Shown here one piece after another: positions 1 to 64,000 of a stretch of 64,000 nucleotides of DNA. The notes under the pieces are model-generated. The model was not told the DNA's origin. It did not search any database and worked only from the letters and a program-made list of their open reading frames with translations. Position 1 is the stretch's first letter; the number at the start of each line of letters is the position of its first letter. The translations under genes were made by a program, and so were the position numbers. The stretch lies in assembly GCA_030841085.1 (NCBI GenBank), contig JAVEDP010000038.1, positions 62,001-126,000 on the forward strand, read 5' to 3'. Source of the DNA: Pyrinomonadaceae bacterium (GTDB lineage Bacteria > Acidobacteriota > Blastocatellia > Pyrinomonadales > Pyrinomonadaceae).

Positions 1-75
1 TCCTGCTTTGCGTCGAGAGCCGCCTTACCGGAGAATGTGCTTTTCACCGCCGGCTTTGCTCCGCAACCACGATGA
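1..75 (+). CDS. 3' end of an unidentified upstream CDS (partial)
   Basis: The first reading frame is open from base 1 to a TGA at 73-75, which overlaps the ATG of the next gene in the ATGA arrangement typical of translationally coupled genes. It would encode the last 24 residues of a protein ending in PQPR. The fragment is too short to identify. A second frame is open here too, continuous with the downstream glycosyltransferase, so this call rests mainly on the ATGA overlap. Confidence 0.35.
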   Translation, partial: SCFASRAALPENVLFTAGFAPQPR

Positions 76-800
76 CCCCGACACCAGGAATTCTCATTGC
101 TATCCCGGCCTACAACGAGGCCGGCACAATCGCCGCCATCGTCGGGCGCGTTCGTGACTCATTGCCGGATTACGATCTGCTGGTGGTCAACGACGGGTCA
201 CAAGATGCAACCGGCCAGATTCTTGAACAACTCAATGTCAGAGTTGCCGCGCACATGTGTAACCTCGGTTATGGGCGCGCGGTGCAGACGGCGATCATGT
301 ACGCCCTTGAATGCGGGTATGACGCCTTGGTGACACTTGATGCCGATGGTCAACATCAGCCGGAGCAAATCGAGTCGTTGCTCAGTGAGTTTAAGCAAGA
401 AGGCTGGGACGTACTCATTGGATCGCGTTATATCTCTGCCCGCAGCTACCGCGGCGCCCCATTGGGCCGGCGTCTGGGCATGCAGCTTTTCTCGGTGCTG
501 GTGAAGCTGATCATCGGCCGGCGCGTCTACGACACAAGTTCAGGACTCAAGGTCATCAGGCACACCGTGTTTGAACCTCTGACACACTGGCACTTTGTGG
601 ATTTCCACGCCGAGGCCATCGTGTATCTAATGCGGCTCGGATACCGCATTGGTGAATTCCCTGTAACCGTCACCGAGCGAACCCAGGGTCGCTCGATGTA
701 TACACCGATTAACTATTTTAAGTACCCACTCAAGACCTCGATGCTGGTGTTGCTCGGCATCATTGAGGCTGCTTTAACTCGCAGGAGGCATCGCTCATGA
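72..800 (+). CDS. Family 2 glycosyltransferase, polyprenyl-phosphate sugar synthase-like
   Basis: A 242-residue GT2 enzyme of the dolichyl-phosphate-mannose synthase type. These transfer a sugar from a nucleotide sugar to a polyprenyl phosphate at the cytoplasmic membrane face, feeding GT-C enzymes. The GT-A fold motifs are clear: IPAYNEAGTI near residue 10, VVNDGSQD near 40 and LDADGQHQPE near 90 (the DxD metal site), then IGSRY. There is no long C-terminal membrane domain, only a hydrophobic stretch near 225. The ATG at 72 puts the first beta strand immediately after the start. It overlaps the next gene by four bases (ATGA), so the two are coupled. DUF2304 partners beside such enzymes are common, which supports a lipid-linked sugar role. 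The exact sugar cannot be read from sequence. Confidence 0.88.
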   Translation: MTPTPGILIAIPAYNEAGTIAAIVGRVRDSLPDYDLLVVNDGSQDATGQILEQLNVRVAAHMCNLGYGRAVQTAIMYALECGYDALVTLDADGQHQPEQIESLLSEFKQEGWDVLIGSRYISARSYRGAPLGRRLGMQLFSVLVKLIIGRRVYDTSSGLKVIRHTVFEPLTHWHFVDFHAEAIVYLMRLGYRIGEFPVTVTERTQGRSMYTPINYFKYPLKTSMLVLLGIIEAALTRRRHRS

Positions 801-1144
801 GTCTGCAAGGCGTTCTTGTTCTCAACCTAATTGCGCTCGCGCTTCTTTTGTGGGTGCTTAATCTCGTCAGGCATGGACGGCTCTATGTCGGCTACGGTGT
901 GATTTTCGTAATCGCTGCGCTGGGTACGACGTTGCTTGTTTCGGTGCCTTGGCTGCAGACGACTTTGACCCACGTCATCGGCGCAGTTTTTCCGGTGTCA
1001 GCTCTAACGTTGCTGGCGCTGTGCTTTATCGTCTTAATGCTTTTGTACACGCTAACGCAGCTTACGATTGTTTCGAACCGCCTCTCGAAGCTGGTGCAGG
1101 AGCTGGCCATCGAGCGAGCGAAGCGCGGCGGCGATGCGCGCTAA
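797..1144 (+). CDS. DUF2304 family membrane protein
   Basis: A 115-residue protein with three hydrophobic segments (about 5-22, 32-52 and 65-88) and a basic cytoplasmic tail. The tail motif LTQLTIVSNRLSKLVQELAI is characteristic of DUF2304, a family nearly always found next to GT2 polyprenyl-phosphate glycosyltransferases. The start overlaps the stop of the upstream GT2 gene (ATGA at 797-800). By context it is probably a membrane partner of that enzyme; its biochemical role is unknown. Confidence 0.85.
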   Translation: MSLQGVLVLNLIALALLLWVLNLVRHGRLYVGYGVIFVIAALGTTLLVSVPWLQTTLTHVIGAVFPVSALTLLALCFIVLMLLYTLTQLTIVSNRLSKLVQELAIERAKRGGDAR

Positions 1145-1174
1145 TGCCCAGCCCCAGGAATTGCGAAATCAACT

Positions 1175-2155
1175 GTGCGAATGATCATGCCCAGCGACAA
1201 AGCGGCGACGGAAGGTGAAGCGCTTAGTAACACGAAGCGCCGCCTACTTAACGTACGCGCAGAACGCTCGGCGTCTGACGCTTCGCCACCCTCTAGCGCT
1301 AGCTGTCTGGTCTGCGATGCCTCCGGCGAAAGTCGGTTACTCTTTCACACGTCACGGCCCATCTTGCAATGTCGAGTTTGCGGTCTGGTCTATGCTGATC
1401 CGCACAGCGCTGAAACACATCAGGATTATTCCGAGCATTATTATCGCGAGGGCGTTTACGCCGATTACCTGGCCGACCGCGATGCCATTCAACGGAATGC
1501 GCCAAGAGCGCTTGCGGAACTCGAGCGCCTGGTTCGGGGACGAAAGCTCCTTGACGTCGGCTGTGCCACAGGATTCTTCCTCGAAGCGGCTCGGGCCCGC
1601 GGCTGGGACGTCTTTGGGCTGGAGGTTTCGGAATACGCAGCAAACTATGCGCGATGCGAATTAGGATTACCGGTGGAGACAGCTTCCATAGTTCAGGAGC
1701 CGGCCGGGTTACGGCAGTTTGACGCGATCACTCTCTGGGACACTATCGAACATCTAGATCGGCCCGACATTGCGCTCGCGAATATCCGGCGGCTATTGGC
1801 CCCGGATGGTATTTTTGTCTTCAGCACCGGTGACTACAACAGCCTGCTGCGACGATTATCGGGAAAGGGGTGGCGACTCTTCGCCGACCCGACGCACAAT
1901 TTCTTCTTCGACGAGCGGGTATTGCGCCTCATGCTGAAGCGCGCCGGCTTTGAAGTATTGCGAGTGAGCCACCGCGGCAAACGAGTGAGTCTTGCTTTAA
2001 TGCTTCATCAATCTGGTCTGCCGCTCAGTCGTCCACTGCGAACCTGGATACGAGCAAAGGGTTGGAATCCGTCCTTGTACGTGAACCTGCGTGATGTCAT
2101 TACCATATTTGCTCGACCCATTTCACCTGAAGTGAACTTGCACCGATCCTCGTAA
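1175..2155 (+). CDS. Class I SAM-dependent methyltransferase with N-terminal zinc-ribbon-like motif
   Basis: About 326 residues. The N-terminal part has two CxxC pairs (CLVCDAS and CRVCGLVY, about residues 46-80), a zinc-ribbon-like element common in sugar or glycan methyltransferases. A Rossmann methyltransferase domain follows, with the SAM-binding motif LLDVGCATGFFLEAA near 125 and the acidic motif DAITLWDTIEHL near 187. The start is uncertain: GTG at 1175 or in-frame ATGs at 1181 and 1187. It lies 30 bp after the DUF2304 gene and 16 bp before the next, so it is probably in the same operon. The acceptor is likely a sugar or lipid-linked glycan, by context only. Confidence 0.85.
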   Translation: MRMIMPSDKAATEGEALSNTKRRLLNVRAERSASDASPPSSASCLVCDASGESRLLFHTSRPILQCRVCGLVYADPHSAETHQDYSEHYYREGVYADYLADRDAIQRNAPRALAELERLVRGRKLLDVGCATGFFLEAARARGWDVFGLEVSEYAANYARCELGLPVETASIVQEPAGLRQFDAITLWDTIEHLDRPDIALANIRRLLAPDGIFVFSTGDYNSLLRRLSGKGWRLFADPTHNFFFDERVLRLMLKRAGFEVLRVSHRGKRVSLALMLHQSGLPLSRPLRTWIRAKGWNPSLYVNLRDVITIFARPISPEVNLHRSS

Positions 2156-2171
2156 CGGTTTTTCTCTCAGA

Positions 2172-4424
2172 ATGTTTGAAGCGCAACGAATCATCAGCGG
2201 TCTCCGCCGGAAGCTCGAGCTCGGCGACTTGTTCATTTTTCTCTATCTGTCGGTTTTTGCCCGCCAGTATCTTTGGGTCATCGCTCACAATCGCACGGCG
2301 TGGGCGCTGACGGTTGGTATCGCCGCGTTGTTTTGGTTAGTGCATCTGCGCGCTAAAGATGAAGTGGAAGAAAGAACGCCGGGCGCGTTCTGGCTGATCG
2401 TCGCGCTGCCGCTACTCGTGGTCTATACCTTGAAGTATGCCTTTCCCGATCTCTCGGTGGACGTTCTAAACCATCGCCTCATACAGGCTGAACGCGGTTT
2501 AAACGGACCGCTATTTATTCCCGGCGATTTCTTTCCGACAATCTTTCCGTTTAATCCCTCGTCGGACATGCTAACCGGAATCAGCCGTCACCTGCTTGGC
2601 TACCGCCTGGGCACAGTCATCAATTTCTTATCGCTGCTTTTTGCCGGCACCGTGCTCAATAAGTTGCTACGACCCTTTATCGTAAACGACCGTTGGCGTT
2701 GTTTGGGAATTCTGCTCACGCTCTACACTGAACACGTGCTCTTTGAGATCAACAACTACATGGTCGATCTTTTGGCTCTCCCGCTGTTGCTCGAAGCCAC
2801 GCGCCTCGCGTTGCGCGAAGACGATGACGATAACCATGTGACGCGCGATCTCGTGTACGTCGCACTTCTGCTCGGTGCATGTGTAGCTTTTAAGTTGACC
2901 AACGTCTTGATGGCAGCGCCGATTGCTCTCCTTTTCGGCTGGCGCATGCTGCGCCGGCTGCGGCGACTTGATTTCAAGGTCTTCGGTCGCGTGGTCATGG
3001 CAGTGCTCATCGCCGCCCTGCCACTCGTGCCTTACACTATTTACATCTACCGTCAGACAGGAAGCCCGGTCTTCCCGCTCTACAACAAACTCGTTGCTTC
3101 GCCTTACTGGCCGGAGATGAACATTTATGAGGGAAGATTTGGCCCGGAAAATTTCTGGCAAACAATTGTATGGCCGGTATTGATGTTCTTTAAGCCTCAG
3201 CGGCTGGCGGAGCTGCCGGTCTATTCAGGGCGTCTCACGGTTGGCTTTATTGCCGCTCTGCTCTGCCTCGTGTTGCCGCGGATTGACCGGCGTATCCGCA
3301 TGGTTTCGCTCCTGATCGTTACCGGCTCGCTACTGTGGAGTGCAGCCGTCGGCTATATACGTTACGCGCTATTTCTCGAGTTATTGAGCGGCATCGTTCT
3401 GATCTATCTCGCGAGTTTGCTGGCGACAAAGGCCACGCTCCTGTCTCGGCCGGTACGTCTGACTCTACTTTTGTTTTTAACGATTGTGATAGCAGCGCAG
3501 TTTTTGGCAGCATCCAACTACGCGTACAACTACGAATGGAGCATGCGCCCAACGTTCTTTGAACAACGACAGCCATATCTCGCGGATGCGCGCCTGACGC
3601 TTAGGGACCGTCATCTGATCGACTTTCTCGCTTCGGAGGATAAAGATTTGATCGCCGGAGTTGATGTGTGGGTGGTGAGCAACATCAAGACAAACGGGAT
3701 TGAAGTTCTGCTGCGCAACGACGTGCCGATGTTGGCGGTGAATAACCTTCCCTACTTCGATACGGTGCAGTCGCGAAAGCGTTTCGCGGAGGCCCTCAAT
3801 CAAGTCCAGGGCCGCCGGATGTTTTCGTTAAGTTTGGTCGAGAACTTGAATGAGTCGCTGGACTTAATCAAAAGACGCGGCCTGCGGACGGGAAAAATTA
3901 CACCCATCACCGTGCCTTTCTTCTCCAACTACACGAGACTCTATATGGCACTAATCGAGGTATTCGCGGAACCGAAGCCGCCACCGCCACACCGTGCTGG
4001 GCCGGAGCCAACCATCAGTGAAGTGCACGCGCCCCTCTTCGAGGAAGCATTCAATGCTGTGATCACTATGCCACAGCCGCCGGAGCGACTACATGCCGGA
4101 GAGAAACAAACGATTCAAGTGGTTGTTCGAAACGCGAGCGATTATCTGTGGCCGGCGCGAGGCGAAGCTGGTGGCAAATTTTTTCTGAATGCCGGCGATA
4201 TCTGGCTGTATGCCGGAACCGAAGAATTGGTAAACAACCTCGATGGGCGAACAACCATCCCGCATGACATCTATCCGGGTGAAGCAATTCAGTTGCCGCT
4301 ACAAATCACCGCCCCCACGACAGCGGGCGAATACGTTCTTGAAATCGACATGGTGCAGGAAGGAGTCGGTTGGTTCAAAGACAAAGGTTCCACGCCACTC
4401 AAGGTCAGGATCCGAGTTGAGTGA
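2172..4424 (+). CDS. Polytopic GT-C-like membrane protein with C-terminal Trp-rich Ig-like module
   Basis: A 750-residue protein. Residues about 20-460 form 10-12 membrane segments, with an acidic motif (DLSVDVLNHR) in the first large loop, as in GT-C glycosyltransferases that use polyprenyl-linked sugars. A loop motif TGSPVFPLYN follows near 295. Residues about 470-630 form a soluble domain. The last 115 residues are a module with NASDYLW, YPGEAIQLPL, AGEYVLEIDMV and GVGWFKDKGS. The same module recurs in the next three genes. The family assignment is by architecture: no signature makes the reaction certain. It starts 16 bp after the upstream methyltransferase, so it is probably in the same operon. 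Confidence 0.72.
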   Translation: MFEAQRIISGLRRKLELGDLFIFLYLSVFARQYLWVIAHNRTAWALTVGIAALFWLVHLRAKDEVEERTPGAFWLIVALPLLVVYTLKYAFPDLSVDVLNHRLIQAERGLNGPLFIPGDFFPTIFPFNPSSDMLTGISRHLLGYRLGTVINFLSLLFAGTVLNKLLRPFIVNDRWRCLGILLTLYTEHVLFEINNYMVDLLALPLLLEATRLALREDDDDNHVTRDLVYVALLLGACVAFKLTNVLMAAPIALLFGWRMLRRLRRLDFKVFGRVVMAVLIAALPLVPYTIYIYRQTGSPVFPLYNKLVASPYWPEMNIYEGRFGPENFWQTIVWPVLMFFKPQRLAELPVYSGRLTVGFIAALLCLVLPRIDRRIRMVSLLIVTGSLLWSAAVGYIRYALFLELLSGIVLIYLASLLATKATLLSRPVRLTLLLFLTIVIAAQFLAASNYAYNYEWSMRPTFFEQRQPYLADARLTLRDRHLIDFLASEDKDLIAGVDVWVVSNIKTNGIEVLLRNDVPMLAVNNLPYFDTVQSRKRFAEALNQVQGRRMFSLSLVENLNESLDLIKRRGLRTGKITPITVPFFSNYTRLYMALIEVFAEPKPPPPHRAGPEPTISEVHAPLFEEAFNAVITMPQPPERLHAGEKQTIQVVVRNASDYLWPARGEAGGKFFLNAGDIWLYAGTEELVNNLDGRTTIPHDIYPGEAIQLPLQITAPTTAGEYVLEIDMVQEGVGWFKDKGSTPLKVRIRVE

Positions 4425-4576
4425 GGTGAAGGCGTTGCTGCGACCCTCGGTTTGTGTGGCTACGTCGACGGTCAACAAGGTTGCGGGAATGACAAATTGT
4501 CGCTCGTCGCATAAATTAAGATAGCTTTTTTCCCCTCTTCAGCCCGACAACTTAATTGCGCAAGGAGAATTACTGC

Positions 4577-5119
4577 ATGAGATCTAAATACTGGATGTAT
4601 CTTTGCCCGGCTCTTTTGGGCGCGTCATTATTCGCCGCCTGCGCTTCTTCGCAGCAGGCGCCGGGAAACCAAACCGCCAACGCCAACGCAAACGCTGCCA
4701 ATGATTTGCCGTATGCAACCGCGCCCTTACCTGATAATGGCTACAAGGCGAAGCTTACGATTCTCGATCCGCCGAAGAAGCTGCGCGCCGGGCAGAAGCA
4801 GATAATTCAAATCAAGGTGCAGAACACCAGCGATATTTTATGGAAGGTGCGCGGCGGAGGCGCCGATAACAAGTTCTATATCGCCGTCGGCGACCGTTGG
4901 TTCGACGGTACCGGGGAAAAACTCCTGAACCAAATGGATGGCAGACACGGTTTAGCAAATAATCTCAAACCCGGAGAAGAGACTGAAGTGCCGCTCCAGA
5001 TTACGACGCCGAAAGACCCGGGCGAGTATACGCTGGAGATCGATCTCGTACAGGAGCAGGTGGCCTGGTTCAATGCAAAAGGATCGCCAACGGCACGCGT
5101 CAAGGTAAAAGTTGAATAG
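4577..5119 (+). CDS. Lipoprotein consisting of a single Trp-rich Ig-like module
   Basis: The ATG at 4577 is chosen because AAGGAG lies at 4562-4567 and it gives a perfect lipoprotein signal (MRSKYWMYLCPALLGASLFAAC, lipobox FAAC, Cys around residue 22); the upstream TTG does not. A low-complexity Asn/Ala linker (NANANAAND) follows. The remaining 110 residues are the module seen at the C-terminus of the preceding protein, with NTSDILW, LKPGEETEVPLQI, PGEYTLEIDLV and QVAWFNAKGS. It should be lipid-anchored outside the cytoplasm. It may bind glycan or act as a scaffold for neighbouring membrane enzymes (inference). No catalytic motif is visible. Confidence 0.85.
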   Translation: MRSKYWMYLCPALLGASLFAACASSQQAPGNQTANANANAANDLPYATAPLPDNGYKAKLTILDPPKKLRAGQKQIIQIKVQNTSDILWKVRGGGADNKFYIAVGDRWFDGTGEKLLNQMDGRHGLANNLKPGEETEVPLQITTPKDPGEYTLEIDLVQEQVAWFNAKGSPTARVKVKVE

Positions 5120-5176
5120 TGCATCGCCTTTAGACATTGCTTGATCGCTGGGGTCCACTGTCCCCTGACTGCCTCT

Positions 5177-7804
5177 ATGAGATTGGCTTACTTCAGTCCG
5201 CTGAATCCGCAGCCCTCAGGGATTTCCGACTACAGCGAAGAGCTCTTGCCTTACCTCGCTGCAGAGGCGGAGATTACTCTCTTTGTGGATGGCTTTAAAC
5301 CCTCCAACGAGGCAATTCGCTCTCAGTTTACCTGCCAGGATTACGGCCGCGACGCCTCGATTCTGAAAACCCTCAAAGACTACGATTCCATCGTCTACCA
5401 TTTGGGTAACGATCATCGGTATCACGCCGGCATAGTCGAGGTTGCGCGCAAGCATCCGGGCATAATCGTCTTCCACGATTTTGCGTTGCAGGATTTTTTC
5501 CTCGGCCTGGCGCAGGCGCGCGGCCAGTCGGAAATCTATCTGGAAGAGGTCGCAGCGTGTCATGGAAATGACGCCACGCTTCAGGCCGCCGAAGCTTTAC
5601 AGCGCGGCAGCGTGCCACCGCTCGTAGCTCGCCCGCTCGACTTTCCCTTGAATTGTCGTATTGCGCGCAGCGCCGAAGGCATTGTCGTCCACTCCCAATG
5701 GGCGCGGTCGCGCTTCGCGGAAATTGCGCCTGCGGTGCCAATCGCTCACATCAACATGCCGGTTAAGCAGCCGCCGGCACACAACACCAAGCGAAGCTTG
5801 AACAGCGATGCGCCGGTGCAAATTGCTAACTTCGGACTAATCACGCCGGGCAAAGGAATTGAGAAAGCGTTGCGCGCGCTGTCGTCGCTCAAGGCGAATC
5901 ACAATTTTCATTACACCCTCGTGGGCGAACCGAATTCGTTTTTCGACGTGCGCGCACTTGTTCGGCAGTATGACATGGAAGACCGCGTCACCATCACGGG
6001 CCATGTGAAACTTAATGAGTTTGAGCGCCGCATGGCCGCCACTGACATCGCCGTCAACCTGCGCGAACGCACTGTCGGTGAAACTTCGGCAAGTCTCTGC
6101 CGCATCATGGCGGCCGGCGTTCCTGCACTCGTTTTCAACGTGGGCGCGTTTTCAGAGTTACCAAACGACGCGGTGATAAAAATCGATCCCGATGCGCATG
6201 CTGATGCGCTGCTGACCGCTTACTTGCGGCGGCTGATCGAGGATGCAAATCTGCGCGCGCAGATTGGCGAGAATGCGAGCCGGTATATGCTCGCGGAACA
6301 CAATCTCGAACACGGCGCCGCTGCCTATCTCTCCTTCATTCGCGAGGTTGTTGCCCGCCGGCCACAGCATCAATTTCTAAATCGCGTTGGCGATCAAATA
6401 GCACTGCTTGGTGTTCGTGATAATCACGATCCGCTGCTGCTCAAGGTTGCTCGCGAAGTAGCGGTGCTGGCGCCGCAACCAGCGTCGCCCAACCGTCTGG
6501 CCCAACCGACAAATATGAAAACTTTTCGGTCCGGCAACGGTCACGAAAGGCCCAAACCGCCGGCAGAAAATTCGCCCGGACGCCTGCCTAAGCTTGCCGG
6601 CATCGACTACAAACGTGCGGCGCTCGAGTATCCCAACTTGCTCGATGCCGAACGCAGCCATTATTTGCGAACCAAGCCGTTTTATAACCTGGCGCACAAG
6701 CCGGTGAAACATTCCGGCTACGGCATGGACGCGGAAACGCATCGCCACTTTTGCGATTTTGCAAACATGGCTGTCGCGCTCAGCTTGCCCGCGGGGGCCA
6801 GAATTCTGGATGTGGGCTGTGGTTCAGGATGGCTTAGCGAATATTTCGCGCGCCTCGGCTATGACGTCACCGGAATTGACATCAGCGACGATCTCATTCG
6901 CATGGCGCGCGAGCGCGTTGAAAAAATTCCCTACGGTGTGGACCATGAGACTTCCCTGCACTGTCGCTTTCAAACTCACGATATCGAAGCCGCGGCCCTC
7001 GCCGACAAGTTTGATGCCGTGCTTTGTTACGACTCGTTGCATCACCTTGAAGACGAGCGCGCCGTCTTTCGGCACCTCGCGGCGATGCTGGACGTTGGCG
7101 GGTTGCTATTTATTCTTGAGGGACACAAGCCGGAGTGCGGTTCGGCAACGGACGATGAGTTACGTGACGTGATGCGACAGTATGGCACGCTGGAATCGCC
7201 TTTCAGTTCGGAGTATCTGCGCGAGTTGATTTCCGCGAACGGGTTTGCGGTGGTCGGCGACTACGTCAGTGTCAACGGGCTTTTCGAACGCGAGATGCTC
7301 GAAGGTGAAGCCGGCGATCGAATGTTGCCGCTGCGCACGCTGCCGACTGACTATCATTACCTTACCTGCATGAAAGTTAGCGATGACGGTCCCGCGACAA
7401 GCGTACCTGATAGCCGGCGACCGGGAATGCTGCGCGCGGAATTCACGCTGAACGGATCGTTGCCGCAACGTGTCGGACCCGGCGGGAAACTCGAACTTGG
7501 GATAACGGTCAAGAACACTGGCGACACGCTTTGGCTTAGCGGGCAAACGGTACGCAACGGAGTAGTGATGCCGGGTGTCAAAATTATTAACGCGCGCGGC
7601 GAGATTGTTACTGAGCTGCACGGCCATCCGATGCTGCCCCATGCAGTGCCACCCGGACAGACTGTTGACCTGCCGCTCCAACTGGTCGCGCCCGCGGCGC
7701 CCGGCACGTATACGATCAGGATTGATTTAGTGGACCAGCACGTCTGCTGGTTTGAAGAAAGAGGGTCGCCGCCGCTTGTGCTCAGCTTTGAAGTATCAGG
7801 CTAG
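5177..7804 (+). CDS. GT4 glycosyltransferase - SAM methyltransferase - Ig-like module fusion
   Basis: About 875 residues. The ATG at 5177 starts MRLAYFSPLNP, a typical GT-B N-terminus; the upstream TTG at 5141 adds 12 unlikely residues. Residues 1-400 are a GT4-type transferase with the donor-site region RTVGETSASLCRIMAAG. Residues about 400-475 are a Pro/Asn-rich linker. Residues about 490-730 are a class I methyltransferase with ILDVGCGSGWLSEYFARLGY and FDAVLCYDSLHHL. The last 115 residues are the Trp-rich module (NTGDTLW, VPPGQTVDLPLQL, VCWFEERGS). The protein has no signal peptide or membrane span and should be cytoplasmic. It probably adds and methylates a sugar on a surface glycan; donor and acceptor are unknown. 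Confidence 0.85.
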   Translation: MRLAYFSPLNPQPSGISDYSEELLPYLAAEAEITLFVDGFKPSNEAIRSQFTCQDYGRDASILKTLKDYDSIVYHLGNDHRYHAGIVEVARKHPGIIVFHDFALQDFFLGLAQARGQSEIYLEEVAACHGNDATLQAAEALQRGSVPPLVARPLDFPLNCRIARSAEGIVVHSQWARSRFAEIAPAVPIAHINMPVKQPPAHNTKRSLNSDAPVQIANFGLITPGKGIEKALRALSSLKANHNFHYTLVGEPNSFFDVRALVRQYDMEDRVTITGHVKLNEFERRMAATDIAVNLRERTVGETSASLCRIMAAGVPALVFNVGAFSELPNDAVIKIDPDAHADALLTAYLRRLIEDANLRAQIGENASRYMLAEHNLEHGAAAYLSFIREVVARRPQHQFLNRVGDQIALLGVRDNHDPLLLKVAREVAVLAPQPASPNRLAQPTNMKTFRSGNGHERPKPPAENSPGRLPKLAGIDYKRAALEYPNLLDAERSHYLRTKPFYNLAHKPVKHSGYGMDAETHRHFCDFANMAVALSLPAGARILDVGCGSGWLSEYFARLGYDVTGIDISDDLIRMARERVEKIPYGVDHETSLHCRFQTHDIEAAALADKFDAVLCYDSLHHLEDERAVFRHLAAMLDVGGLLFILEGHKPECGSATDDELRDVMRQYGTLESPFSSEYLRELISANGFAVVGDYVSVNGLFEREMLEGEAGDRMLPLRTLPTDYHYLTCMKVSDDGPATSVPDSRRPGMLRAEFTLNGSLPQRVGPGGKLELGITVKNTGDTLWLSGQTVRNGVVMPGVKIINARGEIVTELHGHPMLPHAVPPGQTVDLPLQLVAPAAPGTYTIRIDLVDQHVCWFEERGSPPLVLSFEVSG

Positions 7805-7823
7805 CTCTTTACAGGGACCAAAC

Positions 7824-8001
7824 TGAATACTGAAACCGCGGGCGTGCCACCATTACTGGGACCGCGGGCGTCCCCGCCCGCAATGAGCGCAAAGCGCGAA
7901 AAACTTTTGGCTATTGAAATGATTGTCGGAAAACAGTGTGTGCATCCTAAACCCTGCGGGCGGGACGCCCGCGGTCCCAGTAAGCCGCGGTCTCAGTATT
8001 T
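7824..8001. repeat. Nested intergenic palindrome (GCGGGCG family)
   Basis: Two inverted arms, 7855-7882 and 7955-7981, match almost perfectly; the core word is ACTGGGACCGCGGGCG. A second imperfect pair (about 7824-7842 and 7984-8001) encloses them. A third copy of the core arm lies at 18950-18977. The element fills the gap between two genes and takes the place of a normal ribosome-binding region for the gene at 8011. Confidence 0.8.
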
Positions 8002-8010
8002 TGCAAAATA

Positions 8011-9138
8011 ATGACACGTGAAGAAATTTTAGCGGAACTAAAGCGGCTCGGGCCGTGGTTCCACCGCATCGATCTTGGCGGCGGTATCTTCACCAAAACC
8101 GAAAGCGTGATGGGCGAGCCAATCGATCATCCTCTTGGTCCCTGGCAGACGATTCAAAAACTCTTGCCGCCCGATCTCAGCGGGAAGACATTGCTGGACG
8201 TGGGTTGCAACGCCGGGTTCTATGCCTTCGAGGCCAAGCGTCGTGGCGCTAAACGCGTGCTGGGAGTTGACGGTCAGCGCCAGCACGTCCGGCAGGGATT
8301 GTTTGTAAGGAACGTTCTCGGGCTCGACGTTGAGTTTCGCCGCTTGAATGTTTACGAACTCAATGCGCGCACCGTGGGCCAGTTTGATATTACGCTCGCG
8401 CTCGGCCTGCTCTATCACCTCAAACACCCGATCCTGGCGCTGGAAAATCTCTATCAAGTAACGAAGGAACTGCTTATCATCGAGACTGCGATCATGCCTC
8501 CCGAACGCACACCGGAATCGTTTGCACATCCATTGGGTGAAAAAGAGATGTTGCTGCACAGCCTCGCCTTTGTTGAAAACCCGACGCACGCCAAAGAACA
8601 AGTCTTCAATTGGTTTCTGCCGGGCGTGGAGTCGCTCAAGGCGTTGCTGCGCAGCACCGGGTTCAGCGAAGTAGAAGTCGTGGAAGCGAAAAACGAGCGC
8701 GCCATTGTTGTTTGCCGCAAGACCAAACCGGCAATCGACGATGTTGATGCGCCCAAGCACTTTGTCGAGGAACTGAAACTCGAACAAGGACCGCACGAAT
8801 GTGCTCCGTCTTCAGAACTGATTTTTCAACTCCGCGTCGAGAACATCGGCATGGCGCTGTGGTCAGCCAACGGCGACGACGTTACCGGCAAAGGCGCCGT
8901 ATTCCTCGGCTCGCATCTGTTGAAAGACACGGAAGACGAAGTTGATTGGGATTATGGACGTGCGCGTCTGCCGAGCGACCTGGGACCGGGTTCAGCAACA
9001 CAACTTGAAATCAAGTTGCCTGCTCCGCAAACACCCGGAAAATACATTGTCGAATTCGATATGGTCGCCGAGCACGTCACCTGGTTTGAAGATCACGGCT
9101 CAGGCACGCTAAGGCATGAACTGATCGTGAAGACATAA
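8011..9138 (+). CDS. CmoB-like (DUF1698) SAM methyltransferase with C-terminal Ig-like module
   Basis: A 375-residue protein. The first 240 residues resemble the CmoB/DUF1698 methyltransferase group: GPWFHRIDLGGGIFT at the start, TLLDVGCNAGFYAFEA for SAM binding and ALGLLYHLKHP for the active site. Members near glycan genes are thought to methylate sugars rather than tRNA. The C-terminal 120 residues are the fourth copy of the Trp-rich module (NIGMALW, LGPGSATQLEI, PGKYIVEFDMV, VTWFEDHGS). ATG at 8011 has no Shine-Dalgarno; a palindrome lies directly upstream. This is the last plus-strand gene of the glycan block and converges on the gene ending at 9249. Confidence 0.82.
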   Translation: MTREEILAELKRLGPWFHRIDLGGGIFTKTESVMGEPIDHPLGPWQTIQKLLPPDLSGKTLLDVGCNAGFYAFEAKRRGAKRVLGVDGQRQHVRQGLFVRNVLGLDVEFRRLNVYELNARTVGQFDITLALGLLYHLKHPILALENLYQVTKELLIIETAIMPPERTPESFAHPLGEKEMLLHSLAFVENPTHAKEQVFNWFLPGVESLKALLRSTGFSEVEVVEAKNERAIVVCRKTKPAIDDVDAPKHFVEELKLEQGPHECAPSSELIFQLRVENIGMALWSANGDDVTGKGAVFLGSHLLKDTEDEVDWDYGRARLPSDLGPGSATQLEIKLPAPQTPGKYIVEFDMVAEHVTWFEDHGSGTLRHELIVKT

Positions 9139-9139
9139 G

Positions 9140-9243
9140 GTCCAAAGTCCAATGTCCAAAGTCCAATGTCTAAAACCGAGTGTTTTAGTATCGGAAGAAT
9201 GACTTTGGCTTTGGACTTCGGACTTTGGATTTTGGACCTTGGA
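9140..9243. repeat. Inverted arrays of 7-nt repeats (GTCCAAA)
   Basis: The left array is five heptamers at 9140-9174 (GTCCAAA, GTCCAAT alternating). The right array at 9209-9243 is five heptamers of the complementary word (CTTTGGA and variants). A spacer of about 35 nt separates them. The structure lies between two convergent genes and could fold into one long hairpin, possibly ending transcription from both sides. The same word recurs at 62075-62189. Confidence 0.85.
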
Positions 9244-9248
9244 CAACG

Positions 9249-10028
9249 TTAGTCGCGCACAGCCACGATCGTCGAGCGTTCTTCAAACCGATCGCCGTAC
9301 ATGTAGTAATACTGCGCGCTGCTCACCTTTGCGATACTGAAGCCGAGCATGCCAAACACTTCCCGATAAACGCCGAGCGAATACGTCCACCAGGTAAAAT
9401 CATTCTCGGGATTGCTGGCCAGTGATTCAAACCGCGCGATCCGTTCATCGGTTTGCAGCAGCGGCGAGATGAGTACGATTGTTTCTTTCGTCAGCCGCGC
9501 GATCGACGCCAGCGCTGTGATTTGATCGTTCAAATGCTCAAGCACCGAGCCGACGATGGCGACATCAAACTGTCCCAACTCCGCCGGCAGTTCATAAATG
9601 TTGCCGTAATAAACCTCAGCCCTGGACTTCAGCAGGCGGTGAGACAGCCAATACGCATTTTTCCATTGCTCGATTTCTTTGCCGTACTGCTCGGCCCAGG
9701 CGGCCGGGTCGCGAGAATAGAGTTTATCTTTGAAGGGCAGGAACTCTTGTTGACGCGGATCGCTCATGTCAAACGACACCACGCGCGCCGCTCCTCTCTT
9801 CTCGGCCTCGAAACTCAGAAAGCCTGTTGCGGCGCCGACGTCCAGGACTGACTTGCCTGCAACCGTCACGCCCCCAACGTAATCATCAAACCGGCCGCGC
9901 AGGTCCCAGTGGGCCGGCACCAAACCAAACCCCGGCAGCTCCATCGCGTGATAAAAGAAACAGTCTTCGAGCCGGTCGACAAATCGCGGCCGCTCGAACA
10001 ATGAATCTGTTTCCAACTTTTCATTCAT
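9249..10028 (-). CDS. Class I SAM-dependent methyltransferase
   Basis: About 259 residues from ATG at 10028 (MNEKLETDSLFERP). The longer open frame to 10211 runs through an intergenic palindrome and the YfhO gene end, so it is not the start. SAM motif I is SVLDVGAATGFLSFEAEKRGA near residue 65; FDVAIVGSVLEHLND near 165 is the usual acidic/active-site segment. A family with 'RGRFDDYVGG' before motif I occurs among glycan methyltransferases. It lies on the minus strand just downstream of yfhO-like, separated by about 100 bp of palindrome. The substrate is unknown; surface glycan is an inference from context. Confidence 0.82.
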   Translation of the reverse strand: MNEKLETDSLFERPRFVDRLEDCFFYHAMELPGFGLVPAHWDLRGRFDDYVGGVTVAGKSVLDVGAATGFLSFEAEKRGAARVVSFDMSDPRQQEFLPFKDKLYSRDPAAWAEQYGKEIEQWKNAYWLSHRLLKSRAEVYYGNIYELPAELGQFDVAIVGSVLEHLNDQITALASIARLTKETIVLISPLLQTDERIARFESLASNPENDFTWWTYSLGVYREVFGMLGFSIAKVSSAQYYYMYGDRFEERSTIVAVRD

Positions 10029-10037
10029 TCGTTTCAC

Positions 10038-10136
10038 GTAAAGCAAACTGTTAGTTTGCGTTGGCGGCCACCATTCACGTTCGGTTCGCGGCAGGATGAT
10101 CCCTCCCAACCAACGCAATCTAACAGATTGCTTTAC
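10038..10136. repeat. Inverted repeat overlapping the yfhO-like stop codon
   Basis: The arms 10038-10064 and 10110-10136 match at nearly every position. Each starts or ends in GTAAAGCAA/TTGCTTTAC and contains CCAACGCAA. Each arm is itself partly self-complementary. The stop codon of the gene at 10133 lies in the right arm. It belongs to the wider set of palindromic elements in this window. Confidence 0.8.
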
Positions 10137-13100
10137 ATCCTGGACCACCAAACAAGCGCTGCCAATGTCAACAGCGAAATTATGAACCCAATCAGCACCG
10201 ACTTGGGCCAATAGACAAATTCCACTAAATGATTGCCGGCGGGGACAGCGACACCGCGCAAGTTGTAATTTACGCGCACCACGTCAGCAGATTGCCCATC
10301 CACGTACGCGCGCCAACCGGGGTAGTGATTCGCGCTGAGCACCAACAACGCCGGTCCGCTGGCGGCTGTGGTCACTTCAACTTTATTGGGGTCGTGGGTC
10401 GTTATTTTTGCCTGTCCGGGCGACTGGCTCGTTTTTCCGAATTGAATGCCGGTGGTCGATTCTACTAAAGCGGTTTGTGACGGGTTCCAGCTTTCGCCGT
10501 CCGGAGTTTTACCGGAACGGATGATGTCAATTTGAGTTTCACCTGTCGCCACCAATTCCCGCGTCGCCAACCATGCGCGCGGCAACACGCGCGTGTTCTC
10601 AAAGACGGCTACGTTCTCAACTTGCCCGATACGTTGCCAGCGTTGGTTTCCCTGGTCCAGTTCGGGCTGGGTCGGATGCTTTTCTATTTCGTTGGAAACA
10701 TCTGGTTGTTTTTCAGTATTCTGCGCCAGCTCTTTCTTTACCCATTCCCTGCGCACCGGAAATGCCCGGTCAGCATCCGCAAGCGCGATGCGATTTACAC
10801 TCAACAACAACTCCGGCGCGGACGACACCCGCGCAACCGTCAACTCTCCCCCGGTAACGATCGTGGCAGCCGACAAGTTGAAAGAAGCGACGTAAGTGTG
10901 CGCCTCGTATGTCCCTTGCGCATCTTCCACTTCATAACTGGTCCCTACGGTCGCGCGCTTATGCTTTATTCGTGAATGTATGTCGCGACGGTCATGCGCC
11001 CATTCGGACGTGTGCTCGCCGGCGCGCAGTTCGAAATTCAACTGCTGTCCATCTTCCGTATTCAAGTGAAGGTGCGCGACGACCGTGCCATCCGGTACCG
11101 TCTCGGACCATGACAGGTTTGTAAGCAGCGCAATGCGATCCACGCGCGTAGGCGGGATACTGAACACCAGGCGTTGTCCGGGTGTCAGACTCGCAGTGTT
11201 CAATTCCTCTTCGCCGAAGTGCTGGCCGCCATAAATCTGCGTGGCAACGGGAAAGTCACCGGGCACGTTTGTCGTGTTGTTTGCCGCGTTGTTTTTGACG
11301 ATCGGTTTCGAGCTGGACGTCGTGGTTGAACTGAAGGCGGGCCTTGCAAGCAAATAACGCACGTTCAGTAGATCCAGTTCACGACTGTCATTTCCCAACG
11401 TGCGTTTCGCGTCGGTGAGTTCACCCCAAACTTTCATGTCGCCGGCCAGGTGACTGTAACGGGCCAGTCCAAAGCCGTCGTAGCCGGCAGCGTTTTCGAC
11501 ATCGTGCATCATGTAAATATCGGGCTGCAGCAACACTTCCCAGGCGCGGCCCGGCATTGACGGGCCCAATCCAATAGCCGGATCGAATGGCTGGTCCTCC
11601 GTCAGGATTCGATAGGGATTTTTCTCGCCGTCGTCGCGCGCGCGCAACAATGGCACCGTTGCCGGCGCGGTCCATACTGTCATGTTCGGTGTCGGGCTGG
11701 ACAAGCGCCAACCAGTCGATTGTCCCCAAACGACCAAATCGATTGCGACGACCAGAAAAAGTAACAACACTCTTGCGCGTCGCGGTTGTTTCGCAACGAA
11801 CCACAGAACGCCGACGCTAAGCGCTGCGATTACCAAAGGCAGAAACAACTCCGGCGCTCTTAAGATGGATACAGGCGCAGTGCGGCCCATGTGAAAATCT
11901 GCGGGGCGTCCCACCGTTATGGCAAGACACGTCAACGCAAAAACAACGACGCCAATTATAAGCACCGAGCGCAATATCTTTTCGCGATCGCGCGCTTCGG
12001 TGATTGCGGTTAGTCCGCGACCAGCGAGTACCGCAAGCGCAAATTCAACTTCCATCAGGTGGCGCGCCGGCACGCGAAACAGGTTGAGCACCGGCACAAA
12101 ATAAATCAAACGGTAGAAGTGGAAGGGCGCGTAGCGACCAAGTGCAAGCAGGAAACAAACAACTGCAACGACGCCCCAAAACTTCGTTACCACGTCGCGC
12201 TTGAGTGCGAGTGCGAGACTCGCCAACGCAATCGCTGCAATGCCAACATAACCCACATACTCCCCATAAAACGCCGGCCCAACGTACGGCGCGCGAAACA
12301 ACTGGCCATCGCCGCCGCCCATCACGTAGGGCGCGAAGAACGTCCACAGGAAACGCGGCGGCAAACTGAATGAGGTAAAGAAATCGTAGGAAGCATCAGC
12401 GCGCAAGCTGTTTCGCAACAGCTCGAGCGTGGGCAGGATTTGCACTGCGGCCAGCGCCAGTCCTGCGGCAATGAAAACCAGCGCGACGAGATACCCAAAA
12501 CGCGTTGATGTTGCTGAACGACTCGCACGCCACCTGACCACCGCATAAGCCGCTGAAACGAGCAGAGCGTAGCTAAGCGTTTGCTGATGACCAGCGAAAA
12601 CTTGTAAGGCAACGAGCACCGCCAGCAGCACGCCGCGACTTCGTTTGCCATCCGCGCCATAGCCATCGATCGCCCACAGCAGCCAGGGCAAAAGCGCAGC
12701 CGTGTGCAGTATATTGGTGTGTCCGATTTGGCCGATGAGAAAGCCGCTCCATTGCCAAACAAGACTGGTCAGCGCGGCGCCCGCGATACTCGCTCCGGTT
12801 CGCCGCGCATAGAGATAAGCGCCAAGCGCCGCGAGCATGTAGCTCGCGAGCATCATCAAATTTGTCGCGACCGGTATACTGAAGAGTAAGTAAAGCCAGT
12901 TCAGCGGAAAGAGCACGCCGGCCTGTGCCGCTCCAAACAGTGGCATGCCGCTGAAAATGTAGGGATTCCAAAGCGGCAGATGTCCGGCGCGGATCATGTG
13001 TGCGACCGCGACGCGGATCGGTATGTTAAAAATGACCCCGTCGTCGGGCGAGATGATTAAGCTTCCGTTCGTGGCGGGGAAAAAATAAAGCAGCGGCAGT

Positions 13101-13168
13101 AACGAGACAGCTATCGCCGCCGCACAACTCGGCGTTATCTTTGAACGAAGACTTAATGGAAGTTGCAT
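10133..13168 (-). CDS. YfhO family membrane protein
   Basis: About 1011 residues. The first roughly 490 residues hold a dozen membrane segments; the remainder is a large extracytoplasmic domain with one or two final membrane spans (ending LAALVWWSRM). Hallmarks are the first-loop motif SPDDGVIFNIPIR, PLWNPYIFSGMPLFG and the C-terminal NHYPGWRAYVDG. Members of this family include proteins that glycosylate lipoteichoic acid or other surface polymers from lipid-linked sugars. Starts at 13219 or 13168 are both possible. Either overlaps the 5' end of the divergent gene starting at 13156. The sugar specificity is unknown. Confidence 0.85.
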   Translation of the reverse strand: MQLPLSLRSKITPSCAAAIAVSLLPLLYFFPATNGSLIISPDDGVIFNIPIRVAVAHMIRAGHLPLWNPYIFSGMPLFGAAQAGVLFPLNWLYLLFSIPVATNLMMLASYMLAALGAYLYARRTGASIAGAALTSLVWQWSGFLIGQIGHTNILHTAALLPWLLWAIDGYGADGKRSRGVLLAVLVALQVFAGHQQTLSYALLVSAAYAVVRWRASRSATSTRFGYLVALVFIAAGLALAAVQILPTLELLRNSLRADASYDFFTSFSLPPRFLWTFFAPYVMGGGDGQLFRAPYVGPAFYGEYVGYVGIAAIALASLALALKRDVVTKFWGVVAVVCFLLALGRYAPFHFYRLIYFVPVLNLFRVPARHLMEVEFALAVLAGRGLTAITEARDREKILRSVLIIGVVVFALTCLAITVGRPADFHMGRTAPVSILRAPELFLPLVIAALSVGVLWFVAKQPRRARVLLLFLVVAIDLVVWGQSTGWRLSSPTPNMTVWTAPATVPLLRARDDGEKNPYRILTEDQPFDPAIGLGPSMPGRAWEVLLQPDIYMMHDVENAAGYDGFGLARYSHLAGDMKVWGELTDAKRTLGNDSRELDLLNVRYLLARPAFSSTTTSSSKPIVKNNAANNTTNVPGDFPVATQIYGGQHFGEEELNTASLTPGQRLVFSIPPTRVDRIALLTNLSWSETVPDGTVVAHLHLNTEDGQQLNFELRAGEHTSEWAHDRRDIHSRIKHKRATVGTSYEVEDAQGTYEAHTYVASFNLSAATIVTGGELTVARVSSAPELLLSVNRIALADADRAFPVRREWVKKELAQNTEKQPDVSNEIEKHPTQPELDQGNQRWQRIGQVENVAVFENTRVLPRAWLATRELVATGETQIDIIRSGKTPDGESWNPSQTALVESTTGIQFGKTSQSPGQAKITTHDPNKVEVTTAASGPALLVLSANHYPGWRAYVDGQSADVVRVNYNLRGVAVPAGNHLVEFVYWPKSVLIGFIISLLTLAALVWWSRM

Positions 13169-14946
13169 TGAAGAAACAGGAAGCCCGAGCGACGATTTGG
13201 GACGATATTGTTCACGCATTCGCCGTCATCAGGCAATTGATTGCCGCCCGCAAGGCCGAAGCGGTGTGTGCGGCGCTGCTACTCGTGATGGCCGCCAACC
13301 TCTTCGCGGTGATTTCGCGCAAGAGTCTCACCAACGATGAAATCGTTCACATTCCGGCCGGATACTACCACCTAGTTGCGGGAAAATTCCAACTCAACAA
13401 CGAACACCCACCGCTCGTCAAAATGTGGGCCGCTCTGCCGCTCCTCTTCATCCAGCCAAACGAAGTTCCCGCCGGCGAAGTAACGGGAAACTATTCGGAA
13501 GAAACCTGGAAGTACATGGAGCTATTTTGGCCGAGCAATCGCGAACACCTCGAAGCCATTTTCTTTTGGACGCGCGCGATGATGGTCCCAATCACGCTCG
13601 GACTTGGCCTCCTGCTATTTCTTTACGCGCGGGATCTGTTTGGCGCCCGCGCTGCCGTGCTTGCCGTCGCGCTTTACACGCTGGAGCCGACCGTGCTCGG
13701 GCACGGACATATCGTGCACACCGATTTACCCGCGACGTTAAGCTTTCTGCTTTTTTTCTTTGTGCTGCGATTTTACCTGAAGGCGCGTACTCCCCGGCGC
13801 GCGTTACTGCTGGGACTCGCGAGCGGCGTAGCGCTGATCATAAAGTTTTCCATGATCATAGTGCTGCCGGTGCTCGCACTCCTGGCAATTGCCGGATTTA
13901 TTTTCGCGCCGCGCTGGCAGGAAAATCGCAAGCGGATCGCCCTCCACCTGGCAATAGTTGTTTGCGCCATAATCCTAGTCGTCAACGCCGCCTACTACTT
14001 TCGCAGCCCGCCGATCCTGGCTGCCGACGTTAAATGGGTGCAGACACAATCTCCGTCCTCCTTCAACAACTGGATGACATTTTTTCAGGTGGGCTCGAAG
14101 GTGGTCCCCACTTACTGGTTGTTCGGCCAGTACAATGTCATGCTTCATAATCGCGATGGCCATGCGACGTCGTTGCTGGGCCAGTACAGCCAAAAAGGTT
14201 GGTGGTATTACTTCCCGGTGGCCTTCGCACTTAAGACGTCGTTGCCGTTTCTTATTCTCGCCGCGGTCGCGCTCGGGTGGGCGCTGTGGGCATTGTGGAA
14301 AAGGGACTGGCGCTTTCTTTGGCTGATCATTCCTTTCGCTATTTACGCTGCGATGTCGATGTCAAGCAATATCAATATTGGTATTCGACATTTCTTGCCC
14401 GCTTATTCATTTCTTTTCATAGCCACAGGCGCATTTCTCGATCGCTTGCTGCGCGTGAAATATGCTCGGCACTTGACGATTGCAATTGTCGTTTTAATGT
14501 TGAGCTGGATGAGCGTTGAGATGTTGCGCGCTTTTCCTAACTACATTCCGTATATGAACCAACTAGCTTCGAATCATCCGCACTGGTGGTATTTGTCAGA
14601 CTCAAATGTCGAGTGGGGCGACGACGCGCGCGACTTGGCGGATTACCTGCACGCGCATGGCGAGTCCGAAGTGCGCGGCGCGCTTTCCGGGGGTTGGGGC
14701 ACGTTGCAGTTCTATGGGATTCGCTATCATGAAATATTTCCTAAGCCGGGCCGCGTGATTCCGGAAACTCGTTACGTCGCGATCGGCGCTAGTTTTCTCA
14801 ATGGTTCGACTATCGCAATTCCGGCCGATGAACACGGAAATCTCGTGTCCGAAGAAGAGCGCATTAACTACCTCGCTGCATACCGGACCCGCGTTCCGGA
14901 AGCCACATTTGGTAACTCAATTTTTCTCTATCGCGTGAAAGACTAG
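13156..14946 (+). CDS. GT39/ArnT-like membrane glycosyltransferase (GT-C)
   Basis: About 596 residues with around 11 membrane segments. The first periplasmic loop has LTNDEIVHIPAGYYHL and NNEHPPLVKM, the acidic catalytic region and the EHPPL motif of GT39/PMT-like enzymes, which transfer a sugar from a polyprenyl phosphate. The C-terminal region has SDSNVEWGDDARDLADYL, common in bacterial members. ATG at 13156 is the first ATG in frame; TTG at 13141 and GTG at 13264 are alternatives. The divergent yfhO-like gene overlaps the start head to head. It ends 16 bp from the convergent gene at 14963. Confidence 0.85.
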   Translation: MEVALKKQEARATIWDDIVHAFAVIRQLIAARKAEAVCAALLLVMAANLFAVISRKSLTNDEIVHIPAGYYHLVAGKFQLNNEHPPLVKMWAALPLLFIQPNEVPAGEVTGNYSEETWKYMELFWPSNREHLEAIFFWTRAMMVPITLGLGLLLFLYARDLFGARAAVLAVALYTLEPTVLGHGHIVHTDLPATLSFLLFFFVLRFYLKARTPRRALLLGLASGVALIIKFSMIIVLPVLALLAIAGFIFAPRWQENRKRIALHLAIVVCAIILVVNAAYYFRSPPILAADVKWVQTQSPSSFNNWMTFFQVGSKVVPTYWLFGQYNVMLHNRDGHATSLLGQYSQKGWWYYFPVAFALKTSLPFLILAAVALGWALWALWKRDWRFLWLIIPFAIYAAMSMSSNINIGIRHFLPAYSFLFIATGAFLDRLLRVKYARHLTIAIVVLMLSWMSVEMLRAFPNYIPYMNQLASNHPHWWYLSDSNVEWGDDARDLADYLHAHGESEVRGALSGGWGTLQFYGIRYHEIFPKPGRVIPETRYVAIGASFLNGSTIAIPADEHGNLVSEEERINYLAAYRTRVPEATFGNSIFLYRVKD

Positions 14947-14962
14947 ATTGGCCGTGCAGAAA

Positions 14963-16375
14963 TCAGTTGTGGGCAACGCGGGATTGGAAAGGTGACGTTG
15001 TCCGCCTTCTCGTTTTCGTAGCGAGTTGAATGACAAACAGCGTCGCCGAAATCATTAGTGGCAGGAGCAGCGATCGCGCCAGCGGATACGCAAGCTTCTC
15101 CCCTGCTCCTAACGACGTGACGTGGTTCCAGAAAGCAGTCTCCCCATGTGGGCAACCCATGGCCCCGCGCAACGCGCCAACGAGATTAACCACAAACGAG
15201 TAGACGCCGGTCAGCACCACAGCGAGGGCCGCAAGCACGCGTTCGCTTGGGCGAGACAGGTAGCTGAAGCCAACGATGCCGAGACAGGCGAAGGGCATCG
15301 CCGGCAACAGGTAGCGCGGGCCAAACTGACAGTCGCCGTCTGATTTGATGTTGAAAACATATGCCGCCAGGACAATCATCAATCCCAGCAGCGTTAGAAA
15401 CGTCGCGCCGCGTTTGATTTCACGCGGAAAGTATGACAAACCAAATAATCCAACCGCGAACACCGGCACATAGAACACCAGCGCTCGCGAATAAAAAGCC
15501 AGCTTGTCGCCAAGGTTCTTTGGTGTGAAGTGCCAGAAGGTATCAGCAAACATGCTGGCGCCCGCGATATTTGCCAGGCGCAATGGATTGCCAAAACTAA
15601 CCCAGTCAAAGATGAATAGCGGCAGCAAGCCGGCGAGCAAGCCGGCGAGAAAGACCGGCAAAAGTTCCCACCGCCTCAAGTACAGAAAATAGACCGCGCA
15701 AAGTAGGACCATGAAAAACGGCAACATCGAGGTTGTGATTGTCAGTCCCAACAGCAAACCCGCTGCTGCTGATTTCAAATACCTATGCTCATCAACCTCT
15801 CGGCGCGATAGTTGAAAAATAAGATAGAAAGCAAGCACCAGATAACCGGTAGCCAGCGCATCGTGGTGAGCGATTCCTGAATAAGGAAAGGTTGTGGTTG
15901 CAAAGACGTAGGCTAGCGTAGCCGCGACGGGCCAGAACACGTCGTTGGGATTGGCTGCCAGGCCACGAGCAAGCTTAAAAAGGGCGGCGGCAGAGGCGGC
16001 GAGAACCAGCGAAGTAGTGAAGAAGACAACGAGAGCGGAAGTAAGTTGGTAGTTCTTCAGATAGTTGAGACCAAAAATGCGCAGCACAAAGAAAACCACT
16101 GCCCCCGCCATAAACTGACCCGGCTGTTTTGCAGCGTACAGGTGATTGTCATATCGAAAGACGTCACCCTTGGTTGTCATTTGCAGCGTTGCTCCGCCTT
16201 CCAGGTAAAAGTGATGGCGTTCGACCATCGCTTCTACGCCGATCTGTTGCAGGTCAAACGCTGTCAAGTTACTTGAATTGATTACCGCACCGTAAGCAAA
16301 CCAGGTCATCAAAAAGATAAGTACCGCAGGACGAGCGAGCAAGTCGATTAATATTTTTTTGTTCGGCTGCTTCAC
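14963..16375 (-). CDS. Polytopic membrane protein, GT-C-like
   Basis: A 470-residue protein with about 11 hydrophobic segments and no large soluble domain. A first extracytoplasmic loop (about residues 33-85) carries acidic residues and RYDNHLYAAKQPGQF, a layout resembling GT-C glycosyltransferases. I do not recognise a specific family. The start is GTG at 16375, preceded by AGGAAACC. It lies 26 bp after the GT4 gene ending at 16402, so the two are probably co-transcribed. It may transfer a sugar in the same surface-glycan pathway (inference). Confidence 0.65.
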   Translation of the reverse strand: MKQPNKKILIDLLARPAVLIFLMTWFAYGAVINSSNLTAFDLQQIGVEAMVERHHFYLEGGATLQMTTKGDVFRYDNHLYAAKQPGQFMAGAVVFFVLRIFGLNYLKNYQLTSALVVFFTTSLVLAASAAALFKLARGLAANPNDVFWPVAATLAYVFATTTFPYSGIAHHDALATGYLVLAFYLIFQLSRREVDEHRYLKSAAAGLLLGLTITTSMLPFFMVLLCAVYFLYLRRWELLPVFLAGLLAGLLPLFIFDWVSFGNPLRLANIAGASMFADTFWHFTPKNLGDKLAFYSRALVFYVPVFAVGLFGLSYFPREIKRGATFLTLLGLMIVLAAYVFNIKSDGDCQFGPRYLLPAMPFACLGIVGFSYLSRPSERVLAALAVVLTGVYSFVVNLVGALRGAMGCPHGETAFWNHVTSLGAGEKLAYPLARSLLLPLMISATLFVIQLATKTRRRTTSPFQSRVAHN

Positions 16376-16401
16376 GGTTTCCTGATGAATGTCGTTAAGA
16401 A

Positions 16402-17556
16402 TTAACGCCGCGCGGAGAACTCCCGCAAGGCGAACTCATAAACCTCGAGTGTCTTGCGTGCCGCATTCTGCCAGGAGAATTCCGCCGCCCGAGTTTGCCC
16501 GGCAATTGAGAATTTCTTCCTCGCGTTGCTGTCTTCCAACAAAGCCAAAATAGTTTCGCAGAGATCCGTGGCATCGGCCGGTTCAAAAAAGCTTGCTGCC
16601 TCGCCGGCGATTTCGACGAGAGCGGGTATGCGGCTGGCAATTACCGGCGCGCCGCAAGCCATCGCTTCCAGCGGTGGCAGACCGAAACCTTCGTACAAGG
16701 AAGGGTAGATAAACGCGCGACAAGACGAATAGAGTGCCCGCAGTTCCGCGTCATGAAGATAATCGGTGATGACAATGCGATCTTGCGCTGGAGATTTTCG
16801 GATATTTTCAAAGAACGGATCAGCGAGCCAACCGCGGCCGCCGGCGATCACTAATTTCAATCTGCTTTCCGGGCGAGCGCGAGTGAATTGCTCAAACGCA
16901 ACGACTAAAACATTCAAATTCTTTCGCGGTTCGATCGTTCCAACAGCGAGTAAGAATTCATCGCCGCAGCCAAGTCTGCAACGAATTTCCTGCGTGCTGT
17001 CAAAATCGACTGGGCGAAATGAAGCTCGCGCTGCTTCGGGAATCGCGAAAACTTTCTCAGAATTGATTTTCAGAAGTTCGCAAACTTCGCGTCGCACGCT
17101 TTCTGTTGGTGTGATTATGGCGTTGGCGGTGCGAGCCATGAGTGGCGTCCGGCGACGAGCCCGGCGAACACTTCTCTTCCGATGAGTTTCGGGATAAAGC
17201 AAGAGTGATAGGTCATGAATCGTAAGCACTGTCGCGCAGCGGCGCCACAACGGCACGTCATAGTTTGTGCCGTGGAAAAGTTCGATCTTGTTTCGACGCA
17301 CATAGCGAGGAAGCCCGTTCGACCACCAGTGGCGACCGAGCGGACCAACCGGCGCGCGCTTTAGTCTCAGATTTCCCGGAAGCTCGCTTCCTGCCGGATC
17401 CGCGTCGATTTCTATTGGCGCATAACTTGATGGATAGACCAGTTCGAATGTGTTTTCGGGCGCGGCCTGGGCGAGTGCGCGCGCGAGTTCGAAGGTGTAA
17501 TGGCCCACGCCTGTTTTTGGCGACGCGAGCGGCAGACCATCAAGTCCAATATGCAT
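16402..17556 (-). CDS. Family 4 glycosyltransferase (GT-B)
   Basis: About 384 residues. ATG at 17556 gives MHIGLDGLPLASPKTGVGHYTFELARAL, the usual GT4 N-terminus; the TTG 18 bases upstream is less likely. The second Rossmann domain has LLAVGTIEPRKNLNVLV and the donor-site motif YPSLYEGFGLPPLEAMACGAPV, with the conserved E-x7-E pair. These retaining enzymes work at the cytoplasmic membrane on lipid-linked glycan acceptors. The N-terminal pattern resembles mannosyl/rhamnosyl transferases, but the sugar cannot be assigned. It is the first gene of a two-gene minus-strand operon with 14963-16375. Confidence 0.9.
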   Translation of the reverse strand: MHIGLDGLPLASPKTGVGHYTFELARALAQAAPENTFELVYPSSYAPIEIDADPAGSELPGNLRLKRAPVGPLGRHWWSNGLPRYVRRNKIELFHGTNYDVPLWRRCATVLTIHDLSLLLYPETHRKRSVRRARRRTPLMARTANAIITPTESVRREVCELLKINSEKVFAIPEAARASFRPVDFDSTQEIRCRLGCGDEFLLAVGTIEPRKNLNVLVVAFEQFTRARPESRLKLVIAGGRGWLADPFFENIRKSPAQDRIVITDYLHDAELRALYSSCRAFIYPSLYEGFGLPPLEAMACGAPVIASRIPALVEIAGEAASFFEPADATDLCETILALLEDSNARKKFSIAGQTRAAEFSWQNAARKTLEVYEFALREFSARR

Positions 17557-17702
17557 TCTTTTTGCGCCTGGCAAGGCTGGCCGAGCAACCTGAGAACTGG
17601 TTGTTACTTCTCAGCTCAACCAGTTTTTTTCGCGAAAGTGGCGCGTTTAAAGCTTGATTGACGCGAGTTAGCGCCACGAGTTAGACTTTAGCCCTTGTCG
17701 GT

Positions 17703-17750
17703 GCGTCTAAACTTTTGGTTATAGACGCCTCCTCGTTTCGAGGCCTTTTC
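17703..17750 (+). other. Two small hairpins in the 5' leader of the DUF4214 gene
   Basis: The first stem pairs GCGTCTA (17703-17709) with TAGACGC (17722-17728). Right after it, CCTCG (17731-17735) pairs with CGAGG (17739-17743), followed by CCTTTTC. The second could be a weak terminator or attenuator ahead of the gene at 17785. No known riboswitch was recognised. The rest of 17557-17784 shows nothing clear apart from GGGAG before the start at 17785. Confidence 0.3.
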
Positions 17751-17784
17751 CTCAGAAGTTACATGTTACGCCGGGAGCAATAAG

Positions 17785-18750
17785 ATGAAATTTGCCTTAG
17801 CTTTACTAATCACAGCCTTTGCTGCCTTGACCGTTTGGGGCCAAGCGCCGACATTGCACATAGTAACCGAGATTCCCAATCTGCCATCCGACCTTTACTA
17901 CGGGACGACCAAAGTTAAGCCGTTGCGTTTGCGTCCGGGCACGAACACGCCCATCACCATCGCCGACGCCGACTTTTTCGTCAACCAGCAATACGTCGAT
18001 TTTCTTAGCCGGTTCCCTGACCAGAGTGGTTTCGATTTCTGGACCAGCCAGACGAGTTCTGCTCCTTGCGGCGGCGACGCGGAATGCATCCAGGGACGCC
18101 GCGACAACACTTCCGGCGCTTTCTTTCTTTCAATCGAGTTTCAGGAAACCGGCTATCTGGTCGAGCGCATGTACAAAGTGGCCTATGGTGACGTTGATGG
18201 CACATCGACCTTTGGTGGAACTCACACGCTCAAGGTGCCGATTGTTCGACGCAGCGAGTTTTTACCGGACACACTTCAAATGTCGAATGGCGTAGTGGTG
18301 AACCAGGGTAACTGGCAAGCGTTGCTCGAGAGTAACAAGGTGGCGTTTGCGAACGACTTTGTGTCGCGCGGCCGATTTACAGCCGCCTATCCAGCGTCAC
18401 TAACAGCTACGCAATTTGTAACAGCCTTGGACAACAACGCCGGTAATCCCCTGTCGTCCAGCGAGCGTACTCAGTTGATCAGTGATTTCGCGGGCGGCCT
18501 GAAAACGCGGGCGCAAGTGGTCAGAACAATTGCCGAAGATCAGGATTTGAATAACGCCGAGAAGAACAAAGCATTCGTCCTGATGCAGTATTTTGGCTAC
18601 CTGCGTCGCGACCCAAACTCGGGTCCGGACGCCGACCATACCGGCTATGACTTTTGGCTGCAGAAAATGAATAACCACGGCGGCGACTTTCACGCCGCGC
18701 AGATGGTTAGGTCGTTCCTGGTATCAGGCGAATACCTGAATCGGTTTTAG
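17785..18750 (+). CDS. Secreted DUF4214 domain protein
   Basis: A 321-residue protein with a clear signal peptide (MKFALALLITAFAALTVWGQA) and GGGAG upstream of the start. It then has a DUF4214-type module: FFVNQQYVDFLSRFPDQSG near 60, FFLSIEFQETGYLVERMYK near 113, and a second part, FVLMQYFGYLRRDPNSGP near 263. The motif pair resembles that of surface or S-layer-associated proteins; the family's role is not settled. It shares this module closely with the C-terminus of the convergent protease at 18977, which indicates duplication. No catalytic motif is seen. Confidence 0.82.
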   Translation: MKFALALLITAFAALTVWGQAPTLHIVTEIPNLPSDLYYGTTKVKPLRLRPGTNTPITIADADFFVNQQYVDFLSRFPDQSGFDFWTSQTSSAPCGGDAECIQGRRDNTSGAFFLSIEFQETGYLVERMYKVAYGDVDGTSTFGGTHTLKVPIVRRSEFLPDTLQMSNGVVVNQGNWQALLESNKVAFANDFVSRGRFTAAYPASLTATQFVTALDNNAGNPLSSSERTQLISDFAGGLKTRAQVVRTIAEDQDLNNAEKNKAFVLMQYFGYLRRDPNSGPDADHTGYDFWLQKMNNHGGDFHAAQMVRSFLVSGEYLNRF

Positions 18751-18758
18751 TAAGCTTT

Positions 18759-18828
18759 CGTAGGACAGGCATTCCTGCCTGTCCACATGTTAATCAAACA
18801 GCACTCGACAGACATGAATGTCTGTCCA
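18759..18828. repeat. Palindromic elements (GGACAGGCATTCC family)
   Basis: A 9-bp stem at 18763-18784 (GGACAGGCA, loop TTCC) is followed by a second stem at 18807-18826 (GACAGACA, loop TGAA). The same two-hairpin arrangement occurs at 60759-60824. The 26 bases at 18759-18784 are identical to 60759-60784. Confidence 0.85.
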
Positions 18829-18831
18829 ACA

Positions 18832-18864
18832 AAAAGGCTGGATTCATTTTGAATCCAGCCTTTT
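18832..18864. terminator. Bidirectional Rho-independent terminator
   Basis: A perfect 14-bp stem pairs 18832-18845 with 18851-18864 around the loop ATTTT. The stem ends in AAAA on one side and TTTT on the other, so it can serve both strands. It sits between the convergent DUF4214 gene (ends 18750) and the subtilisin-like gene (ends 18977), as expected for a shared terminator. A further copy of the GCGGGCG/GCGGTCCCAG palindrome arm follows at about 18950-18977. Confidence 0.85.
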
Positions 18865-18976
18865 CGCATTTACTGAAACCGTCTCTAGCAACGCGTTCAC
18901 GCGGGAATGGGTTGAATTCTCACCTTTGACAACGGCGCGTTCAACGATAGCGGGCGAGACGCCCGCGGTCCCAGTA

Positions 18977-21900
18977 TTATCCTGGTCCAAACCGCTGCCG
19001 GTATTCAGCCGAGACGATAAACGCCTTCACCATTTCCGCATTGACGAAGTTGCCGTTGAACTCCAGCAGTTTGGTCAACCAGAAATCATAGCCCGTATGA
19101 TCAGTGTCTTGTCCCGAGTTGGGATCGCGCCGCAGGTAGCCAAAATACTGCATCAGCACGAATGCCTTATTCTTCTCGGCATTATCGAGAAGGTTGTTTT
19201 CAGCTATACGTCTCAACGCGCGACCACGTGCCGCGTTGTCTGCGGTAGTTCCAGCACCGCCGAACTCGTTGATCGCTGCGTTTCGATCCGCGGTTGAAGG
19301 CGTCACGCCGGCATGTGCAAATAGAGCATCGACAAATTGTGACGGCGTCAGCGTTGACGCATAAGCCGACGTGAAGCGTGTGCGGCCCACGAACTCAGCG
19401 GCGAATGCCACTTTATTGTTTTCAAGCAACTGATCGGCGCCCGGCTGTCCAATCACCACGCCGCGGCCGATTTGCTGACTGTCAACCAGAAATTCGTTGA
19501 ACCTGACGATTGGCACGGGCAGCGTGTGAACTCCGTTAAATGTCGACGTGCCGGTCGCGTCGCCATAAGCGACCTTGTACATTCGTTCGACCAGATAACC
19601 CGTCTGCTGGAATTCGATTGAGAGGAAGAACGCCGCTGAAACATTGATACGTTTCAACTCGATGCAAGACTGAGTGCTGCCACAGTCGCTGATCTGATGA
19701 CTCCAGAAGTCGAGGCCACCCTGGTCGGGATCGCGATTGAGAAAATCAATGTAGTGCTGACGCACAAAGAACCGCGCGTCCGAGTTATCCAGCGGATTGC
19801 TTGTTGGCGGCACCGTGTCGTTATCGGCGATCGTCACGGACGCTACGTTGCGGGCGCCGATTGTCATGCCGGCGGGATTGCTTAGCGCTACGCTGAAGCT
19901 TTCTGCTCCCTCTTGATAAACATCGTCAACGATCAGCACCGTAATCGATTTGCTCGTTTCGCCGGGCGCAAACGTAAGCCTGCCTGAAGCGAACAGGTAA
20001 TCGCCCTTTTGCGTGGCCGAGCCGTCGATAGTCACATAATCGACGGAGGCCTGGAGCGAAGTGTTTCCCGCGCGCGTGACGGTGACGGTCGCGCTACCGG
20101 TCGCCTCGGCTGTATTGAACGGCGACTGCGAAAACTCGACGGTGCTGAGCGACAACCGCGGCTGAAACAATACCGTCTGGGCATTCGTCAAACTTATCGG
20201 CGATTGTTCTGAGGTGTGCGAAGGGATAACGTAAGCATCCGGCTCGCCACCGCCAATTCCCACCACCGGGAAAAGATTGGTGTTGCCGCCGCCGTAGCGC
20301 GTGACAATAGTGCCATCGCTCCGCAGTTCGATCTCAAAATTAACGGTGGGCTGGCTGGCCGCCGGCGAACCATCCCCAAAAATCTCACCCTGCCAACGAA
20401 AGATAATGTGCGAGGCGTCAGGTACTACAACGTAGACGTCGTCGCCCGCATGCCCATCGGTCCTGAGATCATCCCAAAGTCCGGCAATCATTTTGAACTG
20501 GGCCAGGCCAACCGCCGAACCGGGTACGTCATCAGCGTCCCCATTTGAGCGCGTGGGCGGCGTCGAGAAGAAGAGGTTGCCGTTGGTGGAAATGTTAACG
20601 CTCGTGAAGTTCTCGCCGAAGAATGGAAAGGAAAACGGCAACGTGTAATTCAATTTCAACTTGTCATCACCCACCAGACCCAGCGCTGTCCCACCACTTG
20701 AAAGCGCGGTCGCGCCGGCAAGCTGGGTCACGTATGGATCGCCCTGGATCGGATTAATCGTGACCGAAAAGGTGGCGGGTGTTCCTTCGTTTCCAACATT
20801 ATCAAACTCGCGCAGCGTCAGCGTTCCACTTGTATGGCGGTAAGGAATCTTCAGGTCGATGGCCTGCGTGGTGCCGGACGCCGTCGGGATTGTGTTCTTC
20901 AATGGAGTGACAGCGCCACTCGTCCCATCTGTAAAGCTGACGGTGTAGAGCGAAGCCTGGCCGGCTGCGCCATTGTCTCCCGAAGCATTCCAGCCAATAT
21001 TAAATGAGCGGCCGTTCTGCGAATTGATATGAAAATTGGTGACTGTTCCCGGCGGCGTGACATCGCCCTCGGTCAAGGCCACAAAGCTATTCCCGACGTT
21101 GAGTCGCCGGCCGGTAAACGTTTTCCCCGTCAGCGCCGGATCGAGGAGATCACCATTGTAAAGGAGAAGACTTCGCAGTTGCTGCACGGTTAGATTTGGG
21201 TTTGCGGCCAGCAACAGGGCAGCGGCACCGGCAACATGCGGCGACGCCATCGACGTGCCGCTGAAACTCGAGTAGGTGTTGCCGGGAGTTGTGCTGAGAA
21301 TTCCCACTCCGGGAGCGCCGAGCGGCACAGTGTTCGCTCCGTAATGTGAGAACCCGGCGAGATTGTCGGCCGAGTCGGTCGCGGCCACACCAATAACATT
21401 GGGCACGTTATAGCTGGACGGAAAATGCGGAACTAATTCATTGTCCCCGTTATCGCTACTTGCATTGTCTATATTTCCCGCCGCCGCCACAAAAAGAATG
21501 CCCGATTGATTCGCGCCCGTAATGGCATCGAGAAAAGATTGATCAAAGCCGCCACCACCATAACTGTTGTTCAGCACGCGAATGTTTGCGCCTTTTGTGT
21601 GGCCTGAGCTTTCCCACAAATCCTTCATCAACTTGGCGTAGTTGACCGCCCGAATAGCATTGGCAGTATTGCCGGTCGATCCATTAATGAATCGTAACGA
21701 CATCAGGCGCACGTTCCAGTTCACGCCCACCACACCAATACTATTGTTGCCAACAGCCCCGATGGTTCCGGCCACGTGTGTAGCGTGACTTTCGGCGGGA
21801 ATTGTTCCCGAGTTGCCCGCGAAATTGTAGCCATTCACATCGTCGATGAATCCGTTGCCATCGTCGTCGACTCCGTTTCCGGCAATCTCGCCCGGGTTGA

Positions 21901-22480
21901 CCCAGATGTTGCTTGCCAGATCTTCATGAGTCTTATCGATGCCTTCGTCAATCACGCCAACTACGATCGAAGAATTCCCTTGAGTTGTGTTCCACGCGGC
22001 AGGTGCTCCGATTTTGTTCAGACCATAAAGCTCGTTGCTCACAAATCTTGGGTCGTCTGGCGTCAGATCTGGATGGAGCAGATAATTCGGTTCAGCATAA
22101 AGGACGTCGGGCTGTTTATTAAGCGCTTCAATCGCATCCAGTGTTTGTTCCGGCGCCATGTGTGCCAGGCGCAAACCAGGCACGATGTCTGCACCTTCAA
22201 AGCGCTCAATCCGGATTAGCACTTGGTGGGCATTCACAGCCAACGTCGTCTGGGTCGCTACTCTTTTTGCAGCGCCTTCGCTTCTGTATCGGACCAGCGC
22301 CTCGCCGGGAACAAAGGCAGGCTTGCTTCGCTTTTGCGAGCCATCCGGCATTCCCGCCTGTTGCGTGGCTTTTGATGAACGTGGCCCGCTTGCGAGGATA
22401 ATGGCCAGCGCCAGGACAAAGAGGACTGAAAAGAATACACGTGCGCGAGCTGAGATTTTGCGAGAGGGACGAGCAAACAT
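18977..22480 (-). CDS. Secreted subtilisin-like (S8) protease with Calx-beta and DUF4214 domains
   Basis: A 1167-residue protein with AGGAG before ATG at 22480. Residues 1-31 are a signal or membrane anchor. Residues about 55-135 are a fervidolysin-type propeptide (FVPGEALVRYR). The S8 catalytic domain has the triad Asp178 (GVIDEG), His235 (SHATHVAG) and Ser410 (SGTSMASPHVAG), with a calcium-binding-like insert GNGVDDDGNG near 202. An Fn3/Ig-like region and a beta-sandwich follow, then a Calx-beta domain around 800-905 (TVTRAGNTSLQASVDY). The last 250 residues are a DUF4214 module nearly matching the convergent gene. It is likely extracellular and surface-retained. All catalytic residues are present. 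Confidence 0.9.
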   Translation of the reverse strand: MFARPSRKISARARVFFSVLFVLALAIILASGPRSSKATQQAGMPDGSQKRSKPAFVPGEALVRYRSEGAAKRVATQTTLAVNAHQVLIRIERFEGADIVPGLRLAHMAPEQTLDAIEALNKQPDVLYAEPNYLLHPDLTPDDPRFVSNELYGLNKIGAPAAWNTTQGNSSIVVGVIDEGIDKTHEDLASNIWVNPGEIAGNGVDDDGNGFIDDVNGYNFAGNSGTIPAESHATHVAGTIGAVGNNSIGVVGVNWNVRLMSLRFINGSTGNTANAIRAVNYAKLMKDLWESSGHTKGANIRVLNNSYGGGGFDQSFLDAITGANQSGILFVAAAGNIDNASSDNGDNELVPHFPSSYNVPNVIGVAATDSADNLAGFSHYGANTVPLGAPGVGILSTTPGNTYSSFSGTSMASPHVAGAAALLLAANPNLTVQQLRSLLLYNGDLLDPALTGKTFTGRRLNVGNSFVALTEGDVTPPGTVTNFHINSQNGRSFNIGWNASGDNGAAGQASLYTVSFTDGTSGAVTPLKNTIPTASGTTQAIDLKIPYRHTSGTLTLREFDNVGNEGTPATFSVTINPIQGDPYVTQLAGATALSSGGTALGLVGDDKLKLNYTLPFSFPFFGENFTSVNISTNGNLFFSTPPTRSNGDADDVPGSAVGLAQFKMIAGLWDDLRTDGHAGDDVYVVVPDASHIIFRWQGEIFGDGSPAASQPTVNFEIELRSDGTIVTRYGGGNTNLFPVVGIGGGEPDAYVIPSHTSEQSPISLTNAQTVLFQPRLSLSTVEFSQSPFNTAEATGSATVTVTRAGNTSLQASVDYVTIDGSATQKGDYLFASGRLTFAPGETSKSITVLIVDDVYQEGAESFSVALSNPAGMTIGARNVASVTIADNDTVPPTSNPLDNSDARFFVRQHYIDFLNRDPDQGGLDFWSHQISDCGSTQSCIELKRINVSAAFFLSIEFQQTGYLVERMYKVAYGDATGTSTFNGVHTLPVPIVRFNEFLVDSQQIGRGVVIGQPGADQLLENNKVAFAAEFVGRTRFTSAYASTLTPSQFVDALFAHAGVTPSTADRNAAINEFGGAGTTADNAARGRALRRIAENNLLDNAEKNKAFVLMQYFGYLRRDPNSGQDTDHTGYDFWLTKLLEFNGNFVNAEMVKAFIVSAEYRQRFGPG

Positions 22481-22740
22481 CAGGGGAATCTCCTAAAACT
22501 TATAAATTGCAATATGAAGTCGATTATGTCGGTCGGAGTCCAGAGCGTGGAACGAGTGACGATCGTCGCTACTCGAGAGCAGCAGTTCTAATTACGTCGT
22601 TCTAAATATACCGCAGTTCGATTCGGGTTTACAGGCCAGAGAGCTTCCGATAACGGACTTTTGAAACTTTTCTCTCGTACTCCGCCGAACTGTAGTACGA
22701 GAGGCGCTTCTGGCAATCAAGCCACTATTAGTTGGGTTAA
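22481..22740. other. 260-bp intergenic stretch with one hairpin
   Basis: A 10-bp stem pairs 22672-22681 (CTCTCGTACT) with 22694-22703, with a 12-nt loop. It lacks a T-tract on either side, so it is not a classic terminator. The rest should hold the promoter of the protease gene at 22480, but no convincing -35/-10 pair was found. Confidence 0.4.
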
Positions 22741-25308
22741 TCAGTGAAAACGTTGCCCGATTTGTTCCGTCCCAAATGTGCCAATACCGTTTAGACGGAA
22801 ACTGAAGACGACCCGGTTTTCCTGCCGCACGCCAACGTTGAAAGTGTAGTTCTGCGCAGTTACCGCGCAACAGTCCCAACTGTAGCCAACGGTGACCGTC
22901 GAACTTACCAGCGAGCGATGCTGTCCCGGATGCACCTGAAAATCGAAGAAGAATGACGCCCCGCCGAACAGCCCGCGTTCACGGTCGCCGAGGAAGAATG
23001 AAGGGCTCCATTGCGACCCGCGTAAGGTGCCCGGCTCTTTGCCGCGCGCGTCTGCAAACTGTGCCAGGCTCGGCACCAGTTCAACGGCTCGCGTGTAGTA
23101 AAAACTTTGAAAGATCTGCACCAGCGAGCGGCTGATGCCGAACGAAGCTGAAAGGGCGCGCAGTCCGCCGCCACGCGTATCCAAATCGGTACGAAGATCG
23201 GCAAATAAATCTGCGCTCGGGCGATAACGGGCCTCAACGTTCAATGGCGAAAACCGCCGCGGCGCGCCGCCATAACTGAATCCGGAAAATGTGTTGATAG
23301 GATAAAACTGGTTGCGCTGCCCAGGCACAAGGGCGCCGCCAAAGTATCGGTCGAAAAAATATTTTCCACGCACGGTAATCGTCAGCGCTTCGTAAGGCTG
23401 GCTGGCGAGCGACTCTGATTTCCCTGTTCCGGTTGGCGGTGTGGTTTTTTTTCCCTTGCCGCTAACGTTCTCGGTCGAGCGTTGAGTAAAGAAGCGGTTC
23501 GAGATTCCAAACTCAATTTCGTTCGTGTCCGCCACCGCGTCGACGTAATCAAAGCGGATGACGCGATCAAAGTCATTCACGCCGGAAATTTTTCTATAAA
23601 CGAAGTACGGCTCGATCACGTGCCGGAACCAGAATGCGCCACCGTGATGAAAGTCCTTCGCAAGCGCCGGCGGTCTGACATCCAATTCAAGCTCGCCGTA
23701 ACTTCGCGTAATGTTTTGGCTAAGTATCGCCCGATTGGTCGGGTCAATTGAATTGGAATAAAAAGTCGCGCGCGCTCCTGCCGTCGCCGTCACCGACACG
23801 CCAAAAAAGTAGAGCGGGATTTGCACGCGCGGATGAAAATCGAGCCGTTGCACAATAGACGGTGAAATTACGGGATCGCCGCGCACGTCACGCCTGAAGG
23901 CAATCAAGTCATCGACCGTTTCCTTGCGGCTTACGCCTTCGGCGCCTGCTTCATAGGAAAAGTAAATAGGCAGTTTTTTTATGAAGTTGAGCGGCGACGC
24001 GCGCTTTTCAATCGTGACGCTGGGCAACTCGCGTATGCGGATGCGCGCGTTCGACAAGTTGGTCACCTGTGAGCGAGCCAGAAAGTTGAAACTGTAGGCG
24101 TCGTAGTCTTTGTTAACGAAAATCTGCGAGCGCTCTTCAGGCGAGATGGCCTGCTGAATGCTGTCGGAAAATACCTGCCGAAATGCGAGATTGGAGGTTA
24201 CGTTCACATCGGCCGCGGCAATAAATCCATTGGGAAAATAATGGACTCCCTCGACGTAGAAACTCGAACCGCCCTGATCGGGATGATTGGCATCGGCTTT
24301 GGGTCCCAGCGCGCGGTCCTTCACAAAATAAAATCCGGCGTTGAAGTATGAACGCGAATTCGCGCGCGTGCGCAGGTCGGCTCCGATTCCGTAGCCTCGC
24401 TTTGTGTAAACGTCGCTACGCAAAGTGACATCGGCGGATCTGCCCAAAGTTTGGTAGTAAGCAGTGGAAAGGCGAAAGCCTTTTGGACCGGAGCCACTGA
24501 ACGTCGGCGTCAGGAATCCCGAAGCTCGATCGCGCGCCTTGAGTGATACAGAAGCGTAAGGCAGATAGAAAATCGGAATCTTTTTTACGCGCAGATTCGG
24601 TGAATACAAGCGCACGCGATCCCCAGTCTTGATCTTTACTTTCGCGGCGTGAAAGCTCCACTTGGGAACGTCTTCATCGCAGGCAGTCACCTGCACATTC
24701 GTTGCGATGATCGTATCGAGGCTTACTCGATCGACGCGGTCGGCCGTGAAATAAACGCGCGTGCCATCTTGCGTTTGATTGGTATAGCCGGTGGAATCGA
24801 TAAAAGATCCGGTCTTGCTTTTGTAATTCCATTCCGCGCGCGAGCCGGTGATGCGTTGCTGTTCGCCTTGATCGAAAACGACGTTGCCTTCCGCAACCAC
24901 TTTATTGGTCGCTTCATAAACGGTTACTTTGTCGGCCTGAAGCCGGAAGGTCCCGATGCGCGCGTCCACGTTACCTTCGTAAACAAAGACGCGTGCTTCC
25001 TTAGGTCCGGAAACGGTCTGCGTGCCTGCATCAACTCTCAAGAGATCGGTCGGCTCGCCAATCCCACCTTGTGCTGCAGTTCGTCGCGGCTTGACTGGTT
25101 GATCCTGGGTTATCGGATTGACGTTCGGCGTGTCCGTCATCGGGTTGGTTACCTTCCGATCGACGGGATTGGTTTGCTGGGCTAACGACGTGTATGAGGC
25201 GACGCTCAGGAACGCGATTAAGACCCAAAAGCGAACGAGGGTAGACACAATACTTGAGCGAGAAGGCAAGGGCAAAAAAAGTAACTCCGCAGAATAATCG
25301 GCGAGCAC
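22741..25308 (-). CDS. lptD: LPS-assembly protein LptD (OstA)
   Basis: An 855-residue outer-membrane protein that, with LptE, inserts lipopolysaccharide into the outer leaflet. After a signal peptide (STLVRFWVLIAFLSVASYTSLAQ), residues about 85-250 are the OstA/LptD N-terminal beta-jellyroll (ARVFVYEGNVDARIG, NKVVAEGNVVFDQGEQ, ITGSRAEWNY). The beta-barrel follows and ends with the family hallmark GYSWDCCAVTAQNYTFNVG, then FSFRLNGIGTFG. The start is GTG at 25308; GTG at 25248 would place the signal peptide right at the N-terminus. It lies divergent from lpxB across a palindrome-filled 230-bp gap. The assignment shows that the organism makes an LPS-type outer membrane. Confidence 0.88.
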   Translation of the reverse strand: MLADYSAELLFLPLPSRSSIVSTLVRFWVLIAFLSVASYTSLAQQTNPVDRKVTNPMTDTPNVNPITQDQPVKPRRTAAQGGIGEPTDLLRVDAGTQTVSGPKEARVFVYEGNVDARIGTFRLQADKVTVYEATNKVVAEGNVVFDQGEQQRITGSRAEWNYKSKTGSFIDSTGYTNQTQDGTRVYFTADRVDRVSLDTIIATNVQVTACDEDVPKWSFHAAKVKIKTGDRVRLYSPNLRVKKIPIFYLPYASVSLKARDRASGFLTPTFSGSGPKGFRLSTAYYQTLGRSADVTLRSDVYTKRGYGIGADLRTRANSRSYFNAGFYFVKDRALGPKADANHPDQGGSSFYVEGVHYFPNGFIAAADVNVTSNLAFRQVFSDSIQQAISPEERSQIFVNKDYDAYSFNFLARSQVTNLSNARIRIRELPSVTIEKRASPLNFIKKLPIYFSYEAGAEGVSRKETVDDLIAFRRDVRGDPVISPSIVQRLDFHPRVQIPLYFFGVSVTATAGARATFYSNSIDPTNRAILSQNITRSYGELELDVRPPALAKDFHHGGAFWFRHVIEPYFVYRKISGVNDFDRVIRFDYVDAVADTNEIEFGISNRFFTQRSTENVSGKGKKTTPPTGTGKSESLASQPYEALTITVRGKYFFDRYFGGALVPGQRNQFYPINTFSGFSYGGAPRRFSPLNVEARYRPSADLFADLRTDLDTRGGGLRALSASFGISRSLVQIFQSFYYTRAVELVPSLAQFADARGKEPGTLRGSQWSPSFFLGDRERGLFGGASFFFDFQVHPGQHRSLVSSTVTVGYSWDCCAVTAQNYTFNVGVRQENRVVFSFRLNGIGTFGTEQIGQRFH

Positions 25309-25382
25309 ACAGTCAGGAGAAAGCGCGCCAAGTTTTTATTAAAACGAGAGCGATGCTAACACGAATCAGTGGGCAATGAGCA

Positions 25383-25538
25383 GCGGCTCTGCCGCCTTCC
25401 GTGCGGTAAGACTCAGCCTTACCGATCCAGCTTCCATTAACGTGAGGCTGCGCCTCATTAGCTTCGAGGCGTAGCCTCAAAGCTTGATGAAGCTTTCGGA
25501 AAGGCAGAGCCTTTCCGCACGGAAGGCGGCAAAGCCGC
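25383..25538. repeat. Intergenic palindrome next to lpxB start
   Basis: The arms GCGGCTCTGCCGCCTTCCGT (from 25383) and its near-complement ending at 25538 enclose smaller palindromes (for example TGAGGCTGCGCCTCA around 25443). The outer arm reaches the first in-frame ATG of lpxB, so ATG at 25554 may be the true start. A related hairpin, CGGAAGGT/ACCTTCCG, is at 26775-26795. Confidence 0.75.
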
Positions 25539-26729
25539 ATGGCCACTGCTATCATGCCTCGCGTGTCAGAACGCTTTAATTTAATGATCGTCGCGGGCGA
25601 AGCGTCCGGCGATGCGCATGCGGCGGCACTCGTCAATGCGTTGCGAAATGGCGACCACGATAGTGAACTGGAATTTTTCGGCGCTACCGGCCCGCTGCTG
25701 CGCGCGGCCGGCGTTGAGTCGGTGGTCAACACAGACGACCTTTCCATTCTGGGCCTCGTCGAAATCGGCTCGGCGTTGCCGAAGTTCTGGCGCGCCTTCA
25801 AACTTCTAAAACGAGCGGCAATTGAACGAAAACCCGATGCGGTAATCCTGGTTGACTGGCCGGACTTTAACTTAAAACTCGCGCGCGCGCTGCATCGCCG
25901 CGGCTTGAAGATCATTTACTACATCAGTCCACAGCTTTGGGCCTGGCGCGGTTATCGCGCGCGCAACATTGAACGCAATGTCGATTTATTGTTGTCGATT
26001 CTTCCGTTTGAAAAAGATTGGTACGCGGACCGCGGCATCGATCAGGTTGAGTACGTGGGCCATCCTTTAGCCGGTGAAGTTCGCGCGCGCTACGACCGCG
26101 CGGATTTCTGCCGGCAAATAAAACTCGATCCCAAACTGCCGATCATTTCCCTTTTGCCTGGCAGCCGGCGTAAAGAAGTTGAACGCATTTTGCCGCCTAT
26201 GCTCGAAGCTGCGGCACTGATTTCTGCCAGGCGACCTGAGATTCAGTTCGTCGTCGTAGTCGCGCCGGGCCGGACATCAGATGAGATAAGAGACATTGTG
26301 CGCGCGCAACGGGCAATGCCTGAACCGCTGCCGTCATGCCTTCACATCGTGTCCGGGAAATCACGCGAAGCACTCGCCGCCTCTGACGCCGCTGCGATTG
26401 CGAGCGGCACCGCAACGTTGGAGGCTGCACTGCTCGGCACCCCGATGGTAGTCGTCTATAAAGAATCGTTGATTAACTGGCACACGCTGGGTCGTTTGAT
26501 AACCGTAGACCATTACGGACTGGTAAACCTGGTTGCCGGCGAACGCGTGGCAACTGAATTGATGCAGGATAATTTGAACGGCGAACGACTCGCCAACGAG
26601 TTGTTGCTGCTACTTGATAAGGAAACAAACGAGGATGCGCGAATGCGTCTGCGCGAAGTGGCCCATCAACTGGGCGAAGGCGGCGCTTCAGAAAGAGCTG
26701 CTGAATTAATTCTCGCCGCGTTGAGATAG
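25539..26729 (+). CDS. lpxB: Lipid-A-disaccharide synthase LpxB
   Basis: About 391-396 residues, the usual LpxB length. LpxB joins UDP-diacylglucosamine and lipid X into the lipid A disaccharide at the inner membrane. Signature segments are LMIVAGEASGDAHAAALV at the start, FSFGATGPLLRAAG-like sequence near 45, LVDWPDFNLKLAR near 105, IYYISPQLWAWR near 127, PFEKDWYADRG near 162, LLPGSRRKEVERILP near 205, and ASGTATLEAALLGTPMVVVYK near 285. ATG at 25539 abuts a palindrome arm; ATG at 25554 is a good alternative. lpxB and lpxD face each other, which is unusual compared with the common lpxD-fabZ-lpxA-lpxB operon. Confidence 0.93.
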   Translation: MATAIMPRVSERFNLMIVAGEASGDAHAAALVNALRNGDHDSELEFFGATGPLLRAAGVESVVNTDDLSILGLVEIGSALPKFWRAFKLLKRAAIERKPDAVILVDWPDFNLKLARALHRRGLKIIYYISPQLWAWRGYRARNIERNVDLLLSILPFEKDWYADRGIDQVEYVGHPLAGEVRARYDRADFCRQIKLDPKLPIISLLPGSRRKEVERILPPMLEAAALISARRPEIQFVVVVAPGRTSDEIRDIVRAQRAMPEPLPSCLHIVSGKSREALAASDAAAIASGTATLEAALLGTPMVVVYKESLINWHTLGRLITVDHYGLVNLVAGERVATELMQDNLNGERLANELLLLLDKETNEDARMRLREVAHQLGEGGASERAAELILAALR

Positions 26730-26958
26730 TAACGATGTCAAACTGATCGCCGTCGCGCCTATGCCGTCTGATGTGCGGAAGGTCTGTGACCTTCCGAAAG
26801 GCTGTAATTATTATTTGGGCTAGGCGCAGTTTGGGGCGCAGCCCCTTAAGTTATGTAGGACATTGTTCGGTGGGGCAGAGCCGCCACCGCCCATCGAACG
26901 GCATAGCCGTGGTAAACAACAATTGCTGATCGTGTGAAGGCAAGAAGGCGGGCGCAAC
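26730..26958. repeat. Palindrome-rich gap between lpxB and lpxD
   Basis: A hairpin at about 26775-26795 (CGGAAGGT/ACCTTCCG) is followed by GGGGCGCAGCCCC near 26835 and GGCAGAGCCGCCACCGCC near 26872. Several short dyads thus fill the convergent gap. No gene is seen. Confidence 0.6.
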
Positions 26959-28014
26959 CTAATCCTTTTTCCTCAGTTCCTCTAACTGCTTCTTCAAATC
27001 TTTGATTTCTTTACGCATCTCCGGCAGGTGGCCCAGGTGAGCATTGAGCCGTTTGTATTCGTCGAGCGGTTGAATTGGAATGCCCCACCACACGCCCGGC
27101 CGCACAATCTTGCCAGGCAGAATTCCTGCCTTTGAACCAATCACAGCGCCGCTCAGCACGCGTATGTGATCGCCAAAACCCACCTGCCCGCCAATCACGC
27201 AATCGTCTTCGATGGTCACGCTGCCGCTGATTCCCGTTTGCGCGGCAATCACCACGCGCTCGCCAATGTCGCAGTTGTGGCCCACATGGACCATGTTGTC
27301 GAGCTTCGTTCCGCGGCCGATTCGAGTTTGGCCCAGCGCCGCACGATCGACGCAGGTGTACGCGCCGAGCTCGACGTCGTCTTCTATGACAACGGTTCCC
27401 ACTTGCGGAAACTTATGATAACTAACGTCGCCGCGCACGTAACCAAAACCATCCGCGCCAACACAAACACCTGCATGCAGAATGACGCCATCGCCAATTG
27501 TCACGTTGTCGTAAAGCACGACTCCGGGATGCAACACGCAATCACGTCCAATAGAAACGTGATCGCCGATGGTCACGCCTGCTTCGATACGCGTGCCGGC
27601 GCCAATGCGCGAGCGATCGCCAATCGACACATGCGGTCCGATGAAGACGGTCAGATCGAGGTCAGCGGTTTTCGCAATCGCAGCGGATTCGTGAATAAAC
27701 GGTTGCCGACGCTTTTGGGGGTGAAGGATTTCTGCAATTAAGGCAAAAGCAAGTTTAGGTTTTGCAACTTCGATGAACGCCGGAGCGGCGCCATTCATCA
27801 AGCTGACAAATTCTTTGGGCGCAATCAGGCATGACGCTCGACTCGCCTTCGCTGCTTCGAAAAACTTCTCGTCCTCAACATAGGCAATCTCATTCTCGCC
27901 GGCTGAACCAAGTTCGGCGACAGCGTTAATTAAGACACTCTCGTTCCCAACGACACGGCCGCTGACGTGGGCCGCGAGTTCGCCAACAGACTGGGGTTTT
28001 AAGGGTGCGGTCAT
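26959..28014 (-). CDS. lpxD: UDP-3-O-acylglucosamine N-acyltransferase LpxD
   Basis: About 351 residues from ATG at 28014 (MTAPLKPQSVGELAAHVSG); the 27 residues upstream in the longer frame are not LpxD-like. LpxD adds the N-linked acyl chain from acyl-ACP in lipid A synthesis. The N-terminal uridine-binding domain has AYVEDEKFFEAAKASRASCLI. The left-handed beta-helix of hexapeptide repeats follows from about residue 100 (GAGTRIEAGVTIGDHVSIGRD), with the catalytic-His motif MVHVGHNCDIG and the ending QPLDEYKRLNAHL of the family. A short coiled coil closes the protein (EMRKEIKDLKKQLEEL), as in other LpxD proteins. Confidence 0.93.
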   Translation of the reverse strand: MTAPLKPQSVGELAAHVSGRVVGNESVLINAVAELGSAGENEIAYVEDEKFFEAAKASRASCLIAPKEFVSLMNGAAPAFIEVAKPKLAFALIAEILHPQKRRQPFIHESAAIAKTADLDLTVFIGPHVSIGDRSRIGAGTRIEAGVTIGDHVSIGRDCVLHPGVVLYDNVTIGDGVILHAGVCVGADGFGYVRGDVSYHKFPQVGTVVIEDDVELGAYTCVDRAALGQTRIGRGTKLDNMVHVGHNCDIGERVVIAAQTGISGSVTIEDDCVIGGQVGFGDHIRVLSGAVIGSKAGILPGKIVRPGVWWGIPIQPLDEYKRLNAHLGHLPEMRKEIKDLKKQLEELRKKD

Positions 28015-28142
28015 AATTTGAATTGCGGTTGCAGTAAAATTGCGCCACGATGTTAAGAGCGGAAGCGTCAGGATGAAACCTCTCGGCCTCAGCACCTCGA
28101 CGCGAACTCTTTTTCATCGAGAGCAAGTCGCCTGGCTTTAGC

Positions 28143-31100
28143 TTACCGCGCGCGCTTTCCTCTTGCCTTCTTCGCTCCAGTCTTCCTAATCACTCTGTTG
28201 CTCTTCTTCTTTGCCGCCGTCTTTTTCGGCGCCCTCGAACTTTGCGGGCCCTCTGCATCCGAGCTGGGAAAGAAAAACTGGAAATAGGGGTTGCCATAAT
28301 GTTGATAGGCGCCCCAGGTGGTCCTGCCGTTAGTGGTTGCGGCTATTTCAAGTCGCGCCTGCCTGATCGCGAGATGCATGGGAATTGGTCCAGTGTTTCG
28401 AAAGGCGAGCTTGGCATCGCTGCGATCGATTCCCAGCAGCCCTGCGTACAGCGTCAACGCAAAAGTGCGGGCCGCTTCGTCATCCACCGGCCAGGCAGTG
28501 CAGACAAAGTTTGCCACACCACGCGCGAAAAACGCTTCTGCAAAACTGGGAGCCAGCTTGTCGCTGCGCTCCTGCGAACGATCGGGCGTAATTCCGGACT
28601 CGCAAGCATTTGAAAACACAAACTTGGGAATACGGTCGATGCGGTTCAGTTCATCGGCGGTCAACAACTCCCGGGTCGCGGCATTGAAAATCCATCCTGA
28701 CTGAGTCGGATCACCACCCCACTCGAAAACACAGTGACCGGCAAAGTGAAGTACATCGTAACGACGGACCATTAGTTCGCGCAGAACGTTAGTGCGGGTC
28801 GCGTCGATCGGGCCGAACAGCCGCTTGACTTGAATGCGCGTCGCTTTTGGGTCGTTCTCGTTCAACGCATTGTATCTTTCGAACAGGTCGGCGACCATGG
28901 CGCCTTCCTCCTGAGCACCGGGCAGATGCGCATCTGCAGCCGGATCGGCGACCACCAGGACCCGCAACATGTGTTGGGGTGGCGGCGGCGGCTCCGGTGG
29001 CGGCGCGAAGTTAGTCCGCAGTTGTCGTGTTAGTCCTCGCGTGGTTCCCAGGAAGTCGTCCGCATACTCGAAACCTTCGCTGCCGTCAGCTGCCCCTGTT
29101 CCGCTATCGGAACCTGTATTAATGGAAGGTTGGGCCACCATTTCCCAATGGATCCGGGCGGTGGTGGAATCCAGCATCATGACCAAAGGCACCCGAGTGT
29201 AGAGATGCTGGCGCAGGTCATGGGGCATCAGTATGCCTTCCAGAAAACGTCCGCGCTCTAATTGCATTGCAGGTATCTGCTCACCTGCAAGTTCGTCGTT
29301 TGCTTGCCATACAAGTTTTGAATCGATGACAGTGTCGCGCTCCGGAACGGATGCCGTGTCGGTGATTGCGCCGAAGTGATAAGTCTTCTCGTCCTTGTCA
29401 AGGCTGAGCGTAACGCGCGCTGGAACGCTTTGCACGTCGTCTTCCTCACTCCCGCTCTTTTCCCAAGTGTCCTCTAATTCCTTTCGTGCAGCCTGGTAGG
29501 CTTTTTTCAAAAGCGCTTTCTTCTCACTGTCACTAATATCCTGGTACTTGATATCAAATCCGGTCTTGTGGTCCTTATGATATTCGCGCTCCGCGGAAAT
29601 CAACCGGTCCAGTTTGAGTACCTTATGTGGGTCACGCTCAACGAAACTAACGCGCAGGAGCCGTCTGCCCTCATCAAAGCTCGAGCCACTTACGGCGCGC
29701 CTTATTCCTGTCAGCCAGCCTGACACTCCGTCGCGCAGTGCAAGATTTCCTTCCCCGGCGCCAATAACGATGGTGGCGAGATGCACCTTATTGAGACGCC
29801 CCAGCGCCCAACACAACTCCCTGGCCAGCACAGTTAACTCCGGCACGCCGAAACGGCCAGGCTCGTTCATGCCGGCGAGCGCAATCAGTCGCCCGGTTGT
29901 GCCCGTTTTGCGCCCTTTCGGCGGACGCGGATCTGGCAGGATAAATGGTTGGCCCAGTTTGCCTTGAATGATTCCTCGGTCAGTGTACTGGGTCAGGATT
30001 AGATCCTGTTTTGCTTCGGCTAAATTTCGGCTTAACTCACGACCGACCAACGCGCTGCTTATCGCATAGTCGAGGCTGAGCTCGGCCGCCTGTGGCTGCA
30101 CCCCGATATAGTGGCCGACCGAGATCGCATCTACGGCTGCGCCTTTGTTAGTGGTTACGCTTTCATAGTCGATTGCGTCGATGTCGCCGTGAACTAACCC
30201 AATCTCTATTACGGCGGACCCCATTCCCGTATCATCGCGGAATTCGTCGCCAACCTCAGATTCACCTTCACCACTCTGACTTAGAAATCCACGCGTGATG
30301 GTTTCCTCCACCTTCCGCTCTTCGGGACTGACGAGTGGGGGAGCGTTAGTGTAAGTTTCGGTTTGCTCGACAAATAACGAATCTGGATCCGCACGGACTC
30401 CGCGCGCCCCGATGCGCCTTAGTGACAACTGAAATTCCTCGTCGCTTTGTTGGGTAGCCTCATATTGTTTTCTCAAATTCTCCTGGCTTGGCACGGCACG
30501 CGCGGCAGGTAACTTTGTCAACAACGCATCCGTCTCTCCGGTGGCGAGCAAGTCTTCCAGTGCAGCCAGGACCTTGAGATTGGTGCTCAGGTTACCGTGG
30601 TTGTCCTTAATGTAGTAAGGGCCTTTAGCGTTTGCGCCGGCCGGCTTAAGGAAACCGAGTGAATGCGGAACGCGGCCGTCACCGTCAGTAGTTAATGTGT
30701 AGCCATCGGTCTGATTCAGTTTTTTCCAATCTTTCACACCCGAAAAGGTAGGCTGATCGAATCCGGCTACGTAGATCATTCGATCGTCAATTGTGCCGCT
30801 TAGCAAAGAATGGTGTGCGCGAGCGTTGTCCAGGTGGAGCTGCGAAACACTGACGTTGAAGGCGCTATAACTGCCCGACGTATAGAGCTTGTCGATCTCG
30901 GGCATCACCAGTGGAGAAGGCAGCATTTGGTACGAGCCGACAAAGGAATTGAAAACACCCAGCAGGTCATGAAGGTTGTGGCGAAAATCGACCAGGGCCA
31001 CCTTTCTTACCAGATCCTCGAGCCCGGTAATAACCTGGGGAATCGAAAACGAGCCGTGGTTAGGCGTTCCCAACATGACGAGCCTGCCGCCTGCTTTCCC

Positions 31101-31739
31101 GTTGCCGTCTTTGTCCCACATCGTTTTCCACCGGCTGGGGTATTTTTGGATAAACGTGCGCGCAACCAGCCCTCCCATGGAGTGGGCGACGACATGAACT
31201 GGGGCGTTGCTGTCAAACCAACTGCCAATTTGCACGTTTAGCTGATCGGCAGCAAAGTCGAGGTCCTTGCGCCAGTCAAACCAGAAGGCTTTGACGTTCC
31301 AGTTTTCAGAAAGTGACAGCAGCATTTCACCATAGTGGCGCTTCATTATCCCGGTGGCTGCGACGGTAAAATCCGGATTTGCGTCCGCGCGGCCATCGTC
31401 ACTGAGCCGCAGACGGTCGAGCCAGCCGCGCATGATTCGAAAGGTGTTGACCCAGGTGAGGTCACCACTACCGCCGCTGCCGACACTTAGCTCGCCCCCC
31501 ATGATGCCGTGAATCACCACCACATTGCCCTGCGACTGATTACCGAGTCCGCGGCGCCCGACCTTCCGCTTCAAAGCCATGCTGTGCATGCGCTGATATC
31601 TCTGATCGCCGAGATGGGCCCGCAACGCCTTCTCTTGCTCAAGCGTCGGACGTTCAAGAATCTCAGCTAACTCTTCCGGACCAGCGGCCTCGACCCGGTT
31701 GATAAAAGCTCGTTCGTTAAATGGTGCTTCATTAGCCAT
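28143..31739 (-). CDS. Lipase-like alpha/beta hydrolase - CHAT protease fusion
   Basis: A 1198-residue cytoplasmic-looking protein with AAGGAG upstream and no signal peptide. Residues about 70-400 are an alpha/beta hydrolase: VVVIHGIMGG (oxyanion region) and nucleophile Ser187 in VVAHSMGGLVAR, of the LCAT/PGAP1 lipase type. The middle, about 520-900, is unassigned; one segment (VHGDIDAIDYESV) faintly resembles macro-like domains. Residues about 915-1160 are a CHAT (caspase-like) protease with His1002 (LHFAGHC) and Cys1046 (SNACESG) both intact. The tail is Lys/Arg-rich (about 27 residues). CHAT proteases are effectors in several bacterial immune systems. A membrane-attacking or regulated lipase is an inference. 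Confidence 0.85.
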   Translation of the reverse strand: MANEAPFNERAFINRVEAAGPEELAEILERPTLEQEKALRAHLGDQRYQRMHSMALKRKVGRRGLGNQSQGNVVVIHGIMGGELSVGSGGSGDLTWVNTFRIMRGWLDRLRLSDDGRADANPDFTVAATGIMKRHYGEMLLSLSENWNVKAFWFDWRKDLDFAADQLNVQIGSWFDSNAPVHVVAHSMGGLVARTFIQKYPSRWKTMWDKDGNGKAGGRLVMLGTPNHGSFSIPQVITGLEDLVRKVALVDFRHNLHDLLGVFNSFVGSYQMLPSPLVMPEIDKLYTSGSYSAFNVSVSQLHLDNARAHHSLLSGTIDDRMIYVAGFDQPTFSGVKDWKKLNQTDGYTLTTDGDGRVPHSLGFLKPAGANAKGPYYIKDNHGNLSTNLKVLAALEDLLATGETDALLTKLPAARAVPSQENLRKQYEATQQSDEEFQLSLRRIGARGVRADPDSLFVEQTETYTNAPPLVSPEERKVEETITRGFLSQSGEGESEVGDEFRDDTGMGSAVIEIGLVHGDIDAIDYESVTTNKGAAVDAISVGHYIGVQPQAAELSLDYAISSALVGRELSRNLAEAKQDLILTQYTDRGIIQGKLGQPFILPDPRPPKGRKTGTTGRLIALAGMNEPGRFGVPELTVLARELCWALGRLNKVHLATIVIGAGEGNLALRDGVSGWLTGIRRAVSGSSFDEGRRLLRVSFVERDPHKVLKLDRLISAEREYHKDHKTGFDIKYQDISDSEKKALLKKAYQAARKELEDTWEKSGSEEDDVQSVPARVTLSLDKDEKTYHFGAITDTASVPERDTVIDSKLVWQANDELAGEQIPAMQLERGRFLEGILMPHDLRQHLYTRVPLVMMLDSTTARIHWEMVAQPSINTGSDSGTGAADGSEGFEYADDFLGTTRGLTRQLRTNFAPPPEPPPPPQHMLRVLVVADPAADAHLPGAQEEGAMVADLFERYNALNENDPKATRIQVKRLFGPIDATRTNVLRELMVRRYDVLHFAGHCVFEWGGDPTQSGWIFNAATRELLTADELNRIDRIPKFVFSNACESGITPDRSQERSDKLAPSFAEAFFARGVANFVCTAWPVDDEAARTFALTLYAGLLGIDRSDAKLAFRNTGPIPMHLAIRQARLEIAATTNGRTTWGAYQHYGNPYFQFFFPSSDAEGPQSSRAPKKTAAKKKSNRVIRKTGAKKARGKRAR

Positions 31740-32419
31740 TTGAGAATTTCTCCTTGTGGGTGAGTTCTTCCTGTGAGTTCGTTGACCAAAGGCAAAGACC
31801 CACAGACTGTGATTTGACGCTCAACAGCATCCTTGTTTGATGGATCATGATCCTTGATGGGATCCGTTGAGAAGGCGGATCTAAAAGGCAGATGCCGGAT
31901 TTGATTCTCGGTTCAAGACATTCGCCGCGTCTTCTGCTAGGAAGCGTGTGGTGAGATCAAGAAAAGAGATCGACTGGCCGAGGAGTCCAGACTGAAATCA
32001 CAAGCGGCTTATACAGTCGAGCGCTAATCTTGTCAACGAAAACAAATAACGAGAAAGGAAGTGCTGTCGACCCTAAGATTCCAATCTCAGGTAAGTCACT
32101 CGGGCTTGCCCAACGCCATCGAATTGGGGCAGGCCGAGACTTTCCCCTTACTAATACTTCTGTGCTGTTATGGATGAGACTTCACGCCGTTATATTTCAC
32201 CGAGACGGGAATCAACCAAACCTCTAAATTCCACCGGGGTTCCACTTAATGCTAAGGTCCTGCGCTATATGACGACCTGGCTTGAACCGCCAGGTAGTTG
32301 CATCAATACCATTGGCCTTTTGCCTTGCCATGCCATGACAGACCAACTATCATGACCCATCTTGGAATCCGGGCCTGTTTAGCGGATATACTCGTATTCA
32401 TTGAGAAATTTAATGCATT
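31740..32419. other. 680-bp divergent intergenic region
   Basis: This separates the CHAT gene (minus) from the radical SAM gene (plus). It must hold promoters in both directions, but none stands out by consensus. A 7-bp perfect hairpin ACCTGGC/GCCAGGT lies at about 32275-32295. GATC-rich dyads occur near 31840-31875. Short open frames here (for example 32030-32227) lack a ribosome site and protein-like composition. No RNA gene was recognised. Confidence 0.5.
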
Positions 32420-34438
32420 TTGAGTTTTGAGTGGGCGCGCGCGCCCGAGGGAGAGCAAGCATTGTTTAGTGATCAGTTTCGCAGAGGTGAGTCAGAAAAG
32501 GGCAAGCTGGCGGGGGTAAAGAGCTCCAAGCTGCTCTCGAGCCTTTCTGGTGTCGCCTGGAAAGCCTTTCAATCCGTAAACAAACGTGTTCCGGAAGGCG
32601 AGGCCATTCGTCCAACCTGGGCGCCTGGGCCACTCCTCAAATCTTATGAGAGAAGCGCGCCGCCGCTCGGCTTCCCGCGCGAAACCGACAGCCTTTGTCC
32701 ACGCTGCGTGAAAGAAGTTCGCGATGCTGTCATCAGCGGCGAGACCACGCTCGAATCGTTGATGAACGAGCATCCGGGCGAAATCAAAGCACAGATAATT
32801 GAAGAGAACGGCCAGGTGGTCATGCGCAAGACTTGTCCGAAGCACGGCGAATTTGTCGACGTCATGGCAACTGATCCCGCTTTTCTCGAGCGCATCGAAT
32901 CGCTCTTTTTTGGACGCGACTTTAAAGCTGCAGACGATTCGCACGTTCATCATCACGGAACCTCGAACATCAAGTTTGGCCGTGGCGCTGTCTTGACAGT
33001 CGATCTAACCAACCGCTGCAACATGATGTGCAATCCCTGCTTCATGGATGCGAACCAGGTTGGTTACGTTCATGAACCGAGTTACGAGGACACGAAAGCG
33101 ATTCTTGATCGCGCTGTCTCGTTCAAGCCAAAGCGGCAAATTATCATTCTGTTTTCAGGTGGCGAGCCGACCTTGTCGCCTTATTATCTCGAGGCGGTTG
33201 CTTATGCAAAGAAGGTTGGCTTCTATCGCATACTCGCAGCCACCAACGGCATTCGTTTTGCCGAGGACATTGAATTTTGTAAAGCTGCGAAAGCCGCGGG
33301 ACAACACGGCGTCTATTTGCAGTTTGACGGCGTCAGCGAAGAAAAAAACAGACATCGCGGCGTTGGCAACCTGTTTGATGTCAAACAACAGGCCATCGAG
33401 AACCTGGCAAGCGTCGGCATCAAGGTTACGTTGGTGACGACGATCGTCAACACCGTGAACAACGACGGCATCGGCGCGATTGTTGATTTTGCTGCAAAAA
33501 ATATCGACAAAGTACAGACCATCGCGTTCCAGCCAGTTTCCTTTACTGGCCGCGACGAAGACATTTCCGACGAGTTGCGCATCAAGCAGCGTTACACGCT
33601 GGCGGGCATGACGCACGATCTGAAAGATCAACTGCGCGGACAACTCGAACCGTTGCGCGATTGGTATCCGCTGTCTTCATACTCGGCATTCACCAGCGTG
33701 ATGGACATGTTGCAAGGCGCTGATGCGCCGTGGGGTTGGTCTTCGTGCAATTGCCATCCAAACTGCGGCATCTTTACCTTGATGGTCGTCAACCGCAAGA
33801 CCGGTGAGTTCAAATCGTTGTTTGAGTTTTTCAATTACGAACAGTTCATGAAAGACATCGCGACGATTACCGACACGGCGCGCGGCAAGAAACTTTCTTA
33901 TGCGCAGCTCGGCCTGGCGATTCTGCGAAACTTCAATGCTGAGCAAGCGCCCGAAGGGTTTCCGATTTCGCAAATTCTTAACCTCTTCAAACCTTCGTCG
34001 ACGAACTCCAGCTCAGATCGCAACGATCGCATGAAGGCTGAGAAGGCTGAGGACGCGAACGACATCTGGCGCGTGCTCTGCGTCGAAGGCATGTGGTTTC
34101 AGGATCTCTTCAACTACGACTTTCGCCGCACCGAGATGTGCGTCATTCCTTACGGCACGCAGGAAGGCGAGATTTCATTCTGCGCCTACAACACCGGAGT
34201 CGGCTGGCGGCAGATCATCGAGAACATGCATAAGACTGCAAACCTCGCGGACTGGTATCAGGAAAATGAACGGCATCCGGTCTACGCCGCGGGTCACGAC
34301 GTGCCGGGAATATCGAAGAAGCATTCGCTGAGCTTGCCGATTATCCAAGCCGTGCTGGCGGAAGATTCCGATGAACCGCAAGTGCTGGTTTCTCCTTATC
34401 TCGTCCCGGAGCACGAAGAAGAATCGGTGTCGGTCTAG
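32420..34438 (+). CDS. Radical SAM protein, Tes (tetraether lipid synthase)-like
   Basis: About 672 residues. The N-terminal part has a rubredoxin-like metal site: CPRC (93-96) and CPKHGEF (139-145). The radical SAM core has the motif C200-x3-C204-x2-C207 (LTNRCNMMCNPCFMDA), LFSGGEPTLS near 245 and an SPASM-like/auxiliary Cys cluster (Cys443, 445, 449). The C-terminus has FNYDFRRTEMC and FCAYN. This architecture fits the MJ0619/Tes group, which joins lipid tails through C-C bonds to make membrane-spanning lipids; Acidobacteriota make iso-diabolic acid. Homology to other MJ0619-like enzymes remains possible. The TTG start is uncertain, with no clear ribosome site. A terminator follows. Confidence 0.75.
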   Translation: MSFEWARAPEGEQALFSDQFRRGESEKGKLAGVKSSKLLSSLSGVAWKAFQSVNKRVPEGEAIRPTWAPGPLLKSYERSAPPLGFPRETDSLCPRCVKEVRDAVISGETTLESLMNEHPGEIKAQIIEENGQVVMRKTCPKHGEFVDVMATDPAFLERIESLFFGRDFKAADDSHVHHHGTSNIKFGRGAVLTVDLTNRCNMMCNPCFMDANQVGYVHEPSYEDTKAILDRAVSFKPKRQIIILFSGGEPTLSPYYLEAVAYAKKVGFYRILAATNGIRFAEDIEFCKAAKAAGQHGVYLQFDGVSEEKNRHRGVGNLFDVKQQAIENLASVGIKVTLVTTIVNTVNNDGIGAIVDFAAKNIDKVQTIAFQPVSFTGRDEDISDELRIKQRYTLAGMTHDLKDQLRGQLEPLRDWYPLSSYSAFTSVMDMLQGADAPWGWSSCNCHPNCGIFTLMVVNRKTGEFKSLFEFFNYEQFMKDIATITDTARGKKLSYAQLGLAILRNFNAEQAPEGFPISQILNLFKPSSTNSSSDRNDRMKAEKAEDANDIWRVLCVEGMWFQDLFNYDFRRTEMCVIPYGTQEGEISFCAYNTGVGWRQIIENMHKTANLADWYQENERHPVYAAGHDVPGISKKHSLSLPIIQAVLAEDSDEPQVLVSPYLVPEHEEESVSV

Positions 34439-34467
34439 CAAATAGTTTCAATAAGAGAATTAGCATG

Positions 34468-34494
34468 ATGCGTGGCAGGGGCCACGCATTTTTG
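34468..34494 (+). terminator. Rho-independent terminator after the radical SAM gene
   Basis: A 9-bp perfect stem (ATGCGTGGC/GCCACGCAT, loop AGGG) is followed by TTTTTG. It ends transcription 30 bases after the radical SAM stop, and shows that the next gene does not begin at the upstream ATG near 34465. Confidence 0.9.
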
Positions 34495-34569
34495 TTGTCT
34501 GCAATTTTGACGGCACCGCGTTTGCACCTTGGCGACTTGACGGATGAATTTCAAGTCGGAGGCATGCAA

Positions 34570-35211
34570 ATGAAATCGTTGATTTTACTGATTTTGGCAC
34601 TATTTACATTCAATTCCACGCTGTTGGCGCAGACGCCCGCGCCCCAAACCGCAGCAATAGAAACCATCCAACCGTCGCAATCCAGCGAGCGCCAAACGCC
34701 CGCTCCAGCAAAATCTTCGCTACCTAAAATACCGGACGGCACGGCGGTTGAAATCGAAGCGCCCTATACCTTGAGTTCGATGGATTTCAAGCCTGAGGAC
34801 AAAATCAGTTTCCGGGTAGTAGACGCTGTGAAGATTGCCGGGGTGACGGTTATCGAGCAGGGCGCGACGGCAACCGGACTTGTTGAGAGATCAAAGCGAG
34901 GCGGTCACTGGGGTAAGGCCGGTCTTTTCGTTTGGACCATGCAGACAGTGACGGCGGCGGACGGATCTCAAATTCCGGTCAGAGCAACCTCGGTGCGTTT
35001 GCGAGGAGACAGCAAAGGAGCCAAGGTCGCTACGGCAATGATCATTACCGGCGCGTTGATGCCGTTGATTGCTCCGGTCGCGCTCTTGCACGGATTCAAG
35101 CGCGGAGAAAACGCCTATCTTCCAGCCGGTAAACGCTACACGCTCTTTGTGGACGGAAGCTCGCCGGAAAGTCGAACCGCCACTTCCGCGAACACACCGA
35201 AATTGAATTAA
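34570..35211 (+). CDS. Secreted protein of unknown function
   Basis: About 213 residues. ATG at 34570 is chosen because GGAGG lies at 34558-34562 and it opens a perfect signal peptide (MKSLILLILALFTFNSTLLAQ). A Pro/Ala/Gln-rich stretch follows. A single folded region from about 55 has VEIEAPYTLSSMDFKPEDKI, then VIEQGATATGLVERS and GKAGLFVWTMQTVTAADG, and a hydrophobic segment MIITGALMPLIAPVAL. This pattern recalls small periplasmic proteins that hold a beta-barrel-like fold, but I do not recognise the family. It converges with the HisKA gene ending at 35212. Confidence 0.68.
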   Translation: MKSLILLILALFTFNSTLLAQTPAPQTAAIETIQPSQSSERQTPAPAKSSLPKIPDGTAVEIEAPYTLSSMDFKPEDKISFRVVDAVKIAGVTVIEQGATATGLVERSKRGGHWGKAGLFVWTMQTVTAADGSQIPVRATSVRLRGDSKGAKVATAMIITGALMPLIAPVALLHGFKRGENAYLPAGKRYTLFVDGSSPESRTATSANTPKLN

Positions 35212-35508
35212 TTAAGGATGGGATTTTTTTGGCGGCATTTGGACCTCTCGCAGTTGGGCCACGATATCGCGCAAGCGGATAGCCAACTCTTCGATCGTCT
35301 CAGCACGTTTGCGCGCGCGTTCGCTGAGTTCTTCCCGCAGCAGCAACTGGGCCTGGCCCAATACGCCTGTCAGAGGATTGTTGATTTCATGACGCACGCG
35401 TGTGATTAGTTCAGCCACTTCGTCCATCTTCGCTTCGTAATCCGCGATCAGCGCCTTCAGCTCCACGGCTGATACACTTGCTGGGCGTTGCTCATCAGGT
35501 TCAGTCAT
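35212..35508 (-). CDS. Small HisKA-domain protein (histidine kinase dimerisation module only)
   Basis: About 98 residues. ATG at 35508 follows GGGGAG with proper spacing; the longer frame to 35616 runs into a non-coding region. It consists of a HisKA-type dimerisation/phosphoacceptor helix pair with the H-box RVRHEINNPLTGVLGQAQLL; the His would be the phosphorylated residue. The whole ATP-binding HATPase domain is absent. No sequence downstream looks like a lost HATPase, so it is not an obvious frameshift. It may act as a phosphotransfer or partner protein. It converges on the secreted gene ending at 35211 without a gap. Confidence 0.68.
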   Translation of the reverse strand: MTEPDEQRPASVSAVELKALIADYEAKMDEVAELITRVRHEINNPLTGVLGQAQLLLREELSERARKRAETIEELAIRLRDIVAQLREVQMPPKKSHP

Positions 35509-35639
35509 AGTACTCCCCGTCCCAAAAGAATCAGATATAAATGTGGGAGGTGTGATGACTGCGTTTCGCCCAAAACGCAGGAGAGGTGTCGTAGCGGTTT
35601 CATTGTGCAACGACAAGCGTTATTAGTAAATAGAAAAAC

Positions 35640-35768
35640 TGGTGAATGGTGAATCGTAAATGGTAAATGGTTCAGGAGTGTGTGATGGGATGGGTTCAGG
35701 ACACCTTGGCAGCAGGCGATCGATTAAGTCTCTCCATTCACCATTTACCATTTACCATTTACCATCTG
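35640..35768. repeat. Inverted arrays of 7-nt repeats (TGGTAAA)
   Basis: The left array is five heptamers at 35640-35674 (TGGTGAA, TCGTAAA, TGGTAAA). The right array is five at 35734-35768 (CCATTCA, CCATTTA, CCATCTG). About 60 nt separate them. This is the same design as at 9140 and 62075, with a different word. It lies just before tRNA-Gln. Confidence 0.85.
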
Positions 35769-35818
35769 GTTGGTTTGACAAAGAAAAGGGGCTGCACTTA
35801 CATTGAAATTCTTCCTGC

Positions 35819-35892
35819 TGGGAGGTCGTCCAATGGTAGGACACCAGACTCTGAATCTGGCTATCGGGGTTCGAGTCCCTGCCTCCCAGCCA
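35819..35892 (+). tRNA. tRNA-Gln (anticodon CTG), CCA encoded
   Basis: A complete 74-nt cloverleaf. The acceptor TGGGAGG pairs with CCTCCCA; U1-A72 and discriminator G73 are the glutamine identity pattern. The D arm is GTC...GAC. The anticodon arm CCAGA-CTCTGAA-TCTGG shows CTG, which reads CAG. The T arm is CGGGG-TTCGAGT-CCCTG with one G-U pair. The terminal CCA is genome-encoded. It lies between the HisKA gene and the small propeptide-like gene. Confidence 0.95.
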
Positions 35893-35950
35893 AATATTAT
35901 CAAAAGTTTACGAGCGGTGACTGTAACTTGAACCAATACTTCGCCCCTTT

Positions 35951-35995
35951 GGCAACTTATTGCTTTCCGTAGCTTCCAGCAACTTATTGCTTCCA
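35951..35995. repeat. Short direct repeats GCAACTTATTGCTT
   Basis: Two 14-nt copies, at 35952-35965 and 35979-35992, are 27 nt apart. Each is followed by TCC or TTCC. A looser pattern (GGCAA...GCTTC) recurs at 39702-39849, on the far side of the subtilase locus. The rest of 35893-36190 shows no gene; TACAAT at 36129-36134 could be a -10 box, without a good -35. Confidence 0.55.
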
Positions 35996-36190
35996 ATTCA
36001 ACAAAATATCCTAGCTGCAAGATCAGGTCCCGCCAGCCTCGACTTTTCTTGGGGCGTTTTGTCGTAAAGCGAGTTCCCGCCTTATTTCGCGCAGCAAGGC
36101 GCAAAGCTCTGTATCACAATAGCCATGCTACAATAGCTTAAATGTCGGGAGAAGAGAGAACGTTTCTCCAACAGTGGAAAGAGGCTGAAT

Positions 36191-36535
36191 ATGGCAGTAG
36201 GATTGAGTCCGGAGCTGAACGAAGAATTGACAAAGACAGGCTCTTCCGACCTTGTGGAAGTTGTGCTTGAGCTTCACCGGCGCGACACGTCGGCGCAAGC
36301 CGCCGCGGGAGGTTTGCGGAGTGAGAAGATAGCAGCACTAAAAGAGTCCTTTAATCGCGATGCTGACCCCGTGGAAGAGATGATTCGCAGCGTTGGAGGC
36401 GAAGTCACCGGGCGCGCGTGGATTAATCAGACGGTACGCGCTCGAGTGCCGGCCCAAAAAATCAAACAACTAGCCGCCCATGAGAAGGTGCGGACCGTAG
36501 ACCTTCCACATCCCATCACTCCCGACCGGGCATAA
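36191..36535 (+). CDS. Small propeptide-like (I9-type) protein, probable subtilase inhibitor
   Basis: A 114-residue protein without signal peptide. The pattern SSDLVEVVLELHRRD, then RSVGGEVTGRAWINQTVRARVPAQ, then LAAHEKVRTVDLPHPI resembles the alpha/beta propeptide of subtilisin-like proteases (inhibitor I9 type). The convergent subtilase, ending 6 bp away at 36542, has the same words in its own propeptide region: CWLNRTIRSFANPQIL and VAADDSIERIDLTR. The shared W-[IL]-N-x-T-[VI]-R motif is direct evidence of homology. A free propeptide-like protein could inhibit or fold its neighbour. ATG at 36191 with AGAGG upstream is the likely start. Confidence 0.75.
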   Translation: MAVGLSPELNEELTKTGSSDLVEVVLELHRRDTSAQAAAGGLRSEKIAALKESFNRDADPVEEMIRSVGGEVTGRAWINQTVRARVPAQKIKQLAAHEKVRTVDLPHPITPDRA

Positions 36536-36541
36536 TTAACA

Positions 36542-38029
36542 TCAAGCCAGCGACACCAACCCAGCGCCTTGTATGTTCTTATCGATGCCCGGCAGCGGAG
36601 TACACCTTTGCAAGAGAAAAGTTCGCAAATCGTCTGGTCTTAGGCTGGGATCTTGTTCGAGTAGTAGCGCTACAAGTCCTGAAACATGCGGTGCGGCAAA
36701 ACTTGTCCCAGGCCCGCAATCGCCAAAGCCGCCGCCGACCAGACAGCTCGTGATTCCCGTCCCCTGGAAGATTCCCCCCGGCGCGACCAGGTGAGGGCGC
36801 GTCTTGCTGCCTGCCGGTCCCCGGCTGCTGTAGTTCTGCACGGCGTGTCCCTGTCTATCCGTAGCCCCGACCACAATAACACCTTCAGCGTCAGCCGGCG
36901 TAGTTAGAGTGCCCGCGCCTGGTCCCTTGTTTCCAGCGCTCTTGATTATCGTAAGACCGAGCGCCCAAGCTTCGTCGCAGGCGACCGCCTCGCGCGATGT
37001 GCCGTCACTCGCCGCCCCCGCGCCCCACGAGCAGTTAGCAACGTGGACGCCGTCTTCCAAAGCCTGTTGGATAGCAATTGCGCCATCGAAGTCATCGCCG
37101 GTCAGGGTGCGATTCGTCGCCAGGACCTTATAGTTGTAGATCGTTGCCTCAGGCGCCATTCCGCCAAAGTTCGCGTCGTTCGAAGCGATTATTCCGGCTA
37201 CCGCGGTGCCGTGCAAATCGGAATTTCCCCACGGCTCATCGGTAAAGTTTTGTTTGTGCGCAACTCTCCCTTTCAGCGCTGGATGATTCAGGGCCACCTC
37301 AGAATCAATCACAGCCACGATAATGCCTTTGCCGGTTAGATTGAACTTCTCCCGGAATTGCGGGGCGCCTACCGTGATTCCGCCGACGTCGATCTCTGGC
37401 TCGAGGCGGCGAGTCAGATCAATCCTCTCAATCGAATCATCGGCAGCCACTTCAGTCAGAATCTGAGGATTGGCGAATGATCGAATGGTTCGATTAAGCC
37501 AACACGTTTGGGTGATCGAAGTTCGGGGCTGCGCGACCGCTGCCACAGTCTCAAGCTCGGCGTGAAAAGAGCCGCGGGCACTTTTTTCAAGCTGATCGGT
37601 GATCGCGCTCGATACTTTAAGAAAGTTATCGCGGAGAGAGACCACTTTGACGTAGCGAAGAAGCCGGGCCGAGGATACCGGAAGAAGTGCGGGCTCTGAT
37701 GTTCCCGGCTCCATCAATTCAGTTGTTACTCCCGAGGTTAGAGCCGGAAGCTCAAGCCGATTTAGCATGGTCCTAAATTGTGACCACACTTCTGTATTGC
37801 GCAATTCATCGACAATCTGGTTGAGCCCGGCAGACAACTCGGGTTGGCGCACCATTTCAAGGACTATGGAGCGCGGCCGCGCGATTTCAGTTATGGCCTC
37901 GAGGCCGGCTAGAGTTGGAGCTGGGAGACCGAAAGCAACGCAGAATTCGTCGCTGGCCTTGTTTGCTAACTTTTCGCCCAGCTGGTTTGAAACTCTATTG
38001 CGCGCAGCGGTGACAATTTCCTTGTCCAT
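36542..38029 (-). CDS. Subtilisin-like serine protease (S8), apparently cytoplasmic
   Basis: A 495-residue protein with GAGGAG upstream of ATG at 38029. It has no signal peptide. Residues about 120-212 form the propeptide-like region. The catalytic triad is intact: Asp242 (AVIDSEV), His273 (DLHGTAVAG), Ser443 (GPGTSFAAPHVSG), with the oxyanion Asn367 (KSAGNKG). Residues 1-115 are an unassigned helical extension. The lack of a signal peptide suggests that it acts inside the cell or is released by lysis. It shares a minus-strand operon with the unknown gene at 38076. The small gene at 36191 converges on it and resembles its propeptide. Confidence 0.88.
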   Translation of the reverse strand: MDKEIVTAARNRVSNQLGEKLANKASDEFCVAFGLPAPTLAGLEAITEIARPRSIVLEMVRQPELSAGLNQIVDELRNTEVWSQFRTMLNRLELPALTSGVTTELMEPGTSEPALLPVSSARLLRYVKVVSLRDNFLKVSSAITDQLEKSARGSFHAELETVAAVAQPRTSITQTCWLNRTIRSFANPQILTEVAADDSIERIDLTRRLEPEIDVGGITVGAPQFREKFNLTGKGIIVAVIDSEVALNHPALKGRVAHKQNFTDEPWGNSDLHGTAVAGIIASNDANFGGMAPEATIYNYKVLATNRTLTGDDFDGAIAIQQALEDGVHVANCSWGAGAASDGTSREAVACDEAWALGLTIIKSAGNKGPGAGTLTTPADAEGVIVVGATDRQGHAVQNYSSRGPAGSKTRPHLVAPGGIFQGTGITSCLVGGGFGDCGPGTSFAAPHVSGLVALLLEQDPSLRPDDLRTFLLQRCTPLPGIDKNIQGAGLVSLA

Positions 38030-38075
38030 CTCTCAAACTCCTCGAAATCAACCTTTGAGGCTTACGGCAAACAAG

Positions 38076-39206
38076 TCAAGGGCAGGTATCGGCTCGCACG
38101 ACCACCAAGCCGAATTTCTTGACCGCGTCGAACTTCAGACACCAGGCGCGCTTTGCCTTCGTCACGTCAAACACCGCGGCCTCTCGTTTGGCTGTGTCGG
38201 CCGCCGTCGGTGGCGCTGGGGGCTCGCCCATCTGGGCCAGCGCGCTCTTGGCCGTAAGATACGCGCTGTAAGCTGCCTCCTCCTCCTGACGCAATTTTTC
38301 AAGGGCATCCGCCGCTTCGGTTACGGCTTTCGTCGGATCTTTCAGAATCTCGTCGGCTATGGCTTTTGAAACAGTCTCTTTGGTGGCGTCCAGAATCTCG
38401 GCTATGAACAGAAGGGCATCGTTTGCTTTTTCAGTTTCAGCAAGACCCCCTTCGATGGTTACCGGCATGATCCCCACCGGCGGATCATTTGCCCCCGGCG
38501 CCTTAATCTTTTTGGCGGCTTCCATGCTGGCGTCGCTAATACCCAAACCACCGAGCCACGTGCTGCGTTTGCTCTTTAGCTGAGCAGGTCCCAGAACTGT
38601 TCCCCTTCTAATCTCGCCAAGATTCATTAAAGCCAGGGAGAGAGTGGGATCGCCCTCCTTTGCTCCCGCGCCGAAGAGAGCGACGCTGACAACCAAACTT
38701 CGCTGTTTGCCCCCATCCTGAAACTCGTTGACTTCGAGAAACCTGCTTTCATAATAGAGAGCTGTCCCATCTTGTGAGGTTACGATTCGGGCTTCGTACA
38801 CCGCGGCAATCTCCGTAACTGGAATGCCATTGTCATTCAGACGGATGCGGCGCCGCTCGTCGTCAGGATCCAGGAACACACCGTTTGTTTTGAAAATGAT
38901 CTCAGGCGTACGGTCATTGTCAGGTCCTGAGAATGTGCCTCGCACCACGATTACGCATCCCAAGTCCGGATTCAACGAGAGAGTGTTCGGATTGGATAGT
39001 TGGTAAAGATACGTGGGAAGCCGTCCCGAATCCTTCACGGTTTTCTCAGCGCCCGCTTTCTTCAAAGCCGCGCTGACCCCTCCGATCGCCTTTCCGATTA
39101 GCAGCGGCAAAAAGATCGCGGCGAGCGCCCCGAGGAATTCCGGTTCTGGAGCTACATTAGGCTCGCTTAGGAGACACTGCCTTCTTAGATATACCCTGGT
39201 TTCCAT
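38076..39206 (-). CDS. Protein of unknown function upstream of the subtilase
   Basis: About 376 residues from ATG at 39206 (METRVYLRRQ), preceded by AAAGGGA; the longer frame adds 28 weak residues. No family was recognised. Residues about 25-48 are moderately hydrophobic (EFLGALAAIFLPLLIGKAIGG). Beta-rich text follows (CVIVVRGTF, AVYEARIVTSQDGTALYYESRFLEV). Around residues 255-345 there is a helical, charged region (ATKETVSKAIADEILKD, AADALEKLRQEEEAAYSAY) that could be a coiled coil. It lies 46 bp upstream of the protease gene on the same strand, so it may be its substrate, partner or sensor (inference). Confidence 0.6.
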   Translation of the reverse strand: METRVYLRRQCLLSEPNVAPEPEFLGALAAIFLPLLIGKAIGGVSAALKKAGAEKTVKDSGRLPTYLYQLSNPNTLSLNPDLGCVIVVRGTFSGPDNDRTPEIIFKTNGVFLDPDDERRRIRLNDNGIPVTEIAAVYEARIVTSQDGTALYYESRFLEVNEFQDGGKQRSLVVSVALFGAGAKEGDPTLSLALMNLGEIRRGTVLGPAQLKSKRSTWLGGLGISDASMEAAKKIKAPGANDPPVGIMPVTIEGGLAETEKANDALLFIAEILDATKETVSKAIADEILKDPTKAVTEAADALEKLRQEEEAAYSAYLTAKSALAQMGEPPAPPTAADTAKREAAVFDVTKAKRAWCLKFDAVKKFGLVVVRADTCP

Positions 39207-39894
39207 TGTGCTATCCCTTTCAGGTGGAAGCTGTGATTGTGGTAGCAAGCCCGAAAAGCTAACACCGTCAACTCTCAAGTCGAGAAACATTCTGAGCTCT
39301 GACGGTTAGAAAAAACTAGCTGCTTCGTTAAGTAATGTCGAGAAGCTGCAAAACGTTTCAAGTGCGGGGAAGGTGATTGATGGCACAGAAGTAAATGGAA
39401 GGGTATGACGATTCTCAATTCCTGCCGCACCAGCTCCAGAAGAATCCGCTCGACCAGATCATTCGATTGGAACGAAAATCCATTTCGCCTTTGATAGTCA
39501 TGCCGTCATCGGACTTAGATCGAGCTACGGAACCAGCCAGTCTAAGTGCGAACTCTATTCATGATAGCTTCTTACTCAATACCGCTAACGACCTAAGAAA
39601 ACCTAAGTTAGAGAAGTAAATTACCCGCGAAACAGTCGTATGGTTCATTAATTCAGGAACCCGAAAATGCTAATTGCGAAAAGCCATCGAGGTTGAACTT
39701 CCGGCAACGCTTAACTTCCAATTCGCACTTACGGCAAAGTAAGCTTCCAATCCTTGTGAAAGCGGAGACTTGAGAAATGCGAGATTCCTACGACTCTGTA
39801 GAACTCTCGGCAAGAAACTGCTTCTAGTTGCGGCAAGTAATCGCTTCAAGTCACAGTGACGAATGCGTAAAGGTGTGAAGCGTAAGCCGTGACC
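39207..39894. other. 690-bp intergenic region with degenerate GCAA...GCTTC repeats
   Basis: Four loose copies of a roughly 18-nt pattern lie at 39702-39720, 39732-39750, 39809-39825 and 39831-39849 (for example CGGCAAGTAATCGCTTCAAG). Related copies occur at 35951-35995. The region should hold the promoter of the unknown gene (minus), but none is convincing. A 74-codon frame at 39395-39619 lacks a ribosome site and is not called. Confidence 0.45.
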
Positions 39895-40968
39895 CTATTG
39901 TGTCATGGTGCCGAAGGTGCTGTATCGCAGAGAAAAACTGAATACAGCGGGAGTACCGCGCGGCACTGCGTTTTGATAGAAATTCTGTGGCGGCAAGTCG
40001 TTCTGCGTCAAGATCGGCCCGGTATCAATCAAGCCCTTTGCTCCGGCGCGCAATTCCTGTGGCGTTTGGGTCAATCCTCGGCCCCCCTGAAGAGACCCGC
40101 GATAGTTTATCGCTTGCCCTGCCCTGCTCACGTACTTCGCAAGCTTGACCGGCAAGGGTATTTCGTTTTCACCTATTTCACTTAACCCGAGCAGCTGCGT
40201 TGAAGAAACTATGACAATGAGATTGTCTGCCACCAAAAGTTTCTGCGGGTTGCGCGACATCACGCAGAAGCATCCCTCGGCGCGAGGTAACTGGATTTGT
40301 AAACCGGGTTGCGCCCAGTTCTTCCCCGCATTTATGTTCCTCGAAGGAAATAATAAAAACGCCTCGCCGAGCGTTCCATCCGCGAACTGCTCACGATCGA
40401 TTACATATACAAATCCGCCGCCTGAAAGTGATTCCAGCCCGAGGCGTACTCGTTCTCCCGTTGTCAGAATGGCATTATCTTCAATGCGTTCGGCAGTATC
40501 GATCAGACCCTTGCTTTTGCCGGCCGGTAAAGGGCAATTCCGTACCGGGCATTGACTGGGACTAAGCAGCCAGATCGTTACACCTAAGCGCACGTGCTCC
40601 TGGCCAGCTGGCGGTGGACCTTTAGGAAAATTCTTTTCTACAGAGTAAAGATACTGGGGCGATGACGGATTGACTGCTGTGGCTTTGTTGGTCGCCTGCC
40701 TTTGGATCGCCGAGCTATCTCTTCGCTTACCGTTGCGTTTCGGACCGCCACTGGCGGGTGCTGACTCGGGCTGCGAATCTAGTTTGACACCCGGGCGAGC
40801 GGCGGTAACAGTTGTCGCGCTAATGCTGTAAGCGCCGGAGGGGTCGGTCCCCTTAGTGCCCTCTTGCGCCAGAGTATTCGACTTGCCGAACAAGGCAGCG
40901 CTAACGACGAGTGTAATGAGTTGAGCGACGGTTATCAGCAACCGGCTGTGAGTGGTTCGCGAATGCAT
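39895..40968 (-). CDS. Secreted DUF4384 domain protein
   Basis: About 357 residues. ATG at 40968 is chosen (GAGGGTG upstream) over the TTG at 40980. The N-terminus looks like a signal peptide (ending TLAQ). Residues about 110-265 are a DUF4384-type domain: VRLGVTIWLLSP, GERVRLGLESLSGGGFVYVIDREQF and FLLFPSRNINAG, which match the pattern of the kinase C-terminus upstream. Three-gene order caspase-WD40, kinase-DUF4384, DUF4384, with gaps of 45 and 40 bp, shows one operon. DUF4384 proteins commonly accompany caspase-like and kinase proteins; the domain may bind a ligand or peptide, but its role is not established. Confidence 0.75.
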   Translation of the reverse strand: MHSRTTHSRLLITVAQLITLVVSAALFGKSNTLAQEGTKGTDPSGAYSISATTVTAARPGVKLDSQPESAPASGGPKRNGKRRDSSAIQRQATNKATAVNPSSPQYLYSVEKNFPKGPPPAGQEHVRLGVTIWLLSPSQCPVRNCPLPAGKSKGLIDTAERIEDNAILTTGERVRLGLESLSGGGFVYVIDREQFADGTLGEAFLLFPSRNINAGKNWAQPGLQIQLPRAEGCFCVMSRNPQKLLVADNLIVIVSSTQLLGLSEIGENEIPLPVKLAKYVSRAGQAINYRGSLQGGRGLTQTPQELRAGAKGLIDTGPILTQNDLPPQNFYQNAVPRGTPAVFSFSLRYSTFGTMTQ

Positions 40969-41008
40969 ATTCACCCTCAATTATTTACGTCCGTCCGCAC
41001 TACAAAAG

Positions 41009-42727
41009 CTAACGGTAATTAACTTCCCTGTGCGACAACTCAAGTGGGAACGCCCATACCTCGCGGTTGGCGCTAATCGTCGCACTAGGTGAGATGCCGT
41101 TATTTCTCGTTACGTCCTGCGGTTGAATTCTCTGCTTTTCGAGGAATCCCCTTACAGACTGCTTCTCACCAGCATCAACGATCCGCCCCTTGTTTGAAAA
41201 AGCGGTTCGGTATGCATTTTCCAACTCCGGCACAGCTTGGTTGGCCCATACAATCCACTGCGTTTCAGTTCCTTCGTTTTCATCCAAAGGAAAGCTGTAG
41301 GTGTCCAATCTTTGATTCACAGACAAACGTGCGATGCCGTTGTTGTCTGTAGGATTTGGAAACAAGATATTCAACCCGGGTCCACCGTCGGAGCCGGGGC
41401 CCTCGTTGAGAACGTATAAAAAGCCTTCCGTCGGCGCTTCAAAGTGAAAACTTATTTCTGAGCCATTATTAAAAACCTCTGTTCCCGTCGAGGGAAATGG
41501 AGTTGAATAAGAATTCGACTTCTTGTCCTTCATCTTGGCATTTAACCAATAAGTAAGCGCGCGCGGTGCGGTTTGGCGGCTATAGCGCCAAACAGCCCAC
41601 GCGCCAAGCAGTGATATCACAAGGACAGCAGCGAAACTAGTCAACCACAACTTTCGGTTCGATGGCACTGCAGACGATGACTTTTGGTGGATAACGGCGG
41701 ACGCTTTGCCGGGCTTAGGACTTGCCCCTATGGCTGCCTCGGTAACCGCTGGTTCATCGATCGCGGTTGACTTCTTCCAAGTCGAAATCTCATCGTCATA
41801 TTCCAACAGGGCGCGCGCCAAGTCATCTCCAAAATCACAGGCCCGTTGATAGCGATCGATAACTCGATAGGACAAAGCTTTGAGAATCGCGTCCTGGGCG
41901 GCGACAGGCAAACCTGGTCGCAACACTCTGGGACTCAGCGGTTCTGTCTTTTGCATTTCGGAAAGTTGGAAAGGGGTTTCCGGGTTGAAAGGACAGCGAC
42001 CGGTTACCATTTCGTAGGCGATCACGCCCAGCGCATAGACATCGCTCACCGAGGAAACCTTTTTGCCTTGCAGTTGCTCCGGAGACATGTAGCTGACCGT
42101 GCCGGCAAGTTTTCCGGTGACCGTGCTCGGCGCAACCAGGGAATTTCGAATCTTTGCGATACCAAAGTCTATGACTTTGACTTTCCAGGTGCCATCGGCG
42201 CGACGATGGACCATAACATTCTCCGGCTTCAGGTCTCGATGAACGACTTCATATTCGTGCGCGGCCGTGAGCGTACGCCCTGCTTGTTTCCAGATATGAG
42301 CCACATCGGCAAACTCCATTCCCCGATCCGGGCGCATGTGGGTTCGCAGGTTTTCGCCTTCGACAAACTGCATGACCAGGTAGGGATGACCGTTCCGCAA
42401 AGTTCCAGCGTCAAGCAGGCCGACCACTCCCGGATCATCAATTCGTGTAAGAGCTTCAGCTTCCTGGCGAAACTTGGTAACGATCCACTCGTCTTGAAGC
42501 GCCTTCTCCTGTAAGACTTTGACTACCACTCGCCGCGACATCAGTTCTGGTTTGTCCCGCGCCAGATACACGTCGCCCATGCCCCCGCCGCCAAGTCGCT
42601 GCTCGACGTAGTATCGGCCATCCAAAGTTGAACCGATTAATTCAAACACCTCCGCCGCCGGCACGGTGGTCGAACCGATCTCAGTAGGCTTGGAGCGCTC
42701 ATCAGTCGGGCCTTCGTCTTCCATCAT
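41009..42727 (-). CDS. Membrane Ser/Thr protein kinase with C-terminal DUF4384 domain
   Basis: A 572-residue protein. The Hanks-type kinase domain spans about 38-310: glycine loop GGGGMGDVYLA (46-56), catalytic Lys70 (VVVKVL), HRDLKPEN with Asp165, DFG at Asp187, then SPEQLQG. A membrane span lies at about 360-380 (LWLTSFAAVLVISLLGAWAVW). The extracytoplasmic part, about 390-510, is a DUF4384-type domain (FHFEAPTEGFLYVLNEG, LNILFPNPTDNNG). The kinase should phosphorylate cytoplasmic partners in response to an outside signal. It lies 45 bp after the caspase-WD40 gene and 40 bp before the DUF4384 gene, so it is in one operon. Confidence 0.9.
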   Translation of the reverse strand: MMEDEGPTDERSKPTEIGSTTVPAAEVFELIGSTLDGRYYVEQRLGGGGMGDVYLARDKPELMSRRVVVKVLQEKALQDEWIVTKFRQEAEALTRIDDPGVVGLLDAGTLRNGHPYLVMQFVEGENLRTHMRPDRGMEFADVAHIWKQAGRTLTAAHEYEVVHRDLKPENVMVHRRADGTWKVKVIDFGIAKIRNSLVAPSTVTGKLAGTVSYMSPEQLQGKKVSSVSDVYALGVIAYEMVTGRCPFNPETPFQLSEMQKTEPLSPRVLRPGLPVAAQDAILKALSYRVIDRYQRACDFGDDLARALLEYDDEISTWKKSTAIDEPAVTEAAIGASPKPGKASAVIHQKSSSAVPSNRKLWLTSFAAVLVISLLGAWAVWRYSRQTAPRALTYWLNAKMKDKKSNSYSTPFPSTGTEVFNNGSEISFHFEAPTEGFLYVLNEGPGSDGGPGLNILFPNPTDNNGIARLSVNQRLDTYSFPLDENEGTETQWIVWANQAVPELENAYRTAFSNKGRIVDAGEKQSVRGFLEKQRIQPQDVTRNNGISPSATISANREVWAFPLELSHREVNYR

Positions 42728-42772
42728 TTCATCATTTCAACTTTTAGTGTTCGAGCATGACGACGAGTCGCA

Positions 42773-45700
42773 TCAGGGATTTCGTGCCACGATAGTGTCC
42801 CGGCTGCCGCGGGCGAAGTCGAACAGGGCAGGTTGTTGCAGTCTGCCTGCGTTAGCTTGCGCGTTGTTGTTGGCGGCCGGAATGGTGCCGGCGTTTAAAC
42901 CGGGCGCCGGCGAGTCGCCGGTTATCGGCGTCGTCGTACCGGTGTCCTGCAAACCACGCGCATTGTCCTGCAAGATCAAACGAGGCTGATCGCCCGCGGG
43001 CGATGAAGCACTGGAAATTTGTCCATTCCTGATTTGTTCGTTCAGCTTCGGTACGCGATCCTCACCATACTCCAACCACTCGAGCAAAGTGATCGTCTTG
43101 TCGACGGGCTTGAAATCCGCGTGTTGCGATCCCAGACCGTCCCGCGTTAGCGCATAACTTAAGAGGCCTTGGCTGATGGACTTGTTTTCCAAAGCTACAT
43201 TATCCGCCTGGGTCGCAGTCAGGATTCGCATTCCTTTGTCATACGACAACTGTCCTAGACCACGACTGCCCATCGGTCCGGGCCTAAACCCGCCACCTTC
43301 GACAGCAGCGGTAGAGTGGCAAGCATCCACGATTAGCACTAGCTCGCCGGCGTCCACGTCGCGTAACCACAAAGAGAGATCATCACTGGAAATGCTGTGT
43401 CGGCGCACCTGGTCCGTGAAAACTTTCTGCGTGCCCGCACCGGTGTCATAAGGGATGAGATAAAAATTCCCGGCGCGATCCGCGTAACCGTGGCTCGAAT
43501 AGAGAATCAACACCATGTCGTCCGGGGTTGCCGGACGCAGTTTGTCAAAGTTTGCAATACTGCCGCCGCTCGCGGGCCGCGGCATATCAGCTTTGTCACT
43601 CTTGGTTTTCGTCGCCGGCGCAGTTACTACTTTCGCAGGCGGCTTCTTTCCTCGCGCAGCTTTGGTTGGTCTGGGCGTAAGCGCTAATGCTGCTGCCGCG
43701 GCAGGCTTGATCGTTTCCATCGTCGCTTGCTGAGCGCGATTGTTAAGCCGCGTCAACACTCGGCGGAAATTTTCTTTCGTAGCCAGGTTTTCGCTGTCGA
43801 CTGTTTGCTCGCCCTGTTTTTTGTATTTGGAGGTGAGGCTAATGGGGACTATCTCCGAAAACTGCCCGGTTGCCGCGAGATCCCTGGCCATTGCCACTTG
43901 CAACTCTTTCGCGTCGTTGCCGGGAAATTCAAGATTAAAGGTCGGGTTCTCGAACGCGGTAACGCCAACTGAAATGATATAAGCCCGTCCCTTGCGCGCC
44001 TGTGCGGCCGCCGGCAAGGCATAGTGAAAACGGTCGGTCAAACTCTTCACTCGATCCTCGTTGAAGGCGTAGGCGGAAAAGACGATTTCGCTTTTCTCTG
44101 ACCTTTGTGGGACCTTGACGTTGTTGAAAGTCAATAAGGTACGTCCAGCGCCGGCGTCCAGTTGAATCTTATTGGCAGCGCGCCACGCCGCAAGTTCCTC
44201 CGTAAGCGTCTGGGTAACTGACGGTGCTACTGAATTCTCCGCTGCGGGCGTCGAGTAGCCCACCAATTGCCCGTTGCGAAACAGTCGCACATCATAAACG
44301 CCTGACCGTCGCGGCTGTCCTTGCGCGTCAGTTTGCGTTTCACTGGCAGCGTCTGCGACTTCGACGGTAATGCGCACCGTGTCTGCATTAACAGGAATCA
44401 CTTCTTTAATTTTTACTTTGGGCTGCGCGCGATTCGTCTTTGCTAAATCGGGCAACTCGCCAAATTCATCAGCGCTCAACAAACGCGTCAATAGACGCGG
44501 CTCGTAAAAATAGCGCATGAAGACCTCGACCGGTTCGGGGTTATACGGCTCGTTCGGCATAATCCAATGAACTTCTTCAATCTCGTCTAACCGGCTGGTA
44601 TCAAAACGTCCATCGGGAGTGGTCAGCATCCAGTCGTCTTCATTAGGAGCGACCAGGATTCCCAGCTCGTCCTGGGTTGCGACGTTGAACAAGCGCACTT
44701 TGTTTTCGACGCCACCTAGCGCGATCGTTTTACCATTGGGGCTGTAAGCCAGGCTGCCCCAAACGTCCGTTTCGATTTTTAGTTTTTCAACGCGCTTTGA
44801 GATCAAATCCCAAGAATAAATCTTGCTGAAAATGGTGAAGGTGAGGACATTCTTCTGCGGCACGAAAATGAAGCTGCTGACGTCTGTCCCCAAATCGAGC
44901 TTATGGTCGTAAAGCTCCTTGCCGTTGTCGGCCTCCCATACCTTGATTTTGTCTTTATCCTCACTCGCCATCAGCTTACTGTCTGAGCTAAAAACTACTT
45001 TTGATACGAAGTTGCTCTGAAATTCTCGTTCGACATCTTTTTCGTACAACTCGCGCCAGGCCGCCGGTTGGCCCACTTCATAAACATCAATTTCCGTCTT
45101 GTTGCGAAAGGAATCCCAAATGGATTGACCTTTCGGCATATAAGCAAACTTCTTTGTATCAGGACTGAAACTAAACTGATTCTCCAAAATGTTGCCGGCG
45201 TCGAACACTCGTTGACCGCTGCTAATATCCATGATGCGGAGTTGGACTTTGCGTGAAGCAAAAAATTTCAGTCTGACCTTTTCCTCGAGAATTTCCAGCA
45301 CCACCATTTTGTTGTCGGGGCTGAACTGAGCGGCGATGATTTTTTGCGTAGGCGGATCTTCGACGGCAAAACTCTGGATATCTTTCTCAGAGTTTAGGCC
45401 GCGCACCGTGAGAGTTTTTTCGTCAGGCGAGACGTGCAAGAGTAGCTGGCCATCGGGGGAAACAGGAAGGTTGTTACCGAGAGCCGGGGACGTTTCAACG
45501 ATACGTTGTGGGTTGGAACGTTTCTCCAGGTCCCACAACTTAACGCCGCCTGCAAAACTTGAGGTCAAAAGGAGCTTATCGTTCGCAAAGCGCGGCACAG
45601 TAGTTAAGGGAAACGGAATCGGCACCTTCTGCCCTTTGATTGAACCGCGTTTGGCGACGGCCAGCGTTGCCAACTCCTGCCCGGTCACCGCGTCCCAGCG

Positions 45701-47566
45701 TTGGATGTTTTTGAAGTTCTTGCAGCCGTTGAGAGTCTTGCCATCCGTGCTGTAACGAATGGGACAAAGTTGGCGAAAGTAGGCACTGATCGCTTCGCTT
45801 GGTTTTTTTGCTGTAACTGCGGCACTGACTTTCTTGCCCGGACCTTTGTTTTTGGCGTCGTCCGTATCAAACGGGTCGTCCTGTTCCACCGTTAATATCT
45901 CTTTGTTGTCTTCCAACCTGAGAACGTGAATGACGTTGTCGCCCGCTTGATAGGCTAAGGATTTAGAGTCGGGGTTGAAAGCGACAGCGCGAATGCTTTT
46001 ATTCTTGAAGAGCAGGTTGCGTAGCTGGTCGCCGGCTTCAATCAAACTGGAAAACGCATCGCCAACGTCACCGACGATTGGAACTCTGCCGACCTTGCGT
46101 CCGACGGCGATGAAATCTTCCTCCCCTGGTCCGTCGATGAGTTTCTTTAGTTCCTTACCGTCGTTAACGGTATAGGCTTTCAGCGTGCCGTTGATATTGC
46201 CGCAAGCAATAAGAGCGCCGTCAAGACTAAATGATAAGGAAGAAAGCGCCGCTATGTCGGTGTTGATTATGCGACTCTCTTTGCCGGTAGCGGTCGACCA
46301 AATCTTTATTCGATAGCCTTCAACGACTCCTGCCACCAGAGCGCCGTCGCTGCTCAAAGCCACCAACGGCACATATTCCTTATTCGCCATTTGATACAAG
46401 ACGCTGCTCTTGGCTATGTCCCAAACCTTGACGCCGCCGTTGCCGCCGCTGACCAAAACTTTGCCCGAGGAACTAAAGGCCACCGGCGCCGGCAAATTGA
46501 AAAAAGGATTGGTGTCTTCGCTTTTGCCGATCTTAGGCAGCGGGATAGGGATCAGGCTTCCGCCACCGCTCTTAATCGGCGTCAAACGATGAAGGATCCT
46601 GGCGGTGCTGACATCGAAAATACGAAGCACGCCGTTTTTGCTCAGACAGGCTATGCTGCGGCTGTCAGGGTTAAAGGCCATGCCAATCACTTGATAGCCC
46701 GGCACGCTCACGATCTCCTGGCCCTTGCTGGTCAACCAAAGTTTGACCACCCCGTCGGCGGCCAATGTCGCCAGAAGTTTTCCGTTTGGACTGTAGACAA
46801 AATCGGTGACCATAGACGTATGACTGGTTTGAACAACCAAACGCGGTCGCGCGCTAGCGCTGAATAAATCAGTAGTCGAAGTGCGCACCGGCGCAGCGTT
46901 AGCATTCCCGTTGTCCGGTAGCGGTGGGGTTGAACCTGGTTGCGTTGGCGCGGCAGGAGAAGCTGCTTTACTCAAAACCGTTTCGACGATCTTGTTTAGA
47001 ACCGAACGTAGAATTGCCTCGGCGTCTTTTCCTTTTTCCGCTAAAGTTTGCTCGGGCGATATTTGACCGCTATCGACATCATCAACGCGATACTGCACTT
47101 CTAATTTATACTTAGCTCCAAACGGCAATCTGAAAGTAGGAGAGTCGCCGGCGATGGTCAGGAATAATAAAAGCTGACAACCCTCTTTCGCGGCTTCTCG
47201 CTTAAGTGTATTGGGGTCGGTGGCGTTTTCAAGAATAGCGGCTTGTACGATTTGCTCTTTTGGCTTCAATAGCCCTATCAACCGGTCGACAAAAGCTTCA
47301 CCCGATAACGATCCCTTCTTTATGGTTGGCGACAATATGCACAACCGCACCGGCTTATTTTGGGATGGAGTCGTTACCGCGGATGCTTCGTTAGAGTTCT
47401 TGAAAAGGCTTTCATACGGATTGGCTGCAAGCGGTTGCCGCTCGTTGCGTCGAACTATGGGCTGAGCAAAAGCAGGCAACAAAGAGAAATTCAACGCACA
47501 CATTATCAGCGCGCTGAAAAGTCTTTGGAAAGTCCGGAGAAAACAATGATGAGTATTGGTTCTCAC
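42773..47566 (-). CDS. Secreted WD40 repeat - caspase-like protease
   Basis: A 1597-residue protein. The start is GTG at 47566, supported by AGGAGG six bases upstream. A signal peptide ends near residue 35 (PAFAQ). A small alpha/beta domain (about 70-205) follows. Residues about 250-1010 hold many WD40-type repeats (for example MVTDFVYSPNGKLLATLAADGVVKLW), enough for two propellers. A linker with Ig-like character follows, then a caspase-type domain with the dyad His1359 (LYSSHGYAD) and Cys1416 (LIVDACHSTA), both intact. The tail is Asn/Ala/Pro-rich. Bacterial caspase-WD40 proteins are proposed signalling or death proteases. It heads an operon with a kinase and a DUF4384 protein. Confidence 0.9.
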   Translation of the reverse strand: MRTNTHHCFLRTFQRLFSALIMCALNFSLLPAFAQPIVRRNERQPLAANPYESLFKNSNEASAVTTPSQNKPVRLCILSPTIKKGSLSGEAFVDRLIGLLKPKEQIVQAAILENATDPNTLKREAAKEGCQLLLFLTIAGDSPTFRLPFGAKYKLEVQYRVDDVDSGQISPEQTLAEKGKDAEAILRSVLNKIVETVLSKAASPAAPTQPGSTPPLPDNGNANAAPVRTSTTDLFSASARPRLVVQTSHTSMVTDFVYSPNGKLLATLAADGVVKLWLTSKGQEIVSVPGYQVIGMAFNPDSRSIACLSKNGVLRIFDVSTARILHRLTPIKSGGGSLIPIPLPKIGKSEDTNPFFNLPAPVAFSSSGKVLVSGGNGGVKVWDIAKSSVLYQMANKEYVPLVALSSDGALVAGVVEGYRIKIWSTATGKESRIINTDIAALSSLSFSLDGALIACGNINGTLKAYTVNDGKELKKLIDGPGEEDFIAVGRKVGRVPIVGDVGDAFSSLIEAGDQLRNLLFKNKSIRAVAFNPDSKSLAYQAGDNVIHVLRLEDNKEILTVEQDDPFDTDDAKNKGPGKKVSAAVTAKKPSEAISAYFRQLCPIRYSTDGKTLNGCKNFKNIQRWDAVTGQELATLAVAKRGSIKGQKVPIPFPLTTVPRFANDKLLLTSSFAGGVKLWDLEKRSNPQRIVETSPALGNNLPVSPDGQLLLHVSPDEKTLTVRGLNSEKDIQSFAVEDPPTQKIIAAQFSPDNKMVVLEILEEKVRLKFFASRKVQLRIMDISSGQRVFDAGNILENQFSFSPDTKKFAYMPKGQSIWDSFRNKTEIDVYEVGQPAAWRELYEKDVEREFQSNFVSKVVFSSDSKLMASEDKDKIKVWEADNGKELYDHKLDLGTDVSSFIFVPQKNVLTFTIFSKIYSWDLISKRVEKLKIETDVWGSLAYSPNGKTIALGGVENKVRLFNVATQDELGILVAPNEDDWMLTTPDGRFDTSRLDEIEEVHWIMPNEPYNPEPVEVFMRYFYEPRLLTRLLSADEFGELPDLAKTNRAQPKVKIKEVIPVNADTVRITVEVADAASETQTDAQGQPRRSGVYDVRLFRNGQLVGYSTPAAENSVAPSVTQTLTEELAAWRAANKIQLDAGAGRTLLTFNNVKVPQRSEKSEIVFSAYAFNEDRVKSLTDRFHYALPAAAQARKGRAYIISVGVTAFENPTFNLEFPGNDAKELQVAMARDLAATGQFSEIVPISLTSKYKKQGEQTVDSENLATKENFRRVLTRLNNRAQQATMETIKPAAAAALALTPRPTKAARGKKPPAKVVTAPATKTKSDKADMPRPASGGSIANFDKLRPATPDDMVLILYSSHGYADRAGNFYLIPYDTGAGTQKVFTDQVRRHSISSDDLSLWLRDVDAGELVLIVDACHSTAAVEGGGFRPGPMGSRGLGQLSYDKGMRILTATQADNVALENKSISQGLLSYALTRDGLGSQHADFKPVDKTITLLEWLEYGEDRVPKLNEQIRNGQISSASSPAGDQPRLILQDNARGLQDTGTTTPITGDSPAPGLNAGTIPAANNNAQANAGRLQQPALFDFARGSRDTIVARNP

Positions 47567-48142
47567 AAGCGCCTCCTGAAGGGTGATGAGGTTAAGAGTT
47601 TACTTTGAATTCAAAACAATGGTTTAAGAGGTATACGGAACAATCTGCAACAACAATTCACGTGAACATGGTCGCGGCCCATCGTGTCGCACGAAATCCT
47701 GCGGGAATGAGTGCGCGCATCGTAACACAGGGCTTGCTGTTGTACACGAGTCAATTGCCAGGGAGTCGTTATGCAGAACGCGGCGGAAGGGATTCTTGTA
47801 GACTCTGAAATCGAACGCTCCATGACGAACAATGCGTCGTCAGGTGTAGCCGGACATGTAGAGCACGCGTATTTCAGTTTATGGAAGCTGAACCCGTTAT
47901 CGTCGGCCTGTGGCAGCACGAATATGGAATCTGCAGTACTGCATGCGCAAATGGAGGTTCTTGCACGACAAACGGGACTTGGAATTTCTTTGCCGACGGT
48001 TGGCAGATCGACTTGCCTTTCACCTTCCACTGCAACAGCATAACGGTGAATGGTCATTAAGGATCGCTGGGGGTAGCGGATCTTTTCCTGGCTACCCCTG
48101 CGACATTCCACGAGCAAAAATGCTTTCCGATGGAGGGAATCT
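47567..48142. other. 576-bp intergenic region between caspase gene and STN-like gene
   Basis: This divergent region should contain promoters for both sides, not recognised by consensus. A hairpin at about 48068-48098 pairs GGGGTAGC with GCTACCCC around a 13-nt loop; it precedes the STN-like gene. A small open frame at 47771-48043 (listed separately) lies within it. Confidence 0.45.
47771..48043 (+). CDS. Possible small protein (90 aa), unknown
   Basis: An open frame starting ATG at 47771, preceded by GGGAG with five bases of spacing. It reads MQNAAEGILVDSEIERSM, then HVEHAYFSLWKLNPLSS and VLHAQMEVLARQTGLGISLP. Composition is protein-like (mixed helix-forming residues, two Cys). It has no recognised domain and no signal peptide. 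A longer antisense frame (47611-48117) is rich in Cys, Arg and Ser and looks like a shadow. Its position in the divergent region of the caspase operon makes a small regulator possible. The evidence is mostly the ribosome site. Confidence 0.35.
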   Translation: MQNAAEGILVDSEIERSMTNNASSGVAGHVEHAYFSLWKLNPLSSACGSTNMESAVLHAQMEVLARQTGLGISLPTVGRSTCLSPSTATA

Positions 48143-48883
48143 ATGTTTCGTTACACAATAATCAAATTCAGCGTACTTCTCTTTGTAATGTTTTTTGTTC
48201 TCCCCTCGTCTTCTGTAACTGGACAACGCCTGCAATCCAAACTGAACCAAAGAGTCAAAGCTTTTGATTCGGAAAGCCCGTCGACTGTAGGTCAGCTCAT
48301 CGATTTCAGTCAACGCTTTGAGATTCCTCTGGGCATCGAATCGCGTGATGACTCGCATGAGAACGTGGCACCGCCTATTCATGCTCGGAACACGACTGCA
48401 AAATGCATACTTCAGCAGATCGTTCAGGAAAACGCGGGCACTGATCTCATCTTAAGCGGCGATGTTGTTCGCGTCTTTTCGCCAGGTATTGTTGATGATG
48501 ACCGAAATTTCTTAAATCTCCGTATACCCCATTTTCAGGTCAACAATGAAAGTTTGTTCGGAGCGGATTTCTTACTCAGAGTGAGCATAACTGAGGTTCT
48601 CAATCCCAGGGCCGGCGGGTATGGGGGAGGACATGGTCATGGGGTGCCACGAAGCGATACCTTTGATATTCGCAATCTCAGTTTCTCTCTACACAATGCA
48701 ACGGTTCGCCAGATCCTCAGTAGTATTGTGGCGAGGCAGGGCAACGCTCTCTGGGTCGCTCGTATTAAGCCAATGCAGATGATGGCCAATGGACGTTTTT
48801 ATGTCCAAGCTGCGTCGGCAACGAGCAAGGAGACAGCGCCGGGTTTTCAATGGGAGTTCATCCCTTTGAAACAAAATAAGTAA
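48143..48883 (+). CDS. Secreted STN-like domain protein
   Basis: A 246-residue protein with GGAGGG upstream and a signal peptide (MFRYTIIKFSVLLFVMFFVLPSSSVTGQ). Residues about 40-115 look like the STN (secretin and TonB N-terminal short) fold: TVGQLIDFSQRFEIPLGIES, then NTTAKCILQQIVQENAG and LILSGDVVRVFSP. A second similar part, about 170-225, repeats the logic (FSLHNATVRQILSSIVARQG). A Gly/His stretch GGYGGGHGHG lies near 160. There is no secretin pore or TonB barrel attached. It may be a periplasmic regulator or adaptor; the role is unknown. It lies divergent from the caspase operon and 230 bp before a second secreted protein. Confidence 0.68.
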   Translation: MFRYTIIKFSVLLFVMFFVLPSSSVTGQRLQSKLNQRVKAFDSESPSTVGQLIDFSQRFEIPLGIESRDDSHENVAPPIHARNTTAKCILQQIVQENAGTDLILSGDVVRVFSPGIVDDDRNFLNLRIPHFQVNNESLFGADFLLRVSITEVLNPRAGGYGGGHGHGVPRSDTFDIRNLSFSLHNATVRQILSSIVARQGNALWVARIKPMQMMANGRFYVQAASATSKETAPGFQWEFIPLKQNK

Positions 48884-49113
48884 GCAACTTGAGAGGTGAA
48901 TTCGGCGAGCGTTGTCACCCCGCATGATTCGGGCATCTTATCGGTTGTTCCGTCGTGCCAATCCTACGGCTTTGGAGCAGGAGTGGGTTCCACAACCTTT
49001 CGTGGCACTGCTACGGATGTGCCGGGACCGCACTGCTGGGATCAGACGTTGCATGCCTCACTTCCGCAACTGTAAATGCGCCTAGCAAGCGGAGAACGAC
49101 GAAAGGGGAAACA

Positions 49114-50007
49114 ATGGAAAGAACTAGGATTCTTACTTTCTTCATTGCAATCACGCTATCTGCATCTGGGCTGGTCGGCCAAAACCCACAGCGCTTGCCG
49201 TCCGATGACATTCAGGGGCGCCAAGTAAGAGGAATCAAACTCAATAATGTCACAATAGTAAATGCGTCAAAGACTGCGGACTTGCGGGAGGACATCGCTC
49301 GCCTCGAACTTCTTCGCTCTCACAACCTGGACGAGGTGATCTTGACAGCGAAAGAATTAGAGCATAAATGGCAGGGAGCAAATAGAGATCTTTACGCCCT
49401 GATGATGCTGCACGTGTGCAGTGAGATCTCGAACCGCGGCCTCAATGACCTCCGCGTAAGATTTCAGAGTGAAAGATTTGCATTAACGGCTCTTAGCAAT
49501 CCTGACTTCTCGATAGAGCGCGAGTGGGAACTACTTTCCTACTTGCAGGAGGATCTGAACCCTGCAGATAGCAAAGACTGGGTAAAGGAACGCGGCGAGA
49601 AAGCACGATTATGGCTGCATGGCTGGCGCAGACTCGAAAAGGAAACGGATCCGAGATTTAACAAGGATGACCGTCCATTTCTTAATATTGTTCCGCCGGT
49701 AGAAACTCAACTCCCAGCGGGTGTTGCGCCGGAGGCCATCAAGAATGAAAAACTCCGCGCTGAATACACTGCCGCAATCGCAGCAAACGCCGAAAAAACG
49801 CGTAGATACAATCAACAATATATCCTACGGCGCGATGGGCCTGCTTTCATGAATGCGGCAAAGAAATATCTGGTCAGAGCGTACTCGAAACCGCCGCAAA
49901 ACCCGGACGAACTTCGAAGATATTTGACGGCTTACATCACAGATACAGCCGCTCGACGTACCCTTCTCGCCGAGGTTCGGAAGAATCTACAAAAGGATCG
50001 TCAATAG
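49114..50007 (+). CDS. Secreted protein of unknown function
   Basis: About 297 residues from ATG at 49114, preceded by AAAGGGGAAA; the longer frame from 48955 lacks a ribosome site. The N-terminus is a signal peptide (MERTRILTFFIAITLSASGLVGQ). The rest is mostly helical and charged (REDIARLELLRSHNLDEVILTAKELEHKW, KLRAEYTAAIAANAEKTRRYNQQYILRRD). I do not recognise a family. It follows the STN-like gene on the same strand, about 230 bp away. Confidence 0.6.
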   Translation: MERTRILTFFIAITLSASGLVGQNPQRLPSDDIQGRQVRGIKLNNVTIVNASKTADLREDIARLELLRSHNLDEVILTAKELEHKWQGANRDLYALMMLHVCSEISNRGLNDLRVRFQSERFALTALSNPDFSIEREWELLSYLQEDLNPADSKDWVKERGEKARLWLHGWRRLEKETDPRFNKDDRPFLNIVPPVETQLPAGVAPEAIKNEKLRAEYTAAIAANAEKTRRYNQQYILRRDGPAFMNAAKKYLVRAYSKPPQNPDELRRYLTAYITDTAARRTLLAEVRKNLQKDRQ

Positions 50008-50305
50008 GGAATCGGAGGATTCGCTTATTTCCCAATTCACCCAAACCGTAACGGAACCCGTAAACAGTTGGCTCGTTGCCAACTTACGCAGGGCCGCGCA
50101 TTCGCGATCCTGTCTTATTCACATCGTTGGTGAAATGTCCCTGCGAAGTCGAGGCCGTTCCTAAATCGAACATCCCCCGCCACGTTTAGTCCATGTACCA
50201 GGTTCGTCGCAACGCCTCGGCGTCCACCACTTTCAGCGCGATTCAGCAGCACTAGCGGCGTGTCGCAACGTCAACGCTTCATTTCGCGTGACTACCGTCT
50301 TTCAG
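50008..50305. other. About 300-bp convergent gap, nothing recognised
   Basis: It separates the secreted gene ending at 50007 from the outer-membrane gene ending at 50306. I see no terminator with a T-tract and no gene. Confidence 0.4.
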
Positions 50306-51019
50306 TTAGAAACTAAATCCGTAAAATACGCCCAGCGAATTATTGCCGCGCCCGTTGTTTCCAACGTTGTAGCCGGCGTACAGCACGTGTTTCGGCGAAA
50401 GCGTTATTCCGACTCCCGCAACCACGTAACCATAGTCGTTGTTGCCGCTGGACCAGTCGCTTACAAACGAAAGCTTTCTGGTGATGGGTTGCTCGTAACC
50501 AAGCAACACTCCGCTTTTGCTGCTTCCGCCTGCGAAAGAGCCGACCAAACTGTAACCGCCGACTGTTAACCGCGGCCCCCAGTTACCCTTAATCCTCTTG
50601 CTGGCAACGGCATAGATCGTTCCGCGCATGTTGGTCGCAGAGCGGTGCGTTACGGGAATAGTGACAACCGTCCCGACAGCCACGCTTATTCCATTGCCTT
50701 CATTGCTGTAAAGCTGGAGTTTGAAGTTCGGTTGAATTACTACCGCTCCGGCTGGTGAAGTTTTGGTATAGAAGGCGTTAAGTCCAACCTCTGTCCGTTT
50801 TCTCAAACCATAGACCAGGCGCGTGCCAAATATTTGATAGCCGCCGTTTTCATACGCGGTCAGATGGGCCAGGAAATCTGCTTCGATATAAAGTTTGTGC
50901 CGCGCCTGAACGTCAGTAGATGCGATGTTGAAGACTGTGGACTGGGCCGAGGCGGTGCGCGTAAGTATTGCAAAGGCACAGAGCAGGACGAGCGCAGGTA
51001 TTGTCGATTTAGGGTACAT
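50306..51019 (-). CDS. Outer-membrane beta-barrel-like protein
   Basis: About 237 residues from ATG at 51019. A signal peptide is followed by ASAQSTVFNI. The rest is alternating strand-like sequence (YIEADFLAHLTAYENGGYQIFGTRLVYGL, GISVAVGTVVTIPVTHRS, SGVLLGYEQPITRKLSFVSDWSSG), rich in Gly and aromatic residues. The C-terminal residue is Phe (YGFSF), typical of outer-membrane barrels recognised by BamA. The exact family is unknown. It might be a small porin-like barrel. Confidence 0.68.
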   Translation of the reverse strand: MYPKSTIPALVLLCAFAILTRTASAQSTVFNIASTDVQARHKLYIEADFLAHLTAYENGGYQIFGTRLVYGLRKRTEVGLNAFYTKTSPAGAVVIQPNFKLQLYSNEGNGISVAVGTVVTIPVTHRSATNMRGTIYAVASKRIKGNWGPRLTVGGYSLVGSFAGGSSKSGVLLGYEQPITRKLSFVSDWSSGNNDYGYVVAGVGITLSPKHVLYAGYNVGNNGRGNNSLGVFYGFSF

Positions 51020-51022
51020 CAC

Positions 51023-51370
51023 GTGTGATTAACCTTTCGTTGTCTTGACATCTTTCCTGGAAGATCGACGGCTGCCATGCACGGTGCAGAAGGGGCGCTG
51101 TCTGTCACTCTTTGCTCATCAAGAATCGTTCAGATACTCAGATGGACCGGAGTGGGGCGTCGACGGGGCGGAAGGCAGCAACTGACACCGGCAGAGGCGC
51201 CGCAGACGGGCAGTTAGACACATCGCCACGACAAAACTCGCGGAATGCATCCGTTTATCTAACTAGGCAGTTGTCGGACCGTTGGAAGAAATGGAAAGCT
51301 ACACCCGGTCAGGGCGAGATCCGAGATGGTCTCAATGAAGCTGTACATTTCTTCGTTAAGGTTCAAATAA
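51023..51370. other. About 350-bp intergenic region, no gene supported
   Basis: It lies upstream of the outer-membrane gene (minus) and downstream of the TonB gene (minus). A 127-codon frame at 51112-51495 runs through the terminator and into the TonB gene's end, so it is rejected. No clear promoter was seen. Confidence 0.45.
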
Positions 51371-51410
51371 AAACGACGGGCAGCCAACTTTCATTGGCTG
51401 CCCGTCGTTT
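51371..51410 (-). terminator. Strong Rho-independent terminator of the TonB receptor gene
   Basis: A perfect 17-bp stem pairs 51371-51387 with 51394-51410 around a 6-nt loop. On the minus strand it is followed by TTTATTTGAAC, a T-tract. It sits 23 bases after the receptor's stop. On the plus strand the stem ends with TTT, so it may act both ways. Confidence 0.9.
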
Positions 51411-51432
51411 TGAATTCCCTGCGGAAACAGTT

Positions 51433-54400
51433 TTAGAAATCGAATCTGGCGCCGAGTTGAAATTCGCGGTTATAGCTCGAGTTAAATGTGAATGAAGGTG
51501 AGCCCGACACGAATATGCGCGGCGTACCAAAGTTTGTTGTCCTGGTTAGACGTCCGCCGCCCGTCGTGGCAAAGGTGTACTGCGTGTTGTTGACAGCCTG
51601 AACGTTCGAGCTGTTAAAGAGGTTAAAGCCTTCCGCAAACAAAGACAGGCGAGACCGTTCGCCCAAGCGAATGATGCGGCCCACCCGCAGATCAATCTGA
51701 TAAAACCCAGGAGTCGTAAATTGATTCCGCAGGGTTCCCGGTGCGCGATCATTGGCGGTGTTGCCGTCGTTGTTCGGGTCGTTGGAAACCGCCGCCGAGT
51801 AGGTAAAACCCGACTGCGCCGAGAGAATTCCGGTGATCAAGTAGTCGCTCAAAAGCGCGCGGACGAACTTATTGTCGCTGTGTCTGAAAGTTCCGGTCTC
51901 ATAAACCGGGCTAAAGATAAAGCGGTGACGAACATCCAGGTCTGAAATCCCATATTCCCCCGAGAGATCAAACTGATTCTGAGCGATCTTCGAGTCGTCA
52001 GCTCCCGGAACTACCGATGTCTGATCGGGCTTGCTGTCTTTGGCTTTCGACAAAGTGTAGCTGGTGTTGAACTGGAAACGATGGGAAAAGCGGCGGTTCA
52101 ATTGCAGGCTCAAGCCCTGGTAAAAAGACTTGGCCGTGCTTTCAAACAAGCTGATGCGCTGGAATTGCGGGATCGGACGCGTAGCTGGAAATCTTTGCAC
52201 CGTCAAGGTCTCGCCTGTCGCCGTTCCTGAAGCGTCAAAAACGGGGAACGTGGTGGCAACCGGTGCGTTCAGGTTTGCGTTTCTGGTGCGAGTTATTTTG
52301 CTGCCGCGAAACATTTGATACTCCGCGGAAAAAGTCGTGTTGGCAAACACTTCCTTTTCGAACTGCAAATGGAATTGCTGCGTGAAGGGCTGTTGATAAT
52401 TCTTATCAAACAAATAAAGGTTCGGCGTCACCGCAGCGACAGTTGTGGGAATGCTCGCGAAAACGTTCGGGAAGGTCGGGCAAAGAGCCGGTGTCAACGT
52501 GCAATTGATGTCTAGCGCGATGACCTGTAGCCCATTCTGAGAGTGGGCCGTTCCGGTAATGATCGATGGAGTGCGTCCGTAGAAGATTCCGTAGGCAGCG
52601 CGAATTACCGTTTTCGGATCGAAGGAATACGCCATTCCGAGTCGCGGCGCAAAATTGTTTTTATCTTTCGGTTGAAATCCGGTATTGAATCCCGCAGCCA
52701 CTAAAGCCGGATCAGGATTGCTGATTGGCGGTTTGGCAATTGCCTGATAATCGTAGCGCAGGCCGAGATTTAAAGTTAATTTGGGAGTGGCCCGCCAGTC
52801 ATCCTGTACAAAAAATCCGTACTCCGAACTGTTCGGGAATGTAGTTCCCCCCGAGGTCCCTGCTCCGGCAAAGCTCTGGCGGTATCTCGAAGGCGTTCCC
52901 GCAGCCAAATTCGCGTAGCTCGTAAATGTATAAGCACCACTGAAGAGGCCGGGGAAGAAATTGAAGATGCGGTCAAACAACAAATCTGCGCCATATTTAA
53001 CGCTGTGATTCCCGGCAATCCTGGTCTGGTTATCAATGAATTGATAACGCCGGATAGTCGTTTCCCGGGGACTGAAGTTGTTGCGCCCAAACGTGAACGT
53101 TCCGTCACTTATGCCCCCGGCCGAAGCGGTGACCGCTGTTTCCGGAGCGGTTGAGTTTGACAATCCCGGCTCGCGGTCGCGCGAATACTGGAAACGAAAT
53201 TCGTTGATCAGATTGTTGAGAATGGTAGACGTCCAACCGGTTGAAAGGGTCGAAGTCTTTACGTTGCTGTTTCCCGTGTGCTCCAGAGAGCTTGTAGTAC
53301 CTGAGGCTTCCAGGTTCGTTCCCGTAAAATTCTGCTGATTGAAACGAATCCAGAGTTGGTTGCGGTTGTTGATATTGAAATCTGTTTTGACCAGAAACGT
53401 GTCCTGGACGCGATCGATATTGTAGGACGCGGCTTTCGGCGTCAGCAAAGCTTGAATGGCGGCTGGAGCAAATGGCAGCGAACGCAGAACAACCGGATTC
53501 GGAAGTTTGGAGCGCTGTCCTTCATAAGCGCCGAAGAAGAAGGCTTTATCTTTTCTGATCGGGCCGCCGATAGTTCCACCGAATTGATTGATCTGGCCGG
53601 GCGGGCGCGGGCGATTCACCGCAACGAGAACCGGACTGCGGGCGTTCAATGATTCGTCGCGGAAATACTCAAACGCGCTGCCGGTAAACCTGTTGGTTCC
53701 CGATTTGGTTACAACGTTGATAACGGCGCCGGCGGCGCGTCCGAATTCTGCCGAAAAACCATTCTGGTTGACTTGAAATTCCCTGACCGTGTCAATCGAA
53801 AATTGTGACGGCGCGCGTCCCGATCCGGTCCTGCCGGAAGATTGGCCGAAAAAGGTGTTGTCGCTACTTGTTCCGTCAATCTGCAGACTATTCAAAGTTC
53901 CCTTCTGTCCGCCGACTGCCAAGTCGCCCGAGCGCGTCGGATCGCGAACGATTCCCGGCGTCAAAGTAACAAAGTCAAGAAAATTGCGGCCATTCGTCGG
54001 GAGATTTATCACGCGGCGTTCATCGACTGTTGAGGAGACTGATGTCCGCGTGGTTTCCACACTTTCGCCCTGGGCCTCCACGTTAACAACGTTGGCGGTT
54101 CCGCCGGCAGTCAAAACGACTTGAAGCGTGTTTTTCGCGCCGACCGTAACTTTCACGTTTTCGTAAGTTGCGCCGGCAAAGCCGCTAGCCGCAGCAGTCG
54201 TAACCTTATAGTTTCCGGGCTGCAAAAACGACAGGACAAAGGTACCGTCGTCGTTTGTCTGTGCGGTCTTTTCGAAACCTGTGTCCACATTGGTTGCCGT
54301 AACTGTTACGTTCGGCACCACCGCGCCGTTTGGATCGACGATGGTGCCTTCAATATTGCCGGTGGTTGCTTGCGATTGACCAAAAGCGCAGATTGCAGTC

Positions 54401-54459
54401 GCCAGAATAAACACGGCGAGCAGACAAAGTCGGACGATGGGGGTTTTAGGGGTACTCAT
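51433..54459 (-). CDS. TonB-dependent outer-membrane receptor, Oar-like
   Basis: A 1008-residue protein with AGGAG before ATG at 54459 and a signal peptide (ATAICAFGQ). Residues about 32-120 form the carboxypeptidase-regulatory-like domain (GNIEGTIVDPNGAVVPNVTVTATN), hallmark of Oar-type receptors in Acidobacteriota. The plug follows, about 130-260 (RVINLPTNGRNFLDFVTLTPG, VINVVTKSGTNRFTGSAFEYF). The barrel continues to the terminal Phe (FQLGARFDF). Such receptors import large or complex ligands using TonB energy, but the substrate cannot be predicted here. A canonical TonB box is not obvious. It stands alone, with a strong terminator downstream. Confidence 0.92.
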   Translation of the reverse strand: MSTPKTPIVRLCLLAVFILATAICAFGQSQATTGNIEGTIVDPNGAVVPNVTVTATNVDTGFEKTAQTNDDGTFVLSFLQPGNYKVTTAAASGFAGATYENVKVTVGAKNTLQVVLTAGGTANVVNVEAQGESVETTRTSVSSTVDERRVINLPTNGRNFLDFVTLTPGIVRDPTRSGDLAVGGQKGTLNSLQIDGTSSDNTFFGQSSGRTGSGRAPSQFSIDTVREFQVNQNGFSAEFGRAAGAVINVVTKSGTNRFTGSAFEYFRDESLNARSPVLVAVNRPRPPGQINQFGGTIGGPIRKDKAFFFGAYEGQRSKLPNPVVLRSLPFAPAAIQALLTPKAASYNIDRVQDTFLVKTDFNINNRNQLWIRFNQQNFTGTNLEASGTTSSLEHTGNSNVKTSTLSTGWTSTILNNLINEFRFQYSRDREPGLSNSTAPETAVTASAGGISDGTFTFGRNNFSPRETTIRRYQFIDNQTRIAGNHSVKYGADLLFDRIFNFFPGLFSGAYTFTSYANLAAGTPSRYRQSFAGAGTSGGTTFPNSSEYGFFVQDDWRATPKLTLNLGLRYDYQAIAKPPISNPDPALVAAGFNTGFQPKDKNNFAPRLGMAYSFDPKTVIRAAYGIFYGRTPSIITGTAHSQNGLQVIALDINCTLTPALCPTFPNVFASIPTTVAAVTPNLYLFDKNYQQPFTQQFHLQFEKEVFANTTFSAEYQMFRGSKITRTRNANLNAPVATTFPVFDASGTATGETLTVQRFPATRPIPQFQRISLFESTAKSFYQGLSLQLNRRFSHRFQFNTSYTLSKAKDSKPDQTSVVPGADDSKIAQNQFDLSGEYGISDLDVRHRFIFSPVYETGTFRHSDNKFVRALLSDYLITGILSAQSGFTYSAAVSNDPNNDGNTANDRAPGTLRNQFTTPGFYQIDLRVGRIIRLGERSRLSLFAEGFNLFNSSNVQAVNNTQYTFATTGGGRLTRTTNFGTPRIFVSGSPSFTFNSSYNREFQLGARFDF

Positions 54460-54794
54460 ATTTCTCCTCTAATGAATAAGAATTTTGATTGAACGAAAGT
54501 CGCTAACGCTATTGCGCGGCTAGTGGCAGCAAAACTTTGTAGATGGCCGGGCGATATTAGTAGATTGAACGGAAACAGACAAGACACAATTCGATAAATT
54601 TTTACAGGTTCTTAGTGAAATGTTAGGACATAAGATAAGTTTCAACGTTGAAGAACAAACATTGCGGAACCGCGAGCGGTAGCGACCGGATGCTAGTGCA
54701 ACGCTTAACTCCGCTCGTACGCTCTATTTCATTGCTGAGCGTAGCATCCGGTCGCTACCGCTCGCGGTTCTGCATTGAGCATTAACATGGAAAC
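54460..54794. repeat. Intergenic region with a 31-nt inverted repeat (GCGAGCGGTAGCGACCGG)
   Basis: The arms 54664-54694 and 54743-54773 are nearly perfect complements over 31 nt. A related pair (GGGAGCAGTAGCGACCGG) occurs at 58901-58931 and 59012-59041. The remaining sequence shows no gene. Confidence 0.85.
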
Positions 54795-56432
54795 CTATTG
54801 CCCGGCGGGCGTCCGCGCCGCCGGCCGCAAGAACGAAGCGAAACCTCGCCCGCCCAGTGCCTGCACCAAACTCATTACGCCCATGTAACCATAGCCAAAG
54901 AAGAACAGAAACAAAAACGGCACGGTGCCCCACATGCGCATGCGGATGGCGTAAAGAATGGCAAGCAGAAAGTAAATCGAGAAAGCCAATTCCAGCAGCG
55001 GCAGTAGCCCGCGCTTCCGTTTGTACTTCTTTCTTTTCCAGGTCTCGTCGGAAGTTTTCTCCACCTGGTACTTAGGCGTACGCACAAATTCACTCTTGAT
55101 GCCCAACAGCGCCTCTAACACGGCACGCGCATTGGAAAACGCGAGACCAATGCCCAGCGCCATTACCAACGGCAGATGCAACAAACGCGGCGCGCGCTTC
55201 TCGTCCAGATACCAAACGGCTGTGCCGTAAAAAAGAAACACAGAGATCGAAGAGAAAAAGAGCAGCGGCAAATCCACGATCATCAAGTGATAGAACGGTT
55301 GGTTATAGCGAACCAGCAGAAGCGGGAACTGAAGAAAGCTCGCGACAATCATCAGCGGATAACTGATGTTGCCGGTTAGCCGGAAAAACATTTCCAGCCG
55401 CACACGCATCGGCAGCTTTGAGCGCCAGATGCGTGGATAGAGTTTGATGCCAACTTGCATCACGCCTTTCGCCCAACGACGCTGTTGCGCCTTGAACGCG
55501 TTTATCTCAACCGGAATCTCGGCGGGCGCTTCTTCATCCAGCAGGTAAACAAATTTCCAACCCATCAACTGCGCGCGAAAGCTGAGGTCGGTGTCTTCGG
55601 TCAGCGTGTCGTGCTGCCAACCGCCGCTTCTCGCGATTGCATCACGACGCCAAATGCCGGCGGTGCCATTGAAGTTGAAAAATCCGCCAGTACGATTGCG
55701 CGTGGTCTGCTCAACGACGAAGTGCCCGTCGAGCATGATCGTCTGCAGCCGCGTCAGCAAATTGTATTTCGCGTTGATATGCGACCAGCGCATTTGTGCG
55801 CAGCCAACCATCGGGTCGGTAAAGAAATCGACCAACTTGCGCAGGCAGTCCGGATTGGGAACAAAGTCCGCGTCGAAAATGGCCAGCAGTTCGCCCTTGG
55901 CGGTCTTCATTCCATTCTCGAGCGCGCCCGCTTTGAAACCGGTGCGGTCCTGACGATGGACGTATTCGATGTCGAAACCCAGCACGCGATATTTTTCGAC
56001 AGTCTCTTCAGCAAGTTTCACAGTCTCGTCGGTTGAGTCGTCGAGCACCTGAATTTGAAATTTCTCGCGCGGGTAGTCGATCTCGGTAATCGCTTTCACC
56101 AGACGCTGGACGACGTACATCTCGTTAAAGAGCGGCAACTGTACGGTGATGACCGGCAACTCTGCTTCGCTGAATTTGCGCAGCGGCTGCGGCACGAATT
56201 TGCGATAGCGCCAAAAGTCGATCACCTGCTTGATACGATAGCCGCCATAGACCGCCAAGACGAAGAGGATCGAGAAGTACAGAATCAGAATGATCCAATC
56301 GAAGCCGTCGAGTTGATAAAGCGGACTGATGTTCCCCCAGGTCTTGTTAACCAGGTCCTGAAAATAACGCTCGAAAAGTTGATTGGGAGTGGGTCCGAAG
56401 GGTGGAACCGTATCCTGGAAAATCAAAGCCAT
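54795..56432 (-). CDS. Processive-type family 2 glycosyltransferase, membrane-bound
   Basis: About 545 residues from ATG at 56432 (MALIFQDTVPPFG); the TTG upstream is less likely. An N-terminal span (about 48-68) is followed by the GT2 domain: PLFNEMYVVQRLV, DDSTDET near 135, DADFVPNPD near 190, EDTDLSFR near 280 and QQRRWAKG near 320. These D, DxD, ED and Q(Q/R)xRW motifs are those of cellulose/hyaluronan-synthase-like enzymes. Four or five C-terminal spans complete the channel-like part. The product may be a beta-linked polysaccharide or glycolipid. No PilZ domain or bcsB-like neighbour is seen, so cellulose is not supported. Confidence 0.88.
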   Translation of the reverse strand: MALIFQDTVPPFGPTPNQLFERYFQDLVNKTWGNISPLYQLDGFDWIILILYFSILFVLAVYGGYRIKQVIDFWRYRKFVPQPLRKFSEAELPVITVQLPLFNEMYVVQRLVKAITEIDYPREKFQIQVLDDSTDETVKLAEETVEKYRVLGFDIEYVHRQDRTGFKAGALENGMKTAKGELLAIFDADFVPNPDCLRKLVDFFTDPMVGCAQMRWSHINAKYNLLTRLQTIMLDGHFVVEQTTRNRTGGFFNFNGTAGIWRRDAIARSGGWQHDTLTEDTDLSFRAQLMGWKFVYLLDEEAPAEIPVEINAFKAQQRRWAKGVMQVGIKLYPRIWRSKLPMRVRLEMFFRLTGNISYPLMIVASFLQFPLLLVRYNQPFYHLMIVDLPLLFFSSISVFLFYGTAVWYLDEKRAPRLLHLPLVMALGIGLAFSNARAVLEALLGIKSEFVRTPKYQVEKTSDETWKRKKYKRKRGLLPLLELAFSIYFLLAILYAIRMRMWGTVPFLFLFFFGYGYMGVMSLVQALGGRGFASFLRPAARTPAGQ

Positions 56433-56852
56433 AAAGTAACTACGCAATTCTTAAGTCAAAAAGCGCCGCCTGAAAATGCCCGGACGGCGCGCGCGACAGA
56501 TTCTATACTGAAGCAGGCCTAACTGGAAACAGGAACTAGACAGGATTAACAAGACTAACAAGATGAAGCAGGAAAGGGTGGTCGCCGGGACTTTGAGTAG
56601 TGCCCTAATTTCGTAAAGAAAAACAAATTAGCTCACTACCGGACTTGGAGGAGTCTCTTGATTCAGTTTTTCTGTGCGTCCTTTGTGTTCTCTGTGTCTC
56701 TGTGGTGGTCCATCCGATTAGAACTCACCGCAGAGGCACGGAGGACACAAAGGACGCACAAAGAAATTTTCAACCAGGGCTCCACCGGAATTTGTATTTT
56801 GTCGATCGTTTTGATCCTGTCCCTAAATCCCACAGCGAAGGCGGCGCTTGAT
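56433..56852. repeat. 420-bp intergenic region with inverted repeat
   Basis: Text at about 56672-56712 (CTTTGTGTTCTCTGTGTCTC) is complemented at about 56729-56763 (CGCAGAGGCACGGAGGACAC), forming a long imperfect hairpin. No gene is seen in the rest of the region. Confidence 0.65.
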
Positions 56853-57464
56853 TCAGATGCGACGATGCGGGGCGCTGTAATCGCTGGGCGCGATACGCGA
56901 GCCGGCAGGCACAACATCCGGAAACGCAATTACCGGTTCGATTGCAGCTTGGGTCTTGCCACCTGTTAGGCGCAGCCCTAAATCGAGCAGGCCGGGCATG
57001 GTGTAAAAAACAGAAACTGCACCAAGCAACGCGCCGGTAATGAAGCGGGAAGAATGCGTGTTATTCCAAATTCCAAAAACGCCGAGCGCGTAATCCACAA
57101 CGAGCGGAGCCGCCGCAATGAACAACCATTTTCGCGGTGGAGCGTCGGTTTTCTTTAATGAACAGACCAACGGATAGGCGATGGTGGCGAGCGTAAAGCC
57201 GGCATAGAGACCAAAGCACCGCGCGCAAACTGCAAATGGATGGCCCGCGATGAAGAACGAGCGTTCGGGAATCTGATGGCACACGAGACTAAACGCGTGA
57301 TAGATCGGAAGCGCCCAGATGAGGTGCCCGGAGCTTAACGCCAGGGGCGCGGCAATAATCGCTGAGCTGATAAGGACTGAACCCAGCGCAATGATCGACC
57401 AGACCGCGAGTTGGCGGCGAACAGAAGCGCTTTGCGGAATGTAATTGTTTGGCGAGGCGTACAT
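56853..57464 (-). CDS. DUF2085 family membrane protein
   Basis: A 203-residue protein with about five membrane segments. The motifs YHAFSLVCHQIPERSFFIAGHPFAVCARCFGLYAGF (Cys-rich, about 57-92) are the DUF2085 signature; the Cys and His may bind a metal. The family's function is unknown. Mixed neighbours (a glycosyltransferase upstream and glpX downstream) give no functional clue. The ATG start is clear. It has palindromes on both sides. Confidence 0.85.
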   Translation of the reverse strand: MYASPNNYIPQSASVRRQLAVWSIIALGSVLISSAIIAAPLALSSGHLIWALPIYHAFSLVCHQIPERSFFIAGHPFAVCARCFGLYAGFTLATIAYPLVCSLKKTDAPPRKWLFIAAAPLVVDYALGVFGIWNNTHSSRFITGALLGAVSVFYTMPGLLDLGLRLTGGKTQAAIEPVIAFPDVVPAGSRIAPSDYSAPHRRI

Positions 57465-57475
57465 TTTAAAAAATG

Positions 57476-57636
57476 GGTTTTGGTCTTTGGTCTTTGGTCT
57501 TTGGTCTTTGGTTTTTGGTGTTTGCTCTTCTGTTTTCTGTCTTCTGTCTTCTGTCTTCCGTCCTTAGCTTTTTGTCTTTGTCTTGTTCTGAGATCTCAGA
57601 TCTCAGATCTGAGATCGCAACAAAATCTGAGATCTA
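57476..57636. repeat. Three adjacent 7-nt repeat arrays
   Basis: Tandem GGTCTTT heptamers at 57482-57509 (four, plus two variants to 57523) are followed by GTCTTCT heptamers at 57532-57559 and GATCTCA/GATCTGA heptamers at 57592-57619, then ATCTGAG to 57636. All have exactly 7-nt periodicity. They lie between the DUF2085 gene and glpX. Confidence 0.9.
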
Positions 57637-58683
57637 AAATCGAATGACCGTATCCGGCCCACCCTCAATATGCAGCGTATCAACAAAGCGAATGTGGCGC
57701 GACTCAGTAGTCATGACCACCGAATGCGTGCGTTTGCCGGTGCCAAAGAATCGCACTCCTTTTAGCAGCGCGCCATCAGTAACTCCGGTCGCTGCAAAAA
57801 TAATTTTGCGGCCCGGCGCCAGATCGTTGGTATCGTAAATCTTATCCGGGTCCGTGATCCCCATTGACTGTAAACGCTCAAGGACCTGTTCCTTTGGTGG
57901 CACCTTGTCTTTGTCCACGCCGAGACGTTCCGGATCGAAGACTAAGCGCGCCTGAATTTCACCGTTCAAACACTTCATCGCTGCCGCGGTAATCACACCT
58001 TCCGGCGCGCCGCCAATGCCCACCAAGGCGTGAATGTTTGTGCCGGCAACTGCGGCGGAGATTCCCGCCGAAAGATCGCCGTCACCAATCAAGCGTATGC
58101 GCGCGCCGGCTTCGCGTACATCCGTGATCAGTTTTTGATGCCGTGAACGATCGAGAACTATCACTGTCAAGTCTTCAACGTCGCGACCCAGACGACGCGC
58201 GATATTCTTGAGGTTATCTTTGACCGGCGCGTCGAGATCCACCACGCCGCGCGATGATGGGCCAACGACAATCTTGTCCATGTAAAGATCCGGCGCGTTC
58301 AAGAGTCCGCCGCGTTCAGCAGCCGCCAACACGGCAATCGCGTTGTTGGCGCCTAACGCGCAAAGATTCGTACCCTCGAGCGGATCGACTGCGATGTCCA
58401 CCTCCGGGCAGGATTCAGCCAGGTCCTCGCTAACGCCATAACCGCCGCCGACTTCTTCACCGATGTAGAGCATGGGCGCTTCGTCGCGTTCGCCTTCGCC
58501 GATCACAATGCGGCCACGCATCGGCACTGTATCCATCACTTCGCGCATCGCTTCGACGGCAACGTGGTCGGAATATTTGCGGTCGCCCTGGCCCATGGTG
58601 CGCGCCGCGGCGATCGCAGCCGCTTCACAAACGCGCAAGAAATCCAGAGACAGCTCGCGCTCTGTCTTTAATTCGTCGCCCAT
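57634..58683 (-). CDS. glpX: Fructose-1,6-bisphosphatase class II, GlpX
   Basis: A 349-residue protein, the usual GlpX length, with GGGAGA upstream of ATG at 58683. It hydrolyses fructose 1,6-bisphosphate to fructose 6-phosphate in gluconeogenesis (some members also act on sedoheptulose bisphosphate). Signatures are [38 protein letters not shown] near 60 and [15 protein letters not shown] near 95 (the Asp/Glu metal ligands), plus [18 protein letters not shown] near 220. It stands alone between repeat-rich gaps. Confidence 0.95.
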
Positions 58684-59239
58684 TACTCAGTTCTCCCGAA
58701 TTCGGAATTTGGCTGCTAACCGCCTCGATTACCAACGCCAGCGGATGAAGAAATGCGCGCCCATACTAACAGAGCACACCGGGATTTTGTAGCTAATGGC
58801 GCTTTGGTCACCGGCATCGCTTGCATAAAAACTATTTCCGCAAAACGAGATGCGAGTGAACGTTGGCGGGCCGGAAGTCTACTTTGTTGTGGGTCGACGA
58901 ATACAGAACCGGGAGCAGTAGCGACCGGGTCTGCGAACGTGGAGTTTCGCAGTTGTAAGTTAGCGTTCTCGGTTATCCATGGAGAAGGATCATGTCTTTT
59001 ATGCCTGCGCCGACCCGGTCGCTACCGCTCCCGGTCTGTATAACCTGTTATCGCGTTATGACTTTTATCGAAAGGCAGCCTGCCTGTTCAAGATCCTCAA
59101 GCCGCCAAAATCATCGACGGAGTTGCATGCATTCGGCTACACTCATTCGGCCGGCGCAAGACGAAGTTCAAATCGTTTTGGGAGCAACGAACCGCGATGG
59201 ACAAACCGAAAGCACTAAGCCACACCCAGGAGAAGTTGA
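58684..59239. repeat. 556-bp intergenic region with palindrome of the GTAGCGACCGG family
   Basis: Arms 58901-58931 and 59012-59041 are inverted copies containing GTAGCGACCGG, related to those at 54664-54773. AGGAG lies just before the response regulator. No gene was supported. Confidence 0.75.
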
Positions 59240-59665
59240 ATGGCCACCTTACTCATCGTCGACGACGACGCCCTCATTCGCGACACGCTTCACGACCTCT
59301 TTTCCGAGACTCATGAATGCCACACGGCTGATCGCGCCGAACAAGCGCTCGCTTATCTCGACGTCGAAACTTACGATGTTGTGTTGACTGACATTGCGAT
59401 GCCGGAACTCAGCGGTCGCGAATTGCTGAAACAGATCCAGGCCAACCACTCCACGACTCCGGTCATCGTTATTTCCGGTCTGTCTAACGAAGCGGACGCG
59501 AGGGCGCTGATGGACCTCGGCGCGTTTGCTTATTTCGCGAAGCCATTCAAACTTGAAGACATTGAAGAAGCGGTCGATCGCGCCATCGCGCGCCATCAGG
59601 CACTCTTAACAAGCGGAAGCGAAAAGGTTAGCGCAGCTTCATCAAAAGTTCAGAACACGGAGTGA
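59240..59665 (+). CDS. Single-domain response regulator (CheY-like)
   Basis: A 141-residue receiver domain preceded by AGGAG. The acidic pocket is DDD at 8-10, the phosphoacceptor is Asp51 (VVLTDIAMP), and the signalling residues are Ser79 and Lys101 (FAKPFK). It has no output domain, only a short C-terminal tail. It would act by protein contact with an unlinked kinase. It is not obviously paired with any kinase in the window; the HisKA fragment at 35212 is far away. Confidence 0.9.
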   Translation: MATLLIVDDDALIRDTLHDLFSETHECHTADRAEQALAYLDVETYDVVLTDIAMPELSGRELLKQIQANHSTTPVIVISGLSNEADARALMDLGAFAYFAKPFKLEDIEEAVDRAIARHQALLTSGSEKVSAASSKVQNTE

Positions 59666-59671
59666 CACCTC

Positions 59672-60724
59672 ATGAAATCATTAGCTCTGGTTGTATTGTT
59701 GTTCGCATTCTCGCCGAATGTTTCTCGTGCTCTTGATTCCGCGCAAACGCCTCAGGACTACGTGATCAGCGGACAGGTGATGGATGAGTCTGGCGTACCC
59801 GTCGTGGATGTGCGCATGTGCGCCTACCCCGACGACTATGAAGCCGTGCGGCAACAGTCTTGCTCGCGCTCCAGAGCGAATGGGCAATTTGCAATTCCCA
59901 CCGGAAGGCCGGCTGCTTATACCATCTACGCAGAAAACTTCGACGCTGGCTACGCCGCCGAGAGACCGTTTTATCGGCATCCGGGTTCTTTAGTGCCGCG
60001 CATCGTTTTGAGCGAAGCCAAGAGGACCGCATCCCTAACTTTCAGGCTGCCCCCTAAAAACGGACAATTGATGGGTAAGGCTGTCGATGCAATCACGGGA
60101 AGGCCAATAGATAACCTGCGTTTTCTCATGTGCCAAGTGTCAAACCGCCGAGCGTGCTGGTCAACCAGCGCCAAAAATGCGCAAGGTGAATTCAAACTGC
60201 TCGCAGCCCATGTGCCGTTCACTCTGCAATTGTTCGCGGAAGGTTATGAGACCTGGTTCGGGACTAATGGCGGCGACATCAACGAGTCGATCTACGTACC
60301 TTCAGATGCGAGAATACAGGTTTTCTTTCGCTTACAACGGCTAACTGCCTTGGCAGACAGCGCCCTTAGTGAACCTGAGAAACAGGCTGGCGTTAACCTG
60401 CCGGCGCCGGTTCAGACCGCTCCGGACGATGGCGTGGAATTGAACTACTTTCCGCGGAAGACAAAACTTGAGTGGCAGCCCGTCGCAGGTGCAATTCTCT
60501 ATCGTGTCGAAATCGATTATTGCGACGGCCTGGTGCATGGACGAAAGAAGTGCCTCGATCCACAGCCTCATCACCGCGAGCGGAACGACAGAGACATTCG
60601 CGAAACCAGCTTTGATTTCAATTTCGTCGGCGCACAACCGGGCAGATGGCGCGTTTGGGCCATAGACGAAAAAGGTCAGGAAGGTTTTAAGAGTCCCTGG
60701 AGAATATTCTTTTATCTGCAATAG
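59672..60724 (+). CDS. Secreted carboxypeptidase-regulatory-like domain protein
   Basis: A 350-residue protein with a signal peptide (MKSLALVVLLFAFSPNVSRA). Residues about 30-110 are a CarboxypepD_reg-like fold (VISGQVMDESGVPVVDVRM). A second copy may start at about 130 (GQLMGKAVDAITGRPIDNLRF). The C-terminal part about 255-340 resembles an Fn3-like unit (LEWQPVAGAILYRVEIDYCDG). There is no barrel, so it is not a TonB receptor. It starts only six bases after the response regulator, so the two may be co-transcribed. Its role is unknown. Confidence 0.72.
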   Translation: MKSLALVVLLFAFSPNVSRALDSAQTPQDYVISGQVMDESGVPVVDVRMCAYPDDYEAVRQQSCSRSRANGQFAIPTGRPAAYTIYAENFDAGYAAERPFYRHPGSLVPRIVLSEAKRTASLTFRLPPKNGQLMGKAVDAITGRPIDNLRFLMCQVSNRRACWSTSAKNAQGEFKLLAAHVPFTLQLFAEGYETWFGTNGGDINESIYVPSDARIQVFFRLQRLTALADSALSEPEKQAGVNLPAPVQTAPDDGVELNYFPRKTKLEWQPVAGAILYRVEIDYCDGLVHGRKKCLDPQPHHRERNDRDIRETSFDFNFVGAQPGRWRVWAIDEKGQEGFKSPWRIFFYLQ

Positions 60725-60758
60725 GGCGCGTGAAATTCCAGAGCGTGCGTACAGTTCT

Positions 60759-60824
60759 CGTAGGACAGGCATTCCTGCCTGTCCTCAGTTAGGTTGAAAC
60801 GACAGACAGGAATGTCTGTCCTAC
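60759..60824. repeat. Palindromic elements (GGACAGGCATTCC family), second copy
   Basis: The 26 bases at 60759-60784 match 18759-18784 exactly. A second hairpin, GACAGACAGGAATGTCTGTC, is at about 60801-60820. They lie between the convergent genes ending at 60724 and 60821 and could act as a terminator. Confidence 0.88.
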
Positions 60825-62023
60825 TGTTTCCAGGCAGGCAATGTCTTGCGCGCCGGCTTTTCTTTCTTCAAACCTAACGCCCAATCAGCTTGCATCAACG
60901 TGTGAATGTCGCGCGTGCCTTCGTAGATAATTGCCGCTTTGCAGTTGCGCAGGTAACGCTCGACCGGGTAGTCGTTTGAATAGCCGTTCGCGCCGTGCAC
61001 TTCAATTGCCATCGACGCGGCTTTTTCGCTGCGCGTCGTTGATTGCCATTTCGCCAAACTCGTCGCCCGCCCGTTTGGTTGGCCCGTATTTTTCAAATAA
61101 CCCGCGCGCAACCAAAGCAGATGAGACATCTGATAGTCGGCTTCCATCTCGGCAATCTTTTGTTTGACGAGTTGATGATTAGCGATCTTGGTCCCGAACG
61201 TTTCGCGATCGAGCGCGTAAGCGACTGACGCATCACGTGAAGCGCGAATCACTCCCGTCGCGCCGGCGGCGACTGTGTACCTTCCCTGCTCGAGCGCAAA
61301 CATCGCAATCTTGAAACCCTCGCCTTCTTCGCCCACGCGATTCGCTGCGGGCACGGGGGTATCTTGCAGCGAAAAGTACCCCGTGTTGCCGGCGCGAATC
61401 CCGAGCTTGCCGTGAATCGTTCCGGAGGTGAAACCTTTGAAGCCGCGTTCGACTATGAAGCAAGACATGCCCGAATGATCGCGATTGCGACGCTTCTCTT
61501 CGTCGGTCCAGCAAAAGAAAAGAAAGTTGTCGGCGGTGTCAGCCAAACTGATCCACATCTTCTCGCCGTTCAGCACATATTCGTCGCCCTCACGTCGCGC
61601 AGTTGATCTTGAGCCGACAACGTCTGAACCGGCGCCGGGCTCGGTCAAGCCGTAGGTCGCAAGTTTCTCGCCCTTTGCTTGTGGCACCAGGTATTTTTGT
61701 TTCTGCTCTTCACTGCCCCAGGCGTAAAGCGTCAACGAATTCAGACCGGTATGGACCGACATCGCCACGCGCAGAAACGTGTCAACCGCCTCGAGCTCTT
61801 CGCAAACCAGGCCCAGCGAAATGTAATCAAAGCCCGCGCCGCCGTACTCTTCAGGAATACAAACGCCCAGCAGATTCAGCGCCGCCATTTTTTCAAATAT
61901 GCCGCGCTCGAAATGTTGTTTCTCGTCCCACTCTTTGATGTAGGGAGCGACTTCCTTCCGCGCAAACTCGCGCACGGTTTGAATCAGCGCCTTATGATCT
62001 TCGGTCAGCTCAAAGTCGATCAT
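60821..62023 (-). CDS. Acyl-CoA dehydrogenase family protein
   Basis: A 400-residue flavoprotein. It has the usual N-terminal helical domain (EDHKALIQTVREFARKEVAPY), a middle beta domain with YGLTEPGAGSDVVGS (FAD/substrate site) and a C-terminal helical domain. The catalytic Glu lies in IYEGTRDIH near residue 373. EVHGANGYSNDYPVERYLRN is typical of the short-chain or glutaryl-CoA-like subgroup. It oxidises an acyl-CoA to its enoyl form using FAD. The chain specificity cannot be read from this sequence. It stands alone on the minus strand with no electron-transfer flavoprotein nearby. Confidence 0.92.
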   Translation of the reverse strand: MIDFELTEDHKALIQTVREFARKEVAPYIKEWDEKQHFERGIFEKMAALNLLGVCIPEEYGGAGFDYISLGLVCEELEAVDTFLRVAMSVHTGLNSLTLYAWGSEEQKQKYLVPQAKGEKLATYGLTEPGAGSDVVGSRSTARREGDEYVLNGEKMWISLADTADNFLFFCWTDEEKRRNRDHSGMSCFIVERGFKGFTSGTIHGKLGIRAGNTGYFSLQDTPVPAANRVGEEGEGFKIAMFALEQGRYTVAAGATGVIRASRDASVAYALDRETFGTKIANHQLVKQKIAEMEADYQMSHLLWLRAGYLKNTGQPNGRATSLAKWQSTTRSEKAASMAIEVHGANGYSNDYPVERYLRNCKAAIIYEGTRDIHTLMQADWALGLKKEKPARKTLPAWKQ

Positions 62024-62074
62024 TTTCTATGTCTCTCAAAGTAGAAGGTTCAAAACGACCGGACATGTTAACTA

Positions 62075-62189
62075 GTCCAAAGTCCAATGTCCAAAGTCCA
62101 AAGTCCGCCGTTTGGAGTCGATGCAAACGACGAAGGGACTCCTACCTCACCGGACTTTGGACTTTGGACAATGGACTTTGGACTTTATA
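62075..62189. repeat. Inverted arrays of 7-nt repeats (GTCCAAA), second locus
   Basis: Five heptamers at 62075-62109 (GTCCAAA, GTCCAAT, GTCCGCC) face five at 62155-62189 (CTTTGGA, CAATGGA, CTTTATA). The word and design are those of 9140-9243. The array ends nine bases before the aguB start, so it lies in the aguB leader. Confidence 0.88.
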
Positions 62190-62197
62190 CTTTCCCC

Positions 62198-63079
62198 ATG
62201 CCGAAGAAAGCGAAGTCGAACAATATTAAAGTTGGTCTGATCCAGATGAGCTGCGATCAGAGGCCCGAAACCAATTTGAAGAAAGCAATCGCGCGCATCG
62301 GCGACGCCGCAAAGAAAGGCGCGCAGATTATCTGCCTTCAGGAACTTTTTCGTTCGCAGTACTTTTGTCAGACTGAAGACATCGAGCTTTTCAAGTTAGC
62401 GGAAACAATTCCCGGGCCCACCACCAACGCGCTGAGTAAAGTCGCGAAAGCGAAGAAGGTCGTTATCATTGCTTCGTTGTTTGAAAAGCGCGCGGCCGGT
62501 GTCTACCACAACACCGCGGTGATGATCGATGCTGACGGAAAAATCGCCGGCAAGTATCGCAAGATGCACATACCGGATGACCCGCTTTACTACGAAAAGT
62601 TTTATTTCACGCCTGGCGATCTGGGTTTCCAAACTCACAACACGAAATATGGAAAGGTCGGCACGCTCGTTTGCTGGGACCAGTGGTTTCCGGAAGCCGC
62701 GCGTTTAACTGCGCTATCGGGCGCTGAGTTTTTATTCTATCCAACTGCAATCGGCTGGCTGCCTGACGAAGAAGCGGAGATGAACGAGGCACAGCATTCC
62801 GCCTGGGAAACAATTCAACGCGCACACGCAATCGCAAACGGTATCTATGTGATCGTAGTTAACCGCGTCGGGCACGAAGGTAAACTAAACTTCTGGGGCC
62901 AATCGTTCGTGGCCGATCCGTTTGGCCGCATCATCGCAAAGGCGTCGGCTGACAAAGAAGAAGTGTTGGTGGTCGATTGCGACTTGAACAAGCTGGAGGA
63001 GACGCGCCAGAACTGGCCCTTCCTGCGCGATCGCCGCATCGACGCGTATCAGGGACTGCAACTACGCTATGGCGAGTAG
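62198..63079 (+). CDS. aguB: N-carbamoylputrescine amidase AguB
   Basis: About 293 residues from ATG at 62198 (MPKKAKSNNIKVGLIQMS); the longer frame runs through the heptamer array and is not the start. It is a nitrilase-superfamily hydrolase with triad Glu49 (CLQELF), Lys122 (YRKMHIPDD) and Cys159 (LVCWDQWFPEAAR). The motifs PLYYEKFYFTPGD and WDQWFPEAARL match AguB, which converts N-carbamoylputrescine to putrescine, CO2 and ammonia. The downstream agmatine deiminase makes the substrate, which confirms the role. Confidence 0.93.
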   Translation: MPKKAKSNNIKVGLIQMSCDQRPETNLKKAIARIGDAAKKGAQIICLQELFRSQYFCQTEDIELFKLAETIPGPTTNALSKVAKAKKVVIIASLFEKRAAGVYHNTAVMIDADGKIAGKYRKMHIPDDPLYYEKFYFTPGDLGFQTHNTKYGKVGTLVCWDQWFPEAARLTALSGAEFLFYPTAIGWLPDEEAEMNEAQHSAWETIQRAHAIANGIYVIVVNRVGHEGKLNFWGQSFVADPFGRIIAKASADKEEVLVVDCDLNKLEETRQNWPFLRDRRIDAYQGLQLRYGE

Positions 63080-63082
63080 AAT

Positions 63083-63340
63083 ATGAAATACGGCCTGACC
63101 GACTTTCTCGGCAACATCGGCGTCGTGCTCATCATCATCGATTACCTGTTGCTCCAACTTAATCGAATTAGCAGCAACTCGCTCAGCTATTCGCTTTTGA
63201 ATGCGGTGGGTGCGGGTCTGATCATCATCTCACTTATATTCAACTTCAATCTGTCGGCTTTTATCATGGAAGCTATCTGGGTCGTCATCAGTCTGTTCGG
63301 CCTCTATCGCTATTTTCGTTCTCCGGCCACTGAATCATGA
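63083..63340 (+). CDS. Small membrane protein (CBU_0592-like)
   Basis: An 85-residue protein with three hydrophobic segments (about 8-27, 38-55 and 58-78), and SLSYSLLNAVGAGLIIISLIFNFNLSAFIMEAIWVVISLFGL, a pattern of the CBU_0592 family of small membrane proteins. It starts three bases after aguB and ends 12 bases before aguA, so it is part of the operon. A link to polyamine handling is possible but not shown. Confidence 0.78.
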   Translation: MKYGLTDFLGNIGVVLIIIDYLLLQLNRISSNSLSYSLLNAVGAGLIIISLIFNFNLSAFIMEAIWVVISLFGLYRYFRSPATES

Positions 63341-63352
63341 CCTGCTCAAATC

Positions 63353-64000
63353 ATGACTGACCTGCCGTCCGACTCAGTAACGAAAACACCTGCCGCGCTC
63401 GGGTTTTACATGCCCGCGGAGTGGCGCGCGCATGAGGCGACCTGGCTCTCCTGGCCCAAGGATCCTGAAACCTGGCCGGGACGCGTGCCGCAGGTTGAAA
63501 ATATTTTTCTGCAGATGATGGCAGCGCTCGCCCCTCATGAAACTGTTAATCTGCTGGTCGACGATGAAGAGACTGAACAGTCGGTTGGCGCGCGTTGCAC
63601 GTTTACCGGCGCCGAGAACATTCGCTTTCATCGCATTCCTACCGTCGATTCCTGGATACGCGATTATGGTCCAAACTTTTTAGTGTCCGAAGTGTCCGAC
63701 AAACTTCAGTTTGTCGAAGAAGCGTCGCAGGTGTCTGCTGCGACGGTAAGCGACAAACTAAAGTTTATCGGACAGGGGGACGGACAGCGGCTCGCCTTTA
63801 ACGATTGGGTTTTCAACGCCTGGGGAAACAAGTATGAAGAGCTGAAGCAGGATGATGCGATTCCGCGACGTCTTGAGAGCTTGTTGAAAGTGCCGCGCTT
63901 CGAACCCGGCATCGTGATGGAAGGCGGCTCGCTTGAAGTGAATGGCGCGGGCTGCGTTTTGACGACCGAGCAATGCCTCTTGAATCCTAACCGCAACCCA
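63353..64000 (+). CDS. aguA: Agmatine deiminase AguA (partial, runs off the window)
   Basis: The frame is open from ATG at 63353 to the window end (216 codons). The start region FYMPAEWRAHEATWLSWP, the WIRDYGPNF motif near 101 and VMEGGSLEVNGAGC near 183, ending LNPNRNP, identify agmatine deiminase, which turns agmatine into N-carbamoylputrescine. The catalytic Cys and the C-terminal half lie beyond the window. Residues about 112-141 are an extra segment, coded by a palindromic element at 63693-63774, between the RDYGP motif and the FNDWVFNAWG motif; in the usual enzyme these lie closer. The reading frame stays open through it. Confidence 0.9.
   Translation, partial: MTDLPSDSVTKTPAALGFYMPAEWRAHEATWLSWPKDPETWPGRVPQVENIFLQMMAALAPHETVNLLVDDEETEQSVGARCTFTGAENIRFHRIPTVDSWIRDYGPNFLVSEVSDKLQFVEEASQVSAATVSDKLKFIGQGDGQRLAFNDWVFNAWGNKYEELKQDDAIPRRLESLLKVPRFEPGIVMEGGSLEVNGAGCVLTTEQCLLNPNRNP
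63693..63774. repeat. Nested palindrome inserted in frame in aguA
   Basis: The outer arms 63693-63716 and 63751-63774 are inverted copies (TGTCCGACAAACT... and ...TTTATCGGACA). Each arm is itself self-complementary (CGACAAACT/AGTTTGTCG). An inner 8-bp stem (CGTCGCAG/CTGCGACG) lies between. The 82 nt code for about 27 extra residues in AguA without a stop. Confidence 0.85.

Follow-up and report, generated by a model that had tools for sequence, protein, structure and literature searches.

What joins a caspase homologue, a receptor kinase and a secreted protein whose genes stand almost end to end? This question is raised by three genes on the minus strand of the window (the whole stretch of 64,000 nucleotides analysed here, part of contig C11 in a Pyrinomonadaceae genome of 4.69 Mb and 43 contigs), which encode, in this order, an exported WD40-caspase, a Ser/Thr kinase and a secreted DUF4384 protein (Table 1). 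To our knowledge, what bacterial caspase homologues and CHAT peptidases do in nature is mostly unknown, and we know of no function for DUF4384. Our main reading, to which we give a probability of about 0.5, is that the trio forms a transmembrane signalling cassette in which proteolysis of the DUF4384 protein outside the cytoplasm would gate the receptor kinase. The gene set, the topology and the conserved active sites come from comparison of the sequences; the proteolytic step is one that we infer.

Table 1. Annotated features of the three-gene locus (window positions)
Feature	Position	Strand	Basis
Exported WD40-caspase, 1597 aa	42773..47566	-	GTG start, AGGAGG upstream
Caspase signal peptide, residues 1-34, PAFA/Q	47465..47566	-	sequence and hydrophobic stretch
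WD40 propeller region, residues 239-992	44591..46852	-	Pfam and profile matches
Caspase (C14) domain, residues 1341-1508	43043..43546	-	profile matches
Catalytic His1359	43490..43492	-	position check and homologue alignment
Catalytic Cys1416, within VDACHS	43319..43321	-	position check and homologue alignment
Receptor Ser/Thr kinase with DUF4384 ectodomain, 572 aa	41009..42727	-	Pfam, profiles, hydropathy
Kinase domain, residues 32-305; GGGGMG, VVVK, HRDLKPEN, DFG, SPE present	41813..42634	-	
Single TM stretch, about residues 359-381	41585..41653	-	hydropathy
DUF4384 ectodomain, residues 389-540, predicted Ig-like beta-sandwich (pLDDT 91.9)	41108..41563	-	
Secreted DUF4384 protein, 361 aa from TTG (likely true start ATG at 40968)	39895..40980	-	
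Signal peptide of secreted DUF4384 protein, NTLA/Q	40867..40968	-	
N-terminal conserved motif, degenerate in window protein: Y51, I53, V58, R62 P63	40792..40830	-	
Low-confidence linker, residues 71-110 (basic in family)	40651..40770	-	structure model
DUF4384-family domain, residues 130-353	39922..40593	-	profiles, structure model, profile-profile comparison

The original prediction had the three genes and their coordinates right. The caspase and kinase genes are separated by 45 bp, and the kinase and DUF4384 genes by 28 bp (TTG start) or 40 bp (ATG, codon 5); promoter and terminator scans gave no more matches than in shuffled sequence. The domain assignments of that prediction hold as well. 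The catalytic residues that it called intact (His1359 and Cys1416) are at the positions given, in a protein with a clear Pfam match to WD40 and a weak one, above the cut-off, to Peptidase_C14 (PF00656; 25.1 bits vs 21.4). The second protein, described as a membrane Ser/Thr kinase with an outer DUF4384 part, is a Hanks kinase (143.8 bits with Pfam) with one TM stretch between the kinase domain and the ectodomain, and these catalytic motifs and the single TM stretch mark it as a receptor kinase. Its Pfam DUF4384 match (PF14326) stays under the gathering cut-off (16.5 vs 27), and a profile built from relatives matches at 96 bits. The third protein, described as secreted, has a visible signal peptide and is matched by the relatives' profile at 178 bits; Pfam DUF4384 has no match on it. 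We therefore did not rely on Pfam alone as a DUF4384 detector, since it misses the domain on the window proteins. Proteins of paralogous cassettes in this genome score above the cut-off with Pfam DUF4384 at the aligned place, and the profile sets of kinase-borne and free domains are homologous (hhalign 98.2%, E 3.5e-14).

Structure models predict that both free and kinase-borne DUF4384 domains are Ig-like beta-sandwiches; for the secreted window protein, model confidence is high in the motif region (51-70) and in the domain, but low in the linker. A search by sequence found no solved relative of the DUF4384 proteins (its weak cytochrome b562 rows were taken as chance). Structure matches to RbmA/GbpA, RhoGDI and Wzt (VIA) stay below Z 8 and were read only as 'Ig-like beta-sandwich'. 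The best of these weak matches are matrix- or glycan-binding proteins, i.e. RbmA, GbpA and Wzt (Z 7.7 and below; Z 5.2), as might be expected if the locus served surface recognition or adhesion, with DUF4384 binding glycans or neighbour cells, the peptidase shedding or maturing it and the kinase sensing contact. However, such Z values are common among beta-sandwiches, and Foldseek returned no match with E under 0.001; we consider this reading rather improbable.

For the genomic comparison, the DUF4384 protein and not the caspase served as the anchor of each neighbourhood. Orthology via the caspase sequence alone was rejected: the best matches of the window caspase (its closest sequence relatives in G036, G037 and G041, and a further gene in G048) belong to its own subfamily and stand without an adjoining DUF4384 kinase or DUF4384 gene. 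Starting from the third protein, we searched 97 relatives and scanned 84,980 species genomes, which yielded 63 named loci and further relatives' loci; neighbour genes at these loci were annotated with profiles built from relatives, plus Pfam on representatives. The named relatives with a DUF4384 gene are Acidobacteriota MAGs (Pyrinomonadaceae, Blastocatellia, Bryobacterales and Terriglobia). Of the secreted DUF4384 genes, 74 are distinct, and 66 of these share a same-strand run with a DUF4384 kinase and/or a clan CD peptidase: 57 are beside a peptidase (37 TPR-CHAT or CHAT, 20 caspases), 41 go with a kinase, 32 with both kinase and peptidase, and 11 with an ECF sigma factor. The cassette caspases are of WD40, TPR or plain type. 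A search from the kinase side, made to avoid bias, showed that 50 of 66 DUF4384 ectodomains have a secreted partner encoded no more than 12 kb away on their own strand, the misses including contig ends. Some cassettes have no kinase or no peptidase, and a number of these are at contig ends.

The spacing of the cassettes is operon-like, with gaps of at most 250 bp in all 24 kinase>DUF4384 and all 8 caspase>kinase pairs, and a median gap of 21 bp in 30 CHAT>DUF4384 pairs. The order caspase>kinase>DUF4384, whose conservation the original prediction had proposed as a check, recurs in five relatives (G001, G004, G007, G066 and G067, the last with extra caspase genes). The window's own genome contains four cassettes (on C11, C4, C26 and C31), all of which include a clan CD peptidase; its five Pfam DUF4384 matches all fall inside three of them. 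With 13 clan CD peptidase matches (7 CHAT and 6 C14) in these 4.7 Mb, chance alone would place a peptidase at one of 8 neighbouring positions about 3% of the time (an estimate that assumes roughly 4,000 genes). These comparisons give good support to the view that the window trio is one form of a wider cassette, made of a DUF4384 receptor kinase, a secreted DUF4384 partner and an exported clan CD peptidase. The peptidase slot is exchangeable (WD40-caspase, TPR-caspase or TPR-CHAT), and an ECF sigma factor is sometimes added.

The catalytic residues are kept throughout: His in 50/50 and Cys in 49/49 CHAT proteins, and the His-Cys dyad in all 41 aligned caspases. The original prediction had named general loss of the caspase residues in orthologues, and a gene order conserved in no relative, as grounds for refutation; neither was seen. 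Because of this conservation, we conclude from the alignments that the cassette peptidases are under selection for activity. The kinase catalytic loop is kept in 48/50 kinases, and 43/50 have a TM stretch between kinase and DUF4384 at a plain hydropathy threshold. Full-length cassette caspases, CHAT proteins and secreted DUF4384 proteins start with a signal peptide, mostly ending A-Q, as judged from hydropathy and by eye (automatic counts are lower, owing to uncertain starts and some cut ORFs); in the secreted DUF4384 family, the A and Q of the cleavage site are conserved in 40/49 and 41/48. Given these signal peptides and the TM stretch of the kinase, the peptidase, the free DUF4384 protein and the receptor ectodomain are in one compartment. 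The original proposal of a circuit thus stands in its topology, with the kinase sensor on the side of the caspase; it does not stand for this exact trio as the unit, as peptidases are swapped, gene order varies and lone caspases occur.

Export of the peptidases also bears on the idea of defence or programmed cell death, in which the caspase would kill the cell on infection. WD40-caspases have been linked to cell death in the cyanobacterial literature (PMC7475262), and caspases occur in some bacterial conflict systems (PMC7159879). Against this, the cassette peptidases would act away from phage replication, and PADLOC gave no specific match to the caspase or the DUF4384 protein and only generic kinase models for the kinase. 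The recognisable genes around the trio in the window are envelope and housekeeping genes, and a domain search of the trio found no STAND, NACHT or MoxR NTPase and no effector-associated domain. Phage defence, for which the original prediction had proposed a survival test, is therefore unsupported, and we regard a role in defence or death as very unlikely.

The trees of the cassette proteins follow the type of peptidase. The kinase tree places those from CHAT cassettes apart from those that accompany caspases, and the CHAT label needs 3 changes as compared to 15.9 when shuffled (0/500 as low); in the DUF4384 tree, peptidase type is clustered with several switches (CHAT: 10 changes vs 24.7 shuffled). 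These patterns suggest that the partners were inherited together while the peptidase slot changed hands repeatedly. The caspase, kinase and DUF4384 trees all put the window proteins near the locus of G067 (the same contig as Blastocatellia MAG palsa_120, L150). Two WD40-caspase genes precede the kinase there, and it is with the outer one that the window caspase groups (59% identity, support 88). This placement is likely, not certain, because branches are long, and the position of the window DUF4384 protein, itself on a long branch, is unsure. Chance adjacency of the three genes, or mere co-transcription with no common pathway, would agree with the occurrence of the caspase subfamily without the other two genes, but it is hard to reconcile with the 66/74 association, the tight spacing, the repeated order and the concordance of kinase and peptidase in the trees, and we hold it highly improbable.

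How the cassette could signal is suggested by the plan of the secreted DUF4384 proteins, which consist of a signal peptide, a motif R-x-[IL]-x4-F-x3-RP, a basic linker and the domain. The linker has a median of 45 residues with 19% K/R vs 6% D/E, and K/R exceeds D/E in 64 of 66 proteins. Bacterial caspase homologues (orthocaspases) cut after positively charged Arg/Lys (PMC6426788), a preference that the basic linker fits. In the proposed mechanism, the exported peptidase would be latent until its WD40 (or TPR) part meets an envelope stimulus; it would then cut the secreted DUF4384 protein, with the flexible basic linker between the N-terminal motif and the Ig-like domain as the most likely site. 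The processed protein would act on the homologous kinase ectodomain, either by pairing with it or by ceasing to block it, and the kinase would signal inside the cell. Pairing or competition between free protein and receptor is suggested by the domain that they have in common. Full-length PknS kinase is apparently held off by its own periplasmic part (PMC13147305), so release from inhibition is a plausible switch.

A more specific version is put forward only tentatively: the secreted Ig-like protein would be a ligand, and its processing by the exported peptidase (caspase or CHAT) would switch a receptor kinase bearing the ligand's own domain, the whole forming an envelope protease cascade. If true, it would be a prokaryotic analogue, in logic and not in descent, of Spaetzle-Toll-like pathways with a protease-processed ligand. 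Some observations speak against the proposed gating by proteolysis: the motif of the window DUF4384 protein is degenerate and its linker less basic (11% K/R), which counts against the mechanism in its details; CHAT and caspase need not have a common cleavage preference; the subfamily of the window caspase occurs alone elsewhere; and some cassettes are without a kinase or a peptidase.

The secreted DUF4384 protein may instead regulate the peptidase (as inhibitor, docking partner or chaperone) and not be its substrate, with the kinase ectodomain competing for or reading the same contact and so reporting the state of the peptidase to the cell. The shared domain, the frequent position of the DUF4384 gene directly 3' of the peptidase gene (as in the CHAT pairs) and the way that kinase lineage follows peptidase type would all suit such a regulator, whereas the basic linker and the N-terminal motif, both conserved, are more suggestive of a precursor that is processed than of an inhibitor, and no inhibitor fold was recognised in the structure searches. 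We rate this alternative as unlikely, yet as the foremost of the rivals, followed in order of likelihood by surface recognition, defence and coincidence.

Parts of the cassette are already known, including orthocaspases with WD40 or DUF4384, CHAT peptidases, kinase-activated ECF factors and ECF54 genes near CHAT. Orthocaspases of cyanobacteria and alphaproteobacteria have, like the window caspase, a C14 p20 with a His-Cys dyad, and WD40 and DUF4384 are among their accessory domains (PMC7475262, PMC8283722, PMC6426788); there DUF4384 is fused to the peptidase, whereas at our locus the receptor kinase carries it, as does a secreted protein with its own gene in the operon, next to an exported caspase. 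Exchangeable caspase effectors in conserved operons are also known from caspase-containing NTPase conflict systems (PMC7159879), but the cassette has no NTPase or effector-associated domains and pairs an exported peptidase with a receptor kinase. What appears new is a cassette that combines an exchangeable exported peptidase with a secreted twin of the receptor domain in putative kinase-based envelope signalling; we found no description of it in the open-licence literature searched, which is no proof of novelty. Such a cassette suggests a protease-controlled signalling relay across the cell envelope of Acidobacteriota soil bacteria. It gives these peptidases and DUF4384 concrete partners, namely a receptor and a protein that may be substrate or ligand, joined in related cassettes by a sigma factor whose phosphosite is predicted, so that what exported bacterial caspases cut, and why, can be tested with three or four genes.

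The output of some cassettes can be narrowed further. The ECF factors in or beside cassettes belong to PF07638/TIGR02999, and 16 of 18 from cassette loci carry QTTA, QSTA, QPTA, QATA or EATS at the DAED position of region 2.2 (alignment, by eye), i.e. a Thr at the ECF43 phosphosite; the comparison with ECF43 is by motif. In ECF43 factors, the QTTA/STTA motif holds the Thr that is phosphorylated by the partner kinase (PMC13147305, PMC8999054), as described for PknS-EcfK (Xanthomonas citri) and PknT-EcfP (Vibrio parahaemolyticus), where a TM Hanks kinase with a periplasmic part is encoded beside the ECF gene as in our cassettes. The shared phosphosite strongly suggests a kinase>sigma factor path in ECF-bearing cassettes, in which the kinase would activate the sigma factor by phosphorylating the region 2.2 Thr. 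The PknS-EcfK and PknT-EcfP descriptions include neither an exported clan CD peptidase nor a secreted ectodomain twin, and the window trio, in turn, has no ECF sigma gene beside it. ECF54 neighbourhoods, with CHAT and subtilase genes, also bring CHAT near sigma genes, with proteolytic action suggested (PMC8999054); they are described without a DUF4384 kinase and partner, and the CHAT proteins of our cassettes are exported. Among the linked ECF factors, 10 of 11 go with CHAT cassettes, and caspase cassettes are mostly without one.

Of the ECF sigma factors linked to CHAT cassettes (L013, L115, L122, L127 and other such loci), 16 of 18 have in their region 2.2 a QTTA-type threonine like that of ECF43 factors, which suggests that numerous Acidobacteriota kinase-sigma pairs are coupled to exported CHAT peptidases. 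The DUF4384 and kinase sequences of L182 (VFZE01000065.1), a locus labelled Acidimicrobiia, cluster with the Terriglobia sequence L170 with full support, and the contig was probably assigned to the wrong bin, so that L182 would not represent an occurrence beyond Acidobacteriota.

Another cassette of the window's own genome (G000:C26, locus L012) has the arrangement kinase-DUF4384 > DUF4384 (> TPR-CHAT), and its DUF4384 belongs to a distinct, fast-evolving subfamily. This cassette type seems to be widespread across the family, with likely orthologues in many of its genomes (e.g. G003:C9, G004:C871 and G009:C357).

The additional N-terminal stretch of the window caspase has no match in Pfam and is absent from most cassette WD40-caspases. 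The second clan CD protein of the window, which also has a weak alpha/beta-hydrolase (LCAT-like) match close to its N-terminus, is encoded next to LpxD-like and LptD genes and has no DUF4384 neighbours. Two subtilase genes also lie near the window cassette.

Protease-related genes in the window
Feature	Position	Strand	Remark
WD40-caspase	42773-47566	-	additional N-terminal stretch (residues ~60-205) ahead of first WD40 repeat
Second clan CD protein	28143-31739	-	C-terminal CHAT domain, 90.7 bits
Subtilase (S8)	36542-38029	-	one 404-aa ORF between gene and cassette
Subtilase (S8)	18977-22480	-
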